A stretch of DNA of 64,000 nt from Ruegeria sp. ANG-S4 (GTDB lineage: Bacteria; Pseudomonadota; Alphaproteobacteria; Rhodobacterales; Rhodobacteraceae), in contig NZ_JWLK01000001.1 of NCBI RefSeq assembly GCF_000814005.1, forward strand, positions 496,001 to 560,000. Reading direction: 5' to 3'. Below the pieces are notes generated by a model that did not search any database, had not been told where the DNA came from, and worked only from the letters and a program-made list of their open reading frames with translations. Of the stretch, positions 1 through 64,000 are shown one piece after another (the stretch's first letter is position 1; the number at the start of each line of letters is the position of its first letter). Both the position numbers and the translations under genes were made by a program.

Positions 1-472
1 CAGCTGATTTTGTCGGGTGAGGATCAACGCCTCCCAACCCGTATTCACCCTGCATCATCAAAGCGATCCAGGTTTCGCGATCTTGAGTTACAGCTTCCGT
101 TGCCTGGTCCAAGGCTTGATCAGATAATCCCATCTTCGCGAAGATTTCTTTGACTTCAAGGCGCTCACCTTCTGGATAATCCTGGATGTGGCGTTCTTCG
201 ATCATTCTGATGCGACGCACATTGTCCCGTTCTGCCTTGGTGCCTGAGTAGTTGGCCGCCGCCATCGAAAACCCATCGGCCAACACGTTGGCTATTCCCA
301 AAGCCACTACAATAAATGGAGATAACCCGGCGCCTGCAACGCCCGCTACAATGGCAAATGTTGTTACAGCACCGTCAATTGCGCCATAAACCGCGTCGCG
401 CAGCACACCACGCCCTGGCGGGGAGCCAATTCTTTCCGCGATCTCACTCGGGGTATGACCGTGCTCTGGCAA
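1..472 (-). CDS. VIT1/CCC1-type membrane protein, C-terminus off the window
   Basis: The reading frame is open from 472 leftward past the window edge, giving the first 157 codons. The translation contains LRDAVYGAIDGAVTTFAIVAG, then a second hydrophobic stretch, then ADGFSMAAANY. This is the start of the VIT1/CCC1 (DUF125) family of iron/manganese transporters of membranes. It is followed by a charged cytoplasmic domain rich in Glu and Met-Glu-Glu-Arg-His, as expected in members with a metal-binding insertion. The start is a TTG at 470-472, chosen because AAAGGAG lies seven bases upstream and no ATG fits. Transport function is inferred from the family. The missing C-terminal half should carry the remaining membrane helices. 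Confidence 0.8.
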   Translation of the reverse strand, partial: MPEHGHTPSEIAERIGSPPGRGVLRDAVYGAIDGAVTTFAIVAGVAGAGLSPFIVVALGIANVLADGFSMAAANYSGTKAERDNVRRIRMIEERHIQDYPEGERLEVKEIFAKMGLSDQALDQATEAVTQDRETWIALMMQGEYGLGGVDPHPTKSA

Positions 473-608
473 ATTACGACTCCTTTGACTTCAGGGTAGA
501 GCCGTCACCCGCCATCGCTTTAACTTAGATCAATGCCGACAGCGGGATCCGTTGAACACTGATCAGTTCGCAGTACCTGTTTTAACCGGTGAAATCCGCA
601 GACGTTCC

Positions 609-878
609 TTAGTCGAAAATACGTTCGCCCTGCTCGTCAATCACCTGTTTCGCCTTGGCGATGCTAAAGCTCTCGGCCTGTTCCCGGCTGTCAAAGACAT
701 CCGCCCGGATTACGGAATAGGTCTTGCGATCTCCGTCTATGGTCTTTTCGATACGGGCCAACAGGCGGAATTTGCGACCCTCGGCCATCAGGTCGGGGAA
801 GATCTCGAACCCTTTGTACGAAACCGGCTCCGGTGCAGACTTTTCACCGCCACCAAAGAGTTTTGAAAAGAGGGACAT
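609..878 (-). CDS. HlyU-like small protein
   Basis: Product of 89 residues beginning MSLFSKLFGGGEK, followed by YKGFEIFPDLMAEGRKFRLLARIEK and a C-terminal AKQVIDEQGERIF. This layout matches the HlyU family (PF10115), named after a Vibrio haemolysin activator but widespread in alphaproteobacteria, where its role is unproven. The frame extends eight codons upstream, but the ATG at 876-878 has AAAGGAG seven bases before it, so it is the chosen start. It is monocistronic. Confidence 0.75.
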   Translation of the reverse strand: MSLFSKLFGGGEKSAPEPVSYKGFEIFPDLMAEGRKFRLLARIEKTIDGDRKTYSVIRADVFDSREQAESFSIAKAKQVIDEQGERIFD

Positions 879-1489
879 AGGCGGCTCCTTTCCGCGTTGC
901 ACGGCTCACAGACTAGCGCCGCTCCCGGTCGGAGTGAAGCACATCGCGCGGTCAGTCCTCTGGTTCCTCTATCCGAAAGCGCCCGCCGTGCTTGGTCAAA
1001 GTGCCCCAACAACGGCGAAGGACCCGAACCAAAGGATAAACAGGGCGGCCATAATTGTGTCTGATCAAGTACCGAATTGAGTTCTACACTTCCGTTTCTG
1101 CACAGGTCGAAATTCAACGCTGAATAGTGGGCGCTGTTGAGCAGCGATACCTGGATTGCCCAACAACTCTGATCTGCAGTTCAGTGGCGGGGATGAACCA
1201 GCTTTGCTTTTTAACCTGTGTATTCGCACTCTGTCGGGCGCGAGATAATTTCTTGCAAAGCTGGACGAAACCGAATGAAAATGCCCTAGGGAGGAGATTT
1301 GCGCAAACATTGCGCGGCAATTGGGGCCGTTGGGCAGCCCTTATGGGGTTGCCAAAAAACGATTGGTGCCAAAACGAACATACCGCAACAACAACATGCG
1401 CCGGTGCCAGCCCTGTAAGCGTCTTACTTAGTTACGAAAAAGAATAATTTCTTGCCCTCGTGCAAGCCAAACACGGAGAGGAAACTGAG
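879..1489. other. intergenic stretch with no supported gene
   Basis: About 610 bases between the HlyU-like gene and the TRAP operon. Open frames on both strands are short, rich in Cys, Arg and Ser, and do not resemble proteins I recognise. It presumably carries the TRAP operon promoter. A Shine-Dalgarno-like AGGGAGGAG at about 1289 precedes only a short TTG-initiated frame and is not called as a gene. Confidence 0.5.
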
Positions 1490-2473
1490 ATGATCAAACA
1501 ACTTACCGCAGCGGCCTTTGGTGCTTTGCTGACCGCGCAGGCCGTCGCAGCCGACGAAATTCAAATCAACATGAGTTTGATTTTCCAGGAATCTGAGTTG
1601 CTGACTCAAGAACTGATTAAGGTGACCGACAAAATTCGAGAGCGCACAAACGGCGATGTCGACATCCAGGTTTTCCCCGGCGGCCAACTACCGACATACA
1701 AGGACAATCTCGAACAGGTCGTCAATGGTGCCGATTGGATCGCTGTTGAGGATCTGACATATGTGGGTGACTATGTGCCGGATTTTGGCGCGCTCGCCGG
1801 GCCGATGCTTTACGACAGCTATGACGAATACCTGGCAATGATGGATACCGACCTCGTCGCTGACTTGACGGCGCAGGCCGAAGAGAAAGGTATCAAGATC
1901 ATTAACGCCGATTACATGTTCGGCTTTCGGCACATGATCACCAATAAACCCATCGAAACGCCTGCAGATTTGGAGGGAATGAAGATCCGGGTGCCCGGCA
2001 GCCAGATTTTCATCAGCACCCTCGACGCAATGGGCGCCTCTCCGCAGGCCATACCGTTCACGGAAACATATTCCGGTGTGCAGCAAGGGGTTGTCGAGGG
2101 GCTCGAAGGGTCGATCCTCACAATGTACTCAACCAAGATCTACGAAGTGGCCAACGTCATGACCATGACGAAGCACTTTCTGGGGACTGTTGGAATCTAC
2201 ATCTCCCCTTCCGTCTGGGACAAGCTTACCCCAGAACAACAAGCGATAGTGGAAGAGGAATTTGCTGCTGGCGCGGAGTCAAACACGGCAAACCTGATCA
2301 AGCTTGATGAGGAGTATCGGGCGCTGCTCGAAGAGCAGGGTGTCACCTTTGTCGAAGCCGATACTGCCGCCTTCAGTGAACTGACGGCAAGCGTCTATAA
2401 TGAATTCCCTGCGTGGAGCGAGGACATTCGCGCTGTCATTGGCGCCGAGTTAGAGAAGATCCGCGGTAACTGA
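1490..2473 (+). CDS. dctP: TRAP transporter solute-binding protein, DctP family
   Basis: Periplasmic binding subunit (327 aa) of a tripartite ATP-independent transporter that uses the sodium/proton gradient to import small acids. Residues 1-20 form a signal peptide ending AQAVA before ADEIQIN. The mature part carries DctP signatures: LTQELIKVTDKIRERTNGDVDIQ-type helix, FPGGQLP, and DLEGMKIRVPGSQIF with the conserved Arg that pairs with the substrate carboxylate. The frame is open ten codons further up, but the ATG at 1490 has GGAGAGG upstream. It is followed by the membrane subunits on the same strand. Substrate unknown; the nearby Rieske oxygenase hints at an aromatic or amine-containing acid, which is inference only. 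Confidence 0.9.
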   Translation: MIKQLTAAAFGALLTAQAVAADEIQINMSLIFQESELLTQELIKVTDKIRERTNGDVDIQVFPGGQLPTYKDNLEQVVNGADWIAVEDLTYVGDYVPDFGALAGPMLYDSYDEYLAMMDTDLVADLTAQAEEKGIKIINADYMFGFRHMITNKPIETPADLEGMKIRVPGSQIFISTLDAMGASPQAIPFTETYSGVQQGVVEGLEGSILTMYSTKIYEVANVMTMTKHFLGTVGIYISPSVWDKLTPEQQAIVEEEFAAGAESNTANLIKLDEEYRALLEEQGVTFVEADTAAFSELTASVYNEFPAWSEDIRAVIGAELEKIRGN

Positions 2474-2485
2474 GGATCAATTGAC

Positions 2486-2515
2486 GCAGCCCGGGCCGAA
2501 TGTGCGCCGGGCTGC
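2486..2515 (+). terminator. intercistronic hairpin after dctP
   Basis: GCAGCCCGG and CCGGGCTGC form a perfect 9-bp stem around a 12-base loop, 12 bases after the dctP stop and 27 bases before dctQ. There is no U-run. Such hairpins commonly stabilise or attenuate mRNA so that the binding protein is made in excess over the membrane subunits; that role is inference. Confidence 0.6.
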
Positions 2516-2542
2516 TTCACCCCAAAAACAGGCAGAATAGCT

Positions 2543-3004
2543 TTGATTACGGTCGTAAAGAACCTTGAAGAGATACTCGCTTCGATCGCTATCAGCATCA
2601 CCGTTGTTTTGGTGATCATTAACGTCGTATTGCGTTACGGATTTGGATTTACGCTGCCCTGGGGGCAGGAACTTTCGGTTATCTGTTTCATCTGGGCAGT
2701 CTATCTGGGCATTAGTTCGTGCTATAAAAACAAATTGCATATGGGCGTCGACGCAATCCTTGCGATCTTGCCAGAACGTGCGCTCGTTCCGTTTAATATA
2801 CTGATTTATTTGTTTTTACTCGGGCTGAATTGCCTTCTGTGTTACCTGAGCTTTCAATACACCATGCTCTCCAATAAGACCACGCCCGTGATGGGGATGC
2901 CCTATTTCTGGGTCAACATTGTTTTGGTTTTGTCCTTCGGACTGATGGCGCTTCACACCATCCGTTTGATCCTGGACGAGCTGAAGGAACTCAGAGAAGC
3001 ATAG
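2543..3004 (+). CDS. dctQ: TRAP transporter small membrane subunit, DctQ family
   Basis: 153-residue protein with four hydrophobic segments (about residues 8-30, 45-62, 85-108 and 123-146), the usual DctQ topology. The motif WGQELSVICFIWAVYLGISS with its downstream basic stretch before the third helix is typical. The frame starts at a TTG (2543) with only a weak AGGCAG upstream; no in-frame ATG exists before the first helix, so the TTG is kept. It partners DctM in the membrane. It lies 69 bases after dctP and 15 bases before dctM. Confidence 0.85.
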   Translation: MITVVKNLEEILASIAISITVVLVIINVVLRYGFGFTLPWGQELSVICFIWAVYLGISSCYKNKLHMGVDAILAILPERALVPFNILIYLFLLGLNCLLCYLSFQYTMLSNKTTPVMGMPYFWVNIVLVLSFGLMALHTIRLILDELKELREA

Positions 3005-3019
3005 AAGGGTTGCTGGAGC

Positions 3020-4303
3020 ATGGAAGACTACATTCCTATGATCTTGTTGTTCGTCTTCTTCCTGATGAACATCCCCATTGCGTTTTCGTTGATTGCAGCG
3101 GCAATGGTATATTTCCTTTTCATCAATAACTCTTTGCCGATTGCGTTGGTCATGCAGCGGTTTATCACGTCCGCGGAATCCTTCCCGTTATTGGCTATTC
3201 CTTTTTTCATTATGGTCGGCTCCGTAATGAATTTTTCCGGAATCAGCCGCAGTCTGCTGGGATTTGCGGATTCGCTCATCGGGCACAAGACCGGCGGGCT
3301 GGCGCAGGTCAATGTCATTCTGAGCACCATGATGGGCGGTATCTCCGGCTCTGCGAATGCCGATGCGGCCATGCAATCGAAAATCCTGGCGCCTGAAATG
3401 ACAAAACGTGGTTATGATCTGCCTTTTACCGCGGCAGTCACCGCTGCTTCGTCCTGCATCAGTCCCGTGATCCCCCCGGGCATCAATCTAATTATTTTTG
3501 CATTGCTGGCGAACGTATCTGTGCACAGCATGTTCATTGCCGGCTACGTCCCGGCGCTGTTGATGGCATTGGCGCTGATGGGAACCATAGCCGTGATTGC
3601 CAACCGCCGCGGCTACAAGCCTTCGCGGTCCGAACCGGCCCCGGCCAGCGAGCGCCTTCGGTACTTTGGAAAGGCCATACCGGCGCTTCTCATCCCATTC
3701 GGCGTCATATTGGGAATGCGGTTTGGGCTCTTCACCCCGACCGAAGCCGGCGCTGTCGCGGTGCTTCTTTGCACCTTGATTGGGTTCTTTGTCTATAAAG
3801 AGCTGAAGATAAGGGACTTCGCGCCAATTCTGAGAGAGACCGTTCAGGGCACCAGCACCGTGATGTTCATTATCATTGGCGCATTGCTGTTTGGCTACTA
3901 CATGACGCTGGAGCGGATCCCGCACAATATTGCGTCTGCGCTCATCGAATTGACTGACAGCAAGCTGATGCTCTTGCTGCTCATCAACGCGTTGCTGCTG
4001 GTCGTAGGCATGTTCATCGAAGGCGGCGCCGCGATGATTATTCTGACTCCCCTCCTTTTACCGGCCGTGCTCAATTTGGGCGTTAATCCCGTTCATTTTG
4101 GCGTCATCGTGATTGTGAACATTATGATAGGTGGCGTAACGCCGCCATTTGGATCAATGATGTTTACGGTATGCTCGATCCTAAAGGTCAAAGTCGTGGA
4201 TTTTGTCCGGGAAGTGATCCCACTTCTGCTCGCGCTTTTGGCGGTGCTGTTGTTGCTGACTTATTCCGAGGGGCTCGTGTTGTTCCTGCCCAACCTTCTG
4301 TAA
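3020..4303 (+). CDS. dctM: TRAP transporter large permease, DctM family
   Basis: 427 residues with about twelve hydrophobic helices, the normal length and topology of DctM. Recognisable segments are ESFPLLAIPFFIMVGSVMN, GGISGSANADAAM, SPVIPPGINLIIFALLANVS, FTPTEAGAVAVL and GVTPPFGSMMF. The PIPP/PPG and TPTEAGA motifs belong to the two pseudo-symmetric halves that bind the coupling ion and substrate. It forms the transporter with the two genes just upstream and ends the operon. Confidence 0.92.
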   Translation: MEDYIPMILLFVFFLMNIPIAFSLIAAAMVYFLFINNSLPIALVMQRFITSAESFPLLAIPFFIMVGSVMNFSGISRSLLGFADSLIGHKTGGLAQVNVILSTMMGGISGSANADAAMQSKILAPEMTKRGYDLPFTAAVTAASSCISPVIPPGINLIIFALLANVSVHSMFIAGYVPALLMALALMGTIAVIANRRGYKPSRSEPAPASERLRYFGKAIPALLIPFGVILGMRFGLFTPTEAGAVAVLLCTLIGFFVYKELKIRDFAPILRETVQGTSTVMFIIIGALLFGYYMTLERIPHNIASALIELTDSKLMLLLLINALLLVVGMFIEGGAAMIILTPLLLPAVLNLGVNPVHFGVIVIVNIMIGGVTPPFGSMMFTVCSILKVKVVDFVREVIPLLLALLAVLLLLTYSEGLVLFLPNLL

Positions 4304-4429
4304 ATTCCTTGGTGGATGTTAGGTTATTTGCTGCGCGTTCAAGTTGTCAGCAATCATGTGCCCGTGCGAAAGAGCGCAGCGCGAGCAGAGCCCGAACTAG
4401 GGTCAACGGTTGAAGGAAGCCAAGCTTGG

Positions 4430-4446
4430 AAGATGGTCGCCATCTT
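4430..4446 (+). terminator. weak hairpin after the TRAP operon
   Basis: AAGATGG and CCATCTT pair over a TCG loop, followed by GGCCTTTCGTCTTT. The stem is short and the T-rich tail is interrupted, so a factor-independent terminator is only possible. The rest of 4304-4580 shows no gene. Confidence 0.3.
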
Positions 4447-4580
4447 GGCCTTTCGTCTTTGCACTGTTTTGTTTTGACCTCCGACAAGAACATTTAGGCA
4501 GAGTAGCTCAATCGGACCCGGGTTGGTGGTTGTTCAGTTGCGTCAAAACCAGCCCGGAAATCCTCCGCTTGAACGGCGTT

Positions 4581-5729
4581 TCAGTTCGCAATCATTTCTT
4601 CGACGTACAGGTTAAACCGGTTCAACGCTCCTTCGAAACGCCCAAACAGGTGGCTTGGATTGCCGCGAGAGGCAAAGCCGGACTGGATTTCCTCGCCCAA
4701 CTCAAAATCCTCCTTTAGGGCGGTCACGGTGATTTTCTGGTTCTTGTCCCAATGCGCTTGCATCTCCTCTGTCTCTGGAAACGATCTCGGAACCAGAGTT
4801 GCCATACGAACATGGGTCAGTTCATGGGTAACAGGCTCGAAATGGAACCACATGACATGATCCTGCTGCACAAGAAGCTGCGTGTTTGTCATCAGTGTAA
4901 AAACCATATTGGCGTCGCGCCGGATTTCCCATTTCTCCTCGGGCGTATTGCGAAGGTCCGGCATTGAAATTCGAGGCAGAATTGCGCGCATGTGAGGGCC
5001 GAACATTTGATAGGTCAGCAGGTTGTCGGGGAAATAGGGGCCAATAGTGTTTTTATGTGCAACCCGAAAGTGATAGGCCTCCATCCCGCCTTCCATCAAC
5101 AGTTTCCAATTTGCCTTGATGTCAATCTCTTCGATCGCGGCGATGCGGTGTTGATCCAGCCCGATCCAATCCAAATCGCCATTGATACCGGCAAGCCAGC
5201 TGTCAATACCCGGCATCTCGACGATATCGGGGTTCGCAATCATCCAGATGAAACCGTGCGCCTCGGTGCAAGGCAATCGGCGAAGGCCCCGTTTCGCGCG
5301 TGGCAGATCGGGAAAGCCCTGAAATTCTTGTGGTACGGCACGAAGTTCACCTTCGTTGGTCCAACTCCAGGCATGGTAAGGGCACGTAAAGATACGTTTG
5401 CAGCCTTTGGCCTCTCTTTCCAACGTTGCGCCACGGTGGCGGCAGACGTTCAGAAAGGCGCGGACATCGCCGTTTTCATCGCGTGTCAACAATACGGGTA
5501 AGTCCAAAAACCGCTTGGTCAGGAATGCGCGGGATCCTTCCAGCTCTGAGCTTTGTGCGACAATGACCGGGCGACGATGAAAGATCATGGCCCGCTCACG
5601 CTCGAACCGTTCCGGGCTGGAATACCGTGAAATCGGGGAATGGGTGATCGCGTCGTCAAGGAAAGCCGACTTCTGTTCTGCGAGCCCAATAATCTCTTTT
5701 ATCAACGTGATTTCGGTTTGCCTGTCCAT
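4581..5729 (-). CDS. Rieske ring-hydroxylating oxygenase, alpha subunit
   Basis: 382-residue terminal oxygenase subunit. The Rieske [2Fe-2S] ligands are visible as C96-R-H98 and C116-PY-H119. The non-heme iron site is in EGGMEAYHFRVAH, with H220 and H225. The length and layout fit the family that hydroxylates or demethylates aromatic or quaternary-amine substrates with O2 and electrons from a reductase. No reductase or ferredoxin gene lies adjacent, so electrons must come from elsewhere. The ATG at 5727-5729 has AAAGGA nine bases upstream. Two palindromes between it and the divergent TetR gene indicate repression by that TetR. The TRAP operon ends against its 3' side and could supply substrate (inference). 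Confidence 0.87.
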   Translation of the reverse strand: MDRQTEITLIKEIIGLAEQKSAFLDDAITHSPISRYSSPERFERERAMIFHRRPVIVAQSSELEGSRAFLTKRFLDLPVLLTRDENGDVRAFLNVCRHRGATLEREAKGCKRIFTCPYHAWSWTNEGELRAVPQEFQGFPDLPRAKRGLRRLPCTEAHGFIWMIANPDIVEMPGIDSWLAGINGDLDWIGLDQHRIAAIEEIDIKANWKLLMEGGMEAYHFRVAHKNTIGPYFPDNLLTYQMFGPHMRAILPRISMPDLRNTPEEKWEIRRDANMVFTLMTNTQLLVQQDHVMWFHFEPVTHELTHVRMATLVPRSFPETEEMQAHWDKNQKITVTALKEDFELGEEIQSGFASRGNPSHLFGRFEGALNRFNLYVEEMIAN

Positions 5730-5743
5730 TGAACGATCCTTTG

Positions 5744-5778
5744 CTTACCAAATGGTAAGGTACTTACCACTTGGTAAG
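5744..5778. promoter_or_regulatory. twin TetR-type operators
   Basis: CTTACCAAATGGTAAG at 5744-5759 and CTTACCACTTGGTAAG at 5763-5778 share perfect arms CTTACCA/TGGTAAG around a 2-base centre. Their centres are 19 bp apart, about two helical turns. They lie in the 93-bp gap between the divergent Rieske and TetR genes and so probably bind that TetR. Confidence 0.8.
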
Positions 5779-5822
5779 CTCTAATGCATCTGATACGTAA
5801 CGTCATTAACGGAGCGTGTTAG

Positions 5823-6434
5823 ATGGACAAGCAGAACGATCCAAGGGCAGGTTATCTGACGATTGCCGCCAAACAATTTGCAGCCAACGGTTACCATGGC
5901 GTCAGTCTTGCTGCTTTGGCGGAAGAAGCGGGTGTGTCAAAACAGGCTTTACTGCATTTCTTCGGGACAAAACAAAGGCTGTATTCCGAGGTTCTGTCCG
6001 GTCTTGCCAGTCGGCAACTTACTGAAATTGAATCGGCGAAGCAGGCCGACCCGATGATGCATCTGAAAGTCTATTTCAATCGATTTCTGGCATCCAATTT
6101 GTCCCGCCCGGATGATGCACGCCTGACTGTTCGCGCTTTGCTGGACGTTCACGAGAACGCAAGGGTTTGGCCAATGAAGGCTTATCTCGACAGATTACTG
6201 GAGATTTCCAGCCGTACGCCGGTTGGCTTGAGCGCAGGTCAATCAGACCTTCAAGCCCGAGTCTTTCATGTGATCGGAGCGGTTCAATATTTTGCCATTT
6301 CGTTGGATGCGATTTCCGGGATGTACGGAAAAGCAAACGCCAAGAAACTGGCGGGCAGTTTTTCCCATCAAATCTCGGACACGTTGGACAACTTGCTAGG
6401 CGCGGACAATGCAACCGATACCCCGTCCAAATGA
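5823..6434 (+). CDS. TetR-family regulator of the Rieske oxygenase
   Basis: 203 residues. The N-terminal helix-turn-helix is clear: AAKQFAANGYHGVSLAALAEEAGVSKQALLHFFGTKQRLY at about residues 14-53. The C-terminal ligand domain is divergent, as usual. The ATG at 5823 follows GGAG by nine bases. It is divergent from the Rieske gene, with twin palindromes between, which suggests repression of both genes, relieved by the oxygenase substrate or a product (inference). It converges with the potassium channel gene, whose stop is four bases away. Confidence 0.9.
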   Translation: MDKQNDPRAGYLTIAAKQFAANGYHGVSLAALAEEAGVSKQALLHFFGTKQRLYSEVLSGLASRQLTEIESAKQADPMMHLKVYFNRFLASNLSRPDDARLTVRALLDVHENARVWPMKAYLDRLLEISSRTPVGLSAGQSDLQARVFHVIGAVQYFAISLDAISGMYGKANAKKLAGSFSHQISDTLDNLLGADNATDTPSK

Positions 6435-6437
6435 TCG

Positions 6438-7400
6438 CTATGACTTCGTCTTTTGATCCGTCGGTTGACCGCAGGTCGGACAGTGATCGACCATCGACAA
6501 CGTTTCGGCATGCACCCGGTCTCGGATATGATCGGCTGAGCGGCGAGACAAGCCCAACTGCTTGCGAACGGCTTCGATGTCGGCCTCGTCCGCCTCGCAA
6601 ATATCGCCATCTTCAAGGGCTTTTCGAAATTCACGCTCAAGGCTGGCGCGACGGCGGTGCAACTGGTCATTCAGGCCGCTGGCGATGATACCAGCTGGCA
6701 ACGCGGCCATACCGATGCCGATCACCGTGATCGCGGCGCCGAAAATCTTGCCGGCGACCGTGACCGGGGTCACGTCACCATAGCCGACCGTGGTCAACGT
6801 CGCCATTGCCCACCACATTGCTGCCGGGATCGAGCCAAATGCCTCCGGTTGCGCTTTGTGTTCTGCCAGCCAAGCGCCGCTTGCGGCAAAGATCAGCATC
6901 ACCATGAGAATAAAGAAACCGGCGAAAAACGCACCGGCTTCTTCCTCGAACACGGCAAGCAACATGCCGAGTGCCGGCGAGTACCGTGTGAGTTTAAGGA
7001 GCCGCAACATGCGGAAAGTTCGAAGCAGACGCAGGTCAATCGGGAACAAAAGGTAAAGCAGCGCGGGCAATATCGCCAGCAGGTCAATCAAAGCGATCGG
7101 TGAAACGGCCCACGCGCCGCGCGTTTTGTAATTTGGGTTTTCTGTCGCGACCCAAAGCCTTGCAGCGTATTCCACCACGAATACAAATAACGACAGCCCT
7201 TCAAACAGGTTGAGGGCGAAACCCCAGCGGGCGTAGATGGAATCAACCGTCTCAAGAATGACTGCGGCCACGTTTAGCGTGATCAGGGCGATAAGAGCTA
7301 TTTCCAGTAACCAAGGGCCGGTGGCACCCCGGTCTGGGCGCTCGAGCCACCAATACACCTTCTTCCTTAGACAGTTCGAACCTATGGCCGCCTCACTCAT
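6438..7400 (-). CDS. voltage-gated potassium channel-like ion transporter
   Basis: 320-residue six-helix channel of the bacterial Kv type. A voltage-sensor S4 is visible as DLRLLRTFRMLRLLKLTRY (residues 122-140), with Arg/Lys at every third position. The pore helix and selectivity filter TVGYGD lie at 204-209, followed by the S6 helix. The C-terminal tail ends with CPTCGQP, a possible small zinc-binding or redox motif. Its ATG overlaps the stop of the LtrA-like gene by eight bases (ATGAGTGA), so the two are translationally coupled. Confidence 0.9.
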   Translation of the reverse strand: MSEAAIGSNCLRKKVYWWLERPDRGATGPWLLEIALIALITLNVAAVILETVDSIYARWGFALNLFEGLSLFVFVVEYAARLWVATENPNYKTRGAWAVSPIALIDLLAILPALLYLLFPIDLRLLRTFRMLRLLKLTRYSPALGMLLAVFEEEAGAFFAGFFILMVMLIFAASGAWLAEHKAQPEAFGSIPAAMWWAMATLTTVGYGDVTPVTVAGKIFGAAITVIGIGMAALPAGIIASGLNDQLHRRRASLEREFRKALEDGDICEADEADIEAVRKQLGLSRRSADHIRDRVHAETLSMVDHCPTCGQPTDQKTKS

Positions 7401-8583
7401 GTTGAAACTTCGTCCAAGCGCGTATCAAGGGAATTGCAATTTGCGACAGCAAGGCCGTACCCCAGATCAGGTTGCCTACCAACGAAGGGACATGTGGGAC
7501 GGCATAGAAACAGCCAATTGCCAGGGCGATTCCAAACACCCGCACATCCCAGCGCCCAAATTCTGAGGCGACCCGGTGTTCGATCACGTTTTGAAGCACC
7601 CATAGCATCGCGATGTAACCGGCAAGGCCAAAACAGCCAATAGCGGCATATTCGGTCGGGTAGGGTTCCCAAAAGCCGACTTTGACCTCTGCGGCCAGGG
7701 CGACGCCAACCATAACGCCGCACAACATCAAGACAAGGTGTGCAAGCCACCAGGTAACCAGGGTTGAGACCTTTTTGTCTTTTGGTTTGGCGTTGCCGAC
7801 AAAGTCGAAATAGATCCAGCACATCACGAACATCGAAACGCCGCCGATGACGAAGTTGACCAGCACGTCGGGTGAAACCTTGTAGATGCCTTTTTCGGAC
7901 AGGGTGACGACAAGTTTGAAGAACCCCTCGCCCAAAACGATCAGCGTAAGCAGGGCAAACCGTTCGGCCATATGACCAAGGCGCGGGACGAACCGTTCAA
8001 AACGCAGGACAGTGACGCCGGGGATCATGTACATCGCTTGTGTGGCGACGATCGCAGCGGCAAAAGCCCAATAGGCGAATGGTTTAGGCAGAAACGCCGT
8101 GATGGCAAAAATCACCGCAAAGACCGTGAAATTGCGAATCTGCGCCGTCGACATCGATTCCCCTGACGAATTCGCCCGCCGTGCGCGATAGTACAGCGCG
8201 GCAATCATGGCTCTGTTTGCGGCAAATCCTAACGCAAAGAAAACCCACCCCTTGCCGTCAATGGCGGGTATGGCTGCGGCCATGAACATCACTGTGCAGA
8301 TCATCACCGACATTATGAGGCGATGCCAGAAGTCCGTGCTGACGTAGATCGAGTTGAAAATGCTGAGTTCACCCCAAGCGTACCAGAGCGTGATGAACAC
8401 CCCTGAAAAAACAAGAAATCCGTGGATGTCCAAGTGATGCGACAGGTAGTTGCCCAGCAGGAAAATCGTCACCACATGGATCAAGTCGTAAAACAGCTCG
8501 GCCCAGTGCACATGATCATGCGCGCGATCAAGGTCCTGGTGATGCTGGGGCTTTCGCCACATAGGGTGGTTATGCAGAGCCAT
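7393..8583 (-). CDS. LtrA-family membrane protein
   Basis: 396 residues with about ten to twelve hydrophobic helices. The N-terminus contains HDHVHWAELFYDLIHVVTI, the hallmark of the low-temperature-requirement A family (WxELFFDLxFV motif), and ERFALLTLIVLGEGF is the second signature. Biochemical function is not established. The frame stays open for 133 further codons upstream to 8982, but that part looks unlike LtrA proteins; the ATG at 8581-8583 is chosen although its ribosome binding site is weak. It is the first gene of a two-gene unit with the channel. Confidence 0.82.
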   Translation of the reverse strand: MALHNHPMWRKPQHHQDLDRAHDHVHWAELFYDLIHVVTIFLLGNYLSHHLDIHGFLVFSGVFITLWYAWGELSIFNSIYVSTDFWHRLIMSVMICTVMFMAAAIPAIDGKGWVFFALGFAANRAMIAALYYRARRANSSGESMSTAQIRNFTVFAVIFAITAFLPKPFAYWAFAAAIVATQAMYMIPGVTVLRFERFVPRLGHMAERFALLTLIVLGEGFFKLVVTLSEKGIYKVSPDVLVNFVIGGVSMFVMCWIYFDFVGNAKPKDKKVSTLVTWWLAHLVLMLCGVMVGVALAAEVKVGFWEPYPTEYAAIGCFGLAGYIAMLWVLQNVIEHRVASEFGRWDVRVFGIALAIGCFYAVPHVPSLVGNLIWGTALLSQIAIPLIRAWTKFQHE

Positions 8584-9099
8584 GGTCGGAACCCGTGTAT
8601 TTGAATGCGTGTAGCGGCCGCAATACGACCAACCGGAATGCTTTGTCGATCCAATCACTAGGTTGTCTTGGTGGCTGGTACGATGCAACCCGGACATTGA
8701 TCGACAATTGGATTTTGCCGGGTGATGCTCAGTTGAGTATTGGACTTTCCATGCTACCAATTCCAGCGCCACATCATGCACAATTGTCCGAAAAAACCTG
8801 CCGAGATCACGCCTTGTCTTGACCAAGCTGTGCCAAGCGCGACACAGGCGTTCGATCATCCAGCCAACCAACTGAACCACATGTGCATGCCGTGTCAGAG
8901 CTCCTAGCGCCAAAGTCGTTACAACCCAAATGATCGGGTTTCGGGCCAGGTGCAGGGCTGCCAAGGTCATCCGGTTGCACAAGGATCAAACGGGGGCTGA
9001 TCGCAACCAGTTGTTGTTCGTCAAAGCGATCCGCAGAAAATTGGCTATGAAGAAGAATCACATTCGCATTGACCATCAACCTAAAGTGAAACCCGTCTT
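8584..9099. other. intergenic stretch with open frame but no recognised gene
   Basis: About 515 bases between two genes on the minus strand. The LtrA frame continues open through most of it (to 8982), encoding TLAALHLARNPIIWVVTTLALG near its start, which has a hydrophobic character. I find no ribosome binding site or family match that supports an extended LtrA or a separate gene. Confidence 0.4.
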
Positions 9100-9999
9100 T
9101 CACGAAGCAACAGCGATACGTGCGACGAGTGACCTGAGCCAAATGTGCGCTGGGTCGTTTTGACGGCGCGGATGCCACAAAAGATCTACGGCGAAGCTGG
9201 GGGATTGGAACGGGAGATCAAACTGGTCCACGAGACCTTTGTGAAGTTCGGCAAGTCGTAGTGGCACGAGTGCGACAAGATCCGAGCCTGCGACAAGCGT
9301 GGGCGCAAGCAGAAAGCTCGGCACGGAAAAAACAACTCTGCGGGAACGGCCAGTTTCCGCCAGTGTTTTGTCCGTCGCTCCGACAAATCCGCCTCCTTCG
9401 GGCGAAACCAGCAGGTGCTCTTGTGCGCAAAACGTGTCGAGCGAAAATGGTGACATTCCTCGCGGGTGACCTTTTCGTTGAATCACTGTGAACTCTTCTA
9501 AGAAACCGGGACGCTGTCGCGCCTCGGGCAAGTTCATTCCTGTGACGAGAGCCAAGTCAGTATCGTCTTGTTCTAGGTTCTGCCAAACCGTCAACGGTTC
9601 GAACGCCCGAAAGGCTAGCCTTGCGTTTGGAGCTTCCTGAACAAATGCCTGCAACAGGGCTGTCGATAAAACGGCGTGCACGTAGTCTGTGGCCAGAAGG
9701 CTGAAGGTTCGATCTGTCTTGCTCGGGTCGAACTCAACTGACTCGCGAACAAGCAGATCGAGGTCGGCCAGCAGCAACCTCAACGGCTGTTTGATTTCAA
9801 GGGCTCGTATCGTCGGAACAAGTTTTCTTCCCGAAGACGTCAGCAAGGGGTCGTTGAAGAGTGAACGAAGACGAGCCAATTGCGCGGACATCGCAGGCTG
9901 GCTTACACCAAGCGTCTGCGCCGCCGCCGTCACGCTTTCATGTTCCAGAAGCGCATCCAAAGCGACCAGCAAGCCAATGTCGGATTTCTTTAAATCCAT
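9100..9999 (-). CDS. LysR-family transcriptional regulator
   Basis: 299 residues. The N-terminal winged helix-turn-helix is ALLEHESVTAAAQTLGVSQPAMSAQLARLRSLFNDPLL (about residues 16-53), followed by the linker helix and a periplasmic-binding-fold effector domain. The normal LysR length is about 300. It is divergent from the F420-reductase-like gene, with a T-N11-A dyad between. This is the classical arrangement of a LysR protein that controls its own gene and the neighbouring operon. Confidence 0.9.
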   Translation of the reverse strand: MDLKKSDIGLLVALDALLEHESVTAAAQTLGVSQPAMSAQLARLRSLFNDPLLTSSGRKLVPTIRALEIKQPLRLLLADLDLLVRESVEFDPSKTDRTFSLLATDYVHAVLSTALLQAFVQEAPNARLAFRAFEPLTVWQNLEQDDTDLALVTGMNLPEARQRPGFLEEFTVIQRKGHPRGMSPFSLDTFCAQEHLLVSPEGGGFVGATDKTLAETGRSRRVVFSVPSFLLAPTLVAGSDLVALVPLRLAELHKGLVDQFDLPFQSPSFAVDLLWHPRRQNDPAHIWLRSLVARIAVAS

Positions 10000-10004
10000 T
10001 TATG

Positions 10005-10019
10005 TTATGCCAAATATAA
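10005..10019. promoter_or_regulatory. LysR-type T-N11-A box
   Basis: TTATGCCAAATATAA is a TTAT-N7-ATAA dyad with the T-N11-A spacing of LysR sites. It lies in the 90-bp gap between the lysR gene and the divergent operon, six bases upstream of the LysR start on its strand. Confidence 0.6.
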
Positions 10020-10089
10020 GTAGCATCGATTTTATTTATGCATGAAAGGTCACTAGATTTCCAGCATCGCTGAATGCAGGAGAAAAAAA

Positions 10090-10734
10090 ATGAAGATTGG
10101 TTTTGTGGGTGCTGGAGGAATGGCTAAGGCGCTTGCCGGAAAGTGGACCGGCAAACACGACGTAATGTTGTCTGGACGCACACCGGACAAGACCCGCGTT
10201 GCCGCAAACTCTATTGGTGCTTTGGCAGGCACGGCAAGCGAGGCGGTGGCGTTTGCCGACGTTGTCGTCTTGGCAACCAGATGGGAGGACGTTTTTGAGG
10301 CGATTGAAGCAGCCGGCGGGTCTGCGGCTTTTGACGGCAAGATTGTTGTGGACATCAATAACCCGGTCAGCATCGAGACGTTTTTGACCACGCGCGAAGA
10401 CAATCGCTCTCTCACGCAGGCAATCGCAGACGCTCTGCCCGGTGCACATGTCGGCAAAGCCTTCAACATGGCACAGGTTGCAGTGTGGGAGGACCCTAGC
10501 AAAACCTATGACGGGCGGAAGATGGTCACGCTGTATACGGCTGACGCGGGGGCGAATGAAGCGATAGCCGAATTGATTGCCGATGTCGGCGCCGAGCCCT
10601 TGCTTTTGGGAGGCAACGAACACGCCTATCAACTGGAAGCTGCCGCCGCCATCGTCATCAAGTTTCTTTTTGCCGGTGCCGATCCGCAGACGATCTTCAA
10701 TTTCATTCGGCCCGAAACAAAACCAGTCCGCTAA
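10090..10734 (+). CDS. NADPH-dependent F420 reductase-like / NAD(P)-binding protein
   Basis: 214 residues with an N-terminal Rossmann motif, MKIGFVGAGGMAKALAGKW, followed by LSGRTPDKTR, the position where NADPH-preferring members carry an Arg-Lys pocket. The rest (VVDINNPVSIETF, GAHVGKAFNM) resembles the coenzyme F420-dependent NADP reductase family (PF03807). F420 itself may not be used; many bacterial members act on other substrates. AGGAG lies eight bases before the ATG. It is followed after 12 bases by an SDR and regulated, probably, by the divergent LysR. Confidence 0.8.
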   Translation: MKIGFVGAGGMAKALAGKWTGKHDVMLSGRTPDKTRVAANSIGALAGTASEAVAFADVVVLATRWEDVFEAIEAAGGSAAFDGKIVVDINNPVSIETFLTTREDNRSLTQAIADALPGAHVGKAFNMAQVAVWEDPSKTYDGRKMVTLYTADAGANEAIAELIADVGAEPLLLGGNEHAYQLEAAAAIVIKFLFAGADPQTIFNFIRPETKPVR

Positions 10735-10746
10735 GGAGAAAAAGAC

Positions 10747-11478
10747 ATGGCAATCAAAGGAAAAACAATTGTCGTGGTCGGCGGAGGGTCGGGTATCGGA
10801 AAAGCTATCGCCGTCAAATCAGCCGCAGCGGGTGCTGACGTTATTATTTCGAGCCGCAACGTTGCCAAACTGGAAGCGGCAGTAACGGAGTTGAGGGCTG
10901 GCTCCGCACTGCCTCTGGATATGACAGATGCCGGTTCGCTCGCGTCATGGGCAGATGCTCTGCCAGACGTGGATCACCTGGTGATTTCCGCCTCCAGCGC
11001 CGCGCATGGACGCTTTTCTGACCTACCAGAGGATAGCCTGCGCGGCATGTTCGATGCCAAGTTTTTTGGACCTTACGCAACCGCAAAGGCTGCGCTGAAC
11101 AAATTGAACAAAAATGGGTCGATCACGCTGTTTTCGGGCGTTCTGTCAAGACGTCCCGGATTGAATTGCTCTGGTTTGGGGGCGGTGAACGGCGCGATTG
11201 AGGCACTGACCAGAGGCCTGGCCTTGGAATTGGGGCCAGACCTGAGGGTCAACTGTTTGTCGCCTGGAATGGTGCGATCCGAAGCCTACGCAGGAATGGA
11301 GCGCGAGACCCGAGAAGCAATGTATGAGGCGACCGGTGAGTCACTTCCAATTGGCCGGGTCGGCGATGTCGAAGAGGTGGCCGAAGCCGCGTTGTTCCTT
11401 ATGGAGAATACTTACACTACCGGAATCGTTTTGGATGTCGATGGCGGGCATATGATCCGGCAATACGCCAAAAGGTAG
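10747..11478 (+). CDS. atypical SDR lacking the Tyr-Lys catalytic pair
   Basis: 243 residues with the SDR cofactor motif GGGSGIG at 12-18 and the family tail DGGH. Ser130 is in the expected catalytic place (ITLFSG), but the canonical YxxxK helix reads SGLGAVNGA: Leu or Gly replaces Tyr near 144 and Asn replaces Lys at 148. The protein therefore probably does not do standard SDR hydride transfer, or uses another acid. Subfamilies of such SDRs exist, usually annotated only as oxidoreductases. It is the second gene of the operon that begins with the F420-reductase-like protein. Confidence 0.82.
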   Translation: MAIKGKTIVVVGGGSGIGKAIAVKSAAAGADVIISSRNVAKLEAAVTELRAGSALPLDMTDAGSLASWADALPDVDHLVISASSAAHGRFSDLPEDSLRGMFDAKFFGPYATAKAALNKLNKNGSITLFSGVLSRRPGLNCSGLGAVNGAIEALTRGLALELGPDLRVNCLSPGMVRSEAYAGMERETREAMYEATGESLPIGRVGDVEEVAEAALFLMENTYTTGIVLDVDGGHMIRQYAKR

Positions 11479-11547
11479 GATCTGCTAAACGAGCGTGTCA
11501 TTGAAGTCTGCCATGAAGTTGCGCGCCAGCAGTTGATTGGGGGCCGA

Positions 11548-11574
11548 CATCGGAATGCAGGACGCCATCCGATG
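11548..11574. terminator. hairpin between convergent genes
   Basis: CATCGGA and TCCGATG pair across a 13-base loop in the 185-bp gap between the SDR operon and the convergent idnD. No U-run follows, so a role as terminator is tentative. The gap otherwise holds only a 27-codon minus-strand frame (11485-11568). Confidence 0.3.
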
Positions 11575-11663
11575 TTGCCAGCAAACAAGTCAGTACGGTC
11601 ACAAAGCGTGGGTGCGGGATGAACAGCCCGAAGCGATCTACTCATCGCGTTGGGACGCGGTCG

Positions 11664-12692
11664 CTAGAACGCAAGCAGCACCTTAACGGCCTGTGTACGA
11701 TCGCCTGCCAGTTCGAAGGCCTCTACGGCCTCGGACATGGGAAAACTGTGTGTGAGCAGCGGCGAAACATCGAGCCTGCCTCGTTGCATCATCTCAACAG
11801 ACGCGAAGAACTCGCTGTGAAACCGGAATGAGCCGGTCAGGCGAAGTTCCTTTGCGGTCATTGCCTGCATCGGCAAGGTCATGTCCCCGCCAAGACCCAG
11901 TTGCACGATGGTCGCTCCAGGTCGCATAGCCGGTACAGCCGCCGCGAGTGCCGCCGCGACCCCGCTGCATTCGAACATCGCATCGAAATGACCTTTGTCC
12001 TCTGAAAACTCGGAAAGGGCGCTGGAGGTTTCCGCGACATTGATCGCGATGTCAGCACCTGCTTTCTTTGCCATGGCAAGCGTGAAAGGGGTGATATCTG
12101 TAGCGACGATTTCAATCGCTCCGGCCTGTCGTGCGACGAGGACGGCAAGCAGGCCGATCGGGCCGCATCCGGTGACAAGAACCCGCTTGCCCATCAGATC
12201 GCCTGCCTGCTTTGCCGCGTGCAGGACCACAGACAACGGCTCGGCCATGGCGGCTTCGCCCGTTGTCAGACCATCGGCCACTGCGCATTGCGTAGCGTCG
12301 GCAACGAGGTATTCGCGGAAGGCCCCCTGAATATGTGGGAATGGCATGGCTGAGCCGTAAAACCGCATGTTCAGGCAGTGGTTCTGTGCGCCTGCCTGAC
12401 AATACTTGCAGGTGCCGCAGGGACGTGAAGGCGAAACAGCGACAAGTTGGCCTTCGCGCAGGCCAGCGACGCCCTCACCTAAAGAGGCAATGTGGCCCGA
12501 GACTTCGTGGCCGAGGATCATTGGTTCTTTCAGCTGGATCGGGCCAAAGCCACCGTGATTGTAATAGTGCAGATCCGATCCGCAAATGCCACCTGCGGCC
12601 ATCTTGATAAGCACCTGGTTCGGGCCCGGTTGGGGCACGTCTCGATTTTCTATCCGAAGGTCTTTGGCGGCGTGTGCAACAATGGTTTTCAT
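11664..12692 (-). CDS. idnD: L-idonate 5-dehydrogenase
   Basis: 342-residue zinc-dependent medium-chain dehydrogenase. Catalytic zinc ligands are visible at C37 (GGICGSD) and H62-E63 (LGHEVSG). The structural zinc loop is C92-C95-C98-C106. The Rossmann motif is GCGPIGLLAV. The polyol/idonate subgroup signature GSDLHYYNHGGFG points to IdnD, which oxidises L-idonate to 5-keto-D-gluconate with NAD(P). Gluconate 5-dehydrogenase and gluconokinase lie in the divergent operon, which completes the pathway and supports the name. It lies seven bases after the 2-hydroxyacid dehydrogenase and is co-transcribed from the operator-bearing promoter at 13.67 kb. Confidence 0.88.
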   Translation of the reverse strand: MKTIVAHAAKDLRIENRDVPQPGPNQVLIKMAAGGICGSDLHYYNHGGFGPIQLKEPMILGHEVSGHIASLGEGVAGLREGQLVAVSPSRPCGTCKYCQAGAQNHCLNMRFYGSAMPFPHIQGAFREYLVADATQCAVADGLTTGEAAMAEPLSVVLHAAKQAGDLMGKRVLVTGCGPIGLLAVLVARQAGAIEIVATDITPFTLAMAKKAGADIAINVAETSSALSEFSEDKGHFDAMFECSGVAAALAAAVPAMRPGATIVQLGLGGDMTLPMQAMTAKELRLTGSFRFHSEFFASVEMMQRGRLDVSPLLTHSFPMSEAVEAFELAGDRTQAVKVLLAF

Positions 12693-12699
12693 ATCAGCC

Positions 12700-13647
12700 T
12701 CAGAGTACGGGGGTAAGCAAATCTTGACCGGCGAAGTGAGCGCTCAGATTGTCGCGCATCAACTGTCCCATTGCCTTGCGGGTTTCGATTGTGCCGGAGG
12801 CGTGGTGTGGCTGCAGCAGAACGTTGTCTTGCTCCAGAAATCGGGGATCCAGCGCGGGCTCTCCTTCGAATACATCCAACGCGGCAGAGCCGAGTGTTCC
12901 ATCCTGAAGAGCGGCGATCAGGGCGTCTTCGTCGATGTTTGACGCGCGCGAGATGTTAATGATCATGCCATCAGGGCCAACTGCCTCGATCATGTCATGG
13001 TTGACGATATGCCGCGTTTCAGCAGACGCGGCAAGCGTGACGAACAGGAAATCCGAATGATGCGCCAGTTCCAACGGATCAGCCAGATAAGTCCAGTCGG
13101 GTGCGTAATCCTTCGCGGCGATATCGGTATAGGCGATATCCATATCGAAGCCGGCCAAGCGCTTGCCTACCTCATACCCGATCCTGCCAAGACCAAGAAT
13201 ACCCGCTTTTCGCCCGAAAACGCGCCGTTTCAACGGGTACAAACCTTTGCTGACCCATGATCCGTCGCGTACCCAGCCTTCGGCACCAATCATGCCGCGC
13301 GACTGACACAGCATCATCGCGACGCCCAGGTCCGCGACATCCTGCGTAAGGACGTCCGGTGTGTTGGTCACGCGGATGCCACGCGCGCGACACGCGTCCA
13401 GGTCAACCGCATCGAAACCGACGCCATAGACTGAAATCACTTCGAGCTGGGGGCACGCGGCTATCATGGCGCGGTCTGCGCCAAGCTCGCCCCGTGTCGC
13501 GATCGCACGCACGTCAGGTCCATGTTCTCCAAGAAATGCCGCTTTATCGGTGGCCTCGAACAGACGCTTGACCTCGAACGCGCTTTCAAGGGGTTTCTGG
13601 TCCCATTCAGGATAGGGTCCGACTTGTAGAATGACTGGTTTCGACAC
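12700..13647 (-). CDS. D-2-hydroxyacid dehydrogenase (GhrB-like)
   Basis: 315 residues from a GTG start at 13645-13647; the frame could also start at a TTG at 13668. The NAD-binding motif is GLGRIG. The catalytic triad of the family is visible: Arg in NISRAS, Glu in FEGEP and His in QPHHASG. Relatives reduce glyoxylate, hydroxypyruvate or 2-keto-gluconate. Its place at the head of the unit with idnD suggests 2-keto-sugar acids such as 2-keto- or 2,5-diketo-gluconate (inference). Two LacI-type operators lie 25 to 53 bases upstream. Confidence 0.85.
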   Translation of the reverse strand: MSKPVILQVGPYPEWDQKPLESAFEVKRLFEATDKAAFLGEHGPDVRAIATRGELGADRAMIAACPQLEVISVYGVGFDAVDLDACRARGIRVTNTPDVLTQDVADLGVAMMLCQSRGMIGAEGWVRDGSWVSKGLYPLKRRVFGRKAGILGLGRIGYEVGKRLAGFDMDIAYTDIAAKDYAPDWTYLADPLELAHHSDFLFVTLAASAETRHIVNHDMIEAVGPDGMIINISRASNIDEDALIAALQDGTLGSAALDVFEGEPALDPRFLEQDNVLLQPHHASGTIETRKAMGQLMRDNLSAHFAGQDLLTPVL

Positions 13648-13672
13648 GAGAGAATCCCTGCTTGACAAGTTT

Positions 13673-13700
13673 TGTTATCGGTAACATGTTATCGGTACCA
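13673..13700. promoter_or_regulatory. two abutting LacI-type operators, idn/gnt divergent promoter
   Basis: TGTTATCGGTAACA (13673-13686) and TGTTATCGGTACCA (13687-13700) directly abut. They match the TGTTACC-GGTAACA pattern bound by GntR/IdnR-type LacI proteins. They lie between the hydroxyacid dehydrogenase-idnD unit and the idnO-gntK-lacI operon. The likely binder is the LacI protein at 16249. Confidence 0.82.
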
Positions 13701-13755
13701 CAAAGGCCAAGTCAATGTCTGAGTCAATGTGTGTCTGCGTAACAAAGGAACCGAT

Positions 13756-14520
13756 ATGACCAATCTTTTTTCTCTTTCGGGCCGTCGCGCCTTGATTACC
13801 GGTTCTTCGCAAGGGATCGGATACGCGCTCGCGCGCGGCATGGCAGAAGCAGGGGCCGAGATTGTTCTGAATGGACGCGATGCGGCCAAGCTGGGCACTG
13901 CTGCGGAAAGCCTGCGCTCCGAAGGGGCAACCGTGCACCAACTGGCCTTTGACGCGACGGATCACGAAGGTGTGCGGGCTGCGGTGGACGCGTTTGAAAG
14001 TGGTACTGGCGCTATTGATATTCTGGTGAACAATGCGGGCATGCAGCATCGGACCGAGTTGGAGAATTTTCCGGCGGATGCGTTCGAGAAGCTGTTACAG
14101 ACCAATGTTGCCAGTGTTTTTCACGTCGGTCAGGCAGCAGCCCGGCATATGATCGGACGAGGAAAAGGTAAGATCATCAACATAGCCTCAGTGCAAACAT
14201 CGCTCGCACGGCCGGGAATTGCACCATACACGGCCACCAAAGGGGCGGTGGGCAACCTTACGAAGGGCATGGCGACAGATTGGGCAAAACACGGGCTGCA
14301 ATGCAACGCCATTGCGCCTGGCTACTTTGACACTCCTTTGAATGCAGCCCTTGTGGCTGATCCCGAATTCTCGGCCTGGCTGGAAAAGCGAACGCCAGCG
14401 GGCCGATGGGGGCAGGTTGAGGAACTTGTGGGCGCCTGTGTGTTTCTGGCCTCGGACGCGTCAAGTTTTGTAAATGGCCATACGCTTTACGTGGATGGCG
14501 GCATCACGGCGTCGCTCTGA
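13756..14520 (+). CDS. idnO: gluconate 5-dehydrogenase (SDR)
   Basis: 254-residue classical SDR: cofactor motif GSSQGIG, NNAG, Ser in NIASVQTS, and the catalytic pair in YTATK. The tail ASDASSFVNGHTLYVDGGITAS is typical of IdnO/Gno, which interconverts 5-keto-D-gluconate and D-gluconate. The ATG at 13756 has AAAGGA eight bases upstream; the frame extends nine codons further without support. It opens the operon idnO-gntK-oxidoreductase-barrel protein-lacI. Its stop and the gluconokinase start share one base (TGATG). Confidence 0.87.
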   Translation: MTNLFSLSGRRALITGSSQGIGYALARGMAEAGAEIVLNGRDAAKLGTAAESLRSEGATVHQLAFDATDHEGVRAAVDAFESGTGAIDILVNNAGMQHRTELENFPADAFEKLLQTNVASVFHVGQAAARHMIGRGKGKIINIASVQTSLARPGIAPYTATKGAVGNLTKGMATDWAKHGLQCNAIAPGYFDTPLNAALVADPEFSAWLEKRTPAGRWGQVEELVGACVFLASDASSFVNGHTLYVDGGITASL

Positions 14521-15020
14521 TGCGGTGCTATGTTCTCATGGGCGTATCAGGTTGCGGCAAGTCTTCTGTCGGGGTCGCCTTGTCGGCCTTGTGTCAGATG
14601 GAATTCATCGACGGAGATGATCTGCATCCCCGTGTGAATATCGACAAGATGGCCAGCGGCCAGCCTTTGGATGACGCGGACCGCGCGCCCTGGCTCGCGG
14701 CCGTTGGCCGGGTGATGGCCCAAAGCTCGGGTCCCGTGGTCATCGGCTGTTCGGCGCTAAAGAAGAAATACCGCGACTGGATCAGAAACGAAGTGCCAGA
14801 GCCGGTTCATTTCCTGCATCTGGACGCGCCGCGGGACGTTCTGGCGCGACGGGTCGCGTCACGGTCTGGACACTTCATGCCGCCATCGCTGCTGGACAGT
14901 CAATTTGCCGCGCTTGAACGTCTGGATGCAGATGAATGGGGTGGTGAGATCGACATTACGCATTCGTACCAGGAGGTCATCGCGCAGTCCGAAGACTATG
15001 TGAGGGAGACGTTGATATGA
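14520..15020 (+). CDS. gntK: gluconokinase
   Basis: 166-residue P-loop kinase, the normal length for GntK/IdnK. The Walker A motif GVSGCGKSSVG is at residues 8-18. DGDDLHP (substrate/Mg site), the segment GQPLDDADRAPWL, and CSALKKKYRD are all gluconokinase signatures. It phosphorylates D-gluconate to 6-phosphogluconate with ATP, downstream of IdnD and IdnO. It overlaps both neighbours by 1 and 4 bases. Confidence 0.92.
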   Translation: MRCYVLMGVSGCGKSSVGVALSALCQMEFIDGDDLHPRVNIDKMASGQPLDDADRAPWLAAVGRVMAQSSGPVVIGCSALKKKYRDWIRNEVPEPVHFLHLDAPRDVLARRVASRSGHFMPPSLLDSQFAALERLDADEWGGEIDITHSYQEVIAQSEDYVRETLI

Positions 15021-15904
15021 GCGAGAAGGTCGCTTTGATCGGGGCGGGCGCCATGGGTGGTGCCATTGGGACCAGACTTTTGGAGACGGGCAACCAGCTG
15101 CAAGTCTTCGATCTGGATGAGGAAAAAGTCGCTGCCTTGGTCGCCAAGGGCGGCATAGCGGCCTCGTCGGCAGCAGACGCAAGTCGCGGCGTCGATTTTG
15201 TCATAACCAGCCTGAACGCGTCCCGCATTGTCGGCCTGGCGGCCTTTGGCAAGGACGGCATAGCGGATGGCGCGTCGGAAGGAACCGTTATCATCGATAT
15301 GTCCTCGATCGAGCCGGACGCCACCCGGAAGTTTGCCAAGATGGCGGCAGAGCGCGGTTTGGCCTGGGTGGATAGCCCCTTGTCCGGCGGTGCGCCAAAG
15401 GCGCTGATCGGGGAACTGACGTTGATGGCGGGCGGAGAAGTTGCAGACGTTCAACGCGCGCACCAGGTCCTGCAGCACGTGGCGTCCAACTATACCCATA
15501 TGGGACCATCCGGGGCAGGGCAGACCACCAAGTTGATAAATCAGGTTCTGTGCGGGATCGGGTTTCTTGCCGTGGCCGAGGCCACTCAGCTGGCGTTGGA
15601 TGCCGGTGTCGATGCAGTGAAGATACCACAGGCCCTGAAGGGCGGACGGGCGGACAGCGCGCTTTTGCAGGAATATCTTCCGCGCTTCGCCACCAAAGAC
15701 TATCGGCGCACGGGGCGGATCGACAACATGGTCAAGGACCTGAACGCGGTCAACGATTTGGCCCGGCAGACGGGAACGTCGATGCCAATGACGGCGATCT
15801 GTACCGAAATTCACCGGATGCTTACCGCAGCAGGCCTAGGTGGTGAGGATGAAGCGGCCGTGATGGAGTTCTTCAAAGGTGCAAAAGAGGAGATCGTACA
15901 ATGA
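15017..15904 (+). CDS. beta-hydroxyacid dehydrogenase family oxidoreductase (GarR/HIBADH-like)
   Basis: 295 residues. NAD(P) motif GAGAMGGAIG at 9-18, substrate signature DSPLSGG at 119-125 and catalytic Lys172 in GQTTKLINQ mark the 3-hydroxyisobutyrate / tartronate-semialdehyde / 6-phosphogluconate dehydrogenase superfamily. The exact substrate is not readable. Context in the gluconate/idonate operon suggests a sugar-acid-derived hydroxyacid. The start overlaps the gntK stop (ATGA), and its own stop overlaps the next start (ATGA). Confidence 0.85.
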   Translation: MSEKVALIGAGAMGGAIGTRLLETGNQLQVFDLDEEKVAALVAKGGIAASSAADASRGVDFVITSLNASRIVGLAAFGKDGIADGASEGTVIIDMSSIEPDATRKFAKMAAERGLAWVDSPLSGGAPKALIGELTLMAGGEVADVQRAHQVLQHVASNYTHMGPSGAGQTTKLINQVLCGIGFLAVAEATQLALDAGVDAVKIPQALKGGRADSALLQEYLPRFATKDYRRTGRIDNMVKDLNAVNDLARQTGTSMPMTAICTEIHRMLTAAGLGGEDEAAVMEFFKGAKEEIVQ

Positions 15905-16233
15905 TCACACGGTTCGCAATGTTTGAAGGATCGGTAGCCGCCGGGAAGACGTCGGCGTTTCGCGCTGCGGTCCGGGATCGTTTAGTCCCACTGTGGACGC
16001 AGTTTCCGGGAAACACGGATGTCCGGGTTATGTTCGGCGATGATCGGGATGCGGGCGCACCGGAATTTCCCCTGATTCTGGCGATCAGCTATCCGGATGC
16101 CGACACGATGAACGCCGCGCTGGCCTCGCCCGCGCGGCATGAATCCAAGGAGGTTACAGGTCAGATCGTGAACGAGTTCTTTGAAGGGCGCATCCATCAT
16201 CACGTAACGGAACAGCATGAATTTGTTTCGTAA
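15901..16233 (+). CDS. small predicted alpha/beta-barrel protein
   Basis: 110 residues, no signal peptide. Starts MITRFAMFEGSVAAGK and ends with GRIHHHVTEQHEF. The alternation of strand, helix, strand and the FRAAVRDRLVPLWTQFPG segment suggest a ferredoxin-like dimeric alpha/beta barrel (EthD/ABM-like), a fold found in small decyclases, isomerases and monooxygenases. The His-rich C-terminus could bind substrate or metal. No function can be assigned. It is translationally coupled (ATGA) to the oxidoreductase before it, which suggests a role in the same pathway. Confidence 0.65.
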   Translation: MITRFAMFEGSVAAGKTSAFRAAVRDRLVPLWTQFPGNTDVRVMFGDDRDAGAPEFPLILAISYPDADTMNAALASPARHESKEVTGQIVNEFFEGRIHHHVTEQHEFVS

Positions 16234-16248
16234 ACCAAGGGCTTTGGA

Positions 16249-17256
16249 ATGAGTCACCGCGTCACCATGCGCGATGTTGCGCGGGCCGTGGGCGTTTCGC
16301 CCATGACCGTGTCGCGTGCGTTGCGCGACGATGAAACGGTGAATGCCAAGACCCGCCACAAGATCAGGCAGGTCGCCAACGATCTCGGATATGTCTACGA
16401 CACCACCGCTCAGGCGTTTCGGACGCAAAAAAGCGGGTTTGTCGCGGTCACGCTGCCGTCCATCAACAACGCGAACTTTGCAGAAACGTTCCGGGGCCTT
16501 TCGGAAGGCCTGGGGCAGAGCGGGATGCAGCTTTTGCTGGGCAGCACCAACTATCAGGTGGACAAGGAAGAGGAACTGGTCCGCCAGCTGTTGACAAGGA
16601 ACCCCGAGGCGATCGTTCTGACCGGCGGGCATCATACCGACGAAACGCGCGCCTTGCTGAGTGCGCGAAATCTACCTGTGATCGAGATTTGGGATTTGCC
16701 CGCCGCGCCTTTGGGCCATGTCGTCGGGTTTTCCAATGCGTCCGCGATGGCCAAGGTCGTGACACATCTTGCCGAGAAAGGCAGATACCGGCTTGGGTTT
16801 GTCGGCGCCTCCGAGAATACAGACCTGCGTGGTGCGTCCCGGCGCGCGGGCGTCATCGCCGCTGCTGCAGAACTTGGCCTGCCGGATGTTACGATCATTG
16901 ATGCAGGGTCAGCGCCCGTGTCGATGCGGCATGGAGCGCAGGCCGTGTCCGATTTGGGAGACGCGGTTTCGGAATTGGATGCTTTGGTCTGCGTTTCCGA
17001 CCCTGTTGCATTCGGTGCTCTGAGCGAGTGTCGCCGCAGGGGCCTCAAAGTGCCGTCCGACATTGCCGTAACAGGCTTTGGCAATTTTGAGGTCGCATCG
17101 GTCTCGGATCCGAGGATTACGACGGTTGGCGTGACCGCCAGAGAAATAGGCATGCAGGTGGCCGCGCTGTTGGATGATCTTTTTGCGGGCGAGGCTGGGG
17201 ATTTGCCCCGCATCGTCGATGTCGGATCCCGGCTTGTGCCCGGTGAGACCAGCTAG
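16249..17256 (+). CDS. LacI-family regulator of the idonate/gluconate genes (GntR/IdnR-like)
   Basis: 335 residues. The N-terminal LacI helix-turn-helix is TMRDVARAVGVSPMTVSRALRDDETVNAKTR, followed by a hinge and a periplasmic-binding-like domain (DPVAFGALSECRRRG, DIAVTGFGNFEVAS). The recognition helix with MTVSR resembles E. coli GntR, whose sites resemble those at 13673-13700. It is the last gene of the idnO operon and ends with the stop codon overlapping the convergent LacI gene. The probable targets are the idn promoter and the gnd/GlcG promoter at 33980. A second ATG at 16267 could also be used. Confidence 0.88.
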   Translation: MSHRVTMRDVARAVGVSPMTVSRALRDDETVNAKTRHKIRQVANDLGYVYDTTAQAFRTQKSGFVAVTLPSINNANFAETFRGLSEGLGQSGMQLLLGSTNYQVDKEEELVRQLLTRNPEAIVLTGGHHTDETRALLSARNLPVIEIWDLPAAPLGHVVGFSNASAMAKVVTHLAEKGRYRLGFVGASENTDLRGASRRAGVIAAAAELGLPDVTIIDAGSAPVSMRHGAQAVSDLGDAVSELDALVCVSDPVAFGALSECRRRGLKVPSDIAVTGFGNFEVASVSDPRITTVGVTAREIGMQVAALLDDLFAGEAGDLPRIVDVGSRLVPGETS

Positions 17257-18290
17257 GCCTTGTCCGGGTTGCGGACGGTGGTTCCAGGGATCAGGCGAAA
17301 ACCGATGTCCTTGAAATTCTCCACCGGTTCGTCGCTGAGCCGACCGATCATCATCGCCGCTGCGGTCTGCCCCAGCTTGAGGTGCGGCACGTGCATCGAC
17401 GTCAGTCGATGGGTGATGACCGAGGCGATTGGAAGATCGCCCCAGCCTGCAATTCCGATGTCATTGGGCACATTCATGCCCTTTGAACTGCAATATTGCA
17501 GCCCGCCAAAGGCCATCGCGTCATTCTGATAGAAAATGCATTCGACGTCGCTTGATGACGCCAAAAGCTGCTCGGTTCCATAGAAGCCCGGGTAATAGGT
17601 TGCCGTGTCATGCAGGCAAAGCTGTTTCACAACCTTTCCTCCACCGCCTTCAACCGCCCTGCAGAAACCGTCAAGCCGCGTTGTCGCGGCGTTGGCCGTA
17701 TCATGTGAGGTGCCGACATACCCTATGTTCGTATACCCGCAGCTCATCAAATAACGGCCCATGTCAAAGCCGCTGTCGAAGTGATTGATGCCCACCGACA
17801 TATCCAGCGGGCTGCTGTTGAGGTCCCAGATTTCGACGATCGGGATACCGGCGTTCCGCAGCATCTCGGTGGCGCGGGGTGAGTGGTAGCGACCGGTCAG
17901 GATCAGTCCCGCAGGCTGCCAGGAGAGAACGGTTTTTATCCAGTTTTCCTCCTCCTGATGGGTGTGTTGCGTCAGGCCCAGAACCGTCTGGTGACCAAAC
18001 GACCCGAGCTTGCGGTCGATACCCTCCAGCACTTGGGCAAAAACCTCGTTACCGAGGTCGGGAATCGAGACACCGACAAAGGTTGAACTCTGATCACCGG
18101 CAAAAACTGTGGCCAGACGATTCGGCAGGTAACCAAGCTGATCGACCTTCGCCATGACCTTGTCGCGGGTTTTTTCCGAATACCCGCCTTCACCGCGCAA
18201 AACGCGGCTCGCGGTCATCTTTGAGACTCCCGCCGCCCGCGCCACCTCAGACAGGCTTACCCTGTTGTTTTTACTGCTTTTTTCCTTCAT
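17253..18290 (-). CDS. LacI-family regulator of the ribose-type ABC operon
   Basis: 345 residues. Helix-turn-helix SLSEVARAAGVSKMTASRVLRGEGGYSEKTR after a Lys-rich N-terminus, then the ligand domain ending in RLIPGTTVRNPDKA. The recognition helix (MTASR) differs from the two other LacI proteins of the island (MTVSR), in line with a different operator (GTTACGGGTAAC) in its divergent promoter. It probably represses the ABC transporter at 18414 and itself. The stop codons of this gene and the convergent LacI gene overlap. Confidence 0.88.
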   Translation of the reverse strand: MKEKSSKNNRVSLSEVARAAGVSKMTASRVLRGEGGYSEKTRDKVMAKVDQLGYLPNRLATVFAGDQSSTFVGVSIPDLGNEVFAQVLEGIDRKLGSFGHQTVLGLTQHTHQEEENWIKTVLSWQPAGLILTGRYHSPRATEMLRNAGIPIVEIWDLNSSPLDMSVGINHFDSGFDMGRYLMSCGYTNIGYVGTSHDTANAATTRLDGFCRAVEGGGGKVVKQLCLHDTATYYPGFYGTEQLLASSSDVECIFYQNDAMAFGGLQYCSSKGMNVPNDIGIAGWGDLPIASVITHRLTSMHVPHLKLGQTAAAMMIGRLSDEPVENFKDIGFRLIPGTTVRNPDKA

Positions 18291-18304
18291 CTTCTCAATC
18301 TTAC

Positions 18305-18373
18305 GTTACGGGTAACTTAAGTCTTGACAGAATGGCCTCTCACGCGAAACACTAGCGCAATGTTACGGGTAAC
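18305..18373. promoter_or_regulatory. pair of GTTACGGGTAAC operators, 57 bp apart
   Basis: GTTACGGGTAAC occurs at 18305-18316 and 18362-18373, each with outer arms GTTAC/GTAAC. A TTGACA (18324-18329) lies between them and is a candidate -35 for the ABC operon. The spacing of 57 bp suggests cooperative binding or a small DNA loop by the adjacent LacI protein. Confidence 0.75.
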
Positions 18374-18413
18374 TCAACGGGAGGGTTGAGACCCGGACAA
18401 GGGAGGACCCCAA

Positions 18414-19940
18414 ATGCAGAACCTGCACTCAGGGCTGTTCTTTGATGGCATCGACAAGCATTTCGGCGGCACCTATGCGCTGAAAGATGTGTCGCTGACA
18501 GTGGGCCGCGGTGAGATCGTGGCGCTGCTGGGCGAGAACGGTGCCGGCAAATCCACCCTTATCAAAGTGCTGGGCGGCATCCATCAACCGGACGCAGGAC
18601 GCGTGTTGATTGACGGCGAGCCGTACTCTCATCGACCGGCCGGTTTCGGCGAGCGCCAGAAAGTAGCCTTCATCCATCAGGATCTGGGACTGATCGAATG
18701 GATGACGGTTGCCGAGAACATTGCGCTGGCGCTGGGATTTTCCCGCAAGAACGGGCTGATCCAGTGGGGAAGTGTCGAAACCTTTGCCGCTGACGCGCTG
18801 CGCAAGGTCGATTGCGATTTCGACCCGACAACGCGCGTCGAGAACCTTTCGCGCACCGAGAAATCGCTGGTTGCGATTGCACGGGCGTTGGCGGTCGACA
18901 GCGAGTTTCTGGTGTTGGATGAACCCACCGCTTCGCTGCCTGCGGATGAAGTGGGACGGCTGTTCGCGGCACTTCGCCCACTGCGGGAGCGCGGTGTCGG
19001 CATGATCTATGTCAGCCATCGCCTGGACGAGATTTTTCAGATTGCCGACCGCGTGGCTGTTTTGCGCGATGGCGCAATGGTCGGGGTGCGCAGTATCGAA
19101 CACACGACGCCGGAAGAACTGGTGCAAAAGATCGTCGGGCGCAAGACGCGCGAGACGGTTAAAAGTACCGATGCCCCCGGTGCCCCAGTATTGACCCTGG
19201 ATCAGTTCCGGGTCGATGACGTTGGGCCGTTGAACTTCAATCTGTGCAGAAACGAGATTGTCGGGCTTGTGGGCCTGCGCGGTGCCGGCCACGAATTAAT
19301 CTCGCGCGCGATGTTCGGTCTGGAGGGTTATACCGGGCAGGTTACACTTGCAGGCGGGGCACCAGACCTGTCGACACCGCAGCGTGCGCTGGCCGCCGGT
19401 GTCGGGCTGGTCGCCAAGGACCGCACCGAGGAATCCGTTGCGATGAGCCTCTCGATCCGCGAGAACACGTTCCTCAACCCCGAGGGTATCGGACGCAAAT
19501 TGCTCAATCTGCTGTCGCCAAAGACCGAGGCAGAACAAGCCGCGATCATTGGGGCGGAACTGGGCTTGTCGCCAAATGATCCCAGTCTTGCCATCGAGGC
19601 GCTTTCGGGCGGCAATCAGCAAAAGGTTGTTATCGGTCGCTGGCTGGCCACCAAACGCAAGCTACTGATCTGCGAGGACCCGACCGCAGGCGTGGACGTG
19701 GGTGCGAAGTCCGAGATTTATGCGCTGTTGAATCAGGCGCTGGCAGATGGATTGGGGATACTTGTTGTATCCACCGACTTCGAAGAGATCGCAACAATCT
19801 GTCACCGGGCCATCGTGTTCAGCCAGGGGGCGATTGTCGATGAGTTGAGCGGCACGCGTCTGACCACCGAAAATCTGATTCAGTCGGCCTCGGCCGGGAA
19901 TATCGCCACCATAGAGGACAGCAGAAATGCAATCGCTTGA
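18414..19940 (+). CDS. ribose-type sugar ABC transporter, double ATPase
   Basis: 508 residues, two fused nucleotide-binding domains as in RbsA/XylG/AraG. Domain 1: Walker A GENGAGKS at about 41-48, signature LSRTEKS (degenerate), Walker B VLDEPTAS. Domain 2: a Walker A region replaced by GLRGAGHE, which lacks the Lys, a proper LSGGNQQK signature, and CEDPTAGVDVG. This asymmetry is normal in the family. It energises import by the permease whose start overlaps by 14 bases. AAGGGAGG precedes the ATG. Confidence 0.9.
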   Translation: MQNLHSGLFFDGIDKHFGGTYALKDVSLTVGRGEIVALLGENGAGKSTLIKVLGGIHQPDAGRVLIDGEPYSHRPAGFGERQKVAFIHQDLGLIEWMTVAENIALALGFSRKNGLIQWGSVETFAADALRKVDCDFDPTTRVENLSRTEKSLVAIARALAVDSEFLVLDEPTASLPADEVGRLFAALRPLRERGVGMIYVSHRLDEIFQIADRVAVLRDGAMVGVRSIEHTTPEELVQKIVGRKTRETVKSTDAPGAPVLTLDQFRVDDVGPLNFNLCRNEIVGLVGLRGAGHELISRAMFGLEGYTGQVTLAGGAPDLSTPQRALAAGVGLVAKDRTEESVAMSLSIRENTFLNPEGIGRKLLNLLSPKTEAEQAAIIGAELGLSPNDPSLAIEALSGGNQQKVVIGRWLATKRKLLICEDPTAGVDVGAKSEIYALLNQALADGLGILVVSTDFEEIATICHRAIVFSQGAIVDELSGTRLTTENLIQSASAGNIATIEDSRNAIA

Positions 19941-20949
19941 ATCCAGCGCATTGGAACCGACAAAGGCCGAACTCAAGGGGCTGAGCTTTGGCAAGCGCCT
20001 GACCCGGTTTCTTCCGGTTTACGGGCTGGTCATCCTGACGGTCCTTTTGATCGGGCTGTTTTCAGTGCTGTTGCCGAATACGTTTCCCACAATGTTGAAT
20101 TTGCGTGCGATTGTGTCGGACAAGGCGATCATCGCGTTGCTGTCGCTTGGGGCAATGATCCCAATGGCGGCCGGGCGTATCGACCTGACGGTCGGATACG
20201 GGATCGTGTTGTGGCACATTCTGGCGATCAGCCTGCAAACAATGATGGGCCTGCCGTGGCCCATGGCCGTGGCCGTGGTGCTCATCCTCGGGGCAGTGAC
20301 CGGGTTTCTGAACGGGCTTCTGGTCGAGGTGGCCAAGATCGACAGCTTCATTGCCACACTCGGCACCGGCACGGTCCTTTATGCGCTGGCGCTGTGGCAT
20401 ACCGGCGGTCGTCAGATGGTGGGCGTTCTCCCTGACGGGTTCTACGCGCTCAACAGCACGTTTGTCTTTGGCCTGCCAATCACCGGGTACTACCTGATCG
20501 TCATTACCGTCGTGATGTGGATCGTGCTCGAATACACGCCGGTCGGCCGGTACCTCTATGCAATTGGTGCCAACCAACGCGCTGCGCAATTGAACGGTAT
20601 TCCCACCCGCAAATATGTGATCGGTGCATTTGTCGCCTCGGGCACAATGACCGCGCTGGCCGGGGTGCTGTTGGCATCGAAGCTGCGGATTGGGCAGGCC
20701 TCGGTCGGGCTGGAGTTTCTGCTGCCCGCACTGGTGGGGGCGTTTCTGGGTTCAACAACCATCAAACCGGGGCGGGTCAATGTCTGGGGCACTGTCGTTG
20801 GTGTCGCCATTCTGGCGGTCGGCATCTCGGGCATACAACAATTCGGCGGCTCCTTCTGGGTCGAGCCGCTGTTCAACGGAGTGACCCTGCTGATTGCCAT
20901 CGGCATCGCAGGATATGCACAGCGCAGAAAAGGTGCAGAAAAGCGCTGA
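19927..20949 (+). CDS. ribose-type ABC permease
   Basis: 340-residue RbsC-like inner-membrane permease with eight to ten helices. It shows the family segments AGRIDLTVGYGIVLWH (usually GGIDLSVG), GFLNGLLVEVAKIDSFIATLGT and YAIGANQRAAQLNGIPTRKY, the cytoplasmic coupling loop. It starts inside the end of the ATPase gene (overlap 14 bases). The binding protein follows after 26 bases. Confidence 0.9.
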   Translation: MQSLESSALEPTKAELKGLSFGKRLTRFLPVYGLVILTVLLIGLFSVLLPNTFPTMLNLRAIVSDKAIIALLSLGAMIPMAAGRIDLTVGYGIVLWHILAISLQTMMGLPWPMAVAVVLILGAVTGFLNGLLVEVAKIDSFIATLGTGTVLYALALWHTGGRQMVGVLPDGFYALNSTFVFGLPITGYYLIVITVVMWIVLEYTPVGRYLYAIGANQRAAQLNGIPTRKYVIGAFVASGTMTALAGVLLASKLRIGQASVGLEFLLPALVGAFLGSTTIKPGRVNVWGTVVGVAILAVGISGIQQFGGSFWVEPLFNGVTLLIAIGIAGYAQRRKGAEKR

Positions 20950-20956
20950 TCACACA

Positions 20957-20971
20957 CATGCAAAGGGAGGA
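20957..20971 (+). promoter_or_regulatory. shared binding-protein leader, copy 1
   Basis: CATGCAAAGGGAGGA, containing an extended Shine-Dalgarno, ends five bases before the ATG of the binding protein. The identical 15-mer precedes the binding-protein genes at 24137 and 27636. Confidence 0.8.
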
Positions 20972-20975
20972 TACT

Positions 20976-22025
20976 ATGAAAAGGAAAACCTGTCTGAACG
21001 CGATACTGGCAAGCACGATTCTTGCGGGTCTGGGCGCGGCCGCATTGGCAGAAACCGCGTGGGACGGACCGACCACAGGGCCGAAAGCCGCTGAAGGCAA
21101 GTCCATCGTGGTTGTTGCGGGCGACCTGAAGAACGGTGGCATCCTCGGGGTGACCACCGGGGTCGAGGAGGCCGCCGAGACAATCGGCTGGGACGTTCGG
21201 GTTCTTGACGGCGCGGGTTCTATCCAGGGGCGCACGGCGGCCATTGGGCAAGCGCTGGCGCTGAAGCCGGACGGGATGATCATCAACGGATTTGATGCGG
21301 TTGAACAGCAGGCGGCCCTGGAAGGTGTCGTTGGTGCCAGCATTCCGATGGTGGCCTGGCATTCGGGTCCGAAAATCGGATGTGATGCCCCCGGCGGGAT
21401 CTTTGCCAACGTCTCGACCGATGCAATGACCGTGTCCGAGGTGGCAGCGGAATGGGCAATGGGAGATGGCGGCGACAATGTAGGGGCGGTGATCTTTACC
21501 GACTCGACCTATCAGATCGCAATCGACAAGGCGGACCGTATCAAGGAAACCATCGAGGCTGCGGGCGGCACCGTTCTGGAATATGTGGATACACCGATTG
21601 CCGATACGTCCAGCCGGATGGGGCCGCTGACGACATCGCTGTTGCAAAAACACGGCGACAGTTGGACCCATGCCTTGGCGATCAACGATCTTTACTTTGA
21701 CTTCATGGGTCCGGCGCTGGCCGCGGCTGGCATTCCCGGAGATGGATCGCCCAAGGCCGGTTCGGCCGGTGACGGATCGGAGGCGGCGTTCCAGCGTATT
21801 CGCGGCGGTCAGTACCAGACGATCACGGTCGCAGAACCCCTGAACCTTCAGGGCTGGCAACTGGTCGACGAACTGAACCGCGCCATTCAGGGCGAGGCGT
21901 GCTCGGGATATGTCACGTCACCGGCGCTGGTGACACAGGAAGGGTTGGCCAAGCTGGGCGACAGCAACCAGTTCGACCCCGACTCGCCCTATCGCGAGGC
22001 CTATTCAGACATCTGGGGCAAGTAG
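20976..22025 (+). CDS. ribose-type ABC substrate-binding protein
   Basis: 349 residues. Signal peptide of about 25 residues ends GAAALA before ETAWDGP. The mature protein has the type-1 periplasmic-binding fold: KSIVVVAGDLKNGGILGVTTGVEEAA, a segment with KPDGMIINGFDA, and a closing lobe SAGDGSEAAFQRI. Sugars or sugar alcohols are the usual ligands; the precise one is not readable. Start chosen by the strong AAAGGGAGG; the open frame extends much further up inside the permease gene, which is a shadow. Confidence 0.9.
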   Translation: MKRKTCLNAILASTILAGLGAAALAETAWDGPTTGPKAAEGKSIVVVAGDLKNGGILGVTTGVEEAAETIGWDVRVLDGAGSIQGRTAAIGQALALKPDGMIINGFDAVEQQAALEGVVGASIPMVAWHSGPKIGCDAPGGIFANVSTDAMTVSEVAAEWAMGDGGDNVGAVIFTDSTYQIAIDKADRIKETIEAAGGTVLEYVDTPIADTSSRMGPLTTSLLQKHGDSWTHALAINDLYFDFMGPALAAAGIPGDGSPKAGSAGDGSEAAFQRIRGGQYQTITVAEPLNLQGWQLVDELNRAIQGEACSGYVTSPALVTQEGLAKLGDSNQFDPDSPYREAYSDIWGK

Positions 22026-22038
22026 GTGGTTTCTCCCC

Positions 22039-22069
22039 GGGCTCCTTGACCAGAGATGGTCAGGGGCCC
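22039..22069 (+). terminator. hairpin after the binding-protein gene
   Basis: GGGCTCCTTGACC pairs with GGTCAGGGGCCC over a 6-base loop, with one mismatch and one bulge. There is no U-run. It separates the first ABC operon from the second ATPase gene and may stabilise the upstream mRNA or attenuate read-through. Confidence 0.55.
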
Positions 22070-22173
22070 ACCGGAGGTATTTTGAATCTGGAAAACACCC
22101 CTCGATCTGGTGGGGCAACGGGTCGGTTGCGACCGGCTGCACCGGAGAATTCTACTTAATCAAGGAGTATCTC

Positions 22174-22932
22174 ATGCCAAACACCCCGCTTGTTCAAATG
22201 CGTGGTATCACCAAACGGTTCGGTGGCGTGACAGCCTTGTCCAATGTTGACCTCGACGCATACGCCGGAGAAGTACTGGCCATCGTCGGCGACAACGGTG
22301 CCGGAAAATCGACGCTTATCAAGGTACTGACCGGTGTGTACCAACCCACGGAAGGAGAGATCTTTCTGGCGGGCGAAAAGGTCGACTTCAGCAGCCATGC
22401 AGATGCAATCGAACTGGGCATTGATGCAGTATACCAGACACTTGCGCTTGCCGATCACCTTGACCCGGCGGCGAACATGTTTTTGGGCAATGAACTCACG
22501 CGCAAGGTGCTGGGCATCACGATGCTCGACAACAAGCGCATGCGGACAGAGACCGAACGCGTTTTGATGGAGCGTCTTGGCGTGCGACTGAAATCGCTGG
22601 ACGCGCCGACCGAGAGCCTTTCAGGCGGTCAGCGTCAAGCCGTGGCAATCGCCCGCGCGGTATATCACGAAGGATTGCGTGTGCTGGTCATGGACGAACC
22701 CACCGCGGCGCTTGGTCCGCAGGAAACGGCGCGTACATTGAAGCTGATCAAAACGCTCAAGGCTCAGGGCCTGGCGGTCATTCTTATCAGCCACTCACTG
22801 GACGACGTTTTCGAGGTCTCGGACCGAATTCACGTTCAGCGGCGCGGGCAATGCGTCGGGGTGGTGCAAGCATCCGAAAGCAACACGCAAGAGGTTCTGG
22901 GCCTGATCGTGGGTGCAGAGGAGGCAGCATAA
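22174..22932 (+). CDS. sugar ABC transporter, single ATPase domain
   Basis: 252 residues, one nucleotide-binding domain only, unlike the fused protein at 18414. Walker A GDNGAGKS, Q-loop region VYQTLALADHLDPAANMFLG, signature LSGGQRQAV, Walker B VLVMDEPTAALG, and the His switch in LISHSLDDV. It resembles the FrcA/XylG-like short ATPases of fructose and sugar importers in alphaproteobacteria, which act as a homodimer. AAGGAG seven bases upstream of the ATG. Its stop overlaps the permease start (TAATG). Confidence 0.9.
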   Translation: MPNTPLVQMRGITKRFGGVTALSNVDLDAYAGEVLAIVGDNGAGKSTLIKVLTGVYQPTEGEIFLAGEKVDFSSHADAIELGIDAVYQTLALADHLDPAANMFLGNELTRKVLGITMLDNKRMRTETERVLMERLGVRLKSLDAPTESLSGGQRQAVAIARAVYHEGLRVLVMDEPTAALGPQETARTLKLIKTLKAQGLAVILISHSLDDVFEVSDRIHVQRRGQCVGVVQASESNTQEVLGLIVGAEEAA

Positions 22933-24050
22933 TGGCGACGGCAATGGCAAACAAATCACTTTCGGAACGGCTGGAACCCTATGTCGCGATCATCGGCCCA
23001 ATGGTGATGATCCTGGCGATTCTGCTATTCATGGCGCTTGCCGAACCTGCGCGTTACTTCAGAGTCACCAACCTGAACCTTATTCTGTTGGACGCGGCGC
23101 TTTACATGCCAATGGCGATGGCGATGACCTTTGTCATCACGCAGCGCGGGATCGACCTGTCAATCGGGTCCATCGCGGCGCTCAGCGGCATCATCATGGC
23201 CTTTCTGATCAAGCAATACGGGTTTTCCGTCTATGTGGCGGTGCCGATCGCGATCATGCTTGGCGCGACGATGGGCCTTATCAACGGTCTGATCATCACT
23301 CGGTTCAATGTGCCCGATCTGATTGGGACGCTGGCAATGGATCTTGTGTATCGCGGGTTTGCGCTTGTCCTGGCCAAGGGGCTCGTGCTGGCGCGTTTCC
23401 CCGAGTTCCTGACCGAGATCGGACGAGGGCAGATCCCCGGTTTCATTCCGATCCCGGTCATCATCGGCATCGCAACGATGATTGCGGGTTATATTCTGCT
23501 GACACGCACGTATTTCGGTCGTTACACGATCGCAATTGGATCAAACCCCGAAGCAGCCGAGCTGACCGGTATCTCGGTCAACCGGCACAAGGTCTATGCC
23601 TATGTTCTGATGGGGGCATGCGCGGCGCTGGCGGGGGTTATGCTGACTGGCAAACTCAATGCCATTCAGGCAACTTCAGCGCCCTACTTCAACCTGCATG
23701 TTATTGCGGCTGTGGTTGTAGGCGGTACATCGCTCTTTGGTGGCCGCGCTTCGATGCTGGGGTCGTTTGCGGGCGTGCTTTTGCTGAGCATGATGATCAA
23801 CGCGCTGGTAACGCTGCGGATCGAATTCTTCTGGCAGTCCGTGGCATCGGGTGTCGTAATTGTCAGCTCTGTCGCGCTGTACACCTGGATGCAGAAGAAA
23901 GATCGGGATGGGGCCGGCGGCATGTTCGCCGGTTTGATGACCCCGGATGGGCAGAAAATGCTGCGTTTCAGTGCAGCTTTGATTGGTGTGCTGATCGCGC
24001 TTCTGGCGATTGGGGCATTGTTTGCCGGGGACCCGAATCCAAGCGGGTAA
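22932..24050 (+). CDS. ribose/fructose-type ABC permease
   Basis: 372 residues, RbsC/FrcC family. Helices start at about residue 20; the family motif QRGIDLSIGSIAALSG is intact, followed by GLINGLIITRFNVPDLIGTLAM, the coupling loop AIGSNPEAAELTGISV, and GGTSLFGGRASMLGSFAGVLLL. A C-terminal extension of about 60 residues after the usual end carries one more hydrophobic helix (FSAALIGVLIALLAIGALFAG). Start from the TAATG overlap with the ATPase. Confidence 0.9.
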   Translation: MATAMANKSLSERLEPYVAIIGPMVMILAILLFMALAEPARYFRVTNLNLILLDAALYMPMAMAMTFVITQRGIDLSIGSIAALSGIIMAFLIKQYGFSVYVAVPIAIMLGATMGLINGLIITRFNVPDLIGTLAMDLVYRGFALVLAKGLVLARFPEFLTEIGRGQIPGFIPIPVIIGIATMIAGYILLTRTYFGRYTIAIGSNPEAAELTGISVNRHKVYAYVLMGACAALAGVMLTGKLNAIQATSAPYFNLHVIAAVVVGGTSLFGGRASMLGSFAGVLLLSMMINALVTLRIEFFWQSVASGVVIVSSVALYTWMQKKDRDGAGGMFAGLMTPDGQKMLRFSAALIGVLIALLAIGALFAGDPNPSG

Positions 24051-24068
24051 ACGGCTGAATCGCGGGTT

Positions 24069-24101
24069 GGTCGAGCCAGGGGGTGCAGCCCCGGCCCGAC
24101 C
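24069..24101 (+). terminator. intercistronic hairpin before the second binding protein
   Basis: GGTCG-GCC-GGGG pairs with CCCC-GGC-CGACC (two mismatches) around GTGCAG, between the permease stop and the leader of the binding protein. It could protect the downstream message; no U-run. Confidence 0.45.
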
Positions 24102-24115
24102 GATGGCTCCGCACT

Positions 24116-24130
24116 CATGCAAAGGGAGGA
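24116..24130 (+). promoter_or_regulatory. shared binding-protein leader, copy 2
   Basis: CATGCAAAGGGAGGA identical to the copies at 20957 and 27617. With copy 3 the identity extends to 18 bases, from TCATG to GGAAC. It provides the ribosome binding site for the ATG at 24137. Confidence 0.8.
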
Positions 24131-24136
24131 ACCGAA

Positions 24137-25276
24137 ATGAGGTTAACAACAACTATCGCACTTGTGGCAAGCATGGCGCTTACTGGCGTCGCCCTGGCTG
24201 AGGGTAATTTGCCACTGAAAGAGCTGCCCGACATTGCCGACCGGGATTACTGGGTCCCGGCAGAGGTGAATGCCGAAGGCAAGCTTGAAGCCTTGCAGGC
24301 AGTCGTCGGGTCCGAGGCGGTGCCCTATTCAGGAACGCTGGATGATCCGATCCAAATCGCACTGATCTATCCTTCGGCGGATACGTCCGATTTTTGGGCA
24401 CGCAACTACCTGGCATTGACAAAGCGGCTGGAAGAACTGGGCATCGCCTATGAAACCACCGAGTTTGCCAGCCGCCAGATCGAACACTCGCTGCAATCGA
24501 CCTATGCCAATCAGGTGGAGCAGGATGCGGACCTGTACGACTACGTCATATTTGGCCCGTCGGAGCTTGCGATTCAGGCCGACAACATCGACAAACTGTC
24601 AGGAAACGACGGGTTCTCGACTTATGTGTGGGCGTTCCATACGCCGATGAAGGATCTGAAGAACCAACCGGATGCTTGGTTCGACTTTTCGTCGGCTGCA
24701 GGCGCATTGACCATGTGTGACTACATGCTGGGTCGCCTTGGCAACGATGTCACAATGGCGATGAACCGGGGCATTCCGGGGATTACGGACAACCAGCGCT
24801 CTGGTGATTTCAAGGCCTGTGTGGAAGAGAAAGGCAATTGGACAACCGCCTATGAGCACTATGGTGAGTATCAGCGAGAAGGTGGTTTTGAAGGCACCAG
24901 CCTGATCATGCAGGCCTATCCCGAGGCCACGATCATCCACAACGCCAATACCGCCATGGCGATGGGCTCGGTCGAGGCGCAGGTCTCTCAGGGCAAAGAG
25001 AAGGATATCTTCTCGACCGGCTGGGGCGGCACTGGCCTGGAACTGGAGGCCATTCGCCGAGGTGAGTTGGATGCCACACCGATGCGCATGGGCGATGACG
25101 TGGGTGCAGCGACCGCGGAAGCGATCCGCGCCGATCTGGAAGGTCGCGCCGATGAACTGCCGCTTGTCTTCCTTGGTCGGATCACCGTCGCCCATGACCA
25201 GATGAGTGCCGAGGAAATCGACGCGCTGGAACAGGAAGCGTTCCGTTTCTCGGGCGTGGGCGCGCTTGAGCGCTGA
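24137..25276 (+). CDS. sugar ABC substrate-binding protein
   Basis: 379 residues. Signal peptide MRLTTTIALVASMALTGVALA, then EGNLPLKEL. The core (IQIALIYPSADTSDFWARNY, YDYVIFGPSELAIQADNID, GIPGITDNQRSGDF, TGWGGTGLELEAIRRGELDATPMRMGD) is a type-1 periplasmic-binding fold reminiscent of LuxP and other sugar or AI-2 receptors. The N-terminal 50-residue extension before the first strand is longer than in RbsB. It is the third gene of the single-ATPase importer. Confidence 0.88.
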   Translation: MRLTTTIALVASMALTGVALAEGNLPLKELPDIADRDYWVPAEVNAEGKLEALQAVVGSEAVPYSGTLDDPIQIALIYPSADTSDFWARNYLALTKRLEELGIAYETTEFASRQIEHSLQSTYANQVEQDADLYDYVIFGPSELAIQADNIDKLSGNDGFSTYVWAFHTPMKDLKNQPDAWFDFSSAAGALTMCDYMLGRLGNDVTMAMNRGIPGITDNQRSGDFKACVEEKGNWTTAYEHYGEYQREGGFEGTSLIMQAYPEATIIHNANTAMAMGSVEAQVSQGKEKDIFSTGWGGTGLELEAIRRGELDATPMRMGDDVGAATAEAIRADLEGRADELPLVFLGRITVAHDQMSAEEIDALEQEAFRFSGVGALER

Positions 25277-25284
25277 AGCCAACC

Positions 25285-25313
25285 AGAGGCGCTGCACCCA
25301 ATGCGGCGCCTCT
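25285..25313 (+). terminator. hairpin after the second ABC operon
   Basis: AGAGGCGC and GCGCCTCT form a perfect 8-bp stem with a 13-base loop, nine bases after the stop codon. No U-run; probable 3' end or stabiliser. Confidence 0.5.
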
Positions 25314-25340
25314 TGAAACACTGCGGACCATGACGCATTC

Positions 25341-25354
25341 TGTGACCGATAACA
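25341..25354. promoter_or_regulatory. LacI-type operator before lacI (autoregulation)
   Basis: TGTGACCGATAACA lies 18 bases upstream of the probable GTG start of the LacI gene. It is a hybrid of the TGTGACCGGTAACA site at 26479 and the TGTTACCGATAACA site at 33980. Confidence 0.65.
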
Positions 25355-25372
25355 GAATTGTCGGTTGGCAGC

Positions 25373-26413
25373 GTGTCAAATTCACCAAAAACACAGTCTC
25401 CGGTCACCATGCGCGATGTCGCCCGCGCGGCGGGTGTCTCGCGCATGACAGTGTCCCGCGCATTGAAGCAGGACAGCCCGATTTCGAAGGAAACACGCGA
25501 GCGTATCCTGAAGGTCGTGCGCGACATGAACTATGTTCCTGACCAAATGGCCGGCAGTCTGACGACAAAACGATCGGGTTTTGTCGCCGTTTTGGTGCCA
25601 TCGCTGAACAATCTCCATTTTGCCGAAACCGTGCAGGCGCTGACCGAAGAACTGGAGGGGATCGGGCAACAGATTCTGCTTGGATACACCGATTACTCGG
25701 CCGAGCGGGAAGAGACGCTGGTCGAGACCATGTTGCGCCGAAGACCCGAGGCGGTTGTTCTGTCTTATGACGGCCATTCGGATCGCACGGTTCAATTGCT
25801 GGGCGACGCAAATGTGCCCGTAATCGAATTGTGGGAGCGGCCCGAAGACCCAATCGGGCATACGATCGGCTTTTCCAACCGCGCCGCCGCCGCCGAGATG
25901 ACGTGTGCCTTGATCGCGCGAGGTTACCGCAACATTGCCTTTCTGGGCGAAGCTGATGACGATTGGACCCGCGGTGCAGCGCGCCGGGCGGGATTCATTG
26001 ATGCAATGGGCCAGGCGGGTTTGTCAGCACACCGTGTTCTGAAGATCGGCAAGCCGCCGCTGTCCATCGAAGACGGGGCAGCTGCCGCGCCTGAATTGCT
26101 TGCGCTATTTCCAGACGCGGATTGCATCTTCTGCGTGTCCGATGCTCCGGCGTTTGGGGTGCTGTCCGCCTTGACCGCGCAGGGCAGGCGCGTGCCGGAT
26201 GAGATCGGCATTGCCGGCTTTGGAAACTTCGAAGTGTCGCGTTTTGCCAACCCGGCCATAACGACTGTGATGGTCGATCCAAGGGGTATCGGGCGTGCCA
26301 CTGGCCGGTTGATTGCGGAGCTTTTTGACGAGCCGTCAGAAGCCCCGGTGATTCCCCGTCACGTCAAGATTGAAGCGCAGCCATTTTTCAGAGGCTCTAC
26401 CAAGCCAACTTGA
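25373..26413 (+). CDS. LacI-family regulator of the UgpC-type ABC operon
   Basis: 346 residues from a GTG at 25373. An upstream TTG at 25358 would start only four bases after the operator, and an ATG at 25409 is also possible. Helix-turn-helix TMRDVARAAGVSRMTVSRALKQDSPISKETR, nearly the same as the protein at 16249, then the ligand domain. It lies between the second and third ABC operons. The inverted operator pair at 26457-26492 just downstream of it, and the operator before it, make it the likely repressor of the maltose-type importer and of itself. Confidence 0.87.
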   Translation: MSNSPKTQSPVTMRDVARAAGVSRMTVSRALKQDSPISKETRERILKVVRDMNYVPDQMAGSLTTKRSGFVAVLVPSLNNLHFAETVQALTEELEGIGQQILLGYTDYSAEREETLVETMLRRRPEAVVLSYDGHSDRTVQLLGDANVPVIELWERPEDPIGHTIGFSNRAAAAEMTCALIARGYRNIAFLGEADDDWTRGAARRAGFIDAMGQAGLSAHRVLKIGKPPLSIEDGAAAAPELLALFPDADCIFCVSDAPAFGVLSALTAQGRRVPDEIGIAGFGNFEVSRFANPAITTVMVDPRGIGRATGRLIAELFDEPSEAPVIPRHVKIEAQPFFRGSTKPT

Positions 26414-26456
26414 TTGACTGGTTTCAATGGCTTACGCCGACATGCGTTTTTTCTTG

Positions 26457-26492
26457 TGTTACCGGTCACAATTGATAATGTGACCGGTAACA
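26457..26492. promoter_or_regulatory. symmetric double LacI operator before ugpC-type gene
   Basis: TGTTACCGGTCACA (26457-26470) and TGTGACCGGTAACA (26479-26492) are exact reverse complements of each other, separated by ATTGATAA. Each is itself a near-palindrome around ACCGGT; together they make one 36-bp symmetric element with centres 22 bp apart. Confidence 0.82.
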
Positions 26493-26515
26493 ATTGCAAT
26501 CGAGACTGCGCCCCT

Positions 26516-27604
26516 ATGCCGAACATCCATCTTGAAAACCTCATAAAGCGTTATGGCAATGTCGAGGTCCTGCACGGGATCGATCTTGAGATGGCTGATA
26601 ATGAATTCACCGTGCTGGTCGGTCCTTCGGGCTGTGGGAAATCCACCACGCTGCGAATGATCGCCGGGCTTGAGGATGTCTCCGAAGGCGAAATCTATAT
26701 CGGCGGCAAGCCTGTGAGCCGTCTGGAACCAAAGGATCGCGATCTGGCGATGGTGTTTCAGGACTATGCGCTTTACCCGCACATGAATGTGGCGCGAAAC
26801 ATGTCCTTTGCTCTGCGTTTGCAAAAACGTCCACAGGCCGAGATCGACAAAAAGGTCCGGGATGTTGCGGCAACACTGGGGCTTACAGACTATCTGGCGC
26901 GCAAGCCGGGCGAATTGTCGGGTGGCCAGCGTCAGCGCGTGGCCATGGGGCGGGCGTTGACCCGCGATGCGGCAACCTTTCTGTTTGATGAACCGCTGTC
27001 CAACCTCGACGCGAAGCTGCGTGGTCAGATGCGGGCCGAACTCGCGTTGATGAGCCAGCGGGTACAGAAAAACATGATCTATGTGACCCACGATCAGATC
27101 GAGGCGATGACGCTGGCGGATCGGATCGTTGTGATGCACGGCGGATACATTCAGCAACAGGGCACGCCCGAAGAGCTGTTCAAGCGTCCGGTCAACAAAT
27201 TCGTAGCGGGTTTTCTTGGCATGCCGCCGATGAATTTTCTCGAAGGCGAGATCGAGGAACGTTCGGAAGCTATCTATGTCAAAGGCGATGGCTTCGATCT
27301 GCGGCTACAAGGCGAAAAAACCCAATCCATCCGGCAGCACAAAAACAAAGAGGTCATTCTGGGCGTCCGGCCCTCGGACCTCAATTATGATCAGAATGCA
27401 AGCGCGGAAAATACCCTGACACTTGATGTGATGGTTTCGGAATATGTCGGCGCCCAATCCGTCCTGCTGTGCAAATGCGGACCAGCCAAGGTCATGGTCG
27501 AGGTCAATTCCGAAACACCTGTGGCCTTGGGCCAGAAACTGACATTCGCGGTCAATCCGAATGGGGTGCACTTGTTCGACCGCAAAAGCGAGGTCGCGAT
27601 CTAG
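26516..27604 (+). CDS. sugar ABC transporter ATPase, UgpC/MalK type
   Basis: 362 residues. Nucleotide-binding domain: Walker A GPSGCGKS, signature LSGGQRQRVAMGRAL, Walker B FDEPLSNLD, His switch VTHDQIEA. A C-terminal TOBE/OB regulatory domain (about residues 240-362) includes LGVRPSDL. It energises the MalF/MalG-type permeases downstream. The ATG at 26516 has a poor ribosome binding site, but the domain starts right there. Here the ATPase comes first in the operon, directly behind the symmetric operator. Confidence 0.9.
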   Translation: MPNIHLENLIKRYGNVEVLHGIDLEMADNEFTVLVGPSGCGKSTTLRMIAGLEDVSEGEIYIGGKPVSRLEPKDRDLAMVFQDYALYPHMNVARNMSFALRLQKRPQAEIDKKVRDVAATLGLTDYLARKPGELSGGQRQRVAMGRALTRDAATFLFDEPLSNLDAKLRGQMRAELALMSQRVQKNMIYVTHDQIEAMTLADRIVVMHGGYIQQQGTPEELFKRPVNKFVAGFLGMPPMNFLEGEIEERSEAIYVKGDGFDLRLQGEKTQSIRQHKNKEVILGVRPSDLNYDQNASAENTLTLDVMVSEYVGAQSVLLCKCGPAKVMVEVNSETPVALGQKLTFAVNPNGVHLFDRKSEVAI

Positions 27605-27616
27605 CGGCCCGATTTT

Positions 27617-27631
27617 CATGCAAAGGGAGGA
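27617..27631 (+). promoter_or_regulatory. shared binding-protein leader, copy 3
   Basis: CATGCAAAGGGAGGA again, ending five bases before the ATG at 27636. Unlike copies 1 and 2 it serves a binding protein of an unrelated family, so the identity is not due to gene duplication of the coding part. Confidence 0.8.
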
Positions 27632-27635
27632 ACGC

Positions 27636-28964
27636 ATGTCAAATTCACTGAAATCAACAGTCGTTGGCCTGGCGGCTACGGCTTGTATGGCGGGTTCGGC
27701 ACTGGCCAACCCGTATGAAGACTACGCGGGCACGACCCTGATCGTAAATTTCCCGGCCCATCCACATTACGATGCGGTTATGAAGATCCTGCCGGAATTC
27801 ACCGAGGAAACCGGGATCGAGGTGGAAGTGGATCAGCTTCCATACCTCAAAATGCGCGAACGTCAGACGCTGGAACTGGGTCAGGACGAAGGCGAGTATG
27901 ACCTGATCGCCTATGTGGTGTTTTCCAAGGCCGACTATGTCTTCGCTGATCAATTGGAAAACCTGGCCAAGTACTTCATGAACCCCAAACTGGCCGACCC
28001 CAGTTATGACGCGGGCGATCTGATTGATGGCTATGTCTACAACATCGGCTTTGCGGGCGGCGACAAAGGGTATCTTGAAGGCGCGACCGGGTCCTTGTTC
28101 GGGATTCCCTATGGTTCCGAAACCTCGGTTCTTGGTTATCGCAAGGACATCTTCGAAAAACATGGCCTCGAGGTGCCCGAGACCTATGATGAATTGCTTG
28201 AGATTGCCTGCAAGATCCCCGAGTTGGAGCCGGGCATGGGCGGGTTGTCATCGCGCGCCGCCTCAGGTCATCACGCGGCCCACGCGTTCCTGTTGCACCT
28301 TAACCCGCTGGGCGGGGCGATCTTTGACGACCAGTGGAACCCGGTCGTGAACAACGAGGCGGGCGTCAAAGCGGCCGAGGCGTTGAAGACCATTGTCGAC
28401 TGCGGACCCGAAGGCGCGACCAATTTCGGCTTCGGCGAGGCGCTGGGTTCATTCCTGAACGGGGACACGGCGATGTTCCTGGATACCACGGTCGTTGCCG
28501 GTCAGATCGACGATCCGGCCAAAAGCCAGGTCGTCGGCAAGGTCGGTTGGGCGCTGCATCCCATGGGCGTTGAACGGGCCAGCCAGACCGGCGGCTTCGG
28601 TATCGGCATTCCGTCCAACGCTGAAAACAAAGAGGCCGCTTTTCTGTTGATGCAATGGCTGACATCGAAAGAGGGCGACAAGCTGGTTGCCATGGCGGGC
28701 GGCAATCCATCCCGGTTCTCGACCCATGCCGATGCGGACGTGAACGCCAAATATCCGCATATGGCGACCTTTGGCGAGGCGCTGAAGCATGCGGATCCCG
28801 ACTGGCGTCCGATCATTCCGGTTTGGGGCAAGATCAACGCTGATCTGGGCACGACACTGTCCAAAGTTCTGACCGAAGATCTGGATATCCAGGAAGCGCT
28901 GGACGGCGTGGCCGAGCGCACGAAGGATGTGATGACTGAGGCAGGGTACTACACCTGGAACTAA
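27636..28964 (+). CDS. maltose-type ABC substrate-binding protein
   Basis: 442 residues, extracellular solute-binding family 1 by size and layout. Signal peptide ends GSALA before NPYEDYAG. Motifs include ILPEFTEETGIEVEVDQLPY, LFGIPYGSETSVLGYRKDIFEKHGLEVPETYDELLEIA, and GGFGIGIPSNAENKEAAFLLMQWLTSKEG, all typical of sugar or polyol binders. It forms the importer with the ATPase before it and the two permeases after it. Ligand not readable; neighbours suggest a sugar or sugar lactone. Confidence 0.9.
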   Translation: MSNSLKSTVVGLAATACMAGSALANPYEDYAGTTLIVNFPAHPHYDAVMKILPEFTEETGIEVEVDQLPYLKMRERQTLELGQDEGEYDLIAYVVFSKADYVFADQLENLAKYFMNPKLADPSYDAGDLIDGYVYNIGFAGGDKGYLEGATGSLFGIPYGSETSVLGYRKDIFEKHGLEVPETYDELLEIACKIPELEPGMGGLSSRAASGHHAAHAFLLHLNPLGGAIFDDQWNPVVNNEAGVKAAEALKTIVDCGPEGATNFGFGEALGSFLNGDTAMFLDTTVVAGQIDDPAKSQVVGKVGWALHPMGVERASQTGGFGIGIPSNAENKEAAFLLMQWLTSKEGDKLVAMAGGNPSRFSTHADADVNAKYPHMATFGEALKHADPDWRPIIPVWGKINADLGTTLSKVLTEDLDIQEALDGVAERTKDVMTEAGYYTWN

Positions 28965-28987
28965 CCTAACTGACCCAAGAAGGTCAG

Positions 28988-29012
28988 AACCCGGGGCGTC
29001 CGCGCCCCGGTT
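28988..29012 (+). terminator. GC-rich hairpin after the binding protein
   Basis: AACCCGGGGCG and CGCCCCGGTT pair with a one-base bulge over a tiny loop, between the binding-protein gene and the first permease. Probable mRNA stabiliser or attenuator giving excess binding protein. Confidence 0.6.
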
Positions 29013-29043
29013 CGACAGAGAGAATTCCGAAGGAAACCCGCCA

Positions 29044-29955
29044 ATGCAACGTGCCATGGCCAATCGTTTGACGCCGTATATGTTCATGGCCCCGGCTGTT
29101 GTGATCATGGTGATCGCACTGCTCTATCCGTTGGGTTATATGGTCTGGGGCAGTTTCCGGGACTGGGATCCCAGCCAGACGATCGGCGAGGCCGAGTTTG
29201 TCGGCCTCAAGAACTACATCACCCTCTGGCACGACCCCAATTTCCGCGAAAGCCTGGGCGTCACGCTCAGTTTTGCGTTTTTTGTGGTCACGTTCGAGAT
29301 GATCATAGGCGTCGGACTGGCGCTGCTGCTGGACCGCAACATTCGCGGTATGTCGGTGCTGCGCACCTTGTTCATACTGCCGATGATGATCGCCCCGGTC
29401 GTGGTTGGTCTGATGTGGCGGTACATGTACCACCCCACTGTGGGAACCTTTAACCGGTTCTTTGAGAGCATCGGTTTGCCATCGGTGGACTGGCTGGGCG
29501 CGAATGCGTTGATGTCGGTCATTATCGCCGACATCTGGCAATGGACGCCCTTCATCTTCATTTTGTCGCTTGCCGCGCTGCAATCGCTGCCGCGGTCTGC
29601 GCTGGAAGCGGCGCGCATTGATGGTGCAACCGGGTGGCAACAAATCATCCACATCAAACTGCCGCTGATGATGCCGGTTCTGATTGTCACGGGCCTTCTG
29701 CGCCTGATTGATGCTTTCAAGGTACTTGAGGTCATTTTGGTAATGACCGAGGGCGGCCCTGGTCTGAGCACAGAGATTTTGGCCCTGCGTATCTCGCGCA
29801 CAGCAACCGAATTCCGTGAATTGGGCGTGGCAGCCGCCATGTCGAACTATCTGCTGATCCTGCTGCTGTTCATCACGCTGATGATGTTCGCCTTCACGCG
29901 CTGGCAGGAAATGCGGACCAACCGCCTGCGTGCCGCGGCGGAGGAGGATGAATAA
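29044..29955 (+). CDS. maltose-type ABC permease, MalF/UgpA-like
   Basis: 303 residues, six helices starting at about residue 12. The cytoplasmic EAA loop is EAARIDGATGWQQIIHIKLPLMMP. Starts ATG 29044 after AAGGAA; a second ATG at 29056 is possible. Overlaps the next permease by TAATG. Confidence 0.92.
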   Translation: MQRAMANRLTPYMFMAPAVVIMVIALLYPLGYMVWGSFRDWDPSQTIGEAEFVGLKNYITLWHDPNFRESLGVTLSFAFFVVTFEMIIGVGLALLLDRNIRGMSVLRTLFILPMMIAPVVVGLMWRYMYHPTVGTFNRFFESIGLPSVDWLGANALMSVIIADIWQWTPFIFILSLAALQSLPRSALEAARIDGATGWQQIIHIKLPLMMPVLIVTGLLRLIDAFKVLEVILVMTEGGPGLSTEILALRISRTATEFRELGVAAAMSNYLLILLLFITLMMFAFTRWQEMRTNRLRAAAEEDE

Positions 29956-30890
29956 TGTCCACCACGTATGACAGACAGCAGCCCGCGTTCTACGCGCTGA
30001 TCGCCGCCCTGGTTGTGATGTCGGTTGGGCCGGTTCTGCTGATGTTCGTCAACTCTTTCAAACTGGACGTAGACATCATATCAGGCACCTCGGGCATGAT
30101 CTTCCTGCCGACGATCCAGAATTACGAAACCGCACTGTGCGACGTACTGTGGTACAAGCCCGATCATGTGGATCATTGTTCGCTGAAATTTGGCAACGCG
30201 TTCATCAACTCGTTGATCATCGCACTGGTCTCAACGATTCTGACATTGGTGATTGGGTGCATGGCGGCCTACGCGCTGGTGCGATTTCGTTTCATGGGAC
30301 GGGATTCAGTGTCGCTGACGACGCTGATGGTGCGCATGGTGCCGCCCGCCGTGCTGCTGGTTCCGGTCTTCGGGCTCTGGAACAACGAGTTCTGCATCGA
30401 CAAGACAAGCTATGTCGGCAGCGCGATCCGGGACACATTCGGTGGCCGGGGCGACGTTTGCCTGGCAGGCACGCATTCGGGCATCATTCTGGTCTATATC
30501 GCAATGAATCTGCCCTTCGTCATCTGGATTTTGCAAAGCTTCATCGTGCAGGTGCCGCGCTCATTGGAAGAGGCCGCGCGTGTCGATGGCGCAGGTCCAT
30601 TTCAGGTGTTTTTCAAAGTGGTTCTGCCGCTGATAAAGCCGGGGCTGGCGGCGGCCGCAATCTTTACCTTCCGCATCGCGTGGAACGAATACTTGCTGGC
30701 CTCGGCGCTGTCGGACCGGAATACCAAAACCGTTCCGATCCTGATCGTGAACAACATGTCAGAGTTCAACGTCGAATGGGGTGTCATCATGGCCACCGGT
30801 ATGCTGCTGGCCATTCCGCCGATCATTTTCACGCTGTTCGCGTCGCGGCAGATCATTACCGGTATGACAGCGGGTGCGGTGAAGGGCTGA
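29955..30890 (+). CDS. maltose-type ABC permease, MalG/UgpE-like
   Basis: 311 residues, six helices, EAA loop EEAARVDGAGPFQVFFKVVLPLIKPG. A periplasmic insertion between the first and second helices (about residues 45-75) and another after helix 3 contain Cys pairs (CDVLWYKPDHVDHC and CIDKTSYVGSAI with DVC further on), unusual for this family and perhaps disulfide-bonded. Overlaps both neighbours by one base (TAATG, TGATG). Confidence 0.9.
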   Translation: MSTTYDRQQPAFYALIAALVVMSVGPVLLMFVNSFKLDVDIISGTSGMIFLPTIQNYETALCDVLWYKPDHVDHCSLKFGNAFINSLIIALVSTILTLVIGCMAAYALVRFRFMGRDSVSLTTLMVRMVPPAVLLVPVFGLWNNEFCIDKTSYVGSAIRDTFGGRGDVCLAGTHSGIILVYIAMNLPFVIWILQSFIVQVPRSLEEAARVDGAGPFQVFFKVVLPLIKPGLAAAAIFTFRIAWNEYLLASALSDRNTKTVPILIVNNMSEFNVEWGVIMATGMLLAIPPIIFTLFASRQIITGMTAGAVKG

Positions 30891-31651
30891 TGTGGGACTG
30901 GCTGCTTTCCCCGATTGACCCTGGCCGCGTACATGAGGTGGGATTCGCCGTTTCGTGGCATGCCCGCAGCATGGTTCTGAGCTGGGGCGTACTGGCGCCA
31001 CTTGCAGTCATCGCAGCGCGGTTTTTCAAGATCATGCCGGGGCAGGACTGGCCCAGAGAACTGGATAACCAAAGCTGGTGGCGCAGTCATTGGATGGGGC
31101 AGGCCTTGGTGGTTGGACTTTCCATTTTTGGGCTCGCGTTGGTCCTGCCAAGCCGCCTGACCGAAATGAGCCTGCACAACTGGCTTGGCTATGCGGTCCT
31201 GCTTGGTTTGATCCTGCAGGTATTGCTGGGCCAGTTTCGGGGCAGCAAGGGCGGTCCGACCGCGCCGGCCGCGGATGGCAGTTTGCGCGGAGACCACTAT
31301 GATATGACCCCTTGGCGCCGCGCCTTTGAACATCTGCACAAAACCCTGGGCTATACCCTGCTGTTACTTGCTTCGGTCACAATCGTTCTGGGCCTTTGGA
31401 AGGCGAACGCGCTTGTTTGGATGTGGCTGGTCCTTTCCATCTGGTGGGTTCTTTTGATTGCCGCTTTCGTGCATATGCAAAGGCGCGGCATGGCTGTTGA
31501 CACCTATCAGGCAATCTGGGGGGATGATCCGATCCACCCCGGGAACCAGCGGCCCGCGCCTGGCTGGGGTATGCGCCAACCGGGTAAGGACATTGAAAAA
31601 GGAGACGAGGATGTTCGGAGTGATCGACGGGACCGGGTTCGAGGTCATTGA
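30890..31651 (+). CDS. cytochrome b561-like membrane protein
   Basis: 253 residues. Hydrophobic helices alternate with His-bearing segments: WHARSMVLSWG, WWRSHWMG, SLHNWLGYAVL, FEHLHKTLGYTLL and FVHMQRRG, the pattern of eukaryote-like cytochrome b561/ferric reductase domains that bind two hemes. The protein probably moves electrons across the inner membrane. It starts one base inside the permease stop (TGATG) and overlaps the lactonase gene by 41 bases, so it truly belongs to the sugar operon. This pairing suggests redox chemistry on the imported compound, or supply of electrons for it (inference). Confidence 0.82.
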   Translation: MWDWLLSPIDPGRVHEVGFAVSWHARSMVLSWGVLAPLAVIAARFFKIMPGQDWPRELDNQSWWRSHWMGQALVVGLSIFGLALVLPSRLTEMSLHNWLGYAVLLGLILQVLLGQFRGSKGGPTAPAADGSLRGDHYDMTPWRRAFEHLHKTLGYTLLLLASVTIVLGLWKANALVWMWLVLSIWWVLLIAAFVHMQRRGMAVDTYQAIWGDDPIHPGNQRPAPGWGMRQPGKDIEKGDEDVRSDRRDRVRGH

Positions 31652-32537
31652 TCCGGCCTTCGAGGCTTGTCTCATAGGCCACGCACGGGTCGAGCGCCTT
31701 TGGACCGGCGCGCGATGGGTCGAAGGCCCGGTCTGGTTTGCAGCCGGGCGCTATTTGTTGTTCTCTGACATTCCGAACAATCGGATCATGCGGTTTGACG
31801 AAACCGACGGATCGGTCTCTGTTTTTCGCGAACCCAGCAACAACGCGAACGGCCACACGGTCGACCGGCAGGGACGGCTAGTCAGCTGCGAACATCTTAC
31901 GCGTCGCGTTACCCGGACGGAGTTTGACGGATCAATCACTGTGATTGCAGACCGGTTCGAGGGTAAACGCCTGAACTCACCCAATGACGTTATCGTCAAA
32001 TCCGACGGCACCATCTGGTTCACTGATCCCAGCTATGGCATTTTGATGGACTACGAAGGCGAGCGCGCCGAAAGCGAAATCGGAGCCTGCCATGTCTACC
32101 GAGTCGAACCCGAAACCGGTCACATAACGATTGTGGCCGATGACTATGTAAAACCCAACGGACTGGCGTTTTCGCCGGATGAAAGCGTTTTGTATATCGC
32201 CGATACCGGCATCACCCACACGCCCGGAGGACCCGCACATATCCGAGGGCATCACGTCGCGGCGGACGGAAGCCTGTCTGGCGGGCAGGTGGTCGCCGAC
32301 TGCTCCAACGGTGTTTTTGACGGCTTCCGGACGGACCGGGCTGGGCGCATCTGGAGTTCCGCCGCTGACGGTGTTCATTGCCTTGCGCCCGACGGGACCC
32401 TGATTGGCAAAATCCTGATCCCCGAGATGGTGTCGAATGTCTGTTTCGGCGGGCCAAAGCTGAACCGGTTGTTCATCACCGGTACAACCTCGCTCTATTC
32501 CGTTTATCTGAACGTAAACGGCGTCTCACCCGTCTAG
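31611..32537 (+). CDS. SMP-30/gluconolactonase family hydrolase
   Basis: 308 residues, six-bladed propeller of the SMP-30/regucalcin family. Metal-ligand positions are visible: Glu38 in WVEGPVWF, Asn in LNSPNDVIV and Asp in IADTG, plus NPNG-like NANGHTVD. It hydrolyses sugar lactones (for example glucono-lactone) to the acids, feeding gluconokinase and Gnd. No signal peptide, so cytoplasmic. AAAAAGGAG lies before the ATG at 31611, inside the b561 gene. The 3' end overlaps the convergent gnd gene by 12 bases. Confidence 0.88.
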   Translation: MFGVIDGTGFEVIDPAFEACLIGHARVERLWTGARWVEGPVWFAAGRYLLFSDIPNNRIMRFDETDGSVSVFREPSNNANGHTVDRQGRLVSCEHLTRRVTRTEFDGSITVIADRFEGKRLNSPNDVIVKSDGTIWFTDPSYGILMDYEGERAESEIGACHVYRVEPETGHITIVADDYVKPNGLAFSPDESVLYIADTGITHTPGGPAHIRGHHVAADGSLSGGQVVADCSNGVFDGFRTDRAGRIWSSAADGVHCLAPDGTLIGKILIPEMVSNVCFGGPKLNRLFITGTTSLYSVYLNVNGVSPV

Positions 32538-33950
32538 ATGCTGGTCAAGCCAGGGACCATGATGTCCGTCTCCGGCTTGGTCAACGCGCTCAAAGCCGTG
32601 TGCGCCGAAAAAGTCGCGCTGCGCTTGCAACATGTTCGCCGTTGTTCGGGCCGTGGTGAGCGTATCGAAATAGGCCAGTGCCGAGGATAGGGCCGGCACC
32701 GGCAAACCCGCGGTTTGCGCTGTGATGGCAGTTTTCCGCAGCCCGCCAATATTGGCGGTGATCAGCTTTCTGAAATAGGGTGCAAGGATCAGGTTGCGCC
32801 CGGCATCCTCGGCCAACGCCACGGCCATATCGTTCAACATGGCCGAGCGGATGATGCAACCTTCGCGCCAGGTTTCCGCGATTTGTGGCATCGGCAACGC
32901 CCAACCGTATTCAGCCCCGGCTTTGCCAAGCAAGTCGAAGCCCTGCGCGTAGCACAGAATTTTGCCAGCAATCAGCGCCTGTTCGAGATCAGCGATACTG
33001 ATGGCGTCCGAAGCCAGCGATCTGTCTGACCCGCCGTAGGCAGACACGCCGGCAAGGCGCAGGTCGCGCATCGCCGAAAGGTTCCGCGCGGTGACCGCAG
33101 CCTCGACGACCGGAACCGGTGCGCCCAGCATCTGGCTTTCGATAACAGTCCAGCGTCCGGTTCCTTTCTGACCCGCCCGATCCAGGATAACATCCAGCAT
33201 CGGCGTGTTGGTTGCAGGGTCAGTGGCGCCAGAAACTTTGCCGGAAATTTCGATCAGGTAGCTTTGGAGCGTACCTTCGTTCCAGCGATCAAACACAGCG
33301 CCACAGTCCTTCGCAGCCATGCCCAACCCATCCCGCATCACGCCATAGACTTCCGCGATCAATTGCATGTCGGCATACTCGATGCCGTTGTGGACCGTTT
33401 TCACGAAATGGCCGGCGCCACCTTCACCCATCCAGGTTGCGCATGGCGTCCCTTGATACTTTGCGGAAATTGCCGACAGAATGTGTGCGATGCGATCCCA
33501 GCTGCTTTTTTCTCCGCCGCCCATGATCGAAGGGCCAAACCGAGCGCCTTCGGCCCCACCGGATACGCCAATTCCAAGGAAGGGGCGGCCCGCCGCATTT
33601 GCCGCCTGTGCACGTCGCTGCGTATCATGGAAATTTGCGTTTCCCGCGTCGATGATCATGTCCTTTGCGTCCAGCAATGGCAGCAGTTTTGCGATCTGTT
33701 GATCGACGGCTTCTCCTGCCGGAACCATCAGGATGATGTTGCGTGGTTTCGCAAGGCTGGCCACCAGCTCCTGCAGGTCTTCGCATGGCGTGAGTTTGGC
33801 GGTCAGAGCGCCGGCCTGATCCATGAACGCCTTTGTGCGTTCAGTGGTACGGTTATACACCGAGACCGAAAATCCGTGGTCTGCAATGTTCAGCGCCAGC
33901 ATCGCGCCCATTGTACCAAGTCCAATCAGCCCGATATCCGAATGCGGCAT
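32526..33950 (-). CDS. gnd: 6-phosphogluconate dehydrogenase, decarboxylating
   Basis: 474 residues, the length of the long, homodimeric Gnd. NADP motif GLGTMGAMLALN near the N-terminus, GVSGGAEGARFGPSIMGGG, and the active-site segment GHFVKTVHNGIEYADMQL with catalytic Lys and the following Glu. It converts 6-phosphogluconate to ribulose 5-phosphate and CO2. It lies 10-20 kb from gntK but carries the same operator upstream (33980), so it should be co-regulated with gluconate uptake. Confidence 0.93.
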   Translation of the reverse strand: MPHSDIGLIGLGTMGAMLALNIADHGFSVSVYNRTTERTKAFMDQAGALTAKLTPCEDLQELVASLAKPRNIILMVPAGEAVDQQIAKLLPLLDAKDMIIDAGNANFHDTQRRAQAANAAGRPFLGIGVSGGAEGARFGPSIMGGGEKSSWDRIAHILSAISAKYQGTPCATWMGEGGAGHFVKTVHNGIEYADMQLIAEVYGVMRDGLGMAAKDCGAVFDRWNEGTLQSYLIEISGKVSGATDPATNTPMLDVILDRAGQKGTGRWTVIESQMLGAPVPVVEAAVTARNLSAMRDLRLAGVSAYGGSDRSLASDAISIADLEQALIAGKILCYAQGFDLLGKAGAEYGWALPMPQIAETWREGCIIRSAMLNDMAVALAEDAGRNLILAPYFRKLITANIGGLRKTAITAQTAGLPVPALSSALAYFDTLTTARTTANMLQAQRDFFGAHGFERVDQAGDGHHGPWLDQHLDG

Positions 33951-33979
33951 GCTCTTTCCCCCGATCAGTTGCTCTGTTA

Positions 33980-33993
33980 TGTTACCGATAACA
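33980..33993. promoter_or_regulatory. LacI-type operator between gnd and GlcG-like gene
   Basis: TGTTACCGATAACA is the exact reverse complement of the site at 13673-13686. It lies in the 73-bp gap between the divergent gnd and GlcG-like genes. Confidence 0.82.
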
Positions 33994-34023
33994 ATTCAGC
34001 GTCACGGGGGAAAGGCGAAAGTC

Positions 34024-34434
34024 ATGTACGTGGAACAAACTCTGAGGCTGACCGATGCGGCCATTCTGAAGATGCTCACCGCTGCAGTCGCCAAGGCGAC
34101 CGAGATTGGGCAGCCGCAATGCATCGTCATCGTTGACGCCAGCGGCGTAACTCTGGGCCAAATCCGCATGACAGGTGCCAAGTATCTGAGCCTCAAAAGC
34201 GCATGTGCAAAAGCCCGAACGTCAGCCTCGATCGGTGCCGAGACAACGACCATCCCCGAACATGTCGGCTTGCCCATTGCAGCGGCAACTTCAGGCGACG
34301 TCACACGGCTTGGCGGTGGGCTGCCCATCGTGATTGATGGACAGGTTGTTGGCGGGATCGGCGTGGGTTCAGGAACGCCCGAACAGGACCTTGCCGTAGC
34401 GCGCGCCGCGCAGGACGCAATTGAGGCGAACTGA
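34024..34434 (+). CDS. GlcG/HbpS-family protein
   Basis: 136 residues starting MYVEQTLRLTDAAILKMLTAAVAKATEIG, then IVIVDASG and GGLPIVIDGQVVGGIGVGSGTPEQDLAVARAA, the signature of the GlcG/HbpS (DUF336) fold. Members bind heme or cobalamin, or sit in glycolate and diol-utilisation operons without a proven role. GGGGGAAAGG lies upstream of the ATG. Divergent from gnd under the shared LacI operator, so it belongs to the sugar-acid regulon. Confidence 0.85.
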   Translation: MYVEQTLRLTDAAILKMLTAAVAKATEIGQPQCIVIVDASGVTLGQIRMTGAKYLSLKSACAKARTSASIGAETTTIPEHVGLPIAAATSGDVTRLGGGLPIVIDGQVVGGIGVGSGTPEQDLAVARAAQDAIEAN

Positions 34435-34489
34435 ACTGAGGCTTGACCAATACAGGGTCTGAAGTGCCTTAGATTCCGTATTCTCAGGG

Positions 34490-35245
34490 CTAATCCGGCA
34501 TTCGACCCAATTGGACGCGATGCCGATACAGGTGGTCATAATGTGGTTTCATCCGGCGGTGTACCTGCCGGACACGTTCCGGCGCGTTTTCCAGATCAAT
34601 GTATTTGCGTTTCTGTGGGGTCAGCCCTGTCGACTTCGCCAGATTGGAATGGAAAGACCCGCCGTCCCACCAACTGTGGGCGGATGGGTCGCCGCCTGCT
34701 TCCCAACTCAGCGCGGCTTCGATGAATGGCAAGTCGACCGCGGAGCAGAACGCCCGTGTCATGTCAGCGGGCGCTTCAAGCAGATCGTCACTATCAATCA
34801 CAGGCGGCGTTGTTCCGTTCAAAGCCGTCAGCAGATCAAAAAGAGCGCGCTGTTCGGGAAACCCGACCTCCAATTCGTCGAAGTCGGGCCACTTGTGGTG
34901 CATTGACGTGATCGTTTTGGCAGGATCGCGGATCAGGAAAGCGTGCGTGAAATGCGACAGGAACTCGGGGTTCCACAGATGGTTGATGTAGTGCGGAAAG
35001 TCTTTGATGAAGACCGGCCCGATGTTCGCGCGGCGTTGTATGTCCTCCCAAACGCTTTCCAGTGTCAGTCCGGGCGTGGTCTTGTCGCCCTCCTTGAACC
35101 GCGGCCAGAGTGGGTTTTCCCCCTGATACCAGGCTTCACCGAACGGTTCGTGCAAACAGTCAAGATCTCCGCGTTGCCGCATCATCCATTCGAAAGCGGT
35201 GGAGGTGGAGCGTGGTATGGCCCAAAGGGCAACGATCTTGTGCAT
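34490..35245 (-). CDS. sulfotransferase-family protein
   Basis: 251 residues. The N-terminal VALWAIPRSTSTAFEWMMR is the PAPS-binding P-loop-like motif (PRSxST), and AFLIRDPAKTITSMHHKWP is the second, 3'-phosphate-binding segment (RDP...S). The protein would transfer sulfate from PAPS to a hydroxyl or amine; the acceptor is unknown. Two bases separate it from the racemase-like gene upstream, so they form a two-gene operon. Confidence 0.85.
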   Translation of the reverse strand: MHKIVALWAIPRSTSTAFEWMMRQRGDLDCLHEPFGEAWYQGENPLWPRFKEGDKTTPGLTLESVWEDIQRRANIGPVFIKDFPHYINHLWNPEFLSHFTHAFLIRDPAKTITSMHHKWPDFDELEVGFPEQRALFDLLTALNGTTPPVIDSDDLLEAPADMTRAFCSAVDLPFIEAALSWEAGGDPSAHSWWDGGSFHSNLAKSTGLTPQKRKYIDLENAPERVRQVHRRMKPHYDHLYRHRVQLGRMPD

Positions 35246-35247
35246 GG

Positions 35248-36084
35248 CTAGTCTTTCAATGATGATAGCAAGCTGCCGTGTTCGGTTTCCGGTGCAACGC
35301 CAAGCGTTTTGAAGATCCGCCAGTAAAGCGCGATGTCGTGACCGATGACCGGTTTTCCAAGACGCTCTTCCAACGCAGCGGCATAATGCACCGGGCGCTG
35401 CGCTATCCCATCGGATGGACGCCGATAATTGCTCATTCCATTGATCAGATAGGCATCAACTCTCGGCGCTTTTTCGGCGGTGTAGTCAAATGACTTCCAG
35501 ATCAGTTCCTCATCGAAACACCAAATGCAATCATCGACGTCCTGTTGCGAGGCAAACCAACCCTGGTCGTAGAAATTTCCGGCCCACACCACGTCAAATC
35601 CGGCCTCTTTCAGGAAACCTTCCGTGCCTCTGTACCAGCTTTCAGGGTGATAACATGCGTTCAGTGCCACCTTCTCAACATTGCTCGCGCGCAAGGCTTC
35701 CACCATGGCGTAGCCCGCCATGTGAAATGGCGTCTCGTACTTTTCACTCAGCATTTCGCAATGTTGGCGAATTCCTTCGACCCCAAGGCCCGATGCATGC
35801 ACCCAGTTCGAGCCGACCTGGCCGCAAACATCGGCGCCATTGTTGGCCATGCATTCCAGAAAATCCTCGAGCATGCCAAAGTTCTGTTTCCTTTGGTCCA
35901 GTCGGTGCGCGTAGTCGGGTACGTGCAGCATCCACCCATGAACGCCAACGCTCCTCGGCGCCATGCGGAGAAAGTCCGTTGGGGCCGCATCGAAGTCATG
36001 AGGTGGACACGTAAAGCCGACCTGATGCGGGAAGAGCTTGACTAGTGGATCGGCCCATTTGTGGGGCTTTGAGTAGCCGCTCAA
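35248..36084 (-). CDS. Asp/Glu racemase / maleate isomerase-like protein
   Basis: 278 residues. Two Cys at equivalent places of the two lobes are visible (GADVCGQVGSNW and KVALNACYHPESWYRG), as in the cofactor-independent family of Asp racemase, maleate isomerase and arylmalonate decarboxylase. The start is a TTG at 36082-36084 preceded by AGGGG nine bases upstream. Substrate unknown. It is transcribed with the sulfotransferase gene. Confidence 0.7.
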   Translation of the reverse strand: MSGYSKPHKWADPLVKLFPHQVGFTCPPHDFDAAPTDFLRMAPRSVGVHGWMLHVPDYAHRLDQRKQNFGMLEDFLECMANNGADVCGQVGSNWVHASGLGVEGIRQHCEMLSEKYETPFHMAGYAMVEALRASNVEKVALNACYHPESWYRGTEGFLKEAGFDVVWAGNFYDQGWFASQQDVDDCIWCFDEELIWKSFDYTAEKAPRVDAYLINGMSNYRRPSDGIAQRPVHYAAALEERLGKPVIGHDIALYWRIFKTLGVAPETEHGSLLSSLKD

Positions 36085-36430
36085 TTCACAAGCCCCTAGT
36101 TACAGTGAGTTGTGAGGTGTTTGGCAGCTTGGCAGAGGACGCTACGCTTTTGTCAGGCGATCCGCAATTCGGTCGGGCCCGCAGCCCGCTCATTGCAATG
36201 GACAAATCCGCAACCGAAAGGATGCCGGATTCCAATTCCTGATCAGCGGTTCCGTCTTGCGCCAAGCAGGTTTTGGCGATGGTTAAATGAACACAAGAAG
36301 CCAATATTCGGGCCATGGACAAATCCTCAGTTGTTTCAGCCTACCGAGAGAGACGGCCGGATCAATCTTAAAAAGTTTGATCCAGGAGACTTTGCCCACC
36401 GGCAAGTGGTCGATGAAATCCAGCGGCTGA
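36085..36430. other. intergenic stretch before the antiporter-like pseudogene
   Basis: About 345 bases. Short frames on both strands, none recognised. Since the following 280 bases look like a decayed gene, this may be decayed coding DNA as well, but no homology is visible. Confidence 0.4.
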
Positions 36431-36707
36431 ATGTATTGGGTCGAACTCATCATACTTGCACTGCTTTGGCTTGCTGGCCTCGGTGCCCTGTCGATTGGAA
36501 CGCCGGGCCGAGCACAATCCGCGCGGTCATCGACGGGCTGTCTCTGGCGTCGGTGGTCCTGTTGACGATCGGTCTCAAATCGGATCAGACACCGAGCTAC
36601 CTTGCCGTTGCGACCCTGATGGGTGTCGTCGAATTTGGGCGTACGTCGGTATTTTCATCGACAGGTTCGAAAACCCGGTTTTGCCACCGCTCCAGATGAA
36701 GACCTGA
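36431..36707 (+). pseudogene. frameshifted MrpF/PhaF-like antiporter subunit remnant
   Basis: An ATG at 36431 opens MYWVELIILALLWLAGLGAL, an ideal first helix. The match then continues in the next frame as GPSTIRAVIDGLSLASVVLL and TPSYLAVATLMGVV, and ends in a third frame as WAYVGIFIDRFENP before a TGA at 36705-36707. Read together (about 90 residues) this follows the layout of MrpF/PhaF, the small three-helix subunit of multisubunit Na+/H+ antiporters (helix, GPS..RV.ALD, helix, DVA..LA..GF, helix). Both frame changes have the same sense, as two single-base deletions would produce. No other mrp genes are near. Confidence 0.45.
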
Positions 36708-36734
36708 AGTCTTCAGCGTTTAATCCGGGCAGAA

Positions 36735-38045
36735 CTATCCATGAACAAAGTGCAAATCCGAAAAGTCGCGCCGCCAGGCGGCCACTTCAGCGGCGACATC
36801 GTCACCCTTCAATCCCCGCGCAATCAGAGATGCGAGTCTGTCTGCGTGGTCGGACGTCATGCCCCATCTTACCAACTCTGGTGTGCCGATGCGCAGGCCA
36901 TTCATATCACCGTCGACTTCGGGAACGGGCAGACCGATACCGCAAGCCAAGAACCCTGCTTCGCGCAGTGTTTTGGATGCAGACTGTCCTCCGCCAAACT
37001 GTTCCGCCAGCACGGCAAACTGGTGAGAGTTTGTAAAGCCCTCGCGCCCGGCAAATACTGGGACGCCGTAATCATCGAGGCTCCGCGCCAATGCTTGGGA
37101 CATTGCGATCATCTCTGCCGCATAGTCGCGTCCGTACTCACGCCAATCCAGCATCGTCACCGCCAGAGCAGCCGATTTCGCAGCATCGAAGTTTGCCGTC
37201 ATGCCGGGAAATGCAATGGCATCCAAAGCCTTCGCAATCTCTGCGTCGTTAGTGACAATCAGCCCTCCGGCCGGTCCTCCAAGGCTTTTGTACGTGCTCA
37301 TGGTCATGAAATGCGCGCCTTCGGCCAGAGGGTTGCGCCACGCCATTCCTGCGATGATCCCGCACTGATGAGCCGCGTCAAACATGACTTTGGCACCGAT
37401 TTCATCAGCAATCGCACGGACATCACTGACCGGGTGCTCAAAAAGATTGAGGCTGCCACCAATGGTTATCAACTTGGGGCGCTCTTTTCGCGCAAGTGCG
37501 CGCAGCTCTTCAAGATCAACAGTGTAGCCGTCAGTATCGGTGGGTGCCTCTAGGGTGCGCAATCCAAACAACCCGGCGCACCCGGCGATGTGGTGCGTGA
37601 CGTGCCCTCCGATCGATGCCGGTGGGGCAATAATCGTTTCACCAGCCTTGCAGGTGGCCATGAAGCCATAAAGGTTTGCAATCGCACCGGATGGAACGCG
37701 GATCTCTGCAAACTTCGCGTCGAAAACTTCCGCGCATAGTTCGGCAGAGATGACCTCGATCTCTTCTATGGCTTCAAGGCCCATCTCATATTTTTCGCCC
37801 GGATATCCCAGCGACGGGCGAGACCCAATGCCGGAAGACAGCAGCGCCTCGGCCCGTGGGTTCATCACATTTGTTGCGGGGTTGAGGTTGAAGCACTCTT
37901 TCTCGTGGATTTCCCGATTGCGGGCCGCAAGATCCTCAATTCTATCAAGCAGGACGTTGGATGATGCGTGTGATGTGTCGGCTGCAATCTTCTGGACCAT
38001 TGCCTCGCTTACGGCTGGCACCCAGTTTCTCGTTTGTAGCGTCAT
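36735..38045 (-). CDS. serine hydroxymethyltransferase-like PLP enzyme
   Basis: 436 residues. PLP-binding Lys in MTMSTYKSLGGPAGG; FDAAHQCGIIAG for the Asp/His pair over the cofactor; PSGAIANLYGFMA and GGHVTHH as in SHMT. The N-terminal part (FNLNPATNVMNPRAEALLSSGIGSRPSLGYPGEKYEMG) is longer and differs from housekeeping GlyA, so it may be a paralogue with other specificity such as threonine, methylserine or other beta-hydroxy amino acids. AAGGAGG precedes the ATG at 38043-38045; a 16-codon upstream extension is not needed. Divergent from a LysR gene with LysR-type sites between. Confidence 0.8.
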   Translation of the reverse strand: MTLQTRNWVPAVSEAMVQKIAADTSHASSNVLLDRIEDLAARNREIHEKECFNLNPATNVMNPRAEALLSSGIGSRPSLGYPGEKYEMGLEAIEEIEVISAELCAEVFDAKFAEIRVPSGAIANLYGFMATCKAGETIIAPPASIGGHVTHHIAGCAGLFGLRTLEAPTDTDGYTVDLEELRALARKERPKLITIGGSLNLFEHPVSDVRAIADEIGAKVMFDAAHQCGIIAGMAWRNPLAEGAHFMTMSTYKSLGGPAGGLIVTNDAEIAKALDAIAFPGMTANFDAAKSAALAVTMLDWREYGRDYAAEMIAMSQALARSLDDYGVPVFAGREGFTNSHQFAVLAEQFGGGQSASKTLREAGFLACGIGLPVPEVDGDMNGLRIGTPELVRWGMTSDHADRLASLIARGLKGDDVAAEVAAWRRDFSDLHFVHG

Positions 38046-38082
38046 CGCCTGAACCTCCTTGGTTGCGAATAGATTGGACAGA

Positions 38083-38109
38083 TTGCATGACAACGCAAAC
38101 CAGTTTTGC
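38083..38109. promoter_or_regulatory. LysR-type dyads between shmt and lysR
   Basis: TTGCATGACAACGCAA (38083-38098, TTGC-N8-GCAA) and GCAAACCAGTTTTGC (38095-38109, GCAAA-N5-TTTGC) overlap by four bases in the 99-bp divergent gap. Confidence 0.55.
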
Positions 38110-38144
38110 TATTTCTTGGCATAGAAAAACTAAGTCTGAGATCT

Positions 38145-39017
38145 ATGGCTGTCGTACCGCGTCGCCCAAAGGGACCGCCGCTAAACGCTTTGCGCGCTTT
38201 CGAGGCCGCGGCAAGGTTGGAAAGCTTCGTCTTGGCTGCCGAGGAGTTGGGCGTTACCGCTGGCGCAATATCGCAGCATATAAAGGCTCTGGAAACTTGG
38301 GCGGGAACGTCTCTGTTTGAAAGACGGGCACAAGGAGTCTCTCTGTCCGCTTCTGGTCGCAAGCTGAGAGAAGAGTTCACACAGGCTTTCGATCTACTTT
38401 CGGCTGCGACGCAGAGTCTGCGAAATCTGGCACCCAACCCGGAGATCCACATTGCCGCCTTGCCCGCAATTGCACAACTTTGGTTGCCGGAACGATTGGG
38501 CAAGCTGCGCGAAAAATACCCCGACCTGAATGTCTCCGTGACCGCAATGGAGTCTCCTCCCAGCCTGGCGAGGGAGCTTTTTGATCTTTCGGTGTTCTTT
38601 TCTGTCCCGCCTGAAGCAAAGAACCCGATCGTGCTTGCGCAAGATACAATATTGCCCGTTTGCGCACCGGCGTTAGTGGATGGTCTCGATCTGGAGAGTG
38701 TCCAACTGCTGCACGATCAGACGTGGCAGGACGACTGGCTCATGTGGTCAGAGGCGACGGGTGTCGCGGTCGGTGATCCGGCCAGGGGGCCGCGGTACTC
38801 ACTCTATGCCCTTGCCTTGGAAGAAGCGAAATCCGGCGCGGGTGTACTGATGGGCCACGTTTGCCTGATCGAGAAGGCGCTTCAATCTGGCGCGCTCAAG
38901 CGTGTTTCATCCCAAGGCATCAGAACAGGTAAAGTTTTGTCTCTTGAGCTTCCACACAAATCGCGGCGGCATCCCAGGATCGACGAAGTCGTTCGCTTGC
39001 TTCGAGAGGAGGAATAG
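38145..39017 (+). CDS. LysR-family regulator, GcvA-like
   Basis: 290 residues from the ATG at 38145; a TTG 39 bases earlier extends the frame. N-terminus PPLNALRAFEAAARLESFVLAAEELGVTAGAISQHIKALE is the GcvA subgroup helix-turn-helix. GcvA proteins control glycine and one-carbon metabolism, which agrees with the divergent SHMT-like gene. Effector domain is complete. Confidence 0.88.
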   Translation: MAVVPRRPKGPPLNALRAFEAAARLESFVLAAEELGVTAGAISQHIKALETWAGTSLFERRAQGVSLSASGRKLREEFTQAFDLLSAATQSLRNLAPNPEIHIAALPAIAQLWLPERLGKLREKYPDLNVSVTAMESPPSLARELFDLSVFFSVPPEAKNPIVLAQDTILPVCAPALVDGLDLESVQLLHDQTWQDDWLMWSEATGVAVGDPARGPRYSLYALALEEAKSGAGVLMGHVCLIEKALQSGALKRVSSQGIRTGKVLSLELPHKSRRHPRIDEVVRLLREEE

Positions 39018-39609
39018 CCGGGACTTTTGGGGGCGCAGGTGTGTCCGTATTCCGTACAAGCCGGGCATTGGGGGTTTTTATGGTATTGAAAATAAGGGAG
39101 TAAAACCGACGGTGACCGTCTCAGATTGAAATTGGTGTTTTTTTCCTCGTCCACTGCGAGGAAGACTGATTTGAATCCGATTCTGCGGCGAGAAAAATGA
39201 AATTCACAAAAAACAACGCGCCAAAACCGTTGTCGTCACATTCATAATTTTCGTTTGCGTTGTGCCATTGAATAACGTGCCGTTGCCCGTCTTTCGGAAG
39301 TTTGCATTTTAAGTGGTGTCTTTTCCGGCTCGCTATTCCTGCTTGTCGCTTCTGGGGATTGGATCGCTTTATTTCGACATCAAGTCCAAAATGAACGAAT
39401 AAGCACACCCTGCGGTGATGAATTTCCACGGTGCTCGATAGGTCTCTAAGCCCGTATTCATAGCGTTCGTCACAAACCTCTTGGAAGTCTTGCATGAGCC
39501 AGTGCGGATTTCGGTGTTGCCTGATGGTATTGAGGGCGAGATACTGAGTAATACCTCTGCCAATCCGAATTCCAACAAAATGTCCCGAAACACCCAATGG
39601 TGGAAACTA
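39018..39609. other. AT-richer stretch without a supported gene
   Basis: Visibly richer in A and T than its surroundings between 39060 and 39600. A minus-strand frame of 158 codons (39121-39597) ends within it but has no recognised domain and no convincing ribosome binding site. Together with the IS remnant at 40.5 kb it frames the acetolactate decarboxylase gene. Confidence 0.4.
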
Positions 39610-40404
39610 ATGACTATGGACACAGAGCTCACCTTTGCGACGGCTGCCGCCAGCCACAGCAAAGAACAGCGATTTCAACCGAATGAACATGCGCACGAGT
39701 ATTATCAGGCGTCGCTGCTGAGCGCTGTGATGCAGGGTGTTTACGACGGCACGGTCACTATTGGTGAGTTGCTGACACACGGAAACTTTGGTCTCGGCAC
39801 GTTCAATGCGCTTGATGGCGAGATGATTGTGGCGGACGGCGTGGCGTACCGGCTGGATGGTGAAGGAAAGGCAACAGTAGCGCGTAACACTGCGCTTACA
39901 CCTTATGCCGCCGTCATCAATTTTGAACCGACTGTGTCGATGTCGCTGGATAAGACAACCGACAAACACTCGTTTGAAAGTCAATTGGATGGATTGGCAG
40001 AAGCGAAGAACCTGTTTTACGCCGTTCGATTTGTTGGTCGTATCAAGCACATAAAGTACAGGAATGTTTTGCGGCAGGACAAACCCTATAAACCTCTGTT
40101 GGAGGTCGTGAAGACCCAGGCAGAATTTGAGCTGAATGATGTGGATGGCACTATTTTAGGTTTTCGTTGCCCGGACTATGCGGTCGGTATCGGTGTGCCG
40201 GGCTACCACCTACATTTCATTTCCAGCGACTTGAAAAAAGGTGGGCACGTATTGGATTACACCCTGTCCAACGGCCGACTGGATATTGACCATACGTCTT
40301 CTCTGCACCTCGAACTGCCGGAAACCAAGTCTTTTTCTGATGCCGATCTGACCGCAGGCGCTTCGGCCGACGGAATTTTGAAGGCGGAAAGCAACGATAA
40401 ATAG
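39610..40404 (+). CDS. alsD: alpha-acetolactate decarboxylase
   Basis: 264 residues from the ATG at 39610, with GGTGGA upstream. EYYQASLLSAVMQGVYDG and GELLTHGNFGLGTFNALDGEM are AlsD signatures. The zinc ligands appear as H200-L-H202 (GYHLHFIS) and H213 (KKGGHVLDY). It converts 2-acetolactate to acetoin. No dedicated acetolactate synthase (alsS) or acetoin dehydrogenase is adjacent, so it may drain acetolactate from branched-chain amino acid synthesis. Lower GC than its neighbours and an IS remnant directly downstream suggest acquisition by transfer. Confidence 0.9.
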   Translation: MTMDTELTFATAAASHSKEQRFQPNEHAHEYYQASLLSAVMQGVYDGTVTIGELLTHGNFGLGTFNALDGEMIVADGVAYRLDGEGKATVARNTALTPYAAVINFEPTVSMSLDKTTDKHSFESQLDGLAEAKNLFYAVRFVGRIKHIKYRNVLRQDKPYKPLLEVVKTQAEFELNDVDGTILGFRCPDYAVGIGVPGYHLHFISSDLKKGGHVLDYTLSNGRLDIDHTSSLHLELPETKSFSDADLTAGASADGILKAESNDK

Positions 40405-40425
40405 GCACACGTCTAGGCGTCCGCC

Positions 40426-40444
40426 GACCATTTTGTGGATGGTC
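40426..40444 (+). terminator. probable terminator after alsD
   Basis: GACCAT and ATGGTC pair over a 7-base loop; a run of five T follows ten bases later. The short stem makes it moderate at best. Confidence 0.4.
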
Positions 40445-40458
40445 GACCGCTCACTTTT

Positions 40459-40605
40459 TGGTCTGCAAATCGGGTCGAGAGATGCTTCAACAAATGGAAG
40501 AACTCTCGGCGCGTGACGACCCGATACGACAAGACAACCGAAAGTTATCTCAGCTTTGTAGACATCAATTCGAATCGCCTCCGGGTCCGCCTTTTGTCAG
40601 CATGA
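40459..40605 (+). pseudogene. IS5-type transposase C-terminal remnant
   Basis: The frame ending at TGA 40603-40605 reads NRVERCFNKWKNSRRV, then TTRYDKTTESYLSFVDI and NRLRVRLLSA. This is the conserved C-terminus of IS5-family transposases (ER.FNK.K..RR..TRYDK....YL.F..IAS...W.R), including the DDE-associated RYDK motif. Nothing of the N-terminal part is present and no start fits, so it is a relic. No terminal inverted repeat was recognised. Confidence 0.75.
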
Positions 40606-40640
40606 ACTAGGTTGCCGAGCACTCAACAAGGTCATCAGAT

Positions 40641-41109
40641 GTGAATATTCGGGATTTCAGGACAGACGATGCAGCCTTTCTTGCCTCAATCTATCATGAG
40701 GCGGTGCAAAAGGTGGGGCGAGACTATTATGCTCCGGACCAGGTTCAGGTTTGGAGCCCACAGCCCGTTTCGACCGAAACGTTTATTGCGCGGGTGTCAG
40801 ATGGCCGATCGGTTTTTGTCGCGGTTGATGACGAAGACAAGCCGATTGCGTTCATTGAGCTGGAATTCGACGGCCACATTGACTGCTTTTATTGCCATCA
40901 CGACTTTGTTGGAACCGGGGTGGGGGCCGCGCTGTATGACCGGCTCGAACGCGCCGCGCGTTCGGCAGGCATAGCGCGTCTGTTCGTCGAAGCCAGCGAA
41001 GCTGCGCGGCTTCTTCCTGCGAAAGGGCTTCCGCCTCATCGAGCGCCGGGAATTTGAGCGAAGCAATGTGTTGATTCATAACTATTCAATGGAAAAAGCG
41101 TTGATCTGA
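40641..41109 (+). pseudogene. frameshifted GNAT acetyltransferase
   Basis: GTG start at 40641. Residues 1-120 are a good GNAT fold: MNIRDFRTDDAAFLASIYHEAV, DKPIAFIELEFDGHIDCFY, acetyl-CoA loop VGTGVGAALYDRLERAA and LFVEASEAAR. At about 41001-41012 the frame changes. The original frame runs out to a stop at 41057 with unrelated LLPAKGLPPHRAP, while the +1 frame continues as GFFLRKGFRLIERREFERSN and HNYSMEKAL, the proper GNAT ending, to a TGA at 41107-41109. One extra base, or two missing, explains it. A sequencing error is possible. Confidence 0.8.
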
Positions 41110-41294
41110 AAACCTGTGCCCTTTCAAGCCATCTGGTAATGGAAATTGCCTGCCGCATGGTGCAATTTTCACTGCACAGAATATCGCGGAGTTCACAAAA
41201 AGTTGTCCATAGGTCGCGCTTGGGTGGGGTTTTCCCGACTTTTGTCTGACACTATTCGCTCGCATATTCTGCCAAATTTCTTCTGGTGAATTTA

Positions 41295-42485
41295 ATGCAA
41301 CTGTTGATCGATGATTGGCGTGTGGACGTAGCCGCAAGAACGGCGACACGCGGGGGCGAGAAAAGACAGCTTTCGCCTCGGGCAATCAAGCTACTGCAAA
41401 TCTTGGCACAGGCGGAAGGCGCGGTGGTATCGCGCGACCAGCTTCTGGAACAGATTTGGCCAAACGTGTTTGTAAGCGACGAAAGCCTGACTCAGGTCGT
41501 TTCCGAGCTTCGCCGCGTCCTGAAGGACCGTGGCATCGTCGCGACCGTGCCGCGCGGCGGTTACCGGTTGACGCGGCCGGTACGCGAACGGGCACGTGAT
41601 GGTTTCGAGTTAACGGATCTGGATACCTCGGGGCTGGAGGCCAGAGCACTTTGTCTGGAGGCCAGGGATGAGCTCGTGCGTTGCGGACCCGGTGCCATTC
41701 AGCATGCTGAGACCCTGACGGCCGAGGCTATAGACCTCTGCCCAGACTCATCCGAAATCCGCACGGAGCGCGCTGTCGCCCTCATCCGGTCGCACCTGTA
41801 CTGGTCCGAGGGACGCAACACGCTGCCCCAAGCGCTATGCGACGCCCAGTTTGCCGTTAGGGTTGCTCCAACCTCTGCGCCCGCCCATTCCGCATTAGGG
41901 TATGCCCACAGTTCGGCGGGCCATTGGGACGCGGCTGAGGCCGCCCATCAGCGGGCTTTAGCCTCTGACCCACATTGCGCTTCGGCCTACCACTTTGCGG
42001 CCTGGTTCCTGATGTCGCGCCGACGCCTTCGCCCTGCCATCAGATTCTTTGAACAGGTTGGCAATCTGGAACCGGCGAACATCAAGGGCTATCTCCATGC
42101 AGCCCAGTTGTCTTCTGTGCGCGAGCCTGAGCGCTGTCGGCGCAATGCGGAACGCGTTCTGGTGCGCGCCAGGCACCGGTTTGAGGCCGACCCATCGGAC
42201 ACACGGGCCCTTGTGGCGATCGCATGTGCGATGGCGTTGCTTGGCGAGAACGCATCCGCGTTTGCCACAATTGAATCGATTGACACGACTGGCAGCGCGC
42301 AAGCCGTTTATCTGGCGTCCGCGCTGTCGACGATAGGGGAAAGAGATCGGGCAATCTTGACGCTCGAGGAACTGTTCGACCACGGTTGGCGGGATCTGGA
42401 TTGGCTCTTTGTCGATCCAGCATTCGTGTCTTTGTCATCGGATCGCCGTTTCACACGGATGCGCGACAGCCTCAAAGCGGCTTGA
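41295..42485 (+). CDS. winged-helix (OmpR/CadC-type) regulator with TPR-like domain
   Basis: 396 residues from the ATG at 41295, with GGTGA five bases upstream (GTG at 41286 also possible). N-terminal winged helix: RQLSPRAIKLLQILAQAEGAVVSRDQLLEQIWPNVFVSDESLTQVVSELRRVL and TVPRGGYRL. The rest is helical with TPR-like spacing (ALGYAHSSAGHWDAAEAAHQRALASDP at about residue 195-225). No transmembrane helix, unlike CadC. Probably a soluble regulator that senses through protein or ligand contact. It precedes the peroxiredoxin gene. Confidence 0.83.
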   Translation: MQLLIDDWRVDVAARTATRGGEKRQLSPRAIKLLQILAQAEGAVVSRDQLLEQIWPNVFVSDESLTQVVSELRRVLKDRGIVATVPRGGYRLTRPVRERARDGFELTDLDTSGLEARALCLEARDELVRCGPGAIQHAETLTAEAIDLCPDSSEIRTERAVALIRSHLYWSEGRNTLPQALCDAQFAVRVAPTSAPAHSALGYAHSSAGHWDAAEAAHQRALASDPHCASAYHFAAWFLMSRRRLRPAIRFFEQVGNLEPANIKGYLHAAQLSSVREPERCRRNAERVLVRARHRFEADPSDTRALVAIACAMALLGENASAFATIESIDTTGSAQAVYLASALSTIGERDRAILTLEELFDHGWRDLDWLFVDPAFVSLSSDRRFTRMRDSLKAA

Positions 42486-42605
42486 GACACGTTTCAGAAC
42501 TCCTTCAGATTTCTTTCAGGTATCGATGCGCCGCCACGTTTAGGTGACCGGAACCGGCCCGTTTCGTCGGGCAAATTCTGACAAGAGATTAAGGAAGGAA
42601 GAAAG

Positions 42606-43265
42606 ATGCCTCTGGCAATCAACAGCGAAGCGCCGAATTTTCTGGCCAATTCAACCGAAGGCATGATCCATTTCCACAATTGGATCGGAGACAGCTGGTG
42701 TGTTCTGTTCTCGCACCCAAAGGACTTTACTCCGGTTTGCACGACCGAACTGGGCGTCGTGGCGCGCATGAAGGCCGATTTCGAACGCCGCGGGGTCAAG
42801 ATTATCGGCCTGTCGATAGACCCGGTCGAAGAACACGAACGCTGGGCCGAGGACATCTGTTCGGCAACGGGACAAGCGCCGAACTACCCTTTGGTTGGCG
42901 ACAGCGATCTGAAGATTGCCAAGCTGTACGGCATGTTGCCTGCGGACACGGACGGGTCAGCCGGGGCCAGAACTGCGATGGACAACGCAACGGCACGTAC
43001 GTTGTTCATCATTGGTCCCGACAAGAAGATCAAACTGACGATCTCTTACCCGATGACCACCGGGCGCGATTTCAACGAAGTGCTGCGTGTCATCGACAGC
43101 CTGCAACTGACCGCACGTCAGCAGCTGGCGACACCCGCAAACTGGAAGCAGGGCGAAGATGTCGTGATCGTCCCATCCGTTTCGGATGAGGAAGCACGCA
43201 AGCGATACCCAGATGGCTGGAAGGCACCTGTGCCGTACCTCCGTCTTGTGGAAATGCCCTACTAA
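42606..43265 (+). CDS. 1-Cys peroxiredoxin (Prx6-like)
   Basis: 219 residues, typical Prx6 length. Peroxidatic Cys45 in DFTPVCTTELG; C-terminal extension PANWKQGEDVVIVPSVSDEEARKRYPDGWK and PYLR is the Prx6 signature. It reduces peroxides using an external thiol. AAGGAAGG lies upstream of the ATG. A sulfurtransferase gene follows after 22 bases, so the two are likely one transcript. Confidence 0.93.
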   Translation: MPLAINSEAPNFLANSTEGMIHFHNWIGDSWCVLFSHPKDFTPVCTTELGVVARMKADFERRGVKIIGLSIDPVEEHERWAEDICSATGQAPNYPLVGDSDLKIAKLYGMLPADTDGSAGARTAMDNATARTLFIIGPDKKIKLTISYPMTTGRDFNEVLRVIDSLQLTARQQLATPANWKQGEDVVIVPSVSDEEARKRYPDGWKAPVPYLRLVEMPY

Positions 43266-43287
43266 CGAAAGACTTTGGAGAAGATTT

Positions 43288-44178
43288 ATGGAACCGAAAC
43301 TGAGCCGCAGAGCCTTCGGTGCTCTTGCTCTGAGCACGACAGTCCTGGCCATCCCAAAACTCGGCCGTGCAACGACGCAAGTGTATGCAAACCCGAGCCT
43401 TTTGGTTGAACCGGAAGACCTGGCCAAAACCCTGTCATCCATGCCAGATGTGGACTTTGTGTTGGTCGACGTGCGCCCCCGCGAAGAATACGACGCGGGC
43501 CACGTTCCAGGTGCGCGGCATCTTGACCCAAACGCCGTGGTGGCAAAACAAAGCCCCGTTCCCGGAGCATTGCAGAGTTTTGCCGATATCGAAGAACTGC
43601 TGGGCAATATTGGCATATCTGCCGACCGCAGGGTTGTCTTTTACGACGATCGGGGCGGCTTCCACGCCGCACGCATGCTGTGGTTGATGGAGTATATGGG
43701 TCATCGCGACGTCGCCGTGCTGAACGGTGGTTGGTCGTCGTGGCTGGAGGTCGGCGGAACGGTATCCACCGATCCTGAGCCATATGACACCGCAGTTTAT
43801 CAGGCGGCGCTTAGCCCGCGGCGCCATGCATCGGCTGCGGATGTTCTGAACCACCGCAATGCCTCAGACGCGGTGTTGATCGACGTTCGTCCCACCAAGA
43901 TGTTTGACGAAGGCCATGTGCCTTGGGCGGTCAACATCCCATGGGCCAAAAACCTTGGGGAAAACGGGCGTTTTCGCTCAACGGACGAGCTGTTGGCGCA
44001 TTTTGAAGCCAATGGTGTGACGCCAGAGAATGACGTCATCATGCATTGCCAAAACGGTCTGGCATCGGCGCACAGCTATGTCGCGCTGCGCCTTTTGGGC
44101 TTCCCGCGCGTTCGGGTGTATCACCGCTCATGGGCAGAATGGGGCAGTGATCCTGCGTTGCCCAAAGCCACGTCCTGA
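43288..44178 (+). CDS. tandem-rhodanese sulfurtransferase with Tat-type signal
   Basis: 296 residues. N-terminus LSRRAFGALALSTTVLA is a twin-arginine-type signal peptide. Two rhodanese domains: an inactive one (FYDDRGGFHAARM, Asp121 in place of Cys) and an active one with Cys254 in MHCQNGLASAHSY. It would move sulfane sulfur from thiosulfate or 3-mercaptopyruvate to an acceptor in the periplasm. Co-transcribed with the 1-Cys peroxiredoxin, suggesting a role in thiol or cyanide stress. Confidence 0.88.
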   Translation: MEPKLSRRAFGALALSTTVLAIPKLGRATTQVYANPSLLVEPEDLAKTLSSMPDVDFVLVDVRPREEYDAGHVPGARHLDPNAVVAKQSPVPGALQSFADIEELLGNIGISADRRVVFYDDRGGFHAARMLWLMEYMGHRDVAVLNGGWSSWLEVGGTVSTDPEPYDTAVYQAALSPRRHASAADVLNHRNASDAVLIDVRPTKMFDEGHVPWAVNIPWAKNLGENGRFRSTDELLAHFEANGVTPENDVIMHCQNGLASAHSYVALRLLGFPRVRVYHRSWAEWGSDPALPKATS

Positions 44179-44185
44179 CCGCACG

Positions 44186-44209
44186 GTGCGCGCATGAAAA
44201 TGCGCGCAC
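44186..44209 (+). terminator. strong hairpin terminator after the sulfurtransferase
   Basis: GTGCGCGCAT and ATGCGCGCAC make a perfect 10-bp stem closed by a GAAA tetraloop, eight bases after the stop codon; only a short TTT follows. From here to 44496 no gene is visible. Confidence 0.75.
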
Positions 44210-44496
44210 TTTCCGGCATATAGGGGTCGATTCCGCCCGAGACAGAATCTGAGCCTAAGATAATCCGACTACGGGGTATTATTTGAACCCACCGGTGTCT
44301 CCTTATCGTAACCCTTTGATTTCGCTGGTGCGGACATCGTCGCAGTGAGATACTTGTTCAAGTGGAAATTCAAATTCCGACTGGCGAACGAAGTTGTCCT
44401 TCGTGGCGAACTCGACTATCCCGGTTCCCTGCGCTCAAGGTAGCAGGGGCATGGATTGCGATTTTCGTGCCATTTTTCCCCGGTTCGGAGTTCAAC

Positions 44497-44934
44497 ATGG
44501 CGCGACGTAAAGAATTGCAGGGCATATGCAATGATTTGCTCGATAGCTTTATAAGCAGATACAATGATCTGGATGGATATTGGGCTCTGGGAAAGTTCCA
44601 AACCTACCTTCAGTCCAGCGCCGGGCAGAAGCTGACGTTTTCGCTTGCTGGAACAGCAACAGAAAAAAGCCCGTTTACTCAGACACAACTGTACTATCGG
44701 CAAGCACTTTGTAGGCACCTGGCAATCAGAAAAATGCAATCTTCTTGGGTCGGAAAAGCAAATTTATGCGTGCGAAAGCATTCGCGGACGAAATTAAAAT
44801 GCACGCTCAGGGCGACGACTGGTCTTGGCCGAGAGTTCACTGCGACCGCATGTGTTTTTGCACGACCTCATGATCCGCAAATGGAATTGCGCTCAGGCGT
44901 AAAACACGGGCCCAGTCGTCAGAAGGGACTGTGA
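44497..44934 (+). CDS. small conserved-looking protein of unknown function
   Basis: 145 residues from the ATG at 44497, with CGGAG seven bases upstream; the frame extends further up without support. Starts MARRKELQGICNDLLDSFISRYNDLDGYWALG and ends VFARPHDPQMELRSG. No signal peptide or membrane helix. The sequence has a balanced composition and reads like a real soluble protein, but I recognise no domain. Neighbouring terminator and RTX gene give no functional clue. Confidence 0.65.
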   Translation: MARRKELQGICNDLLDSFISRYNDLDGYWALGKFQTYLQSSAGQKLTFSLAGTATEKSPFTQTQLYYRQALCRHLAIRKMQSSWVGKANLCVRKHSRTKLKCTLRATTGLGREFTATACVFARPHDPQMELRSGVKHGPSRQKGL

Positions 44935-45285
44935 AGAAGTGTCGATTTCGCCAGTTATGAAACGAGTGGGGTGAGCTCAAGGCGGACATTTTCCGCATCC
45001 CTGAGTGTCCAAGGCTTGTGATACGATCCTGACCACGATCAGAACCGAACCCATTTGGGTGACGCACGAGCAGTCCACAGCGCTTGTTTTCGGTCTACGG
45101 TTTCGAGCATTTGAAAACATGCCCCGCATTTGTGAATGACCCCAACCTGTTCCGACGGAGTATTCGTCGACCAATGCGCGCGAAAGCGTCGGTATTATGC
45201 GTAATCGTGGTCTGGGCGAACGCAAATCGCGGGAATGCTTGAAACATCCCCGCGACGTCCAACCAATGGTTCGGACAGGCTGTGA
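44935..45285. other. intergenic stretch, nothing recognised
   Basis: About 350 bases between convergent genes. No long frame, strong hairpin or repeat was seen. Confidence 0.45.
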
Positions 45286-46458
45286 CTAAAGTATCAGATC
45301 TTCCACCAGAACGGTCTGGTCCATAAAGACCAGAATGTCGATGTCCTGCAGGCGGTCAAAGCCTTCGTCCACGCCATCAGCGCCACCGCCAGCTGAGTCC
45401 GTGATCCGCAACTCTTGTACAAATTCGTCGCGTGCGCCGTTGTAGACTTCAACGAATTCAAAGGTGTAGTCGCTCATATTGCCTGCATAAACAGCCGTGT
45501 CGCCAAAGTCATCACCTGCCGCACTTCGGCCGAAGCCAAAGATAAAGTCATCGCCTTCGCCACCAAAGAGCGTGTCAGCTCCGCCGCCGCCCATGATGTC
45601 ATCGCTGCCTGCGTTGCCCTTGACGATGTCATTGCCCAGATCACCGATCACAAGGTCGTTTCCTGTGCCGCCTTCAAGGTAATCCTGGCCATCGCCACCA
45701 AGAACGGTGTCGTTTCCGTCGCCGCCAAACACCAGGTCATTCCCGCCGAAACCCTTCAACAGATCATTCCCGCCGTTGCCCAAAATGATGTCGAAGTCGT
45801 CGGTCCCTCTCAGGCTGTCATTGGCGTCATCCCCAATCAAGCCCGCGTCTTGTTCGGAACTGCCGGAGACCAGGGACTCGAAGGTAACCGTCCTATCCGC
45901 AAAGACCAGATGTTCAACGTCCATCAGAACGTCGGTGCCTTCATCGACGCCATCGTCCGTGTTGTTGTCAGTGATGCGAACCGCCAAGACCTTTTCATCG
46001 CGCGCACCATTGTACTTTTCGAACACCTCGATGGTGTAGTCGTTCATGTTGCCTGCATAGATTGCGGCGTCGTCGTCCGGGATCTCATCCCCGACGCTGC
46101 GGGCGTGGCCGTAGATCTCGTCGTCGCCTTCGCCGCCAATGATGACGTCAGACCCAGGCCCCGCCATGATCAGATCATCGCCCGCGCCTGCATCAACGAA
46201 ATCGTCGCCCAAATCCGAAAACAGACGATCATCGCCGCTGCCGCCGAGGAGGAGATCCTCGCCGTCGCCACCGATCACCAGATCATTGCCGTCGCCACCG
46301 GAAAGGAAGTCATTTCCCGCAAATCCTTTCAGTTCATCGTCGTCACCTGCGCCAACGAGGAAGTCGTCGAAAATAGTGCCGCGCAAGCGATCAAACACCT
46401 CGCTTCCGTTGCGAATAACACCCAAACTGATACTATTGATGCTGTTGAAATCTGACAT
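45286..46458 (-). CDS. RTX/hemolysin-type calcium-binding protein, internally duplicated
   Basis: 390 residues. Many GGxGxDxxx nonapeptides form two blocks, each followed by a similar module: YAGNMNDYT near residue 133 with YNGARDE and DGVDEGTD, and YAGNMSDYT near 323 with YNGARDE and DGVDEGFD, then LVF-D-TV. So the protein is a two-fold repeat of about 190 residues. RTX blocks fold on binding Ca2+ outside the cell, and such proteins are usually exported by type 1 secretion through the C-terminus. No secretion ABC genes are adjacent. The ATG at 46456-46458 follows AAGGA; an extra 38 codons upstream look non-coding. Confidence 0.85.
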   Translation of the reverse strand: MSDFNSINSISLGVIRNGSEVFDRLRGTIFDDFLVGAGDDDELKGFAGNDFLSGGDGNDLVIGGDGEDLLLGGSGDDRLFSDLGDDFVDAGAGDDLIMAGPGSDVIIGGEGDDEIYGHARSVGDEIPDDDAAIYAGNMNDYTIEVFEKYNGARDEKVLAVRITDNNTDDGVDEGTDVLMDVEHLVFADRTVTFESLVSGSSEQDAGLIGDDANDSLRGTDDFDIILGNGGNDLLKGFGGNDLVFGGDGNDTVLGGDGQDYLEGGTGNDLVIGDLGNDIVKGNAGSDDIMGGGGADTLFGGEGDDFIFGFGRSAAGDDFGDTAVYAGNMSDYTFEFVEVYNGARDEFVQELRITDSAGGGADGVDEGFDRLQDIDILVFMDQTVLVEDLIL

Positions 46459-47010
46459 TCTTCTATCCTTTTCAGAGGGATCGCATGCGCAAAAGGGCGA
46501 CATGCAAACGAAATCGCAGCTCAGATGCGCCAAGTAGTAGATCAGAACGTTCAAGCGAGGCAGGTCATCCACACATCAGATTGCGCCAAATAGCCCTCAG
46601 AAACTGTAGGCTGGCGGTCGGTGTCCGAGCGTGAGGATCGTAACCAGCAAATTCCGGTCGCTGCGAATGTGACCGCTGATGGAAAACCTAGGAACTTCGG
46701 TCGTAACGGGTCGCAACCCGCCTTGGCTCCCATTTCGCAAATTGCATCAGGTGGGATTGCAACCTCAATTTTTGGCGATTCTCGAATGCAGGACGATTTC
46801 TTAAACAGACCGACATCGGTGCCATCTCAGTATCTTGGGGTGAGTTGGACGACCGTAAGTAAGGTCACAACGCTGGTGCGCTGATGTGTTTGAACTGGTA
46901 AATTTGGTTGGAATTTGCGGGCCATTTGGATACTTGTTTCAAACACAAGCAAGGCCGAGCAGGGCCATGTCATGATCATACTCTATCTAGCCCTAAAGAA
47001 GGACCAGACT
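46459..47010. other. intergenic stretch between RTX gene and Pse cluster
   Basis: About 550 bases. Contains a small GGGTCGCAACCCG inverted repeat near 46709 and short frames on both strands, none with a recognised domain. It should hold the divergent promoters of the RTX gene and the NeuB-like gene. Confidence 0.45.
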
Positions 47011-48054
47011 ATGGCACATGTCCAAATAGGCGACCGCGAAATAGGCGAAGGCCGTCCGATCTTCATAATGGCCGATCTTGGTTTGACGAACGGAGGCGAC
47101 TTGGGCCGCGCCAAGGAATTGATCGCCGTTGCGGCGGATATTGGTGTGGATGCCGTCAAATTCCAGATGATCGAAGCTGAGAGGCTCTTGGGAGATCATA
47201 GTATTGAATACACGTATCCCACGCTCGCGCACGGGCCGCGCACAGAAAACATGTTGGAAATGTTCAAAGGGCTGGAATTTTCCGATGAGGAATGGGCGGA
47301 AATCGTAGCTACCGCGCGCAGCCACGGCATCGATATCATAATAACATCACACTACGAAGGCGCCGTTGCTCGCTGCAATTCATTGGATCTCACTATCAAC
47401 AAGATTTGCACGTGGAGCCTTAGCCACCGTCGAATGATCGAAATGCTGGCCGAAAACGGTAAGCCGCTGATGTTTGATACCGGCACAATTACCCAGTTCG
47501 AACTGCTTAAGCTGGAGGATATCTATCGCAAGGCTGGTGGCGGGCCATTGATTGTTCTGCATGACTTCCACACACCGGAAGAAGAAGACATGAACTTTCG
47601 CGCCTTTGAAGTCTATCGCCAGTTGGGCATGGTTGCTGGTTACACGCCGCAGGGTCGCAGCGACTGGCTGGACTACATGAGCGTTGGATTGGGTGCCAAA
47701 GTGCTCGAAAAAAGACTGACTCTGGATCGAAATACACCCGCAAACGGTCATTGGAAAGCGCACGAGCCTGAGGAGTTCAAAGACTGGTTGGCCAATGTAC
47801 GCCGTTGCGAAACGGCCCTGGGAAGGCCGGTCGTCGAGCCTACCAGGATTGATCGGCGCGATACGAAGCTTTACTATAAATCCGCATTTCTATTGCGTGA
47901 CGTTGAGGCGGGCGCACCCATTCGCCAAGAAGATCTTGAATTCAAGCGGCCTGGCCACGGTGTCAGTTCTCATCAGGTTACCGAGAGGCTTGTGGGTTTT
48001 CCCTATCCACGCGCCTTCAAGGCAGGTGAAATGCTGGAATGGGGACAAGACTAG
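47011..48054 (+). CDS. NeuB-like protein with degenerate metal site
   Basis: 347 residues: TIM-barrel sialic-acid-synthase domain plus a C-terminal SAF (antifreeze-like) domain (DTKLYYKSAFLLRDVEAG, FKRPGHGV). The barrel keeps the PEP-contact Lys in DAVKFQ and in INKICTW. However, the NHNG motif is TNGG (26-29), and both Mn2+-binding His of NeuB are gone: the SDHT position reads S217-D-W219 and the EKH position reads E233-K-R235. The segment between is five residues shorter than in PseI. It therefore may not condense PEP with a sugar, or does so without metal. Start ATG at 47011 after AAGGA. First gene of the Pse cluster; the next gene starts four bases after its stop. Confidence 0.82.
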   Translation: MAHVQIGDREIGEGRPIFIMADLGLTNGGDLGRAKELIAVAADIGVDAVKFQMIEAERLLGDHSIEYTYPTLAHGPRTENMLEMFKGLEFSDEEWAEIVATARSHGIDIIITSHYEGAVARCNSLDLTINKICTWSLSHRRMIEMLAENGKPLMFDTGTITQFELLKLEDIYRKAGGGPLIVLHDFHTPEEEDMNFRAFEVYRQLGMVAGYTPQGRSDWLDYMSVGLGAKVLEKRLTLDRNTPANGHWKAHEPEEFKDWLANVRRCETALGRPVVEPTRIDRRDTKLYYKSAFLLRDVEAGAPIRQEDLEFKRPGHGVSSHQVTERLVGFPYPRAFKAGEMLEWGQD

Positions 48055-48057
48055 AAA

Positions 48058-48777
48058 GTGAACAAGCCCGAGCACAAACAAATTGCTGTGCTTCCTGCGC
48101 GGGGCGGTTCAAAACGTATTCCACGCAAGAACATTGTTGATATCTGCGGTCGGCCTTTGTTGTCTTACCCCATCGAAACCTGCCACTCGGCCGGTATTTT
48201 CTCAGAGATTATTGTTTCAACAGATGACGAAGAGATCGCGGACGTCGCCCGCGAATGGGGCGCGACGGCCGACATGCGGCCGCCCCAACTGGCAGAAGAC
48301 CGAGTTCCAGCGGCCCAAGTCTGCGCAGAACTGCTTGAGCGCAAATTTGCGCCGGAAGATCGGCCGGAAACGTTTTGCCTTGTCTACCCGATGGCAGCCT
48401 TCATGAGTGCCGAAGATTTGATTGAAAGCGCCCGCACTTTAGAAGGGCAAGATGCGGTTCTCGGCGTATCGCACTATCCGTTGCATCCTTACAAGGCACT
48501 CGTGGCAAGAAATGGCCACCTTCATCCTCTTTGGCCCGAAGAAAACAAGCGCCAGTCGCAGACTTACCCCGAGGCATTTGCTGCCAACGGGTCGTTTTGT
48601 TGGGTGCGGACCGAACCCTTTCTGAAGGCTCTTAGCTTTTACCCGTCTCGATTGGCAGGGCATGTCATGCCACCAGACCGAGCGGTGGATATAGATACGC
48701 CTGACGATCTGGCGCGTGCGCGTCAACTCATGCGCTTGCGTCAGCTTGCTGAAGCCGGGGAAGATCACCTTCCATGA
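48058..48777 (+). CDS. pseF: CMP-pseudaminic acid cytidylyltransferase
   Basis: 239 residues, GTG start at 48058 with a weak ribosome binding site; translation probably couples to the gene before. N-terminal nucleotide motif LPARGGSKRIPRKNI is shared by NeuA/PseF proteins. STDDEEIADVA and the DIDTPDDL near the end complete the family. It activates a nonulosonic acid with CTP. PseF is preferred over NeuA because PseG, PseI and PseH-like genes follow. The stop overlaps the PseG start (ATGA). Confidence 0.86.
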   Translation: MNKPEHKQIAVLPARGGSKRIPRKNIVDICGRPLLSYPIETCHSAGIFSEIIVSTDDEEIADVAREWGATADMRPPQLAEDRVPAAQVCAELLERKFAPEDRPETFCLVYPMAAFMSAEDLIESARTLEGQDAVLGVSHYPLHPYKALVARNGHLHPLWPEENKRQSQTYPEAFAANGSFCWVRTEPFLKALSFYPSRLAGHVMPPDRAVDIDTPDDLARARQLMRLRQLAEAGEDHLP

Positions 48778-49877
48778 GGGTTGCTTTTCGGGTCGACGCG
48801 TCGCTGGTGATTGGTACTGGGCATGTCATGCGCTGCCTTACACTGGCGCGAATGCTGGAGGCCCACGGGGCCAGGTGCCATTTCATATGTGCCGATCTGC
48901 CCGGGAACCTTGGTCAGTTCCTCTGTCAAAATGGCGTGTCATTGACACTCTTACCTGCGCCACGGGGCGATGCCGCTGCTCCGCTCGACTATTCCAGTTG
49001 GTCGGGGCTCACTTGGGCGGATGATGCTGAAGCGACGGCTCGGGAATTGCAAAAACAGCCTGCGGATTGGTTGGTTGTGGATCATTACGGGCTGGATGCG
49101 CAGTGGGAGGCCGCAGTGCTGCGCGCCACCGGTGCAAAATGCCTGATTATTGATGATCTCGCCAATCGTCCACATCTCGGCCGTTGGTTGCTGGATCCTG
49201 GCCCGCAACGTACATCCGCTGACTACAAACAGTTTGTGCCGTCAGACTGTGATCTTTTGCTTGGGCCCAGATACGCACTATTGCGCCCTGAGTTTTCGGA
49301 ACTGCGTGATCGTGTTCTGCCGACCCGCAAGAAGCGTTCATTGCGCCATGTTCTTGTGACAATGGGGGGCGTAGATCTTCCCAACGCAAGCAGCGCTATC
49401 TTGTCCTGCCTTGATCGTCTCACGCTTCCTGAAGGGTTCCATGTAACGCTCGTGCTGGGAGGCACAGCTCCGCATTTGGAAAATTTGCGCGCAAGAGCTG
49501 AAGAACTGTCATTTCCTTGCGACATAAAAGTGGATGTTCGGGACTTACATCATCTTATGGCCAAGGCCGATTTGGCAATTGGCGCGGCCGGCGGAACAGC
49601 TTGGGAACGGTGCGTCCTTGGGCTGCCATCATTGATGCTTAGTACGGCCGAGAACCAAATTCCCGCGGCCCGAGCGCTTGAACAGGCAGGCGCGGCGGTG
49701 TCTTTGGGTTTTCTCGCAGATGGGGATGGTTGGGTTGATACTTTAGCTGAGTCTCTGCAACGGGTCCGCAACCCAAGGGTTTTGGCCGAACTGGCCCGCA
49801 ACTCGAGCTCTCTTTGTGATGGGAAAGGTGCGATACGGGTTGAGAAACGGATGCGAGCAGCACTCGAGACGAGCTAA
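48774..49877 (+). CDS. pseG: UDP-sugar hydrolase PseG
   Basis: 367 residues. Starts MRVAFRVDASLVIGTGHVMRCLTLA, the PseG hallmark (G-x-GH-x-MRC with catalytic His), then DHYGLD, and a GT-B-like C-terminal lobe with GAAGGTAWERCVLGLPSL. It removes UDP from UDP-2,4-diacetamido-2,4,6-trideoxy-L-altrose to give the free sugar used by PseI. Four-base overlap with PseF. Confidence 0.9.
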   Translation: MRVAFRVDASLVIGTGHVMRCLTLARMLEAHGARCHFICADLPGNLGQFLCQNGVSLTLLPAPRGDAAAPLDYSSWSGLTWADDAEATARELQKQPADWLVVDHYGLDAQWEAAVLRATGAKCLIIDDLANRPHLGRWLLDPGPQRTSADYKQFVPSDCDLLLGPRYALLRPEFSELRDRVLPTRKKRSLRHVLVTMGGVDLPNASSAILSCLDRLTLPEGFHVTLVLGGTAPHLENLRARAEELSFPCDIKVDVRDLHHLMAKADLAIGAAGGTAWERCVLGLPSLMLSTAENQIPAARALEQAGAAVSLGFLADGDGWVDTLAESLQRVRNPRVLAELARNSSSLCDGKGAIRVEKRMRAALETS

Positions 49878-49973
49878 CAACGCGTCTGCGCCCTAGTGCT
49901 CATAGAGTTGCATGAAAGGTTGATTTCGACCAGAACGGGGCGCAGTCGTTAAAGAGCGGGGAGCGGCAAGACG

Positions 49974-51059
49974 ATGAAAACAGTCAACGACATCAACATC
50001 GACGGCAGACCAATAGGGCAGAGCCATCCTCCGTACGTAATTGCCGAGCTGTCCGCAAATCACAACGGTGATCTCTATACTGCACTCTTGCTGATCGACA
50101 AGGCGGTGGAAGCAGGCGCTGATGCGATCAAGATTCAGACCTACCGCGCCGACACAATCACACTTCCATCAGAGAAGCCGGAATTTCAGATCAATTCCGG
50201 GCTGTGGAAAGGACGCACGTTGCACGAGCTTTATGAGTGGGCGCATACGCCTTGGGACTGGCACCAAGCGCTTTTTGATCACGCTCGGGAACGCGGCATC
50301 ACAATGTTCAGTTCTCCTTTCGACAAGACGGCCGTTGATTTCCTGGATGAATTGTCTGCGCCTGCCTTTAAGATTGCCTCATTCGAGGCCATCGATCTGC
50401 CGCTGATCCGCTATGTGGCCGGGAAGGGAAAGCCCATGATCATATCTACAGGCATGGCTGATCGTGACGAAATCGCCGAAGCGATCACTGCGGCGCGTGA
50501 CGGTGGTTGCAAAGAGCTGGTTTTGCTTCATTGTGTATCGGGTTATCCTGCTCCGCCTTCGGACTACAACCTGTCAACTATGGCGGATATTGCAGCCAGG
50601 TTTGACGTGCTTACAGGCCTTTCGGACCACACGATAGACAACACGACGGCTGTAGCTTCTGTTGCGCTTGGTGGTGTGGTGATCGAAAAGCACTTGACGC
50701 TTGACCGCGACGGTGGTGGGCCTGACGATAGTTTCTCCCTAGAGCCAGTGGATCTTGCGGCACTGTGTCGTGATGCGCGAACTGCTTGGGAAGCAATCGG
50801 CCACGTCGACTATGGCCGCAAATCCTCCGAACGTGAAAACGTCAAGTTTCGTCGCTCGCTTTACTTCTGCGAGGATATCGAGGCTGGACAAACGATCACC
50901 GAAGCCATGGTGCGCAGCGTGCGTCCGGGGTATGGATTGGCGCCGAAGTATTTGAATGAAGTGATAGGCAGCCAAGCAACCGTGGCCATAAAGAAGTATA
51001 CAGCTGTGGCTTGGGATATGATTTCCGCAGGAACACAACGAACGAAAAACCCGTCTTGA
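49974..51059 (+). CDS. pseI: pseudaminic acid synthase
   Basis: 361 residues, NeuB family with all key motifs: AELSANHNGD, DAIKIQTYRAD, FKIASFEAIDLP, GLSDHTIDN and VIEKHLTLDRDGGGPDDSFS, and a SAF domain (RRSLYFCEDIEAG, RPGYG). The D-GGGPD-F segment is typical of PseI. It condenses PEP with 2,4-diacetamido-2,4,6-trideoxy-altrose to pseudaminic acid. 96 bases separate it from PseG. Useful internal control for the degenerate NeuB-like protein at 47011. Confidence 0.92.
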   Translation: MKTVNDINIDGRPIGQSHPPYVIAELSANHNGDLYTALLLIDKAVEAGADAIKIQTYRADTITLPSEKPEFQINSGLWKGRTLHELYEWAHTPWDWHQALFDHARERGITMFSSPFDKTAVDFLDELSAPAFKIASFEAIDLPLIRYVAGKGKPMIISTGMADRDEIAEAITAARDGGCKELVLLHCVSGYPAPPSDYNLSTMADIAARFDVLTGLSDHTIDNTTAVASVALGGVVIEKHLTLDRDGGGPDDSFSLEPVDLAALCRDARTAWEAIGHVDYGRKSSERENVKFRRSLYFCEDIEAGQTITEAMVRSVRPGYGLAPKYLNEVIGSQATVAIKKYTAVAWDMISAGTQRTKNPS

Positions 51060-51309
51060 GACTGGAACGTATGAACCGCTTTCAGTCTGTATCGTCGGAT
51101 GTGGCGCGTCTACATTCGTTCCGATGGCGTAAACTTCTGATCAGGAAACCGTTTACTTGGCCAGAGTCTTCACTGCCCCTATAAAAAAATTACTTTGAAT
51201 AACTTGTTTCGTCGCGTTCCTTGTTCAGCGAAGGTGTGTGCAGGTTTGATGTCTTGACTTGCTAGGCAATCGGCCATCATTGGATTGAATTGAAACAAGG
51301 CGATGAGAA

Positions 51310-51813
51310 ATGGCGACCTTCAATACACCCGCTTCAGCGATCGAGGTTAGGCTCGCTTTAGAAGAAGACAGTCGTTGGATTTTTTCTTGGCGAAATGACC
51401 CTGTCACACGCGAAATGTCTCATACCCACAATCCGATTTCCTGGGAAGATCACAGGGTTTGGTTCGACGAAGCGCTGAATAACCCTGCCCGCTGCCTGTT
51501 GATGTGTTCAAATGCTCAACGCAGGGTGGCTGTTACGAGGTTTGATCTACTTACGCACGAAGCTCTGGTTTCGATTAACCTTGATCCTGATTTGCGGGGC
51601 CAAGGATTGGGCAAAGTATCCCTTGAAGCGGCGATTGCCTATTTCAATGCGTTGCATGTCAAGTCTTATGATCTGCTGGCGGAAATCAAACGCCACAATC
51701 TGCCCAGCCGACGTGTCTTCGAAGCGTGTGAATTTATTCTTGAACGAGAAGACCAAGCAACAGCCTACTACAGGCGTCTAACGCGTGACCGAGCGGACAG
51801 AACTGGATTCTAA
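51310..51813 (+). CDS. pseH: GNAT N-acetyltransferase, PseH-like
   Basis: 167 residues. AIEVRLALEEDSRWIFSWRNDPVTREMSHTHNPISWEDHRVWF is the PseH/WecD-like N-terminus. The acetyl-CoA loop is LDPDLRGQGLGKVSLEAAI, followed by AEIKRHNLPSRRVFEACEF. PseH acetylates the 4-amino group before PseG acts. The 250 bases upstream hold no gene. Confidence 0.78.
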   Translation: MATFNTPASAIEVRLALEEDSRWIFSWRNDPVTREMSHTHNPISWEDHRVWFDEALNNPARCLLMCSNAQRRVAVTRFDLLTHEALVSINLDPDLRGQGLGKVSLEAAIAYFNALHVKSYDLLAEIKRHNLPSRRVFEACEFILEREDQATAYYRRLTRDRADRTGF

Positions 51814-52141
51814 ATGACAGCCAAAAAACTGAGTTTCTGCCTCTCTGTCTGAGCAGTTGGTGCAGGCGCCACTTTATTGTCCTGAAACATCTGTAAAAAA
51901 CCAATCAGCGGCGGTTGTTATTCCTTCGAAAGTCGAAACACATTGTAGCATCAAAGGGTTTTGGTCCAGGTGCTCGGCAAGGCGGTTCTAATGACGCCGT
52001 TTGTTGAGTTTTCTCGATATCGGTGTTGATCTGATCCTATAGCCAGGTTTTTGGTTGCCGGATTGGCAGTAGCCTTAAGGCACACTATCTGCGCTGCACC
52101 ATGCATTGACCCGCGCTCTGTTGGGATGTGATGGTTTTTGA
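51814..52141. other. intergenic stretch, nothing recognised
   Basis: About 330 bases with stops in all frames. No hairpin or repeat stood out. Probably contains the promoter of the amine oxidase gene. Confidence 0.4.
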
Positions 52142-53299
52142 ATGATCAATCGAAGAAGATTCACAAGCGCGACGCTGGCTTTTGCAGCGGCAAGCCCAAA
52201 CATCTTGCGGGCGGGGCGGCCTAACGGTGTTGTGGTTGTCGGAGCCGGAGCCGCCGGCTTAACGGCGGCTTACCACCTGAGGCGCGCGGGACTTGATGTG
52301 CAGTTGCTGGAAGCGTCAAATCGGTGGGGCGGGCGGATTCGGCGGCTTTCGGGCTTCTGTGATGTTCCATTGGACCTTGGCGCAGAATGGATTCACGACG
52401 ACCCAACGGTGTTGGGTGAGATCATTGGTCAGGGGGCAGACACGCTGGGCATTGCAACCCTTGAGTACCGACCGGAAACCTACCAGTTCTGGCAGAACGG
52501 GCGGCTGCGTGATTTCAACCTGCTGCGTCATGCCTACGCCGAGGTAAAGTTCTATGACACAACCTGGTACGGCTTCTTTGAGCGCTTTGTGCTGCCAAGT
52601 GTCAAAGACACGCTTCGTTTGAACACTCCGGTAAGCCTCGTCGATCTGAGTGGTGATGGCGTTGCGGTGCGGACAATTTCGGGACAGGTTTTTCAAGCCG
52701 ACAAAGTGCTGGTCACAGCGCCGCTCTCGATCTTGCAAACGGGGCAGATCATAATCTCTTCTGCGGCGACCAAGGCGCGGTTAAAAGAGCTTCGTAACAT
52801 CCAGTTCGGTGTTGGCTTCAAGGTCTTCATGAAATTCCGTGAGCGTTTCTATCCCGACATTCTGTTTGAAGGATCGCGGCTGAGTGCGCTGTCCGATGGC
52901 TGGAATGAGAAAACCTATTATGACGCGGCCTTCGGCAAGCCCACGGATGAAAACCTTTTGGGGCTTTTTACGGCTTGGGACACGCCAATTCCAAGGTCTG
53001 CCCTGAGCCGGCCAGAGTTGGTCCAGGACGTTTTGCTGGAACTGGAAGAGATGTTTGGCGATGTCGTAGGCCAAAGCCTCGTTTCAGCGCAGGCGCAAAA
53101 CTGGACCAAGGAGCCTTTCATAGAAGGCAGTTATTCGATGTCCAACTTCGGATCGTCGGACATACATGACATCCTGTCGCCGGTTTCGAACAAGCTCTAT
53201 TTCGCGGGTGAGGCATTGGGGGGCGAGGCCCAATCCACGGTGCATGGCGCGGCGTTTTCTGCGATCGATACGGTCAGGGCCATTCTTGACCGTCAATAG
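52142..53299 (+). CDS. flavin-containing amine oxidase-like protein
   Basis: 385 residues. N-terminus INRRRFTSATLAFAAA resembles a twin-arginine signal. FAD motif VVVGAGAAGLTAAYHLRRAG, then LLEASNRWGGRIRR, LDLGAEWIH, and the C-terminal FAD-contact YFAGEALGGEAQSTVHGAAFSA. This is the monoamine/polyamine oxidase family; at 385 residues it is shorter than average. Substrate not readable. Monocistronic. Confidence 0.86.
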   Translation: MINRRRFTSATLAFAAASPNILRAGRPNGVVVVGAGAAGLTAAYHLRRAGLDVQLLEASNRWGGRIRRLSGFCDVPLDLGAEWIHDDPTVLGEIIGQGADTLGIATLEYRPETYQFWQNGRLRDFNLLRHAYAEVKFYDTTWYGFFERFVLPSVKDTLRLNTPVSLVDLSGDGVAVRTISGQVFQADKVLVTAPLSILQTGQIIISSAATKARLKELRNIQFGVGFKVFMKFRERFYPDILFEGSRLSALSDGWNEKTYYDAAFGKPTDENLLGLFTAWDTPIPRSALSRPELVQDVLLELEEMFGDVVGQSLVSAQAQNWTKEPFIEGSYSMSNFGSSDIHDILSPVSNKLYFAGEALGGEAQSTVHGAAFSAIDTVRAILDRQ

Positions 53300-53358
53300 G
53301 TTTGGCGACTTCCGTGGGATGCCAAACTCTGCGCGCAGCGCGTCAGCGTTTGGCAGTA

Positions 53359-54273
53359 TCACGCAATACCCATCGGTGGTTTTTGAGCGTCCCCCCAACG
53401 CCGAGGGGATTGGCCGTACATCCGTTTGAACTCGCGGCTGAACTGAGAGGGGCTGACATAGCCTACGTCCATCGCCGCCTGGTTCACGGACACACCTCCG
53501 GCAATCATCATTGCCGCGTTGTTCAGGCGCATGGTTTTCACAAATTGGATCGGCGCCATGGTCGTCACTTGTTTGAATTTTCGATGAAATGCGGCGCGGC
53601 TCATGCCTGCATGTGCCGCCAAATCGTCGATGGACATCGGCGTACCCAAATGGGCTGAAACATGCGCGATAGACCGTGCAATTGCATTTCCTGCGCCAAA
53701 GGCCCGCCTTGCGAACATGCCTGCTTCGCCTTTCAGGATCGCATAGTACAGCTCTTGCAACCGCCCATCTCCCAGGATCGCTGTATCGGTTTGGTGGCCC
53801 CCGAGGCGCAGTAGCCGCAGCAGTGCTTCGGTGAAGTCGTTATCCCACCTTGCAAGCCGGATGCTCTGGTCGCGTAGTGTACCATTAAACGGGGGCAGGG
53901 TGCCTCCGGCGTTTTCCATCTCCATAGCGAGGTGGGACATCACGCGTGTGTCCAACGAGATTAGAACGCCGTAAAGCGGGTTTTGGGGTGACGCGGAAGG
54001 TGTGCCCGCCTTCACCGGCAGCGACATTGGGCAGCACAGATATTTGGTGTCGTCATAAAAATATCTGCGCCCGTCCAACACGGCCTCTTTTGCCCCGGCT
54101 ACGATGGCTACGACACAAGGCTCGTAGACGGCTGGTACACAAGGAATCGCTTGAGTGGCCCGAAACAGACGTACGCCTTTGATACCGGTTTCCGTCAGAC
54201 CATCTTCGCCAGCTTGGCCCATGATCAGCTGTTTGATCTCGTCTTTGTGCATGCGTCGATCAAAGCGCATCAT
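53359..54273 (-). CDS. AraC-family regulator
   Basis: 304 residues. N-terminal AraC-ligand domain (AraC_N type: EPCVVAIVAGAKEAVLDGRRYFYDDTKYLCC, VLISLD) and two C-terminal helix-turn-helices, SIDDLAAHAGMSRAAFHRKFKQVT and SVNQAAMDVGYVSPSQFSREFKRMYG. Divergent from the SDR at 54409, which it probably controls. Confidence 0.9.
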   Translation of the reverse strand: MMRFDRRMHKDEIKQLIMGQAGEDGLTETGIKGVRLFRATQAIPCVPAVYEPCVVAIVAGAKEAVLDGRRYFYDDTKYLCCPMSLPVKAGTPSASPQNPLYGVLISLDTRVMSHLAMEMENAGGTLPPFNGTLRDQSIRLARWDNDFTEALLRLLRLGGHQTDTAILGDGRLQELYYAILKGEAGMFARRAFGAGNAIARSIAHVSAHLGTPMSIDDLAAHAGMSRAAFHRKFKQVTTMAPIQFVKTMRLNNAAMMIAGGVSVNQAAMDVGYVSPSQFSREFKRMYGQSPRRWGDAQKPPMGIA

Positions 54274-54408
54274 AATGGCTCATTCAACAGCTCTGATACA
54301 ATCGGGCAAAAATTAGAGGCAAAATGATCTATTCATGCACGCCAATGAGACATAATTGCATTTCCGAAATAGCAGCTCATAGACGCAGATGGAATAAGGA
54401 ATTAGGCC

Positions 54409-55359
54409 ATGCCGGACACGACATTTGGACCCAAAGGCTGGACACCGGAACGCCTCGGCAACCTTAAAGGAAAAGCCTTTTTGATCACCGGTGCCAACGC
54501 AGGCGCCGGATATCAGGCGGCCCGGACGCTTTTGAGCAAAGACGCCAAAGTCGTCATGCTGAACCGCTCGGTCGAGAAGTCGAAGGCCGCCATTTCGAAC
54601 CTCAAGAACGAATTCGGTGAAACGGCAGAAGTGAGTTTCGTCAGAATGGATCTCGCCTCGCTCGCAAGCGTGCGCGAAGCCGCAGCGGAAATCCAAAGGA
54701 CCGTCCCAAGTATTGACGCCCTGATCTGCAATGCTGCAATCGCCCAGGTGCCAACGCAGCGGTTTACCGAGGATGGTCATGAAAGCATGCTTGGCACCAA
54801 CCACTACGGCCACTTTCTGTTATGCGGGCTCTTGTTTGAACGGATTGAGGCGTCGAAAGGACGGATCGTTGTTGTCAGCAGCCTAGGGTACAACATGGGG
54901 ATCAAGACGATCCAGTTCGATGACTTGAACTGGGACAAGAACTACCACCAAAACCGCACGTATTGTCAAAGCAAGCTGGCGCAGATGATGTTTGCCTACG
55001 AGTTGCAGGACAGGCTTGTCGAATCTGGCAAAACAGGTGTCGAGGTTTATGTCTGTCATCCCGGCGCTTCGCGCACGTCCCTTGTCAAAACCAGTGCCGA
55101 TCTGAAAACGCGCGTCATGTTTGGCATCATGTCGGTTTTGCCAATCGTGCAATCGGCCGAGAAAGGGTCGTGGCCCGAAGTCATGTGCGCGACGGCGGCT
55201 GGTTTGGATCAACGCGCGCTTTACGGCCCTACCGGCTTTTTGGAGTTTGTCGGCCCGGTTGGTCGAGGCACACTTCACGCCCACGCATGTGACAAGGCGG
55301 TCATGACTAGACTCTGGAAAGTATCCGAAAACGCGACGGGGCTAACCTGGCAGTTTTGA
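54409..55359 (+). CDS. SDR oxidoreductase, retinol-dehydrogenase-like
   Basis: 316 residues. Cofactor site GANAGAGYQAA, MLNRSVEKSKAA and catalytic YCQSK with Ser in VVSSLGYN. Length and layout follow the RDH/WWOX group that reduces aldehydes or ketones with NADPH. Convergent with the RND efflux gene. The AraC regulator is divergent upstream. Confidence 0.88.
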   Translation: MPDTTFGPKGWTPERLGNLKGKAFLITGANAGAGYQAARTLLSKDAKVVMLNRSVEKSKAAISNLKNEFGETAEVSFVRMDLASLASVREAAAEIQRTVPSIDALICNAAIAQVPTQRFTEDGHESMLGTNHYGHFLLCGLLFERIEASKGRIVVVSSLGYNMGIKTIQFDDLNWDKNYHQNRTYCQSKLAQMMFAYELQDRLVESGKTGVEVYVCHPGASRTSLVKTSADLKTRVMFGIMSVLPIVQSAEKGSWPEVMCATAAGLDQRALYGPTGFLEFVGPVGRGTLHAHACDKAVMTRLWKVSENATGLTWQF

Positions 55360-55434
55360 GTATGCTGACTCGCACTTAAGTGCTGCCTCCATTGCAACAT
55401 CAGGGCTCCTCTTGATCGAAGGTGAACAAGAGCC

Positions 55435-58400
55435 TCATTCTGCTGCCAGCGATACCACTGATTTGCTTGGTTGCGCTCTATCAGACTCAAACATCTGCGT
55501 TCGTTTGAACTTACCCTGGTAAACAAGGGCAAACACCGGCGGTGTGAAATAGAACGACACTACGGTCGACAACAAGACCCCTCCGGCAATCGCCACGGCA
55601 AAAGGCGGCCAAAAGGCGCCACCGCCAAGGATCAGCGGAAGGAAACCACCAAACGTTGTCACCGTGGTCGAGATGATGTGCCGGCTCGAGCCGGTGACGA
55701 CCCGCGCCATCGCATTTCGGTCGCCGCGACTTGCCTTAGGGTCTTGTTGCAAACCGGTCAGGATAATAATGGCGGCATTGATAGAAACGCCGATCGAACC
55801 AATCACACCAATGATGGCCTGAATGCCAAAGGGAAACTGCATGACCGCCAGCGACAGCATGGAAAGCCCGGCAGAAAGAACGCAGACAACCAAAGTCACC
55901 AGCGTCAGGCGGAACGAGTTGAACGTCAGAACAATCGTCGCGATCGACAATGTGACGATCAATCCAACCGAGGCCATCAGATTTCCCACGGTATTGGACC
56001 GCGCATCGCTGTCTCCACCCAGCGACATCGTATAGCCTGAAGGCAGCGCAAACCCGGACGCATCAAGTGCCGTCAACACATCCCCAAGCGCCTCTTCAGG
56101 CAGAACGCCGGGCACAATAAACGCCTGAATCGTGTTTTCGCGCACGCCGTCCGTTCGGGTTATGACGCTTTCCGCAGGTTCGATGATGGGCTCCGCCAAC
56201 TCTGATAGTGGAACAGCCGGAAAGACACCGGTTGCCGAGGCCGCCGCCGCGTTTGGCAGGAGAATGGGCATGCTGACGATCGTGCTAAGGTCCGAGCGGA
56301 TTTCGTCGCCCAGCCGAACGCGAACCGGCAGTTGCTCGGTCCCTTCGATCAGCGATCCGCCGGTAATCCCGACAAGCGCGGTATCCAGTTGACCTGCGAT
56401 GTCAGCGACGTCCAGCCCAAGCAAACGCGCCTTGACCTCGTCGATTTCAAACCGGATCTGAGGGTTCCCGCCGTTGACGCTGGCCCGCGCTTGGGTCACC
56501 AGGTCTAAGTTGGCCATGATCGACCGCACCTCATCACCCAAATTGCGAAGTACGGCGATGTCTTGCCCTTGAATTTTCACCTCAACCGGCGCTGCGACCG
56601 GGGGGCCTTGCACAAGATTTCGCACTATGATCTGCGCGTCCGGGAAATCCGTGTCCAGCTGGCTTTGCAATGCCCCCACAAGCCGCGCGGCGTCGTCAGC
56701 GGTCTCGGTGGTGATCATGGCTTGCGCGAACCCCGGCTCGCGCGAGCGGTTGCCGACGATGTTGTAATAGAATGCCGGACCAGACTCTCCAACCGTCCAA
56801 TACACGCTGGTGACACCGGCGTCGGCCAACAGTATCTCATCGATTTCCCGCGCGGTTGCTTCCGTGCTGGCGATGGATGTTCCGCCCGGCATATCGACCT
56901 CGATATAGAACTGGTTTCGGTCCACGCCGGGAAAGAACTGCGCTGTCAGCGTCGGAAACGCGGCAAAGCCGAGCACCGGCAGGATCAGTGCGAGCGCGAT
57001 GGATCGAACCGGGTTGGCAACGGACAGGCGGATGGAAGCTTCGAACAATCGCGCAAGCGGGGGGATGCTGATACCCCGGCTGAGCATACCGGCGTCGGTT
57101 CTGTCAGAAAGGACCCACCCGGCAATTGCAGGCGTGACAGTAAGCGCAACGAACAACGACCAAACCAGCATGAGAACCACGGCGATGGCGATGGCACCGA
57201 CGAAGTCACCGGCAGGACCGGGCAGCAGGATCATCGGCATGAAGGCCAGGGCTGTTGTAACAGTCGACGCCAATAGCGGCGCGGCCAGACGGCGAACAGC
57301 GTCCCGCACAGCGGCAATACGCTCCATCCCTTCCTGCAAGCGCCGCCGGATCTCGTCGGTCATCACAATCGCCGCGTCAACGAGCAATCCCAGGGCGACG
57401 ATCAGACCGGTGACGGACATCTGGTGGATTGGCAGACCGATCATGTTCATTGTTGCCAACGTTGCCAAAGACACGACGGGCAGAACCAAGGCCACAATGG
57501 CGGCGGCGCGGAACCCAAGCGTGATGAACAAAACGGCGACGACAAGCGTCACCCCGATGGCCATGTTGATCCCGACTTCTGTCAGACGATCAGTTGTGTA
57601 CTGGCTTTGGTCGAACAGCAGAAGCTCTTCGATGCCCAACGGGACCGACGCGGCGCCAGCTTCGAGTTCTTCGCGCAGGAAACCCGTCCATCGGTCGATC
57701 TGGACGCCGTCTTGTGCCAGGACCCCAACCAGTACAGCGGGCCTGCCATTGGCAAAGGCGATTGAGGATTGCGGGTTCCGTGCGCCCCTGTCCACGCTGG
57801 CTATGTCGCCCAACTGGACCACTGCACCGTCGTCACTTTCCCGCAAGACTATGTTTCGCAAACGGTCGAGCGTTTCGATTTCACCGCTGATATTGATGGT
57901 CAAATCGACGTCGGATTGCAGCCGACCGGATTGAACCTTTCCATCCGCTTCGGCAATGCGCCGGGAAATCTCGGCAGCACTCAGCCCCAGCGCGGCCGCC
58001 TTGTCCATATCCACACTGACCAGAACTTCTTCTTCAGGCTGACCGAAGTAATCCACTGCGCGTGTGGCGGGGATGGCCCGCAACCGGTCGCCCAAAGCTT
58101 CGGCATGACGCGAAAGCAACGTAACCGGATAGTCCGCATCGTCCGCCGCGACCGCGATGACCGCGGAATAGGCTGAGATACCTTCGGCGTCGAATTCGGG
58201 CGGAAGAACCCCGGCTGGAAAACTCTGCGTTGCGTCATCGACCGCGTCGCGCGCTTCGGCCCAGACCTGTTCGATAGTTGCCTCGTCCAATGTTTCCAGC
58301 AACTCCACCGACACCACCGAAACGCCGGATCGGGACACCGAACTCACTTCGTCGACCTCGGCGATTTTTCGAAGTTCTTCTTCGATCTCAGCGGTTACAA

Positions 58401-58578
58401 GGGCTTCGACCCGCTCGGGATCTGCGCCCGGGAACTGGGTTGTCACGGTCGCGAAAAGGTTCGTGATTGTTGGGTCCTCCTGCCGACCCAGTGACAGGAA
58501 TGACGACAGGCCGGCAGAGACCAAAACCAAAACAATCAGCGCGACCAGTCTGGGGTGACGAAAGGTGAGGGTTTCCAT
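55435..58578 (-). CDS. RND efflux transporter, inner-membrane pump
   Basis: 1047 residues, twelve predicted helices and two large periplasmic loops, as AcrB-like HAE/RND pumps. N-terminus RHPRLVALIVLVLVSAGLSSFLSLGRQEDPT. In the proton-relay helix TM4 the usual DD pair reads D401-A402 (GLLVDAAIVMTDE), and the matching helix in the C-terminal half has INAAII without the Lys of AcrB. So the relay differs from the classical one. Starts 12 bases after the adaptor stop. Regulated by the divergent TetR through the operator at 59777. Confidence 0.92.
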   Translation of the reverse strand: METLTFRHPRLVALIVLVLVSAGLSSFLSLGRQEDPTITNLFATVTTQFPGADPERVEALVTAEIEEELRKIAEVDEVSSVSRSGVSVVSVELLETLDEATIEQVWAEARDAVDDATQSFPAGVLPPEFDAEGISAYSAVIAVAADDADYPVTLLSRHAEALGDRLRAIPATRAVDYFGQPEEEVLVSVDMDKAAALGLSAAEISRRIAEADGKVQSGRLQSDVDLTINISGEIETLDRLRNIVLRESDDGAVVQLGDIASVDRGARNPQSSIAFANGRPAVLVGVLAQDGVQIDRWTGFLREELEAGAASVPLGIEELLLFDQSQYTTDRLTEVGINMAIGVTLVVAVLFITLGFRAAAIVALVLPVVSLATLATMNMIGLPIHQMSVTGLIVALGLLVDAAIVMTDEIRRRLQEGMERIAAVRDAVRRLAAPLLASTVTTALAFMPMILLPGPAGDFVGAIAIAVVLMLVWSLFVALTVTPAIAGWVLSDRTDAGMLSRGISIPPLARLFEASIRLSVANPVRSIALALILPVLGFAAFPTLTAQFFPGVDRNQFYIEVDMPGGTSIASTEATAREIDEILLADAGVTSVYWTVGESGPAFYYNIVGNRSREPGFAQAMITTETADDAARLVGALQSQLDTDFPDAQIIVRNLVQGPPVAAPVEVKIQGQDIAVLRNLGDEVRSIMANLDLVTQARASVNGGNPQIRFEIDEVKARLLGLDVADIAGQLDTALVGITGGSLIEGTEQLPVRVRLGDEIRSDLSTIVSMPILLPNAAAASATGVFPAVPLSELAEPIIEPAESVITRTDGVRENTIQAFIVPGVLPEEALGDVLTALDASGFALPSGYTMSLGGDSDARSNTVGNLMASVGLIVTLSIATIVLTFNSFRLTLVTLVVCVLSAGLSMLSLAVMQFPFGIQAIIGVIGSIGVSINAAIIILTGLQQDPKASRGDRNAMARVVTGSSRHIISTTVTTFGGFLPLILGGGAFWPPFAVAIAGGVLLSTVVSFYFTPPVFALVYQGKFKRTQMFESDRAQPSKSVVSLAAE

Positions 58579-58590
58579 GGCGCGTCTCCC

Positions 58591-59751
58591 TCACTGACCG
58601 TCGTCGAATGACACGCGCTGACCGACGGTCACACGTTGCGGGCCCTGGTCGATCAGAACGGTGCCATCCGGAAATACGCCTCTGACAAAAACGCGCTCAT
58701 CTTCGGCGTGAAGCACTTCGACGGTTGCGACGCGTACCGTCTTTTGCGCATCCGCAACCAGAAGGGTCCATTGACCGCGCGAGCCTTCCTTGAGCGATGT
58801 TGTGGGTACCCATGTCCCGGCCCCTTCGACAGGATCGTTGACATGCACGCGTGCGGTCTGCCCGAAGGCCACATCCAGCCCGTCTTCCAGATCGAACAAC
58901 GCCGTCCGGGTGCGCGTCAGCGGATCGATATCTGGCCTCAGAGTTGCAAGAGTTGCCCGGTAGTTGGTACCTGCTATTTCGATTTCGACATCGGACAAAA
59001 GCGTGTGGTCCACATCGAGTGGGATTCCGATCCGCACCTGCGGCGAAACAACCTCGACCATGCCCAGCACCAGCTCGCCCGCGCGCAGCGTCTCTCCGCC
59101 ATCGACGTGACGAGAAGTGATCTGACCCGCAAAAGGCGCCTCGATACTGGATTTTTCAATGCGGACCGTGACATCGCGCAGCGCGGCGTCCAGCTCACCA
59201 ATTCTGGACAGCAGCTCGTCTTGCAAGGCGACAGCTTCGTCCAATCGCGCCTGGCTTGTGAATCCTTGTTCGATGAGCTTTGCGTTTCGCTCGACGGTTT
59301 TCTGGGCAAAATCCAATTGAGCCGCTATCGCATCGCGCGAGGCGGTGAGACGATCACGCTCGACCTCCAGCAACGCGATATCCAGTGTGGCCAGCAACTG
59401 GCCTTTGGCAACTTCGTCGCCTTCATCGACCAGAATGTCTTCCAGTCTGCCATTCAGCTCGAACGAAACATCGGCAGAGCGTTGAGGTTCAACCTGACCG
59501 ATGAAGACACGGTCAACGATATAAGTATTCTCTTGCGTGATCGGTGTTACGGACACCGGCGTCACGGCTGCTGCATCCGGGGCAGGTACCGCGTCCGCCC
59601 TTCGGGCCAATTCGGATGAACCGAAGTAAACCGCAGTTGCTGCGACGGCAATGACGCAGATTGTCAGTCCAAGCCGAATCCCACCATGAAAGAGGCGCGC
59701 AATCAGGCTTCGCTTGGCAACGGGAGAAGACGGAATATCAGGATTCGGCAT
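58591..59751 (-). CDS. RND periplasmic adaptor (membrane fusion protein)
   Basis: 386 residues. One N-terminal transmembrane anchor (GLTICVIAVAATAVYFG at about 28-45), then RSADVSFELNGRLEDILVDEGDEVAKGQLLATLD, the lipoyl half, a coiled-coil hairpin (about 110-180), and a beta-barrel domain. It links the RND pump to an outer-membrane channel, which is not encoded in the window. Confidence 0.9.
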   Translation of the reverse strand: MPNPDIPSSPVAKRSLIARLFHGGIRLGLTICVIAVAATAVYFGSSELARRADAVPAPDAAAVTPVSVTPITQENTYIVDRVFIGQVEPQRSADVSFELNGRLEDILVDEGDEVAKGQLLATLDIALLEVERDRLTASRDAIAAQLDFAQKTVERNAKLIEQGFTSQARLDEAVALQDELLSRIGELDAALRDVTVRIEKSSIEAPFAGQITSRHVDGGETLRAGELVLGMVEVVSPQVRIGIPLDVDHTLLSDVEIEIAGTNYRATLATLRPDIDPLTRTRTALFDLEDGLDVAFGQTARVHVNDPVEGAGTWVPTTSLKEGSRGQWTLLVADAQKTVRVATVEVLHAEDERVFVRGVFPDGTVLIDQGPQRVTVGQRVSFDDGQ

Positions 59752-59776
59752 TTGGGGACCTCATCAAGTTAGTGTC

Positions 59777-59792
59777 TCTAACATATGTTAGA
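59777..59792. promoter_or_regulatory. TetR operator before the RND operon
   Basis: TCTAACATATGTTAGA is a perfect 16-bp palindrome in the 87-bp divergent gap. On the minus strand TTGTCA and TATGTT with 18-bp spacing form a candidate promoter whose -10 lies inside the palindrome. Confidence 0.8.
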
Positions 59793-59838
59793 AGTTCTCA
59801 CTTTGACAAGTGATACGTGATCTGCCACATCTTGGATC

Positions 59839-60480
59839 ATGACGACCACAAAAAACATTTCGACAACAGGCACCCAGTTTGAAGGCCAGCCGGTGGGCAA
59901 GAAAGCCTACCATCACGGCGATCTGCGCGCGGCATTGATCGAAGCGACCCGACAATTGGTCGAAAGCAAAGGACCCGACAGTTTTTCCGTGTCCGACGCG
60001 TGCAGACTGGCCGGAGTTTCCACTGCGGCACCCTATAAACACTTCAAAGATAAGACAGAAATGCTGGTTGCTGTCGTTCTTGAAGGTATGCAGCGACACC
60101 GCGCGAACATGCTGGCGGCCCTGGAAGGCATTCCCGAAGCGTCGCCAGAGCGGATTACAGCGATAGGCATGGAATACGTTGCGTTCGCCCTGAATGAGCC
60201 GGGGATCTTTCGCCTCAAATTCGGGGGGTTCACAGATCGGATTTCCGATCCCCGGCTGGAAGAAGGCGGGCAACAGAGTTTTGGAATTCTATTGTCGGAA
60301 GTCGCAAAATGTCGCGGAGAGACGGGAATCACCGAAGATGTTCGCCGCCGTGGTTTTCTGCTCTGGAGCTTTGTTCACGGCCTCTCGTTTATTCTGCACA
60401 ATCAAGGTCTGGCGGACAAAGGCGGCGAGTTCGATCTGCATGACCTGTTGGAAGATGTTTCCGAACGAATGCTGAGTTAG
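59839..60480 (+). CDS. TetR-family repressor of the RND pump
   Basis: 213 residues. HTH: ALIEATRQLVESKGPDSFSVSDACRLAGVSTAAPYKHFKDKTEML, preceded by YHHGDLR, a motif frequent in this TetR subgroup; C-terminal TetR_C-like domain. Divergent from the adaptor gene; the palindrome between them is the obvious target. Inducer likely a pump substrate. Confidence 0.9.
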   Translation: MTTTKNISTTGTQFEGQPVGKKAYHHGDLRAALIEATRQLVESKGPDSFSVSDACRLAGVSTAAPYKHFKDKTEMLVAVVLEGMQRHRANMLAALEGIPEASPERITAIGMEYVAFALNEPGIFRLKFGGFTDRISDPRLEEGGQQSFGILLSEVAKCRGETGITEDVRRRGFLLWSFVHGLSFILHNQGLADKGGEFDLHDLLEDVSERMLS

Positions 60481-60523
60481 AAGTTTTGCGCTTAGCAAAT
60501 CTGCGGTTCTCGAACCTATCAAA

Positions 60524-60545
60524 AAAACACTTTATCGTGTGTTTT
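60524..60545 (+). terminator. terminator after the TetR gene
   Basis: AAAACAC and GTGTTTT pair over an 8-base loop, preceded by further A and ending in T4. The A-rich/T-rich flanks suggest an intrinsic terminator. Confidence 0.55.
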
Positions 60546-60839
60546 AGTCCCTTCGGGCAATTCTGACTGTCGCCGCGCGTCGACCGCGGCTTTCTTCGTG
60601 GGTTTCCCCCCGATTGATGGAAGGACGCCCCAGAGCAGGAATTTGTTGACGGGCTTGGTCCAACTCGTGCAAAGCTGCGTTCTGCAAGGCAAAGGAAACG
60701 GATCATGCTGATCGTTGTGTCCAACCCAATGATGCGCCGCGCCACGGGTGCGGATCTTGTCGCCTAAGCGGCATCTGCGCCGACCCGCTTGACGATCGGC
60801 CTTTGGGCCGCCCTGCAGATTTAATCAACAGACCTGTGC
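60546..60839. other. leader region of hyuAB with a 20-codon frame
   Basis: About 290 bases. A short frame at 60705-60767 (MLIVVSNPMMRRATGADLVA) has AAAGGAAACGG upstream and could be a leader peptide, but no pause or attenuator structure was seen. Otherwise no gene. Confidence 0.35.
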
Positions 60840-62939
60840 ATGCAAAATGACCTCGGATTGCGTATGGCAATCGATATTGGTGGCACATTCACGGACACGG
60901 TGCTCGTCCAGGGCACGTCTCGGATCCTGGCCACGAACAAAACAGCCACCACGCCCAATCAACCCGCGCTTGGTGCGTTGGAAGGCGCCCGCCGCGTTTT
61001 GGCGATGGTTGGTCGGGAATGGCGACAGATTACCGGGATGATCCACGGAACGACCTTGGCAACAAATGCCCTGATTGAACGTCGCGGGGCGCGTGTTGCT
61101 TCGATAACCACCGCAGGTTTCCGCGATATTCTCGAGATTGCCTATGAAAGGCGCTATTCCCAATATGCGATCAACCTGGTCAAGCCGGATCTGCTTGTTC
61201 CGCGCACGCGTGCCTTGACGATCGGAGGACGCATGGACGTGCAGGGGCAAGAGCGCACACCGCTGGACGAAAGTGCCGTTGACGGGCTTGCCGCCGATAT
61301 CCAACGGCTGGGGTGCGATGCGGTCGCGATATGCTTGATGCACGCCTATGCGAACCCCGCGCACGAGCTGCGTTTGCGCGAGTTGTTGCGCGAACGGATG
61401 CCGGGGTTGGTCATTTCTCTCAGTCACGAGGTCAGCCCCGAGGCGCGTGAATTCGACCGACTGTGCACGACAATCGCCAACGCTTACATTCAGCCGCTGA
61501 TGGCGACATACCTCGCGGATTTCGCGTCGGGTTTTGCGGCGGAAGGTCTGGAATGCCCCATTCTGATGATGACGGCCGGGGGTGGGATGACCACGGTGCA
61601 GACTGCCGCAGAGCTGCCCGTTCGCTTGGTCGAGTCTGGCCCGGCCGGCGGTGCCATACTGGCCGCGCGGATCGCCCGGGAGGTCGGCGAGACCGAGGTT
61701 CTGTCCTTCGATATGGGAGGCACAACCGCGAAACTATGCCTGATTGATGACTATCGTCCTCAGACCGCGCGCAAGTTCGAAATCTCGCGGGCTGAACGGT
61801 TCATCAAGGGCTCGGGCATGCCTGTGCGCATTCCCGTGATCGAGATGATCGAAATCGGCGCTGGCGGAGGATCGATCGCAAGCGTCGACCGATTGAACCG
61901 GTTGGCCGTTGGGCCGCACAGCTCGGGCGCTGATCCCGGACCGGCAGGGTTTGGCAAGGGCGGCAGTAAGCCCACAGTCACCGACGCCGACATCGCCCAG
62001 GGATTGATCGACCCGACCCGCTTTGCCGAAGGGCGGTTGCAGATCGACAAGAACGCGTCTGAGACCGCGCTGGCGCATCACGTGGGACAAGGCCTGTCCT
62101 TGCAAGCGGATCAAGCCGCATTTGCAATCAGTGAAATCGTTGACGAGAACATGGCCAGCGCCGGTCGCATGCACGCTGTTGAGTCGGGCAAGGATCTACA
62201 GGCCCGTTTGATGATTGCCTTTGGCGGCAACGGCCCATTGCATGCAACACGTGTTGCCCGCCGCTGTCAGGCAGAGCGAATTCTGATCCCGCGGGACCCC
62301 GGTGTCGGGTCCGCCGTTGGGTTTCTGTTCGCCCCGGTTTCTTTTGAGATTATCCGGTCCCGGTACGCGACCCTCGATGCGCTGGAACTCGACCAAATGA
62401 ACGCGTTTTTCCATCAGCTAAGGGACGAGGCTGAACGTGTGGTGCGCGCTGGCGCACCGGATGGACCGCTTGACGCGCGTCGTGTCGCGTTCATGCGGTA
62501 TCACGGACAAGGGCACGAAATTGAGGTTGAATTGCCCGACCGAAATTTGACGACCCCAGACCTGTCGGACTTACGCCATGACTTCGAAGCCGAATATCGG
62601 CGTCAATTCAATCGCACCGTACCGGGAATGACTATCGAGATCATGAACTGGGGGTTGACCGTGTCTGCCCCTGTCATGGCCCCGCCAAAATACGTGAAAA
62701 AGGAAGAAGGCAGGTACATCGAGCCGTCGGAGACAACCGACATTTTGTGCGACGTCACGGGTGATTGGTGCAAGGCCGGTGTGTTCGAACGTGCCGCGCT
62801 GACAGACGGCGATTTGGTCAAGGGCCCCGCCCTGATCATCGAACCGCAAACAACCACGCTTGTCAGCGCAGACTATGATGCGCGAATAGACAGCACCGGG
62901 AACATCTGGCTGACCAAACTTGCGGAGGCACGCACATGA
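60840..62939 (+). CDS. hyuA: hydantoinase/oxoprolinase A subunit
   Basis: 699 residues, the usual HyuA length. Actin-like ATP sites: MAIDIGGTFTDTVL, HGTTLATNALIERRGA, SFDMGGTTAKLCLI, and SGPAGGAILAARI. HyuA/HyuB enzymes open cyclic amides (N-methylhydantoin, 5-oxoproline) with ATP, or carboxylate ketones such as acetone in related complexes. Start at 60840 has a weak ribosome binding site; an ATG at 60864 is the alternative. Overlaps hyuB by ATGA. Confidence 0.9.
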   Translation: MQNDLGLRMAIDIGGTFTDTVLVQGTSRILATNKTATTPNQPALGALEGARRVLAMVGREWRQITGMIHGTTLATNALIERRGARVASITTAGFRDILEIAYERRYSQYAINLVKPDLLVPRTRALTIGGRMDVQGQERTPLDESAVDGLAADIQRLGCDAVAICLMHAYANPAHELRLRELLRERMPGLVISLSHEVSPEAREFDRLCTTIANAYIQPLMATYLADFASGFAAEGLECPILMMTAGGGMTTVQTAAELPVRLVESGPAGGAILAARIAREVGETEVLSFDMGGTTAKLCLIDDYRPQTARKFEISRAERFIKGSGMPVRIPVIEMIEIGAGGGSIASVDRLNRLAVGPHSSGADPGPAGFGKGGSKPTVTDADIAQGLIDPTRFAEGRLQIDKNASETALAHHVGQGLSLQADQAAFAISEIVDENMASAGRMHAVESGKDLQARLMIAFGGNGPLHATRVARRCQAERILIPRDPGVGSAVGFLFAPVSFEIIRSRYATLDALELDQMNAFFHQLRDEAERVVRAGAPDGPLDARRVAFMRYHGQGHEIEVELPDRNLTTPDLSDLRHDFEAEYRRQFNRTVPGMTIEIMNWGLTVSAPVMAPPKYVKKEEGRYIEPSETTDILCDVTGDWCKAGVFERAALTDGDLVKGPALIIEPQTTTLVSADYDARIDSTGNIWLTKLAEART

Positions 62940-64000
62940 CAACACCTCAAACCCGTCTGCAGGTCATGTGGAACCGGCTGCTGGCTGTTGTCGAGGAACA
63001 GGGGCAGGCCCTGGTCCGCGCGGCCTTCAGCCCGATTGTGCGCGAATGCGGCGATATCTCGGCCGGCATTTTCGACTTTGACGGTCGTATGATTGCGCAA
63101 GCTGTGACCGGCACACCGGGGCATATCAACACGATGGCCGAGGCCGTAAAGACACTGCGGGGACATTTCCCTGTTCAGGACATGCTGCCCGGCGACATCT
63201 ACATGACAAACGATCCGTGGATCGCCTCGGGTCACCTGAACGATTTTCTTTTGATGATGCCGGTGTTCTTCGATGGTCAGGTTGTCGGTTTCACCTCCTG
63301 CACGTCTCATTTGATTGATCTGGGCGGATTGGGCATGGGGCCTGAGGGCGCGGATATCTATGATGAGGGTTTACTTATCCCGCCTTGCAAGCTGGTGGAT
63401 CGGGGCGAGATCAACACCCTTTTGCTGGATATCGTCAAGGCCAACTCGCGCGAACCGATCGCGAATGAGGGCGACATCTATGCGCTGATCGCCTGTTGCG
63501 AGGCTGGTGCGTCCCGATTGTCGCAGATGATGGCCGAGTTCGGGCTTCTGGACCTGGCCGAACTGTCGGAGTACATCATCGAAACCTCGCGCAAAGGAAC
63601 AATCGACGCCATTTCCGAGTTGCCGCAGGGGACGTGGCGCCATGTCCTGACCGTTGATGGGTATGGTTCAGAGATAGAACTGCGCGCCGCACTCACGATT
63701 GAGAAAGACCAAGTTTTACTGGATTTCGCGGGCACGGCAGATTGCACAAACAAAGGTATCAACGTTCCGTTGAACTATGCTGCGGCCTACTCGGTTTTTG
63801 CGTTGCGATGCGTCATCGGCTCGGACATCCCCAATAATGCAGGCTCTTTGGAGCCGTTTCGCGTGATCGGTCCAAAGGGATGTATTCTTAACGCCCAGCC
63901 GCCGGCCCCGGTCGCCATGCGCCACACGCTTGGGCAGATGACGCCGGATCTGGTTTACGGCTGCTTGTCACAAGCCTTGCCTGATCTGGTGCCAGCAGAG
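62936..64000 (+). CDS. hyuB: hydantoinase/oxoprolinase B subunit, C-terminus off the window
   Basis: The frame opens with ATGA overlapping the hyuA stop and stays open for 355 codons to the window edge. MWNRLLAVVEEQGQALVRAAFSPIVRECGDISAGIFD, PGHINTMAEAV, GDIYMTNDPWIASGHLNDFLLMMPVFFDG and INVPLNYAAAYSVFALR are HyuB signatures, including the metal-site Asn-Asp-Pro. It should continue for about 200 residues. It works with HyuA as a complex. Confidence 0.92.
   Translation, partial: MTTPQTRLQVMWNRLLAVVEEQGQALVRAAFSPIVRECGDISAGIFDFDGRMIAQAVTGTPGHINTMAEAVKTLRGHFPVQDMLPGDIYMTNDPWIASGHLNDFLLMMPVFFDGQVVGFTSCTSHLIDLGGLGMGPEGADIYDEGLLIPPCKLVDRGEINTLLLDIVKANSREPIANEGDIYALIACCEAGASRLSQMMAEFGLLDLAELSEYIIETSRKGTIDAISELPQGTWRHVLTVDGYGSEIELRAALTIEKDQVLLDFAGTADCTNKGINVPLNYAAAYSVFALRCVIGSDIPNNAGSLEPFRVIGPKGCILNAQPPAPVAMRHTLGQMTPDLVYGCLSQALPDLVPAE

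Follow-up and report, generated by a model that had tools for sequence, protein, structure and literature searches.

A conserved protein of predicted NeuB fold without the usual metal-binding histidines is encoded near pseI in bacterial pseudaminic acid gene clusters

Introduction

The closest described relatives of the protein considered here are the sialic acid synthase NeuB, represented by the N. meningitidis enzyme (NmeNeuB), and the pseudaminic acid synthase PseI. PMC7591256 mentions the Mn2+-binding histidine pair of NeuB and proposes NeuB-type genes as markers of nonulosonic acid production. In PMC6795526, His215 is named among the active-site residues of NmeNeuB, and domain swapping in this enzyme is described together with the role of Arg314, the arginine of the SAF domain that reaches the other subunit of the dimer. 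A precedent for variable metal dependence comes from the KDO8P synthases, among which metal and non-metal forms both exist according to PMC3052366.

Here we analyse a protein, hereafter X, encoded in a 64,000-nucleotide stretch of the genome of Ruegeria sp. ANG-S4 (contig NZ_JWLK01000001.1, positions 496,001 to 560,000; "the window", to which unprefixed coordinates refer). X is a real, conserved NeuB variant, no description of which was found in the open-access literature searched; nor did that literature yield any report of a NeuB-family protein lacking both histidines.

Results

Gene and predicted fold of X

The gene and the codons at its two metal positions are as follows:

47011..48054, + strand: X, protein of NeuB fold with Gln214 and Arg235 in place of the two metal histidines; intact frame of 347 amino acids
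47650..47652, + strand: codon of Gln214, equivalent to the metal histidine of SDH (numbered from the start codon; equivalence from alignments)
47713..47715, + strand: codon of Arg235, equivalent to the metal histidine of EKH (numbered from the start codon; equivalence from alignments)

The Pfam family NeuB (PF03102) matches X with an E-value of 3.5e-34 and 118.8 bits against a curated cut-off of 22.1. The NCBIfam models of NeuB (TIGR03569, 149.5 bits) and PseI (TIGR03586, 115.6 bits) score under their equivalog cut-offs of 399.65 and 340.25 bits, respectively. The C-terminal SAF region gives no Pfam SAF match at 0.001; structural and sequence alignments cover this region, including Arg313. The AlphaFold2 model of X, calculated from a 12-sequence input, has a mean pLDDT of 89.2 and a pTM of 0.83. 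Its top match in the PDB is NmeNeuB 1xuu, aligned over the full length (TM 0.83, 349 columns), and C. jejuni PseI 8h2c gives a TM of 0.81; DAH7P and KDO8P synthases come next after NeuB and PseI, with TM values of about 0.55–0.61. As judged by this model, X is a full-length NeuB-fold protein. A search of solved structures with the X profile hit eight distinct sequences, which carry the labels NeuB, PseI or SpsE, and no X-type structure stood out among the best five alignments. A scan of 46500–52150 for sigma-70-type sites found none on the + strand and two in all, both on the − strand, with 3.3 expected by chance.

Relatives and distribution

A collection of 84,980 species, scanned with two peptide patterns only, yielded five X loci, listed with the identity of their X to that of the window:

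L017, uncultured Tateyamaria: 90%
L018, Ruegeria atlantica: 70%
L019, Ruegeria ANG-R: 69%
L020, SAR116: 52% (54% over the best segment)
L021, Patescibacteria: 30%

The X group comprises eight proteins, namely X of the window, the four alphaproteobacterial orthologues (90, 70, 69 and 52%) and three Patescibacterial relatives (30–32%). Searches by taxonomic rank covered samples and not all genomes. In the genus sample X is present in two of 51 genomes, including its own (the window genome and genome G681 belong to the same genus group), and the proteins matched in the two further genomes are of canonical type. The own genome is the sole match among 295 of the family at 1e-40. Nine of 385 genomes match in the class sample (1e-36) and 16 of 398 in the phylum sample (1e-55), with X in none of the eight and 15 others, respectively. 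In the phylum of L021, nine of 286 genomes match at 1e-55: three contain X (G1072, which holds L021, G1276 and G1168) and six keep the second histidine. Among the 49 genomes sampled from the class of G1276, only G1276 itself matches at 1e-75. X is rare and occurs across two distant phyla.

Carriage of X on mobile elements was considered and rejected on the following records. The one phage record that matched is 21% identical to X, two scans of viral contigs gave no confirmed relative, and the plasmid matches listed (40 of 78 and 20 of 53 records) are about 25–33% identical; the four plasmid matches whose motifs were read (L022–L025) all have SDH and EKH.

Metal site

X was compared with canonical NeuB-family proteins and with a second group, T (L006, L010, L027, L029, L033 and L035), whose members belong to the NeuB family, keep SDH and have EKT for EKH. 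The set contains 47 sequences (eight X, six T, and 10 PseI with 23 others as the 33 canonical proteins), the T and canonical sequences being drawn from searches with score cut-offs and not forming a random sample. Excluded from the counts and from the tree were L014 (the same gene as PseI_L019), the plasmid sequences L022–L025, the near copies L039 and L061, the repeat copies L001, L002, L026 and L042–L049, and PseI matches fetched later.

Alignments of X alone and of the X profile to NmeNeuB and C. jejuni PseI are gap-free at the metal site. His215 of NmeNeuB aligns with Gln214 of X (motif TPQ) and His236 with Arg235 (motif EKR), these two histidines being the Mn2+ ligands of NmeNeuB. The earlier sequence-only reading of the locus had placed Arg235 at the EKH histidine, as both alignments confirm, and Trp219 at the SDH histidine, where they give Gln214; "SDW" had been paired with "SDH" by eye. 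That reading also made X five residues shorter between the metal positions. The spacing is in fact 21 residues in all eight X and all six T proteins as well as in 31 of the 33 canonical ones. Given the gap-free alignments and the equal spacing, Trp219 and the shortening were an alignment slip. The pair of substitutions is not Trp/Arg but Gln/Arg in the five alphaproteobacterial X, and Ser, Pro or Lys with Arg in the three Patescibacterial ones. The reported loss of NHNG was borne out, this position reading TNGG in register. No histidine is found at the SDH position and Arg235 occupies that of EKH; both histidines are absent from 8/8 X, 0/6 T and 0/33 canonical proteins, and substitutions of this kind are shared by seven relatives from other genomes instead of being confined to one sequence. 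The loss of the Mn2+ histidines from X is real.

SDN replaces SDH in three of the 33 canonical proteins (two Patescibacterial PseI of X-bearing loci and L062), so the first metal position varies elsewhere too. These Patescibacterial PseI-type proteins with SDN (L021:3613-4755, L065:15122-16249 and L062) are otherwise PseI-like.

Residues of the pocket

The lysines near PEP had been described as kept, and Lys50 and Lys131 of X do match the two NeuB lysines; Arg313 aligns with Arg314 of NmeNeuB. Lys50, Thr112, Lys131, Glu233 and Arg313 (Lys53, Thr110, Lys129, Glu234 and Arg314 in NmeNeuB) are present in all eight X, and Gln52 in seven of them. Asn29, Ser154 and Tyr186 of NmeNeuB are replaced by Thr26, Asp156 and His187; the Ser154 position is presumably the one that binds the PEP phosphate. 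At the position of Glu25 the five alphaproteobacterial X have Asp22 and the three Patescibacterial ones Glu. Several residues are fixed within the group: Trp135, Arg235 and Asp281 occur in 8/8 X, His187 and Thr188 in the 7/7 X readable there, and none of the five occurs in any T or canonical protein (0/6 and 0/33). Thr26, Asp156 and Asp221 are found in 14/14 proteins of X and T together and in 0/33 canonical ones. Among the canonical proteins 39 columns reach a conservation of 90% or more, and only 12 of these are retained throughout all eight X.

Grouping of X and T

In the 47-sequence tree the X group has a support of 100/99, the T group of 100/100, and the split of X and T from the 33 canonical proteins of 99/97. 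After removal of 26 active-site columns and the long-branch sequence c_L013, this split keeps a support of 98/87 and appears in 97% of 200 bootstrap trees. The tree is unrooted, and X with T forms a clade provided that the root falls on the canonical side of this split. By its motifs (TPQ and EKR, not SDH and EKT) X is not a member of T, and the two are separate groups in the trees. T resembles X in Thr26, Asp156 and Asp221, in the lost EKH histidine and in its grouping, and differs from it in retaining the SDH histidine, the Tyr186 position and Glu25. With one histidine lost and three new residues shared, T looks, on these sequences, like a step toward X.

PseI is found over the cut-off in 4/6 T genomes. 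In four of the six, the contig that carries T also has a PseI-type gene no more than about 8 kb away (L051, L053, where it scores just below the cut-off, L054 and L055), and no PseI is near T in L050 and L052. The pseC gene immediately precedes T in L051 and L053. No description of the function of the T group was found.

Conservation

Comparison of the window with L017 gives identities of 90% for X, 79% for PseI, 68% for PseF and 59% for PseG. The corresponding pN/pS values of 0.09, 0.18, 0.26 and 0.39 are ratios of raw proportions and not dN/dS estimates, synonymous change being saturated in most pairs. Between L018 and L019 the identity is 90% for X and 83% for PseI. By these comparisons X is under purifying selection and is not decaying.

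Gene neighbourhood

Downstream of X the window contains the following genes:

48058..48777, + strand: pseF-like CMP-sugar synthetase, 3 nt after X; TIGR03584 183.9 bits, under the cut-off of 205.7
48774..49877, + strand: pseG, UDP-sugar hydrolase; TIGR03590 298.5 bits, over the cut-off
49974..51059, + strand: pseI, pseudaminic acid synthase of canonical type (NHNG, SDH and EKH present); TIGR03586 482 bits, over the cut-off
51310..51813, + strand: pseH-like N-acetyltransferase; TIGR03585 54.3 bits, under the cut-off of 93.1

X does come first in this cluster, as was proposed, at a distance of 3 nt and not four from the GTG start of pseF. The best pseB match of the genome (515 bits) is on a separate contig, C2, followed by pseC and with the Pse-associated methylase TIGR03587 nearby. 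The Pse pathway of this genome is thus carried by two contigs, the window (47011–51813, X-pseF-pseG-pseI-pseH) and C2 (L090:6076-10693, pseB-pseC and methylase). In L017 there is a single cluster, pseB-pseC-X-pseF-pseG-pseI-methylase-pseH, in which pseB, pseC and pseH are named by similarity and position.

X is paired with a canonical pseI, which lies within about 5 kb of it in 8/8 loci. In all six genomes checked (the own genome, G681 and those of L017, L018, L020 and L021), X and one further NeuB-family protein are the sole matches at the thresholds used. The pseC gene stands immediately before X in L017, L018 and L019 (3/8), and one CMP-sugar synthetase is seen beside X in the window, L017 and L019. 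Within the loci examined, the methylase TIGR03587 is over the cut-off in the own genome, L017, L015, L020 and L065.

PseG was matched in three of the eight X genomes and not in G681, G1072, G1075, G1276 and G1168. The idea that X replaces PseG was rejected, as X and PseG occur together in the window genome and in those of L017 and L020, the last with a PseG match under the cut-off. A general link of X with the N-acetyl sugar amidotransferase WbuX was likewise rejected, WbuX being over the cut-off in just 4/8 X genomes.

Several neighbouring genes may be recorded here. A DUF218 protein is encoded inside the pse cluster of three PseG-less X genomes (L015:11695-12273, − strand; L021:4764-5399; L065:8553-9137), and it is a candidate substitute for PseG in those three loci. 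Three X loci encode small proteins of formyltransferase type next to pseI or not far from it (L015, from ANG-R, 13343-13969, − strand; L020:12198-12803; L065:16254-16766), which suggests N-formyl variants of Pse. A protein of 521–567 amino acids adjoins pseB in three X genomes (L017:3679-5382, L015:9254-10819 and L090:6774-8402, all on the − strand) with 37–38% identity; the two copies scanned gave no Pfam family over the cut-off, and it is possibly a glycosyltransferase. Just upstream of X on the opposite strand, 45286–46572 (−) encodes many repeats of GGxGxD type, by eye RTX-like calcium-binding motifs.

Discussion

The sequence-only reading offered three roles for X, namely synthesis of a different nonulosonic acid, a regulatory or scaffold function, or metal-free chemistry. 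Sequence cannot separate them, and altered catalysis is ranked first. We tentatively take X for a rebuilt NeuB-type synthase of Pse-type pathways that works without the usual Mn2+ ligands, in the manner of non-metal KDO8P synthases, to which reading we give slightly less than an even chance. On this view X would belong to a lineage that has replaced its Mn2+ site, and would serve as the second NeuB-fold enzyme in a pathway of pseudaminic-acid type. Pocket residues that hold the substrates in NeuB are kept (Lys50, Gln52, Thr112, Lys131, Glu233 and, from the swapped SAF-like domain, Arg313), and X would most likely still carry out an aldol-type condensation, or a close variant of it, on a deoxy-amino-hexose of the Pse pathway. 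Arg235, Asp156 and His187 may take over the work of the metal or build a different metal site. Loss of the histidines could have been stepwise, with T lacking the second one only and grouping with X.

Catalysis by X, its use of PEP and its independence of metal are what we infer from the predicted full-length NeuB fold, the retained pocket residues, the new fixed set and a conservation exceeding that of PseI, PseF and PseG. In Caulobacter NeuB the variant H245A, altered at a Mn2+ histidine, retains partial activity and E30A and R322A are dead, as reported in PMC7591256. From its distance to R322, H245 is probably the equivalent of His236. Against the rebuilt synthase speak the low number of canonical conserved columns kept in all eight X (12/39) and the presence of PseI in every X genome examined. 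The strongest points against simple PEP chemistry are Asp156 at the presumed PEP-phosphate position and, in the alphaproteobacterial X, Asp22 for the Glu that is essential in Caulobacter. In the window, L017 and L019 only one CMP-sugar synthetase was seen near X, which gives no obvious sign of another nonulosonic acid with an activation step of its own.

The rebuilt synthase is favoured over two other functional readings. It is somewhat improbable that X has been repurposed within the same pathway for a different reaction that dispenses with PEP, e.g. epimerisation, a retro-aldol/aldol exchange or modification of Pse or of the free sugar. The replacement of Ser154 by Asp156 and the loss of both histidines and of the Asn29 and Tyr186 positions would fit such a change, as would the canonical PseI always found beside X, by which PEP condensation is already covered; yet all eight X retain both lysines as well as Thr112, Glu233 and Arg313, and the neighbouring genes name no missing step. 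We consider it improbable that X serves PseI as a regulatory or non-catalytic partner, forming a heterodimer in which its Arg313 caps PseI. The constant proximity to pseI, the restriction of NeuB-family matches to X and one further protein in 6/6 genomes and the presence in 8/8 X of Arg313, the residue acting across the dimer, are in line with a partner. Against it, the pocket lysines and a new invariant set of pocket residues would have no obvious use in a partner, PseI is less conserved than X, and two of the six T genes have no PseI nearby. If X were nonetheless a partner of PseI, it would make a paralogue-controlled nonulosonic acid synthase, none of which was met in the open-access literature searched.

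Decay, a sequencing error or misalignment, which the histidine loss itself and a partly wrong first alignment might bring to mind, is hardly credible. The same residues occur in assemblies of other organisms, pN/pS is 0.09 against L017, the alignments are gap-free at the site, and the orthologues with the same residues refute this reading. The sequence-only reading had already held that X is no decaying relic, with which agree the seven relatives in other genomes bearing like substitutions and the slower change of X compared to PseI, PseF and PseG. X as a dead relic is excluded in practice. As proteins of this kind also occur in a small number of other marine bacteria and in the Patescibacteria, X is probably functional, with its chemistry altered.

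Going further, it is possible, if doubtful, that X represents a branch of the NeuB family that does without metal, with T, in which one metal histidine is lost, as its living intermediate and with Thr26, Asp156 and Asp221 as shared new residues. If true, nonulosonic acid synthases would have made a transition from metal to non-metal like that of KDO8P synthases, via other residues. The Mn2+ histidines are counted as catalytic; because a conserved lineage spread over two distant phyla lacks them, the metal site should be inspected when nonulosonic acid production is predicted from NeuB-type genes. X with no histidine, T with one and PseI with two, in comparable clusters, form a natural test of the role of the metal.

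Comparison with known systems

PseI (TIGR03586; C. jejuni, PDB 8h2c) resembles X in its fold (TM 0.81), the gene cluster, the two lysines, the Glu of EKH and the SAF arginine. The C. jejuni protein is about 23% identical to X, in which both metal histidines, NHNG and the Ser154 and Tyr186 positions are replaced. The sialic acid synthase NeuB (TIGR03569; NmeNeuB, PDB 1xuu) shares the full-length fold (TM 0.83) and aligns without gaps at the metal site; it is 21% identical to X and has the metal histidines absent from X. KDO8P synthase, whose substrate is a phosphosugar, belongs to another family, with a TM normalised by X of about 0.55–0.60, about 10–15% identity and other residues. The non-metal KDO8P synthase is like X in being of related fold, and is a PEP-using synthase from a family within which metal dependence differs, as stated in PMC3052366.
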